Virus record (IMG/VR): IMGVR_UViG_3300048032_000879
Coordinates: 1-27,405 of that record
From: a virus
Length of the DNA stretch: 27,405 nt
Strand: one strand, 5' to 3'
The notes below the pieces were generated by a model that saw only the letters and a list, made by a program, of their open reading frames with translations, was not told the origin of the DNA and ran no database searches. Shown here one piece after another: positions 1-27,405 of this stretch. Position numbers and translations under genes: made by a program. Numbering within the stretch: the first letter of the stretch is position 1; every line of letters begins with the position of its first letter.

Positions 1-1
1 A

Positions 2-1033
2 ATAATAACAGGAGTAACAGGTCAAGTCGGCTCATACATGGCAGACTTCCTTCTTAAATTTACAGACCTAGAGGTCTATGGCGCAATCAGAAGACTGAGT
101 GTCCCTAATCACAAAAATATAGAAAAAGCCAAGCTAAATCCAAAATTCAAACTTATTGAAATGGATCTTACTGATGAACATAGTATGTTCAGCACAATTC
201 AAGAAATCAAACCAGATTACTTTATAAATTTTGCTGCAAATTCCTTTGTTGGCAACAGTTGGCATATGCCAGCCAACCACTTTGACGTAAACGCTTTGGG
301 AGTAATGCGTCAACTAGAAGCTATTCGTAAAATTTGTCCGAATTGTAAGTATTACAACGCTGGCTCTTCTGAAGAGTTTGGTGATGTTATGTATAGTCCA
401 CAAGACCTCAATCATCCACCGAGGCCCAGGAGCCCATACGGTGCATCAAAGGTCGCTGCTAGACAAATTGTTAAAGTTTGGAGAGACTCTTATAAACTGT
501 TTGCTATTCAAGGTTATCTTTTTAATCACGAATCAGAACGCCGTGGGGAAGAGTTTGTGACCAGAAAAATCTCCATGAATGTAGCTAGAATCAAAAAAGA
601 GCTAGATGAAGGGAAAACCCCAGAAGCATTTGATTTAGGAAACATCGAAGCTAAGAGAGATTGGAGTCATGCATATGACTTTGTTAGAGCTGTCTGGTTA
701 ATGCTTAATGAAGATAAACCAAAGGATTATTTGCTAGCTTCTGGAGAAACTCATACAGTAAGAGAATTTGTAGAGAAGGCTTTTGAAGCCGCAGAAATTG
801 AAACTCATTGGCATGAGGAAGATAATCCAATTGATACTAAATTGATACACAATGAAACTGGTTCTATTTTATTAAAAATTAATAAAGATTTTTATAGACC
901 AGCTGAAGTCGAACTTTTGCTTGGTGACCCATCTGAAGCACAAAAAGATTTACATTGGGAAAAAAGCGTTGACTTTCCTACATTAGTGCGTAGGATGGTT
1001 GACAATGACATTGAAGAAATTAACGCCACATAA
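2..1033 (+). CDS. gmd: GDP-mannose 4,6-dehydratase, 5'-truncated by window edge
   Basis: This enzyme converts GDP-mannose to GDP-4-keto-6-deoxymannose, the precursor of GDP-fucose, GDP-rhamnose and related sugars, in the cytoplasm. The frame is open from base 2 and reads ITGVTGQVGSYMADFLL, the NAD(P)-binding glycine-rich motif that begins this short-chain dehydrogenase family. The ATG at 38 is therefore internal and the true start lies left of the window. Counting from that ATG, the catalytic region has the Ser-Ser-Glu of AGSSEEFG (about 109-115) and the YxxxK of SPYGASK (Tyr134, Lys138). Family signatures NHESERRGEEFVTRKIS and GNIEAKRDWSHAYDFVRAVW follow. The C-terminal GDPSEAQKDLHW stretch is also typical. 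No reductase or epimerase partner is visible; it may lie to the left. The two glycosyltransferase ORFs at 12881-15649 are possible users of the product. Family assignment is certain; the final sugar is unknown. Confidence 0.95.
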   Translation: MITGVTGQVGSYMADFLLKFTDLEVYGAIRRLSVPNHKNIEKAKLNPKFKLIEMDLTDEHSMFSTIQEIKPDYFINFAANSFVGNSWHMPANHFDVNALGVMRQLEAIRKICPNCKYYNAGSSEEFGDVMYSPQDLNHPPRPRSPYGASKVAARQIVKVWRDSYKLFAIQGYLFNHESERRGEEFVTRKISMNVARIKKELDEGKTPEAFDLGNIEAKRDWSHAYDFVRAVWLMLNEDKPKDYLLASGETHTVREFVEKAFEAAEIETHWHEEDNPIDTKLIHNETGSILLKINKDFYRPAEVELLLGDPSEAQKDLHWEKSVDFPTLVRRMVDNDIEEINAT

Positions 1034-1361
1034 AAGGCGACAAGCCGTCATCGGCAAACTGATCGATGTACCATCAGCCCAAAAAAGATTCTTTTGGGCC
1101 AGGGAAATGAAGCTTTTAAAAGATCTAGAAGCTAGGTATTCTTTAGATTTCTTAGAAATTGTGACTTTCCCTAAGAAATATGATAGCCTTGCATATATAG
1201 TATCTAAAGCCCTTAAGGACACGATGGATAGAAAGTGGAGGAATTTCAACTTTAAAGTTGACCTATCTAAATACGACACTATTATTTTAGGAGAAAAGAC
1301 TGGAAAAGATTATGTACCCAGTGATAATAAACCAAAGAACACAAAAGATTTATTAAAATGA
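1005..1361 (+). CDS. Hypothetical protein between gmd and recA
   Basis: This is a basic protein of about 118 residues that I do not recognise. It overlaps the end of the dehydratase gene by 29 bases and its own stop overlaps the RecA start, so it appears translationally embedded in the same operon. I prefer the ATG at 1005 because an AGGA (992-995) sits nine bases upstream. A TTG at 999 in the same frame would add two residues. The N-terminus is rich in Lys and Arg (LKKLTPHKRRQ). The middle has a helix-like stretch (WAREMKLLKDLEARY). No signal peptide or membrane segment is seen. Its position next to recA makes a role in DNA metabolism possible, but nothing in the sequence shows it. Confidence 0.75.
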   Translation: MTLKKLTPHKRRQAVIGKLIDVPSAQKRFFWAREMKLLKDLEARYSLDFLEIVTFPKKYDSLAYIVSKALKDTMDRKWRNFNFKVDLSKYDTIILGEKTGKDYVPSDNKPKNTKDLLK

Positions 1362-2470
1362 GCGATAAAGATTCAGAAATACTAGAAAAGTTCCTTAAAG
1401 ACAAAAAAGGACAGCATTATAACTTCGAAGAGTCGATTGATTACAAGGCATCAAGCGGATCTCTTCAACTAGACCTAAACCTTAACGGTGGCTTTGGGCC
1501 AGGATTGCATAGGTTTGTAGGCATGAATGAGGGCGGTAAAACTTCAGCAGCTCTCGAGGTTATGAAAAATATGTTAAACACACAGGAACAAGGCAAAGGT
1601 TTCTACATTAAGGCAGAAGGTCGCCTTTCAAATGAGATGGTGGCTCGTTCTGGCGTCAAGTTTGTGTATGATGCAAAAGACTGGGTTGCAGGCACCTGCT
1701 TTGTTTTTGAAAGCAACATTTATGAGGTTGTGGTCGACGCCATTAAGACTTTGGTGGATCAAAACGAAGATAAGCACCGCTACTGCTTTATATTAGACTC
1801 AGTAGATGGCCTAATCTCACAGCAAGACATAGATAAATCTTTTTACGATTCTAACAAAGTAGCTGGCGGTGCGGTCATCGCAGCCAACTTTATGAAGAGA
1901 ATGTCCATCTCTCTTGCAAAAAGGGGCCATATGGCCATTTTCATCAGCCAGGTGAGGGCAGACATCAAGTTAGACCCCTACTCCAAGGCTCCCATACGTC
2001 AGACGTCAGCAACGGGTGGTAACGCACTTTTACACTTCGCTAACTATATCATCGAGTTTGAACCTCGTTTTAAATCTGATATGATTTTGCAAGACTCAAC
2101 AAAGAAGCAGCCAGATCCCAAGACAAACCCTATTATTGGTCACTGGGCAAAGGCTACCATCAAAAAGTCTCCAAATGAGAAAACAAATAATACTATCCCC
2201 TACCCTATTAGATACGGCAGAACTGGAGGAAAGTCTATTTGGGTAGAAAAAGAGCTTGTCGACTTATTGTATATGTGGGAGTTTGTCACCAAGAAAGGCG
2301 CTTGGATTACTATTGGAGAAGAATTTAAAGAGCTAGTGGCTGAAGTAGTACAAGATTTACCAGAGAAAGTCCAAGGAGAAGCTAATTTATTTAAGATGGT
2401 CGAAGAAAACGGGGCTCTTTCAGAGTTTTTAATAAATTATTTTAAATCCAATATTGGAGAATTGATTTGA
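1358..2470 (+). CDS. recA: RecA/UvsX-family recombinase
   Basis: This is an ATP-dependent strand-exchange protein that forms filaments on single-stranded DNA during phage recombination and recombination-dependent replication. The Walker A motif GMNEGGKT lies at residues 55-62 and the Walker B strand YCFILDSVDGL ends at Asp147. AIFISQVRADI matches the conserved RecA core strand. SATGGNALLHFANYIIEF corresponds to the region around DNA-binding loop L2 (TTGGNALKF in bacterial RecA). The following KATIKKSPNEK and KGAWITIGEEF segments also match RecA. At 370 residues it is close to bacterial RecA in length. It starts in an ATGA overlap with the preceding gene and its stop overlaps the nuclease start, so it belongs to one operon. 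The family is clear; whether RecA-like or UvsX-like is closest would need an alignment. Confidence 0.93.
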   Translation: MSDKDSEILEKFLKDKKGQHYNFEESIDYKASSGSLQLDLNLNGGFGPGLHRFVGMNEGGKTSAALEVMKNMLNTQEQGKGFYIKAEGRLSNEMVARSGVKFVYDAKDWVAGTCFVFESNIYEVVVDAIKTLVDQNEDKHRYCFILDSVDGLISQQDIDKSFYDSNKVAGGAVIAANFMKRMSISLAKRGHMAIFISQVRADIKLDPYSKAPIRQTSATGGNALLHFANYIIEFEPRFKSDMILQDSTKKQPDPKTNPIIGHWAKATIKKSPNEKTNNTIPYPIRYGRTGGKSIWVEKELVDLLYMWEFVTKKGAWITIGEEFKELVAEVVQDLPEKVQGEANLFKMVEENGALSEFLINYFKSNIGELI

Positions 2471-2868
2471 AGTTCATAACTCTATACGGCAAAGAGAAGC
2501 CACTCAGAAACCCACATAAGTACAAAATTAAGTGGAACGGCAAATGTCGTAGCAAATTTCAAGCAGAGGTAAGAAAATACCTATACAAGTATTGGAAGTA
2601 TGATGTTGTATATGAGGAATTCAGGGTTGTAGGAACCCAATTGTCCCTTGATTTCTACAATCATACAAAAAAAATAGCCATTGAGGTCCAAGGTGCCCAA
2701 CATTTAAAGTTTGTTAAGCATTTTCACAAAACTAGAGCTAATTTTGTTAGGCAGTTACGTAGAGACGATAAAAAAATAGATTTTTGCGAAATAAATAGCA
2801 TAGAATTGCTGTTGATATACCCAGAAGACGAACTATCTGAAGAATATTTTGCAAACCTTTTGGGCTAA
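2467..2868 (+). CDS. Small PD-(D/E)XK-like endonuclease (DUF559/Vsr-like)
   Basis: This 133-residue protein has the layout of a minimal PD-(D/E)XK nuclease. A glutamate follows an N-terminal helix (FQAEVRKYL, Glu34), then an aspartate strand (LSLDFY, Asp62), then the catalytic strand IAIEVQGAQH (Glu73-x-Gln75, Gln in place of the usual Lys). An RRDDKKIDFC helix and a final IELLLIYPED strand follow, as in Vsr and DUF559-type enzymes. The start must be TTG at 2467: the frame contains no ATG, and TTGA overlaps the recA stop. Sitting directly behind RecA, it is a candidate for processing recombination intermediates such as a Holliday-junction or branch-cutting enzyme. A homing-type endonuclease is an alternative. 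The fold call is fairly firm; the substrate is inference. Confidence 0.7.
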   Translation: MKFITLYGKEKPLRNPHKYKIKWNGKCRSKFQAEVRKYLYKYWKYDVVYEEFRVVGTQLSLDFYNHTKKIAIEVQGAQHLKFVKHFHKTRANFVRQLRRDDKKIDFCEINSIELLLIYPEDELSEEYFANLLG

Positions 2869-2877
2869 GTGTAAATT
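2849..2877 (+). promoter_or_regulatory. Possible weak sigma70-like promoter before the small acidic gene
   Basis: TTGCAA (2849-2854), a 17-base spacer and TAAATT (2872-2877) each match the sigma70 consensus at 4 of 6 positions. They lie seven bases before the ATG at 2885. The arrangement copies the stronger promoters at 3134 and 6712, but in AT-rich DNA such matches arise by chance. Confidence 0.3.
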
Positions 2878-2884
2878 ATTCTAG

Positions 2885-3130
2885 ATGGATAAGCCAAAAT
2901 TTAAAGAATTTAAACTTCCCAAGAAGATATTGACTCAGCTTTATGAGTTAACTGGCGGAGCAGAAGCTTATAAAGGGTTTATAATTGCCTATTCCGATGA
3001 AAATGGCACTCCAATTATATATACAAGTTGTGATTCTAAAATTACAGAGTCTGGATTAATTAAATCAATAGAAGATTATATTAACGACTATTCGGAAAAT
3101 CTTCGAGAATTAGACGAAGAAGTCGAATAA
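2885..3130 (+). CDS. Small acidic hypothetical protein
   Basis: This 81-residue protein has an acidic C-terminal third (DYINDYSENLRELDEEVE) and a short basic N-terminus (KPKFKEFKLPKKI). I do not recognise a family. No Cys pairs, membrane segment or signal peptide are seen. It is separated from the nuclease gene by 16 bases with no clear Shine-Dalgarno sequence, and its stop lies three bases before the -35 box of the dnaB promoter. It is accepted as a gene because it fills an otherwise empty collinear gap in a densely packed operon and has ordinary amino-acid composition. Confidence 0.65.
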   Translation: MDKPKFKEFKLPKKILTQLYELTGGAEAYKGFIIAYSDENGTPIIYTSCDSKITESGLIKSIEDYINDYSENLRELDEEVE

Positions 3131-3133
3131 GCC

Positions 3134-3161
3134 TTGACAATTGTTTAAACATATGTATTAT
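3134..3161 (+). promoter_or_regulatory. Sigma70-type promoter for the dnaB operon
   Basis: A perfect -35 box TTGACA (3134-3139) is followed by a 16-base spacer and the -10 box TATTAT (3156-3161, 5 of 6 consensus). Transcription would be expected to start near 3168, only about four bases before the dnaB ATG at 3172, giving an almost leaderless mRNA. The spacer includes the palindrome GTTTAAAC (3143-3150). Confidence 0.75.
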
Positions 3162-3174
3162 TCGGATACATATG
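3150..3174. repeat. Perfect 9-bp inverted repeat over the dnaB -10 box and start codon
   Basis: CATATGTAT (3150-3158) and ATACATATG (3166-3174) are exact reverse complements separated by seven bases. The left arm overlaps the first three bases of the -10 box and the right arm ends with the dnaB start codon. Because transcription should begin inside the right arm, a DNA operator bound by a dimeric repressor is more likely than an mRNA hairpin. Confidence 0.7.
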
Positions 3175-4689
3175 ATATATAGCCTAGAAATTGAAAAGCA
3201 GGTACTAGCCGCATTTATTCAAAAACCAAAAGTTCTTGTTAATTTCATTCACTTGATAAGCGAGTCAGATTTTTACGGAAGCTCACTATTGCACAAAACT
3301 CTTTTTGCTGTTTTAAAGAGGGCTTGCCAGCAAGACGAGTCAATCGATGAGATTGTCCTAGTTCAAAGAATTAAAGATCTTGGCATAAAGTTTGAAGAAG
3401 ATATATCCTTAATTGACTATGTCAGATCTCTGTCGATGCGCAAAATACATTCAGAGGAAAAGATTGAGTCATCAATTAAGGAGTTAAAGAAGTATAGTGT
3501 GCGTAGAGAAATAGGAGAAACTGCAAAGAAAATTTCAGCTTCTATGAAAAGTATCTCCCCAGAAACGTCTTATCATAAAATTATTGAATCCGCTGATCAG
3601 ATTTACAACGAGAAGATTAATATGTTTGAGGTTGGCTCAGATGTTCCAGAAAATATATATGATGAAATGGAAAATTTCATTGAAGATCGCGGCAATAACC
3701 CATTAGAAGAATTTGGAATGATGGGTCCACATGAAAAAATTAATGACATGTATGGTTCTCTTTTGCGCCCAGGAAACATTACGGTTATTGTTGCTCGCTC
3801 TGGTGTCGGTAAAACTCAATATTGCATGGACTACGCCACAAAAGTTTCAGCAAAGTATGATGTACCTGTCCTACACTTCGACAACGGCGAGATGAGCAAG
3901 GAAGAACTTATCATTCGTCAGTGCGCTGCGGTTTCTGGTGTTCCTGCATATCTTTTAGAAAGCGGAAAGTGGAGACAAGCTGGAGACGACACGGTGCGTC
4001 GAGTTCGATCTGTTTGGAACAAAATTAAAAATCTACAATTCTATTATTACAACGTTGGTGGCATGGACGTTGATTCAATGATTAACACTTTAAAAAGATT
4101 TTATTACTCCAAGGTAGGTCGAGGCAATAAAATGGTTTTTTCCTTTGACTACATTAAGACCTCTTCTGACTCTAGTGCAGGAAACAAGAACGAGTGGCAA
4201 CTAGTCGGAGAGATGGTAGACAAGTTCAAGAAGTGTATTCAAAAGGAAATACTAGAAGAAGGTAATCCCGTAATCCCAATGATTACATCAGTTCAGTCAA
4301 ATCGTAGTGGTATCACCACCAATCGTCAAAGCGCAAACATCGTCGACGACGAGTCTATTGTTTCTTTGTCTGATCGGATTACTCAGTTTTGTTCTCACAT
4401 GTTTATTCTTCGTCAAAAGACTAGCGACGAAATCACAGAAGAAGGCCCACAGTTTGGCACACATAAATTAATCAACGTTAAATCTCGACATCTAGGTAAG
4501 GATATTGCTGGTGCAATTGAACCCGTTCAAGTCGATGACAATCTAAGAAAGAATTTTGTTAATCTGGAATTCGCAAACTTTAATATTACAGAGCGTGGAG
4601 ACTTGCGAGATATCGTAAACTTCAGAAACACTGGTGGTGACCTAGTTGGAAGTGACCCAAGCGTCATCCCCTCGTTTGACGATCTATGA
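3172..4689 (+). CDS. dnaB: Replicative DNA helicase, DnaB family
   Basis: This is the hexameric 5'-3' replicative helicase that unwinds the phage replication fork. The N-terminal helical domain characteristic of DnaB spans about residues 1-100 (YSLEIEKQVLAAFIQKP, then FYGSSLLHKTLFAVLKR). The RecA-like motor domain occupies roughly 180-460. Its Walker A motif is ARSGVGKT (208-215, Lys214) and the Walker B region is MVFSFDYIKT. The tail of the motor includes LSDRITQFCSHMFILRQK and LINVKSRHLGK. The length of 505 residues is close to the bacterial family. The ATG lies ten bases after a -10 box with no Shine-Dalgarno sequence. The stop overlaps the primase start (ATGA), which suggests that helicase and primase are made together. 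Confidence 0.95.
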   Translation: MIYSLEIEKQVLAAFIQKPKVLVNFIHLISESDFYGSSLLHKTLFAVLKRACQQDESIDEIVLVQRIKDLGIKFEEDISLIDYVRSLSMRKIHSEEKIESSIKELKKYSVRREIGETAKKISASMKSISPETSYHKIIESADQIYNEKINMFEVGSDVPENIYDEMENFIEDRGNNPLEEFGMMGPHEKINDMYGSLLRPGNITVIVARSGVGKTQYCMDYATKVSAKYDVPVLHFDNGEMSKEELIIRQCAAVSGVPAYLLESGKWRQAGDDTVRRVRSVWNKIKNLQFYYYNVGGMDVDSMINTLKRFYYSKVGRGNKMVFSFDYIKTSSDSSAGNKNEWQLVGEMVDKFKKCIQKEILEEGNPVIPMITSVQSNRSGITTNRQSANIVDDESIVSLSDRITQFCSHMFILRQKTSDEITEEGPQFGTHKLINVKSRHLGKDIAGAIEPVQVDDNLRKNFVNLEFANFNITERGDLRDIVNFRNTGGDLVGSDPSVIPSFDDL

Positions 4690-5738
4690 ATCAATACAGA
4701 AATTTCTTAGAAAAACTAGGGTATCCACTTCAAGATTGCGGTAGTCACTGGAGGAGCCGTGCAATTTTTAGAAATGGAAAAACCAACACCTCTCTTATAA
4801 TATATAAAGACTCTGGAGTGTGGAGAGATTTCGGGGGAGACGAGCAAGCAAAACCTTTTATTGCTTTAGTTAAAGAGACACTAAATACAGAAGACCCAAA
4901 AATACTTCAAGAGTACTCGGTCGGGAATGAAGCATCATTCAATAGCAGTGGCAGAGAAAAAGAACCAGAAGAAAAAATAGAAATGGAAAAAATATACCCA
5001 GAGTCTCACTTAAGTAAACTCTTACCAATGAAAACATTCTATGAAAAGAGGGGCATATCATCAAAGACCCAAGACAAGTTTAAATGCGGATATGCTGGTG
5101 GAGGTAAAATGTACCGCAGAATTGTTTTCCCTATCTATGATCTAGATAATCAAATACATGGTTTTTCTGGTCGCACTATTACAGACGATAAAAATATCGC
5201 GAAATGGAAGCATACTGGTCGCAAAACAAATTGGATTTATCCGCATCATCTTTCGCACTCTAATATAGAAAAAAAAGAAGAAGTAATATTGGTTGAAAGT
5301 ATTGGCGACTGCATGGCTTTATATGAAGCTGGCTACGACAACGTGCTAATGTTAGCTGGATTAGATATTTCTGCAAAAATGATTTCGTACTTAAACTCTT
5401 TTGATTTAAAAAGAATTATTATTGCAACAAATAATGATGACAGTAAAGAGGAAAATACTGGGGCTTTAGCCTCTATAAAGGTCGCCGCAAAATTATCCTC
5501 AGTCTTTGATCTATCTCTAATTAAAATTAATCCTCCTGTCTGCAACGATTTCGGAGATATGCTAGAGCGTGATACAGCTATGCTAGATAACTTTAAACAG
5601 TGGTATAAGCGAAAAGACAAGTGGAGCTTAGGTGATAACAAATTTCAAGAGTACGTGTTAAAAAAGATAAAATCAAACGATAAGTTATTTAAAAACACGC
5701 ACTGCAAAAAATTAATTAAAATTTTAAATGGAAGTTAA
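4686..5738 (+). CDS. DNA primase with TOPRIM domain, DnaG-like
   Basis: The enzyme is expected to synthesise RNA primers for the phage fork in partnership with the adjacent DnaB helicase, whose stop codon its start overlaps. The N-terminus (about 8-60) resembles a CHC2 primase zinc finger without the usual cysteines: HWRSRAIFRNGKTNTSLIIY followed by WRDFGG. The middle carries the RNA-polymerase-like RRIVFPIYDLDNQIHGFSGR segment typical of DnaG. The TOPRIM core follows with VILVESIGDCMALYEAG (Glu204) and IIIATNNDDS (247-252), where the usual DxD is altered to NNDD. At 350 residues it lacks a separate helicase-binding extension of DnaG size. The loss of zinc ligands suggests altered template recognition. 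The TOPRIM primase call is firm; full activity is inferred. Confidence 0.88.
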   Translation: MNQYRNFLEKLGYPLQDCGSHWRSRAIFRNGKTNTSLIIYKDSGVWRDFGGDEQAKPFIALVKETLNTEDPKILQEYSVGNEASFNSSGREKEPEEKIEMEKIYPESHLSKLLPMKTFYEKRGISSKTQDKFKCGYAGGGKMYRRIVFPIYDLDNQIHGFSGRTITDDKNIAKWKHTGRKTNWIYPHHLSHSNIEKKEEVILVESIGDCMALYEAGYDNVLMLAGLDISAKMISYLNSFDLKRIIIATNNDDSKEENTGALASIKVAAKLSSVFDLSLIKINPPVCNDFGDMLERDTAMLDNFKQWYKRKDKWSLGDNKFQEYVLKKIKSNDKLFKNTHCKKLIKILNGS

Positions 5739-6729
5739 ACTATCAGCAAGTCGTATTAAAACGGCACAATCATGCAGTTGGATATACTGGAGTAAGTACA
5801 AACAAAAACTTCCAGATACAAATAATGATGGAGCAAGGCGGGGAACTGTTTGCCACAATGTTTTTGAATTTCTGTCTAAGCAAAAGACAAAGACTCATTT
5901 CAATAAAGTTGTTAAGGCCAAAGATCCATTTGCATCTAAAGCTGTAAAAGATCTAATCATGTCTGACGCTTCCGAACTCGGGGTTACTGATGATGATAAC
6001 ATGAACCTGATCAAAGAGATGATACTCAACGGTCTAGACTGCAACTTTCATGGAGAAGAATTAGGCATACCAGATGAAGCTCACGCAGAGTTGGACTTTG
6101 ATATAGAACAGAACGGCTATCACATTCGTGGTTTTATTGATCAACTGTTTCTGTATAAAGACAAAAAGATTGCGATCATCCGCGATTACAAGACCAGCAA
6201 GAAAATGTTTGAGGGTAAAGAAAAGGAAGACAATCTCCAGGATTATATGTATTCTCTTGCAGTCAAAACTCTTTTCCCAGAATACGTAAATAGAACATCT
6301 GAATTTTTATTTTTAAAATTTAATTTAAAAAAGAATGGTTTGATGAAAATGAAGGCGATTGATGAAGACGATTTAGAGGGCTTTGAATTACAGCTTTCAT
6401 CAATTCAAGAGTACTTGGAAAACTTTGACGAAAAAGATGCCGTATCAAACTTTGCCATAGATAAGGGATTTCCAGATGATGGTTCATTTGGGGGTAGATT
6501 GCAGTGTGGATTTGCTAAAGAAAAAGGTCAACTAAAAAAAGACGGAAGCGTCATGTGGCACTGCCCTTATAAGTTTGATTTTTGGTACGTTAATATTTTA
6601 GATGCAGAAGGGGATTTTCACTCTTCATGCTTCCAAGATGAATTTAAAAAAGATATGGTTCCAGATGGAGGTAGCCACGAAATAAAATACTACGAAGGTT
6701 GCCCAAAACACTTGACAAATAAGTATTAG
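5728..6729 (+). CDS. Cas4/RecB-like PD-(D/E)XK exonuclease, possible Fe-S protein
   Basis: This is a single-strand DNA exonuclease candidate of the PDDEXK_1 (RecB/AddB/Cas4) family. Visible motifs in order are LSASRIKTAQSC at the N-terminus (Cys16), RRGTVCHNVFE (His43), GFIDQLF (Asp138), the catalytic strand IIRDYKTS (Asp153-x-Lys155), and LQDYMYSLAV (Gln171xxxTyr175). Four C-terminal cysteines (260, 279, 301, 325) could combine with Cys16 to hold a 4Fe-4S cluster as in Cas4 and AddB. The length of 333 residues is typical of phage members. It overlaps the primase stop by 11 bases, and its last codons contain the -35 box of the next promoter. There is no CRISPR array nearby, so a role in phage recombination or end-processing fits better than spacer acquisition. 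Confidence 0.87.
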   Translation: MEVKLSASRIKTAQSCSWIYWSKYKQKLPDTNNDGARRGTVCHNVFEFLSKQKTKTHFNKVVKAKDPFASKAVKDLIMSDASELGVTDDDNMNLIKEMILNGLDCNFHGEELGIPDEAHAELDFDIEQNGYHIRGFIDQLFLYKDKKIAIIRDYKTSKKMFEGKEKEDNLQDYMYSLAVKTLFPEYVNRTSEFLFLKFNLKKNGLMKMKAIDEDDLEGFELQLSSIQEYLENFDEKDAVSNFAIDKGFPDDGSFGGRLQCGFAKEKGQLKKDGSVMWHCPYKFDFWYVNILDAEGDFHSSCFQDEFKKDMVPDGGSHEIKYYEGCPKHLTNKY

Positions 6730-6740
6730 TGCTGTATTAT
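6712..6740 (+). promoter_or_regulatory. Sigma70-type promoter for the DNA polymerase III cassette
   Basis: TTGACA (6712-6717), a 17-base spacer and TATTAT (6735-6740) form a near-consensus promoter. The -35 box lies inside the end of the preceding coding sequence and the spacer spans its TAG. The expected transcription start is at or next to the ATG at 6748, so the mRNA would be leaderless. A short inverted repeat, TGCTG (6730-6734) and CAGCA (6744-6748), flanks the -10 box. Confidence 0.75.
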
Positions 6741-6747
6741 CACCAGC

Positions 6748-7425
6748 ATGGTACCATTATTTAAAACCCACTTCTCTATTGGTAAAAGCATACTTCGTCT
6801 AGAAGACGTATACCGAATTGCTGATGACAATAAAATTGATGAAGTCTTCCTAGTCGAAGACTCTATGACTGGATTTCCAGAAGCCTTTCGTCTTTTTGGT
6901 GAAAGACTGAGGTTTGGACTAAGATTATCAATCTTTAATGATGATGAAAGCTCAGAATCCGAAAGCAAAATTATAGCTTACCCCGATGGGGACGAAGGAT
7001 GCAAAGAACTTTACAAACTCCACACGCAGAGTTTTGATAACAAAATTAAGACTCCTTGGTTTGACTATAAAAACATAAAATTCTGCATTCCATTTTATGA
7101 TTCGTTTCTGCACAAAAATTTAGTAGGCTTCTGCAATTGTATGCCAAAGCTGCCAGATCAAATTTGGTTTTGCTTAGAAGATAATGGACTTCCTTATGAT
7201 GGAATCCTACGTTCAAAAATCGAAGAGTTTATTAAAAACAATCCTAACCCATCATTAGAAGTGAAATCAATTTACTATGAAAACAAAGAAGATGTTGAAG
7301 CTTTTCAAACATACAAATGTATTTGCAATCGCCAGCCTGGTCGACAAGCCAGCCTATCTAATCCACGACTTGACCATTTTGGCAGTGATCGTTTTTGCAT
7401 AGAAGCCTGGAAGGAGGATAAATAA
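6748..7425 (+). CDS. Stand-alone, catalytically degenerate PHP domain of DNA polymerase III alpha
   Basis: This 225-residue protein reads as the N-terminal PHP domain of DnaE made as a separate polypeptide. The alignment by eye runs along its whole length: FKTHFSIGKSILRLEDVYRI matches the DnaE start with HxH, FLVEDSMTGFPEAFRLF matches ALTDHGNMFGAVEF, and KIIAYPDGDEGCKELYKL matches HLVLLAKNEEGYRNLLKL. EVKSIYYENKEDVEAFQTYK followed by SLSNPRLDHFGSDRFC matches the final VATNDVHYL region. Metal ligands are largely gone: HxH is KxH (Lys6, His8), TDH is EDS and NDVHY is SIYY. It is therefore probably a structural partner and not an enzyme. It sits first in the cassette with the exonuclease and polymerase core, and begins at a probable leaderless start eight bases after a -10 box. 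The domain match is convincing but unconfirmed by a search. Confidence 0.75.
   Translation: MVPLFKTHFSIGKSILRLEDVYRIADDNKIDEVFLVEDSMTGFPEAFRLFGERLRFGLRLSIFNDDESSESESKIIAYPDGDEGCKELYKLHTQSFDNKIKTPWFDYKNIKFCIPFYDSFLHKNLVGFCNCMPKLPDQIWFCLEDNGLPYDGILRSKIEEFIKNNPNPSLEVKSIYYENKEDVEAFQTYKCICNRQPGRQASLSNPRLDHFGSDRFCIEAWKEDK
7411..7417 (+). promoter_or_regulatory. Strong Shine-Dalgarno site of the exonuclease gene
   Basis: AAGGAGG lies seven bases before the ATG at 7425, inside the end of the PHP-like gene. It stands out because most other genes here lack any clear Shine-Dalgarno sequence. Confidence 0.8.
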
Positions 7426-8057
7426 TGGAAGACTTACTAAGATTTAAATTTGATCAAAAATATATCATCTTTGACACAGAGACTGAAGGTTTAAACCTTG
7501 TTTCATCTAAGCCTTGGCAACTTGCTTGGATTGAAGCCACTGGGAAAAAGATTACAAAAAAACAAAATAGATTCCTTAAATGGGACGAGCTTAATGTATC
7601 AGAAGAGGCTGCCAAGATTACAGGCTTTGATAAAAAAGACTACCTATCTAAAGCAGAAGATCCTGCTGTAGTGTTTAAAGAGTTCATGAACTTAATAAGT
7701 GATGACAATATCATCGTTGTAGGTCAGAACATTCTTGGCTATGACTTATATATGCTTGGGGTTATAGCCCGTAATTTAAATGTAAAAATAGATTACTCTT
7801 TTTGTAAGCGATGCTTCGATACAAAAGCTATTGCTGCAGCTTTAGCCAAAGGTAACAAAACTCCCGACAAAGATGATTTTATATCCTGGCAACTAAGATA
7901 TCTAAATTACAGAGAAAGAGGATTAAAGACAAATCAAAAGTTCTTGTTAGAGCATTATGAGATTGACTTTGATGAAAAAAAGCTACATGATGCTTTATAC
8001 GATATAGAAAAGAACTTTGAAATATTTCAAAAACAATTATGGGAATTAGAAATTTAA
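7425..8057 (+). CDS. DnaQ-like 3'-5' proofreading exonuclease (DEDDh)
   Basis: This is the probable proofreading subunit of the phage polymerase III. The five DEDDh residues are all present: Asp17 and Glu19 in IIFDTETEG (Exo I), Asp107 in VGQNILGYDLYML (Exo II), and His188 and Asp193 in LHDALYDI (Exo III). The length of 210 residues suits a single exonuclease domain without the C-terminal clamp and polymerase-binding tail of E. coli epsilon. It starts with TAATG coupling to the PHP-like gene behind an AAGGAGG site, and its end overlaps the polymerase start by 19 bases. Tight packing with the polymerase and the PHP-like gene supports the assignment. An RNase T or oligoribonuclease-like role is less likely in this context. 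Confidence 0.9.
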   Translation: MEDLLRFKFDQKYIIFDTETEGLNLVSSKPWQLAWIEATGKKITKKQNRFLKWDELNVSEEAAKITGFDKKDYLSKAEDPAVVFKEFMNLISDDNIIVVGQNILGYDLYMLGVIARNLNVKIDYSFCKRCFDTKAIAAALAKGNKTPDKDDFISWQLRYLNYRERGLKTNQKFLLEHYEIDFDEKKLHDALYDIEKNFEIFQKQLWELEI

Positions 8058-10615
8058 ATCCTCTCAAAAACCCAATGCCTCCAGGCGTCCGCCTGCCAGA
8101 GATTGACGTAGAGAAGCGTTTCTACCTTGAACTGGGTATTGACCCTAAATCTTCGAACTACGACCTTTTGAGGGCATTATGCCTCCGTGGAGTACAACAG
8201 AGAGGTATTGATGGGCTAGATAACAAAAAAGAATACTATGATCGTGTAAAAATGGAGCTTTCTATCCTAAAAGAACTAGGATTTATCGACTATATACTTT
8301 TAAATTGGGATGTTCTGAACTTTTGCCACGAAAATGAGATACCCACTGGCCCAGGTCGTGGATCTGCGGCTGGATCTCTAGTTCTTTACTTACTACGCGT
8401 TACAAACGTAGACCCAATCAAATATGACCTTTTCTTTGAGCGTTTCGTCTCCAAAAGTCGAGCAAAAAAGACTATTGTAGATAGCATCACCTACCTTGAT
8501 GGGTCTCTACTTGCCGACGTAGATAACGATATTTCCTATGATCGTCGCCAAGAAGTAATTAAATATATTGAGGAGCAGCACAAGGGTAGAACTTGTAAAA
8601 TTTTGACTCTGAACACTCTGAGTAGCAAATTATGTGTAAAGGAGTGCGGTAAAATAGTTGGGGCAATGTCTGAAGATGAAGTAAATCAGATAAGTTCAGT
8701 CATCCCCAAGCAGTTCGGCAAGGTAGCCAAACTAGACCAAGCCGTCGAAGAGAGCGACAAATTCAAAGAATTTGCGGATAAAAACACAAAAATATTTAAA
8801 ATTGCAAAAAAATTAGAAGGATTAAACAAAAATACAGGAGTTCACCCATCTGGCATCGCTATTAGTTTCTACAATATTGAAGAAATTATGCCGATGCAAA
8901 AAACAAACGACGGCAACTTAATATCTGCCTACGACATGAACGACGTTGCGTCTTTGACTGTTAAGTTTGATATTCTTGGACTTAGAACCCTTTCCGTTGT
9001 AAGTGATACTTGCAAACAGTTGGGTATAAATATCGAAGATATAGATGTCGGACTCCCAGAAATATATGAAAACTTCAAATTCATTGAGGCACCAAAGGGT
9101 TTGTTCCAGATTGAAGCGGATACAAACTTTAAGGTCTGTAAAAAAATCGCTCCTAAAAACCTGGAGGAGTTGTCTGCTGTGGTTGCGATTGCTCGCCCTG
9201 GTGCACTTGACTATCTGGATGTATATGCTGACTATGCAAGTACATCTAGATTCCAGTCAGTTAATGAATTCTTTGACGATATCCTCTCTTATACTGGCGG
9301 TATCCCCTTATATCAAGAGCAGTTAATGAAGATGGCTGTTAAGGTCGGATTTACTCTTGATGAGTCAGAACAGCTTCGCAGAATTGTGGGTAAAAAGAAG
9401 GTCGATCAAATGCCCGCTTGGAAAGCTAAGATCGAGCAAAAGATCGAAGAAAGAAATTTAGATAAAGAAGTCGGGGAAGTTTTGTGGAAGGTCGCAGAAG
9501 ATTCGGCCAACTACTCGTTTAACAAATCGCACTCAATTAGTTATGCTATTCTGGCAGCAATTACGACTTACTTAAAGTTTAAGCATCCACAAGAGTTCTT
9601 TTTGTCCTTGCTTAAAATGACAAAGCATGAGCCAGACTCTCATGCGGAGATTGCTCTGATAAATCAAGAGCTTTGCTTGTTCGACATGAAACTCCTTCCA
9701 CCAGATCTTTCTAAGTCTGACATTAATTTCGGTATAGAAGGTCGTAACATTAGGTTTGGAGTGAATAGTATCAAAGGGGTTTCAGAGAAAACTCTAGAGA
9801 ATTTAGTTGACTTTAGAAAAGCTCAAGAAGTTACTCAAAATAAATATGATATTTTTGTTACAGCTAAACAGTGCGGTCTCAATATCGGTGTTTTATCTGG
9901 CCTTGTGCAAGGAGGCATGATGGATTCTTTTTGTGATTCAGATTCAAAAATACCAAATCGCTGTCGATTGGTATTAGAGTCTCAAGCTTTCAATATTCTA
10001 ACAGAAAGAGAAAAACGCAACGTTGTCCATCTAGGCGAAAAGTTCAATTATGATGTATTAAATACCATTCATTCTGTAATGAAGGATTCTTTGATTGCGG
10101 ACGATGGAAAGGTCATTATGAAACCTTCGCGCTTTGAAACCTTTAAGAAAAAATATTCCTCCTATAGAAAAATTTATGATAAGAACAAAGATCATTTAAA
10201 ATTTGCAAATTGGTTTTTTGAACGTAAATATTTAGGCTACAGCCATTCCACAAAAATCAAAAATGTATTTGAAAACAGCGCAGATATGTTTGACAGTATA
10301 GAACTTAAATCTTTAGCCAATAATGACAGAGTTAAATTTGTTGGAGTCGTTACGGATTGTATATCTCGGACAAGTGCAGCGGGAAACAAATATATGAGAG
10401 TTGAGATACAAGACGATTTTGGTAGAGTTAATTTTATGCTTATGAACAATAGGCGAGCCGCTACTCTAGACAACTATTTAAATAATGGAGGCAAAAAGCC
10501 AAAAGAAGAACAAATCGTTTTCGTTTATGGAAGCAAGGGTGATGATATTATTTTTGGAGACAAAATCACCATATTGGACGAAAAAATTTACACCAAGTTA
10601 TCAGAAATAAAATAA
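8039..10615 (+). CDS. dnaE: DNA polymerase III alpha core (DnaE-type) lacking the PHP domain
   Basis: This is the C-family replicative polymerase of the phage. It begins just where bacterial DnaE leaves its PHP domain; that domain is encoded separately at 6748. IPTGPGRGSAAGSLVLYLLR (about 101-120) is the nucleotide-binding signature. LADVDNDIS (Asp160, 162, 164) aligns with the catalytic PDFDVDF, and VKFDILGLRTLSVV supplies the third aspartate (Asp331). GVHPSGIAI, GLFQIEA, IARPGAL and FNKSHSISYAILAAITTYLK are further DnaE motifs. An OB fold lies near the C-terminus (VKFVGVVTDCISRTSAAGNK). The stretch before the catalytic aspartates is about ten residues longer than usual. At 858 residues it is shorter than the roughly 1,160 of E. 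coli DnaE. Catalytic residues look intact. Confidence 0.94.
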   Translation: MGIRNLNPLKNPMPPGVRLPEIDVEKRFYLELGIDPKSSNYDLLRALCLRGVQQRGIDGLDNKKEYYDRVKMELSILKELGFIDYILLNWDVLNFCHENEIPTGPGRGSAAGSLVLYLLRVTNVDPIKYDLFFERFVSKSRAKKTIVDSITYLDGSLLADVDNDISYDRRQEVIKYIEEQHKGRTCKILTLNTLSSKLCVKECGKIVGAMSEDEVNQISSVIPKQFGKVAKLDQAVEESDKFKEFADKNTKIFKIAKKLEGLNKNTGVHPSGIAISFYNIEEIMPMQKTNDGNLISAYDMNDVASLTVKFDILGLRTLSVVSDTCKQLGINIEDIDVGLPEIYENFKFIEAPKGLFQIEADTNFKVCKKIAPKNLEELSAVVAIARPGALDYLDVYADYASTSRFQSVNEFFDDILSYTGGIPLYQEQLMKMAVKVGFTLDESEQLRRIVGKKKVDQMPAWKAKIEQKIEERNLDKEVGEVLWKVAEDSANYSFNKSHSISYAILAAITTYLKFKHPQEFFLSLLKMTKHEPDSHAEIALINQELCLFDMKLLPPDLSKSDINFGIEGRNIRFGVNSIKGVSEKTLENLVDFRKAQEVTQNKYDIFVTAKQCGLNIGVLSGLVQGGMMDSFCDSDSKIPNRCRLVLESQAFNILTEREKRNVVHLGEKFNYDVLNTIHSVMKDSLIADDGKVIMKPSRFETFKKKYSSYRKIYDKNKDHLKFANWFFERKYLGYSHSTKIKNVFENSADMFDSIELKSLANNDRVKFVGVVTDCISRTSAAGNKYMRVEIQDDFGRVNFMLMNNRRAATLDNYLNNGGKKPKEEQIVFVYGSKGDDIIFGDKITILDEKIYTKLSEIK

Positions 10616-12114
10616 TGGATCTATCTAATTACAACCTAACCCCTTCTGCAAAGAAAGCTATTGATAATTCAAGGTTAATTGCCAAAAAACTTGGCCATCT
10701 TAAAGTTATAGACTTACATCTACTCTCATCTCTTCTCGAGTTTGAGCATAGTAATATTGATTATGTGTTTATCTCTAATGGCTTAATAAAAGAAGGCATC
10801 AATAAAAATGTAAATCATGTGTTATTAAATTACAAAGAGCCCAGAAGAAAAAAAGAAATATTTGCTCCAGAGATTACAGAAATCCTGGACAATGCTTTGA
10901 TTCAGTCTCGTAAATTTAAAGATAACTATATAGGCATTGATCATATTTTATTTTCCATACTTACGACAAGAGAAGAGATTGCTGATTTTTTTGTTGCTTT
11001 AGAGGTCGATTTAAAAAATTTCCTAAAAGACTTTAAAGAAATTATAAGGTCTGGGCCACCTCAAGAAGTGATGCATTCCAGCATGCCCGATCAATCTCCA
11101 TCGAATAAAACCCCTTCGTTAGATATTTCAGATTGGTCAGAAAATTTGAATGAAAAAATATTGAAAAGAGGAAATTACGAGATATGTGGCAGAGAAAAAG
11201 AAATAGAAAGAACTTTTGAAATACTCTTAAAAAGAAATAAAAGTAATGTCATTTTAGTTGGAGAAGCTGGTGTTGGTAAAACAGCAATCGCTGAAGGTTT
11301 AGCCGAAAAAATAGTAAAGAGAGAGTGCCCAGACTTGCTATTGCACAAAGAGGTAATTTCTCTAGATTTGACCTCAATCTTAGCTGGCACAATTTACAGA
11401 GGCCAAATGGAGCAAAAATTAAAAGATATACTTTCTCACCTCTCCGAAAGAAAGCAATATATTTTATTTATTGATGAAATTCATACGATTGTTGGAGCTG
11501 GAAGTGGTACTGAAGGAGGATTAGATTTTGCAAATATATTTAAACCAGCCCTGTCTAGAGGTAACATATCTTGTATTGGCGCGACGACAATGGAAGAATA
11601 TAATAGCTTTTTCAAAAAAGATTCCGCACTTGATCGGCGTTTTGAAAAGATTGAAATACTGGAACCCACGAAAGAAGAAACTTTAAATTTGATCAAGGTT
11701 GCTAAAGAGCCTTATGAAACCTACCATCAAGTTAAATACAGCGAAGAGGTTCTAGAAAAAATCATAGACCTCTGTGATATTTATTTAAAAAATAAAAAAT
11801 TTCCAGATAAGGCATTTGACATACTGGACGAATCTGGAGCAAGAACAAAAAAAACGAATATAAGCCGTCCCAAAAAAGCTAAAGACATGGAAGGTAAATT
11901 AACAGAGGAAAATTTTAAATCAGAAGATGAGTATGGTAAATATTTTGAAAAATACAGCAAAATCCTCTTAAAATGGGGTAAAAGTTTAGAAAATAAAGTT
12001 TTTGATGTTGACATCGAGACTATATATGATATATTTGCTTTTAAATTAAAGATATCGAAAGAAGACATAAAACACGAAAGAAATGCACCTTCTTTTGGCA
12101 AAATAGGATTTTAA
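10615..12114 (+). CDS. ClpC/ClpA-like AAA+ ATPase with only the first AAA domain
   Basis: The protein has two Clp N-terminal repeats (about residues 6-70 and 84-145), a linker, and one AAA+ module equivalent to D1 of ClpA/ClpC. Walker A is GEAGVGKT (216-223), Walker B is ILFIDE (283-288), and the arginine-finger region is DSALDRRFEKIEILEPT. FPDKAFDILDESGA matches the D1 lid. The D1-D2 linker is recognisable (VDIETIYDIFAFKLKIS), then the protein stops at residue 499, so the second AAA ring with the ClpP-docking loop is absent. It ends in SFGKIGF, which happens to contain an IGF tripeptide like ClpP-docking loops. It is coupled to dnaE by a TAATG overlap, so a replisome-related remodelling role is possible. 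Family membership is firm; substrate and protease partnership are unknown. Confidence 0.88.
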   Translation: MDLSNYNLTPSAKKAIDNSRLIAKKLGHLKVIDLHLLSSLLEFEHSNIDYVFISNGLIKEGINKNVNHVLLNYKEPRRKKEIFAPEITEILDNALIQSRKFKDNYIGIDHILFSILTTREEIADFFVALEVDLKNFLKDFKEIIRSGPPQEVMHSSMPDQSPSNKTPSLDISDWSENLNEKILKRGNYEICGREKEIERTFEILLKRNKSNVILVGEAGVGKTAIAEGLAEKIVKRECPDLLLHKEVISLDLTSILAGTIYRGQMEQKLKDILSHLSERKQYILFIDEIHTIVGAGSGTEGGLDFANIFKPALSRGNISCIGATTMEEYNSFFKKDSALDRRFEKIEILEPTKEETLNLIKVAKEPYETYHQVKYSEEVLEKIIDLCDIYLKNKKFPDKAFDILDESGARTKKTNISRPKKAKDMEGKLTEENFKSEDEYGKYFEKYSKILLKWGKSLENKVFDVDIETIYDIFAFKLKISKEDIKHERNAPSFGKIGF

Positions 12115-12130
12115 AATAAATAATAAAAAT

Positions 12131-12343
12131 ATGAATAGAAAAACAAAACGCATCGTGAAAGCGATTAGTGCAAGTGGCGGTCGATTCTTTGGCCTTACTA
12201 CTCGGCAAGGTGAAACGCTCAACGCACAGTTCGTTCGCGAAACGCCTCAATATGTGATTGTACGAGATAGGAATGCTCAATCAATTCGAAAGTTTTCAAA
12301 GGATAGTCTCCAGAAGCTTTCAATGGGAGCCACACAGATCTAG
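12131..12343 (+). CDS. Small basic conserved-looking phage protein
   Basis: This 70-residue protein is rich in Arg, Lys, Gln and Thr, with a compact core (GGRFFGLTTRQGETLNAQF, then YVIVRDRN). I do not recognise a named family. The composition and beta-rich pattern would suit a small nucleic-acid-associated protein, but that is only inference. It is the last gene before a strong terminator, which starts four bases after its stop. Its G+C content is visibly higher than that of the ClpC-like gene before it, and its reading frame has no internal ambiguity. A short overlapping frame on the opposite strand (12041-12280) was rejected as a shadow. Confidence 0.75.
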   Translation: MNRKTKRIVKAISASGGRFFGLTTRQGETLNAQFVRETPQYVIVRDRNAQSIRKFSKDSLQKLSMGATQI

Positions 12344-12347
12344 AAAC

Positions 12348-12374
12348 AAAGGCGGTAGAAATACCGCCTTTTTT
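12348..12374 (+). terminator. Rho-independent terminator after the polymerase operon
   Basis: A stem pairs AAAGGCGGTA (12348-12357) with TACCGCCTTT (12362-12371) around a GAAA loop. It is followed by a run of T (12369-12374) that overlaps the descending arm. It starts four bases after the stop of the small basic gene and is the only strong intrinsic terminator I see in the window. Confidence 0.92.
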
Positions 12375-12407
12375 GTTCAATAAAATAGAAATACTCCTCA
12401 GTTTTAT

Positions 12408-12413
12408 TATTAT
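12408..12413 (+). promoter_or_regulatory. Possible -10 box before the SSB-like gene
   Basis: TATTAT (12408-12413, with an overlapping second copy at 12405-12410) lies six bases before the ATG at 12420. This matches the geometry of the 6712 promoter, and a promoter is needed here because a terminator lies just upstream. No good -35 box is present 16-18 bases before it, so an activator or phage-encoded factor may be required. Confidence 0.45.
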
Positions 12414-12419
12414 CCTGCA

Positions 12420-12881
12420 ATGAGACAGCATGATATTTACAAACCTAATTCGTATAATTCTGGATGCGCCTTTTCCTTTAAAATTTTAGAAAAAGATAAA
12501 GAAGGCAATCAGCAAAAACCTTCACTTCTAGTTCAATCCATCAAGCAAGCAAGCTGGGACGCAAACAAGAGATCGGGCTCTTTTAGTGCAAACGCGAAAG
12601 ATCCAGAAAAAAATATTTACTTTAAATTATCCGAGAACGAAGTCGGTGGCGTATTGAATGCAATTGAGAACTATACAGAATTTTCCGCCTACCATAGCTA
12701 TAATGACGACAAAACTCAAATTTCCTTTAAACCTTACACGAAGAAGGACGGCAAAAAAGCCTTCTCCTTGAGCGTGGTAAAAAACTCAACTCTCAAATTT
12801 GGAATGGGTGTAGAAATAGCGGAAGCTAGAACGCTTAAAGCCTTCTTTGATTTATTTTTATTTAAGTACTTCAGCTACTAA
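12420..12881 (+). CDS. Putative single-stranded DNA-binding protein (PC4/Whirly-like pattern)
   Basis: This 153-residue protein alternates short beta strands with one terminal helix, the pattern of PC4/Whirly-type single-strand DNA-binding folds. SGSFSANAKDPEKNIYFKLS is followed by a helix-like NEVGGVLNAIENY. After that come YHSYNDDKTQISFKPY, FSLSVVKN, and the final helix VEIAEARTLKAFFDLFLF. Related-looking proteins occur in replication modules of other marine phages. No OB-fold SSB is otherwise visible in this window, which supports the role by elimination. It opens a new transcription unit after a terminator and ends in a TAATG overlap with the glycosyltransferase. The assignment is inference from pattern and context; a structure prediction would settle it. 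Confidence 0.5.
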   Translation: MRQHDIYKPNSYNSGCAFSFKILEKDKEGNQQKPSLLVQSIKQASWDANKRSGSFSANAKDPEKNIYFKLSENEVGGVLNAIENYTEFSAYHSYNDDKTQISFKPYTKKDGKKAFSLSVVKNSTLKFGMGVEIAEARTLKAFFDLFLFKYFSY

Positions 12882-14569
12882 TGAAGCGGATACTCTTCCA
12901 TTCAAACTCTTCAAAAGCTTTTACGGGTTTCGGCAAAAATGCTAAAAATATACTTCGTTACCTTTATAAAACTAAGAAATACGAAATTATTGAGTTTGCT
13001 AACGGCTTACCATGGGATCACCCGTCTTTAAAATTAAGACCTTGGAAAACTCAAGGATCATTGCCGAACAACCCACAAGCTGTAAAAGCTTTAAACAGCG
13101 ATCCACAAAAAGCTCGTATTGCTGGTTATGGCGGGCAAATGATAGACGACGCAATCAAAGAATACAAACCAGACCTCTATCTCGGTGTTGAGGATATTTG
13201 GGCTTTCACGGACTACTGGAAAAAGCCTTGGTGGGACAAAATCAATAACATGATTTGGACTACTCTAGATAGTCAACCTATATTGCCCCAGGCAGTAGAG
13301 GCCGCCCCCAAAACAAAACATTTTTATAGCTGGGCTTCTTTCGCTGAAAGAGACTTAAAAGCAATGGGGCATGATAACGTCGGCACTCTGCATGGAAGCG
13401 TAGAAGCGGAAGACTTCTACAGCCTTACGAAAGAAAGAAAAAAAGAGTTAAGAAAAAAGTTCAACCTTTCTGATGAGTTTATAGTTGGGTTTGTTTTTAG
13501 GAATCAACTTCGAAAGAGTGTCCCTAATCTAATGGAGGGCTTCAAAATATTTAAAAAAGAATGCCCAAATGCCAAATTACTTCTTCATACACATTGGTCT
13601 GAAGGTTGGGATATACCAAGACTTATTGAAGAAAAGAGCCTAAATAAAGAAGATATTTTGACTACTTATTATTGCTCTGATTGCGGCGAATACGAAGTTC
13701 GCCCATTTACAGGTCAAGAACAAAAGTGTCGTTTTTGTGGTTCAGAAAAATCTTTAAATACGACTAATATAAAAGCAGGGGTCGACGAAGAGCAGCTCAA
13801 CGAAATTTATAATCTTATGGATGTTTACTGTCACCCATTCACAAGTGGTGGTATGGAAATACCAATCTTCGAAGCTAAAATGACCGAGCTAATTACTTTA
13901 GTAACAAATTATTCTTGCGGAGAAGATTCATGTACGACGGAATCGGGTAGTTTTCCCCTTGATTGGTCAGAATACAGAGAACCAGGAACTCAATTTATTA
14001 AAGCCTCTACCTATCCATCCAGCATTGCTAAACAATTAAAAAAAGTTTGGCAAATGAATAAAGAAAAAGTGGCTCAGATGGGCAGAAGAGCCCGACAATG
14101 GACTATTGATAATTATTCTACAGAATCTGTAGGCAAAAAACTTGAATCAATTATAGACGCCATGCCAGATATTGATTATGATTTTGATTGGGGAAACGGA
14201 CAAAAGAAAACCACAAACCTAGAGGACTTGTTAGATGATGGGGATAGGATCGCAGTTGTCATGCCAGCGTCCGCCATAGATGTTTTATCCATAAATTCTC
14301 TTATTGACAACCTCAACAGCCTTTATCCATCCCATGATATCTATGTGTTCACAGCGCCAAAATTCTTTGATTACATCGAAGATCATCCATTAGTACATAA
14401 AGTCTTGCCTTATTCAGAAGAGATAGATAATTTACATCTCTTAGAGGGTTCGGGAAATCACAAAGGATTTTTCGATATAGCATTTCTGCCTCATTACGGC
14501 ACCCAACGCTTTCACAACTACCATCACAATGGTATAGATAAAACACAGTTCGAATTATATAAAAATTAA
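12881..14569 (+). CDS. GT4-type glycosyltransferase with inserted zinc ribbon and the N-half of a GT9-like domain
   Basis: Residues 1 to about 420 look like a GT-B fold GT4 glycosyltransferase: ILFHSNSSKAFTGFGKNAKN at the start, FVFRNQLRKSVPNLMEGF at the donor-domain opening, and SGGMEIPIFEAKM in place of the usual EX7E motif, whose first Glu is replaced. A CxxC-x14-CxxC zinc-ribbon-like insertion lies at Cys265, 268, 283 and 286. From about residue 455 a second domain begins, DRIAVVMPASAIDVLSINSL, which matches the N-terminal half of GT9 (heptosyltransferase-like) enzymes. It breaks off at a TAA at 14567 just where the acceptor half should lead into the donor half. The next ORF continues in the same frame. 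The sugar and acceptor are unknown; the phage GDP-mannose dehydratase suggests a deoxy-sugar. Confidence 0.82.
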   Translation: MKRILFHSNSSKAFTGFGKNAKNILRYLYKTKKYEIIEFANGLPWDHPSLKLRPWKTQGSLPNNPQAVKALNSDPQKARIAGYGGQMIDDAIKEYKPDLYLGVEDIWAFTDYWKKPWWDKINNMIWTTLDSQPILPQAVEAAPKTKHFYSWASFAERDLKAMGHDNVGTLHGSVEAEDFYSLTKERKKELRKKFNLSDEFIVGFVFRNQLRKSVPNLMEGFKIFKKECPNAKLLLHTHWSEGWDIPRLIEEKSLNKEDILTTYYCSDCGEYEVRPFTGQEQKCRFCGSEKSLNTTNIKAGVDEEQLNEIYNLMDVYCHPFTSGGMEIPIFEAKMTELITLVTNYSCGEDSCTTESGSFPLDWSEYREPGTQFIKASTYPSSIAKQLKKVWQMNKEKVAQMGRRARQWTIDNYSTESVGKKLESIIDAMPDIDYDFDWGNGQKKTTNLEDLLDDGDRIAVVMPASAIDVLSINSLIDNLNSLYPSHDIYVFTAPKFFDYIEDHPLVHKVLPYSEEIDNLHLLEGSGNHKGFFDIAFLPHYGTQRFHNYHHNGIDKTQFELYKN

Positions 14570-14572
14570 TAA
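14567..14572 (+). other. Tandem in-frame TAA stops splitting the GT4-GT9 reading frame
   Basis: Two consecutive TAA codons (14567-14569 and 14570-14572), then AAC AAT, then the ATG at 14579 all lie in one reading frame. The protein sequence on both sides continues the same GT9-like domain. Confidence 0.85.
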
Positions 14573-14578
14573 AACAAT

Positions 14579-15649
14579 ATGAGTAGCTTAGTTGAAGTTT
14601 ATGCAAAAGATTTAGGAGTCAAGGTTGGCAAGCCCACCATTACTGAACACTTTTACCCCAATGCAACAGAGAACTATATCTGCTTTGATTTTAACTCGCA
14701 CAATAAATCGGAAAGTTATAATTATTGGGACATTGTCTGGTCTCTTATTCAGCCTTATCTAAAAAGTTGCAATATTTCCTTGATTGAAATTCCAAAAATA
14801 CAAGCAAAACAAAAAAACTTTTTTATTAAAAATTCTTTGCTGTATATTGGTTTGGCAAACCACAACACAATTATTGCTGATCATTACAAAATTCCGTCAG
14901 TTTCTCTATTGACAAATATTTATGAAAGTAATTTTAATCCTCTTTCTGTAGGTAAAATTATTACACCAGACTTTTCTACTTCAAAGCCCTCTTTTAATGA
15001 AGATTGTCAAAGAATTAATGAAATCAAACCAGAGGTGATCGCTCAAGCAATCCTTGATCAATTGCATATTAAACAAAAAATAAAATTTAAAACAATTAGA
15101 ATTGGAAAAACTTTTCATAATGATGTGGTGGAAATAGTTCCAAATTTTTCAGGCATATCCGAACAATTAAAAGACAAGCCAATTAATGTTCGAGGAGATC
15201 TTCATTGGAATTTAGAAAATATAATAGACTGGTGTCAGTTTAGTTATGTCAATCTTTATATCACTTCGGCTTTTGACGTCGATCTATTAAAGTACATGCC
15301 AAAACTCAAACAAATTATATTCAAATACCAAGACTCAGAAAATACAGACAAATCTAAATTTTTTAAAGAATTAAAAAAGCGGAAGATAAATTTAATTATT
15401 CAGGTTCAAAAAGATATTGATATAAATGAAGTAAGATTGAAGTACTTTGACTACAATGTTATAGAGGAAGAAAGGCCCAAGGAAGAAATTAAAGCCCCTA
15501 TGTTTTTTTCTAAAAAACGTTTCGCTATTGATGGCAAATCATTTAAGTCGGAATCTTCTGCAAAAAGACTTGACAACTCTAATAATTTTGTATATGATGA
15601 AGCCTCATCTAAAGAATTAGAAAGCTTATACCTATATGAAGAAGAATAA
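14579..15649 (+). CDS. GT9-like glycosyltransferase C-half plus unknown C-terminal domain
   Basis: The ORF starts nine bases after the preceding stop and in the same frame. Its first 20 residues (SSLVEVYAKDLGVKVG) resemble the linker helix found in the middle of GT9 enzymes. YICFDFNSHNKSESYNYWDI takes the place of the GT9 donor-domain opening strand and helix. LLYIGLANHNTIIADHYKIP followed by SVSLLTN matches the GT9 nucleotide-sugar pocket (HLAAALGIPTVALFG), though its charged residues differ. Residues from about 170 to 356 form a second region with IRIGKTFHNDVVEIVPNF, which I recall next to glycosyltransferase domains in other phages but cannot name. No Shine-Dalgarno sequence is seen, so translation probably depends on coupling. 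It could be an independent subunit, or the remainder of a single broken enzyme. Confidence 0.72.
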   Translation: MSSLVEVYAKDLGVKVGKPTITEHFYPNATENYICFDFNSHNKSESYNYWDIVWSLIQPYLKSCNISLIEIPKIQAKQKNFFIKNSLLYIGLANHNTIIADHYKIPSVSLLTNIYESNFNPLSVGKIITPDFSTSKPSFNEDCQRINEIKPEVIAQAILDQLHIKQKIKFKTIRIGKTFHNDVVEIVPNFSGISEQLKDKPINVRGDLHWNLENIIDWCQFSYVNLYITSAFDVDLLKYMPKLKQIIFKYQDSENTDKSKFFKELKKRKINLIIQVQKDIDINEVRLKYFDYNVIEEERPKEEIKAPMFFSKKRFAIDGKSFKSESSAKRLDNSNNFVYDEASSKELESLYLYEEE

Positions 15650-16385
15650 ATTATACGGCCCAGACCTATGGGCTCGCAATGAACATGGACTTTTACAGTC
15701 TGTTGAATATGAATTTAATGAAGACGGCTCGGTTAACTGGCGAGCTATGATTAGCCCAGAACACTTATACCCCAACAAGGATCATTTTGAAATGCGTAAG
15801 ATGCCAGTCCCAGATTCTATTGAAGGGCTTGAGGATAATCAGCTCCTAATCAAGCTCGGCGGAATCAAAGAGCTCGCGAAACTTCGCGGGTTTCATAATG
15901 TAACTTATGATATCACAGAGTCTTCGGATAGTCGCGTTGTTGTTCAATGTATGATAAATTGGATAGAAAATTACGAAGGTGCTTATGGTCATACTCAAAC
16001 TTTCACTTCTATAGCTAACGCAACAACACATAACACAAATGGATTTGCTGCTAAGTTTTTAGAATGTATTGCGGAAAATCGCGCATTTGTTCGCACTGTT
16101 CGCAACTTTCTGGGTATACATATCGTCGGAGCTGACGAGATTGACTCTTCAAAGAATAAGTCCCCCATAGTGACTCCTCCCTCCCATACTTCTGGAGCTA
16201 AGGATATTAGCCCACAAGGCATCTTGAAAGAGAAAGCGGGTATAGACTTTAGTTCCTTCTTGTCTAAACTGCGTACACTTTATACAGACGGTGAGTATGA
16301 AAACGACCCAGAGGTTATAAAGACTTGGAAAAGCTACAAGGATATTCCAGCTAAGGAATGTAGAAAACTTCTCAAACTTGTGTAA
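15636..16385 (+). CDS. Candidate single-strand annealing protein (Rad52/ERF-like)
   Basis: This 249-residue protein begins 14 bases inside the preceding gene. The N-terminal half (about 15-165) has a beta-beta-alpha pattern: GLLQSVEYEFNEDGSVNWRA, KLGGIKELAKLRG, VTYDITESSDSRVVVQCMIN. It ends in the helix FLECIAENRAFVRTVRNFLG (141-160), which resembles the AETRAxxRAL helix of Rad52/ERF-type annealing proteins. A Ser/Pro-rich linker (172-193) leads to a small C-terminal helical domain (FSSFLSKLRTLYTDGEYEND). Similar proteins are common in marine phage replication modules, usually unannotated. The annealing function is inferred from the helix motif and context. The gene itself is secure; an unrelated DNA-binding protein remains possible. 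Confidence 0.55.
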   Translation: MKKNKLYGPDLWARNEHGLLQSVEYEFNEDGSVNWRAMISPEHLYPNKDHFEMRKMPVPDSIEGLEDNQLLIKLGGIKELAKLRGFHNVTYDITESSDSRVVVQCMINWIENYEGAYGHTQTFTSIANATTHNTNGFAAKFLECIAENRAFVRTVRNFLGIHIVGADEIDSSKNKSPIVTPPSHTSGAKDISPQGILKEKAGIDFSSFLSKLRTLYTDGEYENDPEVIKTWKSYKDIPAKECRKLLKLV

Positions 16386-16394
16386 TATATAGAT

Positions 16395-17513
16395 ATGTCA
16401 AAACATGATAAGTTCTCCACACATAATATGCTCAAAGAAAAAGTCTTTGTAAGCAACGAGAATGTCAAAATATCAAAAGAAGAAATTAATTTTATTAAGG
16501 AGGTTTTATTAGAATCTTCTATCGAACAAGATGGTTTTGTTGTATCAGAAATTGTAAATTCTTTAAAACTAATCGATCAAAATATTGAGTGTGATTCTTA
16601 TTCTTTTGTTTTCGATAAAAAATTATTTGTTTTAAAAATTAACGAAGACGACCCAGATTCTGTTTTGAAAAAAGAGTATAACAATCTAAAATTGTTTGAC
16701 GGTAAAAAAATCTCTCCAATACCCTCTTTTTTCGAGCAGGTGCAGTATTCAGACACGGAAGTAAATGTATTAGTTGTCACGCTAGAGTTAAGTCGATCCC
16801 TTTTTGATATTTCACAAAGAGAGTTTTTTCAACTATTGGATCCTCTAGCCATGAATCTTTCCTTTGCTCATGAGATTACACAAGGGTCTAGGGATAACGA
16901 GGTAGATATATTTTTAAAAGCTTTTATAGAAGATAATGATTTTGAAAAAATTGTTCCAGACGATATCTTAGAAAGATTTAGAACAAAAATACCGAACTAT
17001 AGTAAATATGTAGAGTTTTTGGCTTTAATCAAGAGTCAAGTCCAGGAGGAGATCAAAGATCTTGAACAAAGCAATTTTAGTCTATGCCATACAAATTTAA
17101 CAAAATCTAAAATTTTAGTTAAAGATAGTTTTTTCAAATTTATCAACTTTCACCAATCTTTTGTTTTAGATCCATTTTTTGATTTAGCTTTCTTATGTCT
17201 TTCTACTGGTCTTTGTGAATCAAAGAGCTCTGAAAAAACCCTTTTAGAAAAATATTTTGAACATCACAGACTGCTGGATCTAAATATAGAAGAGGCCCAA
17301 GAAAAATTAAATAAATTTAAAAAAGTTTGTTTTAAAATTGCATTATCTAGAATATCAAGCGAACTTATTTTTGAGCTATCAACCCATCAAAACAAAAGAC
17401 CCAACAGGGTTTTAAAGTTGATTAAGAGGTACGAATACATAAGACCTTTAGTTGAAGAAACGTTTCCCGAGCACGCGGACATAATAGACGATTTCTTTTA
17501 CCTGTTTACGTAG
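16395..17513 (+). CDS. APH/choline-kinase-fold pseudokinase
   Basis: The protein follows the aminoglycoside phosphotransferase layout. FVFDKKLFVLKI supplies the ATP-binding lysine (Lys81) and LKKEYNNLKLF the helix-C glutamate (Glu94). A brake-like SLFDIS is followed by the catalytic loop SLCHTNLTKSKIL (230-241), the metal-binding strand FFKFINFHQS and the DPFFDLAFLCLSTGL helix (Asp259, Asp263). Key catalytic residues are changed: the loop HGDLxxxN reads HTNLxxxK (Asp to Asn234, Asn to Lys239) and the DxE-type metal Asp is Asn251. It is therefore likely to bind nucleotide without normal phosphotransfer, although this is inference. A TAATAT stretch (16383-16388) lies six bases before the ATG. 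The gene is last on the + strand, and its stop touches the stop of the opposing tail gene. Confidence 0.65.
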   Translation: MSKHDKFSTHNMLKEKVFVSNENVKISKEEINFIKEVLLESSIEQDGFVVSEIVNSLKLIDQNIECDSYSFVFDKKLFVLKINEDDPDSVLKKEYNNLKLFDGKKISPIPSFFEQVQYSDTEVNVLVVTLELSRSLFDISQREFFQLLDPLAMNLSFAHEITQGSRDNEVDIFLKAFIEDNDFEKIVPDDILERFRTKIPNYSKYVEFLALIKSQVQEEIKDLEQSNFSLCHTNLTKSKILVKDSFFKFINFHQSFVLDPFFDLAFLCLSTGLCESKSSEKTLLEKYFEHHRLLDLNIEEAQEKLNKFKKVCFKIALSRISSELIFELSTHQNKRPNRVLKLIKRYEYIRPLVEETFPEHADIIDDFFYLFT

Positions 17514-20500
17514 TTATTTATAAAACTTTTCAATTTCTAAATTAACTTGATCTATTGATATGCCCGAAGGGTTAGTTAGATTAAGGGAAAAGGTTTGATT
17601 GCCATAATTTTGCCAAATAGATTTTCTCTTCTTGTAAGAAGTTTTTGTTTCACTAGTTTCTGAGGAGCTTAAATCCAAACTCAGGACATCATTAATGTCT
17701 AAGCTCCTTTGGGCACCAGATCCGCTGTAAGAGTAGGAAGAGTCTAATATGACGTTATACCCTAATTCTCTACCATCCGAGTCAAATTCGCTAAAATTGT
17801 AGCTCTGAGAGCCATTAGAGTAATATTGTCCAGATAAATTGCCATCAAACTGAGCAAAATACACTGAAACCAAAGATTGATTAAGTTGTTGGGTGATTTG
17901 AGAAAAAGGCACTTGCAGGGAAGCGGGCTCTTCTTCTGCCTTAGTTATGGAACCAGTCACCGTGTCAGACCACTTGCCCGTTCCTATAATATCATGAGCC
18001 AAAAATTTATAAGTAACGTCGTTGTATGTTTTTATTTCAGAATATTGAACTGGTAGTATAATTTTTTCTTTATGAGATAAGAGGTTCTCTGTTTTTAGTT
18101 TTTTGAAAGTTTGCCCGTCATATGACGAATAAACATCTACCTTCTTGGAATCCAAGCTGCCTTCTAGATTTAAATTAAATACGACTTTGTCCGTGAACTC
18201 TTCAATTGATTCGCAGTTTAAACTAGGAGGATTGTTTTTTACTGAATACATGCAAGTGTCTTTAAGCTGATTGCTTGTGTTATATAAATAAAATCCTAAA
18301 GTATAAAATCTTTGATCGTCTAAAACTTCTTGTTTTCTTAATTGACTTAAATTAAATTTTGAAGATCTCCACCTTCCAACTAAATCTTCCACATATTGAT
18401 CATCTTTATCAAATAATTTAATATTTAAGTAAGGTGATTGGGGCGAGTTAAAAGAAATAACTCTATCGTCATCAGACCTCATGGGTATGGTAAAAATATC
18501 ATTTTCTGTAATGGACTCTCCTGTTTTGTATTTGATAGAATCATTTGTAATCCCTGATTGGTTGATTTCTTTACCTAATAAAATATTTCCAAAAGAAATA
18601 TCTGTGCAAAAATCAGAGGAGTCAACAGTAAAACTTTTCGAGGGCGAATCAACTGACTCTGGATTTCTCATAGATGTCACAATTACATCATATAAGCCTA
18701 CTTGAGCAATATTATGAAACTCAAAGTTTGTTATTGGAGACGCTAACCTGGAGTCCTTTAAAAATTCTTTGTATGTGTAAGACCCATTTGGATATGTTAA
18801 AGACACCCTGTATTTAGTCTCTGATCCATTTGGGTTTCCATAAATAGCGCCAGTTAAATATAAATTACCATCTTGCGATACGATGCCAGTCGAAAAGCTG
18901 TCTGGGGGAGTTGGTCTACTTATTGTATTATTAGGTAGCCCAATATTATAGCCTTCTTCAATATCTTGATAGTCTTCTAAGTCAACTGCATCAAATTTTT
19001 CTTTGTTATACTGTAAACCATTTATAGCATACGTATTATCCTCTTGTTGCTTTATAGTAACGACTTTATAAAATTCTCCGACACCATTATTTAATTCTAG
19101 ATTAAACGGCGACCCATTTTTAATTTTGTCTCCATATAGCTCAGCACTTTTATCTATTTTTAAATCTAATTTAATGGACGCGGAGTTGTTAGTTAGAGAT
19201 ATACCAGTAATTTCGCTTTTAAATACAAATTTTTCATATGCACTGCCTATTTTATCTAAAGGCAAATGTCCAGAATATATATCCCCATCCTCTCCAAAGC
19301 TATAATCTTGATCAAATTTTGCAATATCATAAAGAGTTTTTATTTCTGTTTGTCCTGTATTTTTGTATAAGTAAATAGCACTATCTTGACCAGTTTTAAT
19401 ATTTCCTGTATTTAAAGAATTTTCTATCTCTACATAAAACTCATCTCGAGAATAACTAGAATTAAGAATTTTACCATAATTTATCTCAAAGTTTTTCAAT
19501 TCATCATCGACTCTTATTATATCGCCAGGAGCTAAAATCAAAGCTTGATGGTCAGTTACAAATTCGACAGTTTCTGTTTCTAGTTTATTACTCAATAAAA
19601 TATATTTACCCAATCTTCTTGCTTGCGATCTTGAGGTAGCTCCAATGCCATTTTGAGTATTTGTTATTAGACCATAGTTTCTAATTCTATCTTCGTCCTC
19701 GACATACTCCTTTTTAATTTTATAAAAATCATTTTTATCCGCATAGAACACCTCTACTCTAGTAAATCTAGATTGCTTTAAAACATCTCCGTAACCAAAC
19801 ACTCCATCTAAGACATTTGAATTATTAAAGATGGCCATTTCGTCCTTTGGCCTGTCTATTGAAAAATTAAATGATCCCCCACCCCAGTAAGTAACGCACC
19901 TAAAAATAGAGGCCATGTTTCCAATAACACTAAATGCATTTTGTTTTTCGCTCAAAAGTATATTGCAAGAAAATCGTGGCTCAAGGCCGCCCCTGTCGTC
20001 AGAGACACCATCAAAACAACCATCTTCATCAACTCCATCGCAATATCTAGCTATTTCATAAAGTTCAAAAATGTCTATGTCTTCTAAGTCGTCTATTTGA
20101 TTTCTGATTCCATAAACAGGATTCACCATTAAATCGTATAATATCCAAGCGGGATTATCAGACCAAGCATATTTAAATGTGCCGTCCCATTCTCCGACAT
20201 AAACTTGTGCTTTGTTTTTTCCGAATTGAAAGGTTGTGTCTTCTACAGTAGATGAACTTCCTATAATATCTCCATGAGCGCCATTGAATTTATCTTTAAA
20301 TGCGCTACCCAATCTTTCGGTAGATATTACAGTCCCATCAAAAAAATGTAGCAGCTGATTATTCTTTTTAATTTTGAGGTCTGCAATTTGGGTTTCATTT
20401 ACCAATCTTGACGACTCGTTAGTGTCTGCTCCCACAAGAAAACTTTTGTCACTAGTGGGATCATAAACAAAACTTGGCCTAGACATTAAGTTATTTGCAG

Positions 20501-22898
20501 AACCAACAACAGATCCGCCTACAGATACCGATAAACTAACAAGAGTACCCACAGACTTAAAAGAAACTTCAAAAACATCAGAGGCTGAGTATGCTGAAAT
20601 ATCAACGCCGACATCAGTAAAAGAACTAGTACCATTACTATTCACGGCAAGCATATATATATGAGACGATTTTTGATATATAGCCACTCTGCCAGGCGTA
20701 TTACTATTTGCTCCATCTACATCAATAAGATACTGAGATGAAGCGCTTGTAACAATTGATCCAAATTTAACCTTTAAAGATATTTCATAATTATCGGTCC
20801 CCACTTCTATTTTTTCAGGAATTTTTATATGAGTAGACCCATTAAATTGAAAAATATCTCTACTCCCGTATTGTTTAGAACTTTCTATGAATCTTTTGTC
20901 TCTTCCATCCGCTTTGAGGGGAACATAGTTGGAGGGTATTAATATTTTCTTTAATTTTGCGTCGTAAGTTCTCATAGGGGGTTGAGAAAAACTTCGGGCA
21001 TCTAATGATGTTCCGACAACAGACGAGAATGGGTAATTAAATTTTGAGTCTATTATTTCTGTAACTGCATAAAGAGAGCACTCTCTCTGTATGAGAGCAG
21101 ATTCTGTTTCGAAACTAGTTTTTGAAATTTTTATTTGTCTTTTGACGTCTACCCATGAATCGTTCGGGTATAAAATTTGATCTTGATTTAAACCAAAATC
21201 ACTTATCATCTGTTGCGTTATCCCATCGATATCAGAAATTTTTAAATTTTTTAGTTGTCTGCTTTTAGGTAAACTTATTTCGTCATAAGGGGCATTTATA
21301 TATCCGCCTTCGACTATTCCTTGATAACCCGCCCCGATTACTGATGTAAAACTATTATTATTTAAAATAATAAATTTAGGATCTATACCCCTTGCCAAAA
21401 GAGATTCTAGACTTTCTCCAATATAATTGCCTTCGAAACCAATTTCAAATTCAAAAGTTATACCAGCAAATTCGGTTCTGCCTAATTGAGCATCAACTGA
21501 TTGCTCGGTATCCCTTAACAAGGAAATATTTAAAATAGGAGAAACATAATCAACTTCGTTTTGATGAATTATATGAGTATAACCATATCCTTCGTGCTCT
21601 TGCGATATGTTATCATTCCAAGCTGCAAAATCTGCTCCATATGTTCCGTCTTGTCTATAATCTTTGTTGCCAGCGCCAGCCTTAAGTATAGTTCTAGAAT
21701 TACCAAATTGATCAGTAATAGTTCTGGGGCTTACAGCGGCAGTATTGGAGACAACGCTTAGATCAAATGGTCCTAATAATTTTTGTTGAACTGGGTAGTC
21801 TCTAATTATCTTTTGAAAATTGTTTAGAGGCTTTTGAAATTCATCTCCTTTAGTGTGCTCTATTTTTATTTTATTAAAATTAAATCTTAAGTTATTATCT
21901 ATATCTACTGCAAAATTTATTTTTTTTCCTATTGTTTCTCCTCTGGCTGGGCTCGCTTGTCTATCTGACACATTCAAATATTCAACAAATGAGTTTCCCG
22001 TACCGATCACATCGTATCCGTTATCTCTGCCATTTTCTATTGCCGCAGTATCACTAGCTTCGGTAATAAACTTTCCAGTTAAAAACTCTCCTGCAGCACC
22101 AGTAGCATTTTCATCACCTATAAAAAAGAACATTATGCCTCCGCCAACAAAATTGTCCACTTCGTAGAAATCAAAAACAGAATCTGTTCCAGCAAATATG
22201 TCTGTAGTATCAAAGCTGGGAGCAAAAGCAAATATGTTTTCTGGTAGTTTTATTATTTGCTCTCCGTTGTCTACTTTCACACATCTTTCGTGAGTCCCGT
22301 CACCGACAAAAAATTTCGGACTAATTGGGCTTTTTGAATTAGAGAACATCCGACTATTTGCGTCAGTTAGAACTCCATCTAAATTAAATTGAATAATCCC
22401 TAGTTGATTTGTCAAAGATTCATATTCGTCAAAATTAGAAAACAACTCAGAAAATTCGTTCGTTAAGTTATCAATGCCAGACCGCGCTATTGTCGCTAAA
22501 CCCTGAGAGGTATCGGTGCCAGCTATAAAACCTGATAGGTTTGATTTAATATTGGTTAATGCTGTTTCTATAGAAGATAGGGACGCTCTGTCTACTAACT
22601 GTATATCTGAAGAGCCAAAAGGGGCTACTTTAACTGTTCTTGATGTATTTTCTTTTACAGGGGTCTCGTTAAAGTAAACAGCTCCGAAAATATCTACCCC
22701 TTCCGCTCTCCTGCCGTCGCTCAGGCAAAGTCCCTCAATCGGACCTTCAGATAAGATATCAAGAGATTTAATAGTTGCGGAGCTTCTGTATACATCGGTT
22801 CTTTCTGGAGGCACAAGATAGACGTTTTCGGCGTTTCCGCCAGACTTGCCCTTACCCTTAATAGCACTGTTTTTTAATTTATTTTTTAAAACTTTCAT
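17514..22898 (-). CDS. Tail tip attachment protein J-like with LamG/concanavalin-like insertion
   Basis: This is a host-recognition tail-tip protein of the lambda gpJ (TipJ) family, 1,794 residues. Near the N-terminus IKSLDILSEGPIEG (residues 43-56) is the gpJ signature, preceded by a Gly/Lys-rich leader. The central tail domain begins with YAWSDNPAWILYDLMVNPVY (NPAW at 915-918) and continues through TSRSQARRLGKYILLSNKLE and LAPGDIIRVDDE (about 1125). A module starting with NIGLPNN (about 1315) and FN3-like C-terminal strands follow. Inserted at about 682-857 is a LamG/concanavalin-like domain (FNGSTHIKIP ... FEVSFKSVG ... FFDGTVIS). There is no signal peptide, as expected for an assembled virion protein. 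Start choice follows from GGGAG-like bases, which sit unusually close, and from the 21-base gap after the upstream paralogue. The tail assignment is firm; its receptor is unknown. Confidence 0.92.
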   Translation of the reverse strand: MKVLKNKLKNSAIKGKGKSGGNAENVYLVPPERTDVYRSSATIKSLDILSEGPIEGLCLSDGRRAEGVDIFGAVYFNETPVKENTSRTVKVAPFGSSDIQLVDRASLSSIETALTNIKSNLSGFIAGTDTSQGLATIARSGIDNLTNEFSELFSNFDEYESLTNQLGIIQFNLDGVLTDANSRMFSNSKSPISPKFFVGDGTHERCVKVDNGEQIIKLPENIFAFAPSFDTTDIFAGTDSVFDFYEVDNFVGGGIMFFFIGDENATGAAGEFLTGKFITEASDTAAIENGRDNGYDVIGTGNSFVEYLNVSDRQASPARGETIGKKINFAVDIDNNLRFNFNKIKIEHTKGDEFQKPLNNFQKIIRDYPVQQKLLGPFDLSVVSNTAAVSPRTITDQFGNSRTILKAGAGNKDYRQDGTYGADFAAWNDNISQEHEGYGYTHIIHQNEVDYVSPILNISLLRDTEQSVDAQLGRTEFAGITFEFEIGFEGNYIGESLESLLARGIDPKFIILNNNSFTSVIGAGYQGIVEGGYINAPYDEISLPKSRQLKNLKISDIDGITQQMISDFGLNQDQILYPNDSWVDVKRQIKISKTSFETESALIQRECSLYAVTEIIDSKFNYPFSSVVGTSLDARSFSQPPMRTYDAKLKKILIPSNYVPLKADGRDKRFIESSKQYGSRDIFQFNGSTHIKIPEKIEVGTDNYEISLKVKFGSIVTSASSQYLIDVDGANSNTPGRVAIYQKSSHIYMLAVNSNGTSSFTDVGVDISAYSASDVFEVSFKSVGTLVSLSVSVGGSVVGSANNLMSRPSFVYDPTSDKSFLVGADTNESSRLVNETQIADLKIKKNNQLLHFFDGTVISTERLGSAFKDKFNGAHGDIIGSSSTVEDTTFQFGKNKAQVYVGEWDGTFKYAWSDNPAWILYDLMVNPVYGIRNQIDDLEDIDIFELYEIARYCDGVDEDGCFDGVSDDRGGLEPRFSCNILLSEKQNAFSVIGNMASIFRCVTYWGGGSFNFSIDRPKDEMAIFNNSNVLDGVFGYGDVLKQSRFTRVEVFYADKNDFYKIKKEYVEDEDRIRNYGLITNTQNGIGATSRSQARRLGKYILLSNKLETETVEFVTDHQALILAPGDIIRVDDELKNFEINYGKILNSSYSRDEFYVEIENSLNTGNIKTGQDSAIYLYKNTGQTEIKTLYDIAKFDQDYSFGEDGDIYSGHLPLDKIGSAYEKFVFKSEITGISLTNNSASIKLDLKIDKSAELYGDKIKNGSPFNLELNNGVGEFYKVVTIKQQEDNTYAINGLQYNKEKFDAVDLEDYQDIEEGYNIGLPNNTISRPTPPDSFSTGIVSQDGNLYLTGAIYGNPNGSETKYRVSLTYPNGSYTYKEFLKDSRLASPITNFEFHNIAQVGLYDVIVTSMRNPESVDSPSKSFTVDSSDFCTDISFGNILLGKEINQSGITNDSIKYKTGESITENDIFTIPMRSDDDRVISFNSPQSPYLNIKLFDKDDQYVEDLVGRWRSSKFNLSQLRKQEVLDDQRFYTLGFYLYNTSNQLKDTCMYSVKNNPPSLNCESIEEFTDKVVFNLNLEGSLDSKKVDVYSSYDGQTFKKLKTENLLSHKEKIILPVQYSEIKTYNDVTYKFLAHDIIGTGKWSDTVTGSITKAEEEPASLQVPFSQITQQLNQSLVSVYFAQFDGNLSGQYYSNGSQSYNFSEFDSDGRELGYNVILDSSYSYSGSGAQRSLDINDVLSLDLSSSETSETKTSYKKRKSIWQNYGNQTFSLNLTNPSGISIDQVNLEIEKFYK
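20330..20855 (-). other. LamG/concanavalin-like domain inserted in the first tail-tip protein
   Basis: The segment encodes about 175 residues with a FNGSTHIKIP opening, ISLKVKFG, YLIDVDG, GRVAIYQK, SFLVGADTN and HFFDGTVIS strands. This is the jelly-roll order of LamG-type lectin domains. It precedes the shared AWSDNPAW core and has no counterpart in the visible part of the neighbouring paralogue, so it is a probable carbohydrate-binding insert. Confidence 0.65.
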
Positions 22899-22919
22899 AC
22901 TCCCATCAACCTTAATAGA

Positions 22920-25900
22920 TTACACTAGTTTTTTAATCTTTAGATCGAAACCCTCAAATAAACCACTTTCACCAGAAACTCTCACATTGTGGTATTCTTC
23001 TGATAAGTTCATGATTTTTTTACTAGATAAAAAACCTTCATTTTGAAATTTTATAGAAATAGCACTACTTTTCGTATTAGAAACTAATTCAAGATTTAAA
23101 GATGCCGATTGGCCACTCAACAACGAACTTGAAAATTCCACCAGGCAATCTTGTCCATTTCCGTAAAAACCGCTTTGATTATTTGATGATTCGTAGCTGG
23201 AGAAGTCATTAGATATTACATCCTCTGAATAAATCGAGTAAATTCCGATTATACTATTATTATACTTTTGAAATAATGATTCTTTTTCTGGAATGAAACC
23301 TTCACAATTTAAGGCTTGACCAGTTCCATAAAAATCTCTTGGGACAAAATTGAAGTCTATCTTTTGCTCTTTAGGTAACTTTGATATTTCAAAATCTTGA
23401 AGCCTAAAGGTTTGCAGTCTGCTTTGATTCTCTATCGCAAATGTTTTGATAGTGTTTTCTCCAGTTATCATATCTATGGATATGAGTTTTTCGCTTTCCT
23501 CTACTTCGGCAACGATACCAGCAGTAAGACCATCGCTTACAAAATTAACGTTTGTTATTTTCGGAGCTTCATCTTTTAGAATCTTTGATTTTTCTGAAAT
23601 GACTGTTCCGTTGTAGGTTAATTGTGCTTTTATTTCCCTTTCTCTTGATGAAGAATTTGCTAACTCTTTGATTTGTTGAAAAGAAATCTCAAAATCGGTC
23701 ATTTTAGAATTCTCAACATAAGTTTTGCCTTCAATAATTAGATTAATTCTGCAATTAGAATCAAATAAGTTTAAGTTATCCCCATACACGTTTCTTGTTC
23801 TTATTTTTACATTTAATAAATCTTGATTGACCAATAAGTCTATATCATTTATAAAAGGATAAGTGCTTACTTTATCTTTCGTTTTGGATATTACAAATTC
23901 TTTATTAATAAATGTGCTGGACTCTGGATTTCTTAAGGATTTTACATTTAGTTCATAATTTCCAACGGCAGCCAAATTATAAAAACCAAAATTAGTTAAA
24001 GGCTCATTTAAAGATGACAAAGTATTAGTGTTTTTTTCAATTTCTTTTTCTAAAACCCTTCCATTAGGATATAACAAAGATAATCTGTATTCGGTTTCCG
24101 ATCCGTTGGGCTCTCCAGTAATCATTCCAGTCAAGAATGGCGACCCAGCGTCGTCTAGACCAGTTATAAACCCCACACCAGAAGGTTCTGGCGGTCTAAT
24201 AACTTCATTATTTGGTAATCCTATGTTAAATTCAGGTTCTTCTGGCTCAATCATACTCGAAAAAGTGTCTATTGCATCGAATTTGTCAGAAAAATATTCC
24301 TTCGCTTCCACCTCATATAAATTTTGTTCTTTTTCTAAAATGTTAAGTACTCTATATTCTTTATACCCGTCTCCTGTTGGTGCTAAAGGTCTAACCATAG
24401 GGTTATTCACAAAAAGCTCTTTTATACTTTTTGAATTTTCTATATCTTTTTTAATAAAAAGATTGATATAATTTCCGCTAGTTTCAAAGCCAGTCACAGT
24501 TAGATAATTTGATGCGGTATTAGCCTCTTCTTTTATTTTTGAAGAAAAGTTTTTAAACTGAGTCTCTTTGTAAAGTTCACTCACATCTCCAGGAAATAGG
24601 TTAGTAATTTCTAAATTATTTTCTATAGAAGTATCTATGTTGAAAGTATCATTGTAAAGAAACGAGTCGTGGTTTTTTAAAGTAATGCTATTTTTGAGAA
24701 AAGAATAAGCTGTAGATGGTGTATAACCCCTCTGGTAGTAATCGGCGACATAATCTTGTTTATAAACGAATTGTTTTCTCCAATTGTGATGCTGGCTCCA
24801 TTCTTTTTTATCCGAAGATTCTTCAAATTGCAAAGATTCAAAAGGATAACTGCCTGGTACAGAATCATCGTGATAAGTGTTGCTAAAAATTAAAGTGTTT
24901 CCATTTTGCAAAAATTCCAATGACATTTTTTCGACGCTGTTGTTCCCAACCTTTTTTATAAAATTGGTACCTTCGCTCCAGTTTTCCCTAAAAAATCTAC
25001 CCGTATAACTTATAGGATATATTATAAAATTATTTGGTTTATTGCCGATCACCTCATATTGATGGAGTACGTAAGGAACGTCAAATTTGTCAAGCTTCAA
25101 TCTAATTTGAGAGTCTCTTTGATTTGTGCCTTGTACAAAAACGTCAGCCCAATCGCTTTCTAGGCCTACATTAGTCCCAGTTAACTCTTTATATCTAATC
25201 TGCCATCTTGAACCGTATGAGTCTTCTACACTTTGAGTATAAATAAAAGCTGGTTTTCCATCACTAGTAAGTCGCATATCAAACCTTCGTATTTGTTCAT
25301 TTGTGTATTGTGTGTCTTCGGCAGCCACTACATGTCTGCTCCAAAGACTTGGATTTGTGTCATCAGATCCTCCTGGACAGTGATATAATAAGTATTCTCC
25401 AGTTTTTTGGTCTTCTACTGGTTCTGAATTTACAAAAGTTAAAATATATTTATCATTATTAGAATTAATTCTAATTATGCTCTTGTTTTGCTGATTTGAT
25501 TCAGCAGCAGTTTCTGCTGGATCATTATATAAATTGTCTAATCGCGTAAATTGCCAATGTCCACTATTAGTAAAATCATTTCCAGTTAACTTAGAAAAAG
25601 TAAGCGCAAGCGGAATACTTGAGTCGTTGTATCGAGAATTCTCAACAATAGATAAGTATGGGTAATTATAAATATCAAAAGCCAAATTGCTTTCAAATTC
25701 AGTATCGGTAGTTTGATAAGAAGAAACTCCCTGATCAAGAAAAACTTTATCAAAACCGTCATCAGTCTTTTTAAATACGTCGCAGACGGAGTTTCCTTGA
25801 GTAAGAACGTGAGGAACTCCGTCGTTATCCAAACATAAATCATAGTGTATTAACGTATCATTTCTCGGGTTTGCTTCAACTGTATTTGTGACTTCAAAAT

Positions 25901-27404
25901 CGTTTGTGTTGCTTTGATTAAAAGTTATTTCAGAAAATATAAATGACTTGGCGGTCGTGAAAGCACCACTTACGGTATTTGAAACCGCATATACTTTTTC
26001 AGTGTGTTCTATCTCGCTCACTTCATAGAATGCTTTTTGATTCTTAAAAGATTTTAATTCATCATTAATCCCTATAACATCTCCAGGGTTTAAAAATAAA
26101 GCTTTACCATCGGTAAGAAATTTTATTTTTTCTGTCTCGTATGATTTATTATATAAATAATGTTTTCCAAACCTTCTAGCTTGAGACCTAGTTGTGAAAG
26201 TAGTAAAATCTAATTTGGCCTCATTTTTTCCATTTTTTCTTATTAAATCTTCGTCCTCAATAAATTCAACTTTTTCTTTAAAAGCTTCATATTTATCTAA
26301 GTACGGGACTTTAATTACGCTAGCTCTAGATGATTTAGGTGCGTCTGAATAAGAAAAATTTCCATCCATAACATCGTAGTTATTAAAATACCAAGAGGGT
26401 TCTTTAGGCATATCTGCCCATATATTATACTTACCATCTTTGATATAAACTGCGCCGAAAAACATGTCACAAATCGACGATATAACTTCGAAAGCGTTAA
26501 AATCATTTTCCAAAAGAAAATTACAACTTAATCTTGGTTCCGTTCTTCCTCTTTCGTCGTAGATCGGTAAATAAAAACCATCATCATCAATAGAATCAAA
26601 ATACTTAGCGACTTCAAAAAAGTTAAAAACATTTATATCTTTAAAATCGTCTAAAACGGTTCCCGCTCCATATATTGGATTAGTTAATAAGTCGTAAATA
26701 ATCCAGGCTGGATTATCCGACCAAGCCTTTTTCATAACTCCAAACCAATTTTTAGTTTCAAGAACTCTTGTTGATTTTTGAAATTGTTTTATTGAAAATG
26801 TGCCCACTCTGTTTGGTAAAGAAAGGTGTCGATCTATCGCAACTGCGACATTTTTCCCATCAAAAGCTATATTTTCAAAATTCTGTTGAGTATTAAGTTC
26901 AAAGTCGTTAAACGGATTATATTTTTCAGTCACCCATTCATTTGTATGCGGACGCCTTTTAAAAACATAGATATGACCGTGAGTATTAGGGTCCGTAGTT
27001 TCTTCATCCGTTGAAGTTGTCACAACAACAGGTTCATTGTTTTCATCTAACTTTAAATTAGCGTATTCGGCAAAAAATCTTGCTTCACTATTAATTTTAG
27101 AATAAACATCTTTGGGCTGTCCATCTGCGTCTACTTGCTTAAGAATATCAGATTGAAATTGTTTTATAAATTCATATTTTTTGCCATTGTATCTAAATAA
27201 AATAATTACGCCTGTGTCGGCCCCGTCGAAGTATCTAAAGTTATTTCCGTCATAATTTAGTCCAGCCATCATTAACCAATCTCCATCGATTTTAATTCTA
27301 GGAGGCATCCCTGCGGCGCCGTAAATTTCAAGCGCGTAATCTGGCGCGAGAACAATTTCATCCAAACGCCATCCGTTTACTAAGTCTTTTTTATAAACGT
27401 AGAC
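22920..27404 (-). CDS. Second, paralogous tail-tip J-like protein with beta-propeller insertion, cut by the window edge
   Basis: The frame is open to the right edge (VYVYKKDLVNGWR precedes the TTG-encoded residue at 27365), so the start lies outside the window and at least 1,494 residues are visible. The shared core begins with KAWSDNPAWIIYDLLTNPIY at about 26740-26680, continues through TTRSQARRFGKHYLYNKSYE and LNPGDVIGINDE (about 26060-26100), and the C-terminal module FNIGLPNNEVIRPPEPSG is at about 24220. Between them, at about 24880-25840, six blade-like repeats suggest a beta-propeller. The first visible segment (27404 to about 26780) also has propeller-like strands (VIILFRYNGKKYEFIKQF, HIYVFKRR). 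A gpJ N-terminus with SEGPIEG is expected to the right. It lies 21 bases upstream of its paralogue and is probably cotranscribed with it. Confidence 0.9.
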   Translation of the reverse strand, partial: VYVYKKDLVNGWRLDEIVLAPDYALEIYGAAGMPPRIKIDGDWLMMAGLNYDGNNFRYFDGADTGVIILFRYNGKKYEFIKQFQSDILKQVDADGQPKDVYSKINSEARFFAEYANLKLDENNEPVVVTTSTDEETTDPNTHGHIYVFKRRPHTNEWVTEKYNPFNDFELNTQQNFENIAFDGKNVAVAIDRHLSLPNRVGTFSIKQFQKSTRVLETKNWFGVMKKAWSDNPAWIIYDLLTNPIYGAGTVLDDFKDINVFNFFEVAKYFDSIDDDGFYLPIYDERGRTEPRLSCNFLLENDFNAFEVISSICDMFFGAVYIKDGKYNIWADMPKEPSWYFNNYDVMDGNFSYSDAPKSSRASVIKVPYLDKYEAFKEKVEFIEDEDLIRKNGKNEAKLDFTTFTTRSQARRFGKHYLYNKSYETEKIKFLTDGKALFLNPGDVIGINDELKSFKNQKAFYEVSEIEHTEKVYAVSNTVSGAFTTAKSFIFSEITFNQSNTNDFEVTNTVEANPRNDTLIHYDLCLDNDGVPHVLTQGNSVCDVFKKTDDGFDKVFLDQGVSSYQTTDTEFESNLAFDIYNYPYLSIVENSRYNDSSIPLALTFSKLTGNDFTNSGHWQFTRLDNLYNDPAETAAESNQQNKSIIRINSNNDKYILTFVNSEPVEDQKTGEYLLYHCPGGSDDTNPSLWSRHVVAAEDTQYTNEQIRRFDMRLTSDGKPAFIYTQSVEDSYGSRWQIRYKELTGTNVGLESDWADVFVQGTNQRDSQIRLKLDKFDVPYVLHQYEVIGNKPNNFIIYPISYTGRFFRENWSEGTNFIKKVGNNSVEKMSLEFLQNGNTLIFSNTYHDDSVPGSYPFESLQFEESSDKKEWSQHHNWRKQFVYKQDYVADYYQRGYTPSTAYSFLKNSITLKNHDSFLYNDTFNIDTSIENNLEITNLFPGDVSELYKETQFKNFSSKIKEEANTASNYLTVTGFETSGNYINLFIKKDIENSKSIKELFVNNPMVRPLAPTGDGYKEYRVLNILEKEQNLYEVEAKEYFSDKFDAIDTFSSMIEPEEPEFNIGLPNNEVIRPPEPSGVGFITGLDDAGSPFLTGMITGEPNGSETEYRLSLLYPNGRVLEKEIEKNTNTLSSLNEPLTNFGFYNLAAVGNYELNVKSLRNPESSTFINKEFVISKTKDKVSTYPFINDIDLLVNQDLLNVKIRTRNVYGDNLNLFDSNCRINLIIEGKTYVENSKMTDFEISFQQIKELANSSSREREIKAQLTYNGTVISEKSKILKDEAPKITNVNFVSDGLTAGIVAEVEESEKLISIDMITGENTIKTFAIENQSRLQTFRLQDFEISKLPKEQKIDFNFVPRDFYGTGQALNCEGFIPEKESLFQKYNNSIIGIYSIYSEDVISNDFSSYESSNNQSGFYGNGQDCLVEFSSSLLSGQSASLNLELVSNTKSSAISIKFQNEGFLSSKKIMNLSEEYHNVRVSGESGLFEGFDLKIKKLV
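24870..25850 (-). repeat. Six degenerate propeller-blade repeats in the second tail-tip protein
   Basis: The repeats share a pattern of a strand with Asp/Asn, Gly, Pro, then a hydrophobic strand: CLDNDGVPHVLTQ, AFDIYNYPYLSIVE, RINSNNDKYILTFVN, LTSDGKPAFIYTQ, KLDKFDVPYVLHQY and EFLQNGNTLIFSN. They recur every 53-68 residues and sit inside the gpJ core, where the paralogue has only a short stretch. Confidence 0.6.
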
Positions 27405-27405
27405 G

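Follow-up and report, generated by a model that had tools for sequence, protein, structure and literature searches.

Tandem lambda gpJ-type tail-tip genes and doubled gpI genes in a family of uncultured marine phages

Each siphovirus virion is commonly assumed to carry a single gpJ trimer as its hub. Why, then, should one phage genome carry two adjacent genes of the gpJ type, and could both supply a tail tip? We explored this question in a 27,405-base virus record (the window), whose right end lies inside a gene. No close relative of the phage was found among cultured phages or bacterial genomes, its DnaE-like and glycosyltransferase-like proteins matching distant records only. The former, a bacterial-type DNA polymerase III alpha subunit (window 8039-10615), shares less than 35% identity with the highest-ranking phage records among the matches listed. 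The latter (12881-14569) matches two phage records at 22% identity, and similar genes adjoin the tip genes in loci L014 and L018.

Two gpJ-type genes and a split docking segment

The two genes lie on the minus strand and are numbered in their order along the coding strand, gpJ-1 being the right-hand and gpJ-2 the left-hand gene (Table 1). Sequence comparison identifies their products as paralogous lambda gpJ-type tail-tip proteins, as the initial annotation had read them. Both match the gpJ family phrog_31 and the Pfam domain Phage-tail_3. By BLASTP they are 45% identical over a core of 248 residues (E 9e-64), far beyond chance, and again 45% identical over 157 residues around the IGLPNN motif (E 1e-30). 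The earlier count of 13 identities among the first 16 residues of the AWSDNPAW core is correct (AWSDNPAWILYDLMVN and AWSDNPAWIIYDLLTN). Of the SRSQARR segment, also described as shared, RSQARR is common to both proteins, while the full form differs, TSRSQARR in one and TTRSQARR in the other.

The N-terminus of gpJ-1 lies beyond the window, and it had been pointed out that a right-hand gene without the tail-docking domain would be an accessory protein and not a second tip. The sequence to the right was found in two contigs of the same phage, L003, in which both gpJ proteins are 100% identical to those of the window and which extends 4.9 kb further, and L165, which reaches further upstream than L003. 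The docking segment is present, as a separate ORF (L003:295-1917) just upstream of the long gpJ-1 ORF. It aligns with the beginning of lambda gpJ (E 8e-6) and is 41-45% identical to the N-terminal segment of gpJ-2 (40% for gpJ-2 residues 1-84 against the segment from L005). This ORF has 85 residues in the relative L005, with a gpJ-1 59% identical to that of the window. In the window's phage it has 540, the 85 being extended by three Ig-like domains and then some 220 further residues.

Table 1. Features of the two gpJ genes, in window coordinates.
Feature	Position	Strand	Evidence and remarks
gpJ-2 (left), complete lambda gpJ-type tail-tip protein	17514..22898	-	1794 aa; phrog_31 4.9e-107; PF13550 1.2e-14; J2 clade in tree
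gpJ-1 (right)	22920..27404	-	last 1494 aa of a 2497-aa ORF, open at contig end; full ORF L003:1931-9424; phrog_31 8.4e-67
gpJ-2 residues 1-84, N-terminal segment (HDII-insertion domain region)	22647..22898	-	matches start of lambda gpJ, BLASTP E 6e-4
gpJ-2 core, AWSDNPAW to PGDIIRVDDE, contains Phage-tail_3	19467..20213	-	Pfam, BLASTP
gpJ-1 core, AWSDNPAW to PGDVIGINDE, contains Phage-tail_3	26034..26771	-	PF13550 3.3e-16; BLASTP
gpJ-2 region with IGLPNN, FNIII-like position	18624..19070	-	45% identity to gpJ-1
gpJ-1 region with IGLPNN, FNIII-like position	23889..24356	-	BLASTP to gpJ-2
gpJ-2 pre-core insert, ~221 aa	20220..20882	-	LamG-like by eye only
End of gpJ-1 pre-core insert, predicted beta-propeller	26751..27404	-	AlphaFold2 model
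gpJ-1 second insert (~550 aa) after PGD strand; first ~340 aa a predicted lectin-like propeller	24402..26042	-	AlphaFold2 model

The segment and the body of gpJ-1 form a single chain in L024, L018, L009, L087, L035 and L015, the 2,578-residue protein of L024 reading straight across the break point of L003 and L005. Two ORFs are found in L003, L005 and L161, and their frames overlap in L161. Read from the alignment, the equivalent place of the split would be near the HDII-insertion/FNIII-A junction. A frameshift joining the two ORFs was ruled out for L005 and L003 because the second frame opens only past the stop of the first, and an assembly error because the split recurs in several contigs and in diverged phages. 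Other splits of gpJ into ORFs occur as well, one of them at the pre-core site in L011. Members of another marine clade (L021, L025, L029, L030, L036 and L056) also have gpJ split across ORFs, with about 2 kb from gpI to the N-terminal ORF.

Inserts around the conserved core

The inserts of the two proteins had been placed at different sites. In the window's phage both copies have a pre-core insert at the same site, that of gpJ-1 (about 680 residues) lying mostly past the right end of the window; what stands of the original description is the further insert after the PGD strand of gpJ-1. We compared the distances between conserved anchors across relatives. Every gpJ-2 measured has a pre-core insert, of 216-462 residues. 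Most gpJ-1 proteins lack one, with a pre-core gap of only 11-21 residues, and have a long region before HDII instead (about 890-1,420 residues), and inserts of about 680 residues before the core and 550 after the PGD strand occur in gpJ-1 of L003, L005 and L024 only. Thus, both gpJ copies use the pre-core site in this subclade, and the anchor distances bear out the idea of modular change of inserts after duplication.

The AlphaFold2 model of the gpJ-1 pre-core insert, of modest confidence (mean pLDDT 58), aligns with beta-propellers with a VIA-align Z of up to 25.4 over 304 residues. The second-insert model is most similar to Photorhabdus sugar-binding lectins (Z of 18.8 over 281 residues), with a mean pLDDT of 45 that is better over residues ~65-340; past ~340 residues it is not usefully modeled. 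Both gpJ-1 inserts are predicted to form beta-propellers, the match being clear and the models of modest confidence, and the propeller originally suspected after the PGD strand is among them. A common fold is no demonstration of function. The LamG label given to the gpJ-2 insert found no confirmation: Pfam and PDB sequence and profile searches returned no LamG match above noise, and comparison with a LamG-looking stretch in the gpL of another phage lent it no support.

The gene block and the history of its duplications

Within the tail gene block, gpK and gpI precede the gpJ genes (L005, L018, L165). The order in the window's phage (L165) is gpL, gpK, gpI1, gpI2, the N-terminal gpJ ORF, the long gpJ-1 ORF and gpJ-2, so that single gpL and gpK genes stand beside two gpI and two gpJ; the block L-K-I1-I2-J1-J2 is complete in L018. 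gpI1 and gpI2 match the gpI family phrog_32 (2e-14 and 1.2e-28) and lambda gpI (2e-6 and 4e-10). Tandem duplication of gpJ, as first described, holds, and the duplicated module is larger than was claimed, gpI being doubled too. Upstream of gpL (L165:3455-6981), three minus-strand repeated leucine-rich proteins, BspA-like by eye and with a similar N-terminal start, are possible extra adhesins.

Comparison with the lambda tail tip (PMC10721106, PMC11101478) reveals the same order, L-K-I-J, and gpJ N-terminal, HDII and core regions that align. Unlike lambda, which has one gpI and one gpJ, these phages carry both in duplicate; large inserts occupy as many as three sites, and the split in gpJ-1 appears to fall near a domain junction.

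How common is this arrangement? IMG/VR was scanned, keeping the best 80 loci per query, and among these, a pair of gpJ cores separated by about 5.5 to 6.7 kb was found in L003, L009, L010, L015, L018, L019, L024, L035, L087 and L171. For copy numbers we counted loci in which gpK, gpI and gpJ follow one another in that order and the sequence continues for at least 0.9 kb past the first gpJ; 71 were left after removal of near-copies. Six have two gpI and two gpJ, three have two gpI and one gpJ, none has one gpI and two gpJ, and 62 have one of each (Fisher 6e-7, shared descent not removed). Two gpI genes thus accompany six of six double-gpJ loci with a full upstream region, versus 3 of 65 single-gpJ loci. 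Under a stricter count of loci with 6.6 kb of sequence beyond the first gpJ core, two of the five loci with two gpI have two gpJ (Fisher 0.0097).

Duplication of gpI alone is no evidence of two tips, because two gpI with one gpJ also occurs, in L014, L069 and L189 and, as gpI-like genes, in 11 of 80 bacterial-genome loci. The lineages with gpI duplicated alone include L014, L069, L196/L205 and Pseudomonas and Oxalobacter prophages; these prophages resemble the marine phages in their tandem gpI genes upstream of gpJ and differ in having a single gpJ. Individual loci with two gpI-like genes and one gpJ are L237, L239-L242, L244, L246, L256, L290 and L306 (Pseudomonas/Oxalobacter prophages) and L227 (an archaeal-labeled MAG contig). 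L069 has three gpI-like genes in a row (L069:2247-6501), as ORFs of 437-512 residues with long extensions past the gpI match, and then a single gpJ. A second gpJ was seen in none of the 80 bacterial-genome loci. In the phage collection the gpJ-1 core matched 1,828 places in 1,826 records, and therefore a second gpJ place exists in at most two. A search of an open-access library, which holds few subscription papers, turned up no description of tandem gpJ.

In a tree of gpJ cores (68 rows), J1 (98/88) and J2 (99/93) are sister clades. One old duplication of the tail-tip gene gave rise to two clades that have been kept in parallel, which upholds the duplication originally proposed. The gpI tree places all I2 sequences in one clade together with L011 (95/92) and the I1 rows, weakly, on one side of a branch (74/67); the L196/L205 copies (Pseudomonas-type) belong to neither the I1 nor the I2 marine clade. 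L011, which has one gpI and one gpJ, groups with both J2 and I2, as expected if gpI/gpJ pairs are lost together. Alternative placements of its gpJ were rejected (p-AU 0.029 and 0.044); for its gpI, placement with I1 or outside both clades was not rejected (p-AU 0.22, 0.25). L033/L307 have a recent, separate J-I-J tandem, and their nearest kin are single K-I-J. Dedicated gpI/gpJ pairing is thus supported rather than proven, because gpI also duplicates alone in several lineages.

Both gpJ genes, both gpI genes and the split-off segment are under purifying selection. Comparing the window's phage with L005 gives a dN/dS of 0.06 for the gpJ-1 core, 0.09 for the split-off 85 residues, 0.17 for gpJ-2, 0.19 for gpI1 and 0.11 for gpI2, and the two gpJ-1 inserts evolve fastest (0.28 and 0.23), all rough values because dS is near or above 1.

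Alternative tips and competing readings

The lambda tip contains six copies of gpM and three copies each of gpL, gpI and gpJ, with gpI forming a trimeric plug joined to gpJ via three beta-sheet augmentations (PMC10721106, PMC11101478) and closing the tube until gpJ has bound the receptor (PMC11101478). Because of this joint, a gpJ that has diverged plausibly requires a gpI to match, and two gpI with two gpJ beside one gpL suggests two interchangeable tip-plug units. We propose, at about an even chance, that gpJ-1 and gpJ-2 are two functional lambda-type tip hubs, each with a plug dedicated to it, and that they most likely serve as alternative tips. The one block, with its single gpL, would supply both hubs and both plugs, and each gpI/gpJ pair would build a trimeric tip of its own on the single gpL ring, so that different virions would bear different receptor-binding heads. 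We infer that both gpJ proteins assemble, with I1 serving J1 and I2 serving J2, and that the tips are alternative rather than mixed. gpJ-1 would be the variable tip, bearing the propellers in the window's phage and with its docking segment made as a separate polypeptide through the gene split, and gpJ-2 the more constant tip, its one pre-core insert kept in all relatives. A fuller version is more tentative, and we hold it at somewhat under even: gpI1/gpJ1 and gpI2/gpJ2 would be two complete, separately evolving tip-plug pairs for one tail, giving from one genome particles with two receptor heads and two DNA-release triggers.

Other phages also have more than one receptor-binding protein, such as Ackermannviridae (PMC11414711) and the T5-like DT57C (PMC4728585), but they vary side spikes or fibers, whereas here the central hub and the plug protein are doubled. 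The hubs of Salmonella phage Jersey and Alishewanella phage LSH1 (PMC13243795) likewise have variable domains near chain breaks, but each is a single hub protein with no tandem copy.

gpJ-1 and gpJ-2 could instead be mixed in one trimer, or both occupy fixed places in each virion, giving a hetero-assembled tip with several kinds of binding domain. The single gpL for two gpJ, their common gene block and the keeping of both N-terminal segments are what such a tip would lead one to expect, but cores only 45% identical after an old duplication, and two separate gpI lineages that suggest two complexes, are indirect grounds for holding it rather unlikely. It is also doubtful, if compatible with any of the other readings, that gpI and gpJ were duplicated independently, in events that happen to co-occur in one clade, and form no dedicated pairs: gpI has been duplicated alone in the lineages listed above, but no locus with full upstream sequence has one gpI and two gpJ, L033 has a J-I-J block, and the single gpI and single gpJ that L011 retains belong to the same side. 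That one gpJ is the hub and the other an accessory or side-fiber protein reusing the gpJ scaffold, as the separate docking ORF of gpJ-1 might hint, is improbable given the single chain in six relatives, the purifying selection on the split segment (dN/dS 0.09) and the duplication of gpI alongside gpJ. Least of all does gpJ-1 look like a decaying duplicate, a very remote prospect even with two ORFs in L003, L005 and L161, for the split is common to diverged phages, each half is open and evolves under purifying selection, and the second runs for 2,497 codons without a stop.

This uncultured marine phage family thus has two full versions of the host-recognizing tail-tip protein and two of the plug protein inside it, with which a single phage may be capable of making tips of two kinds. 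Should the hub and its plug be stably doubled, the coupling between receptor choice and genome release would become open to testing, and a single genome would have a natural way of reaching two host ranges.
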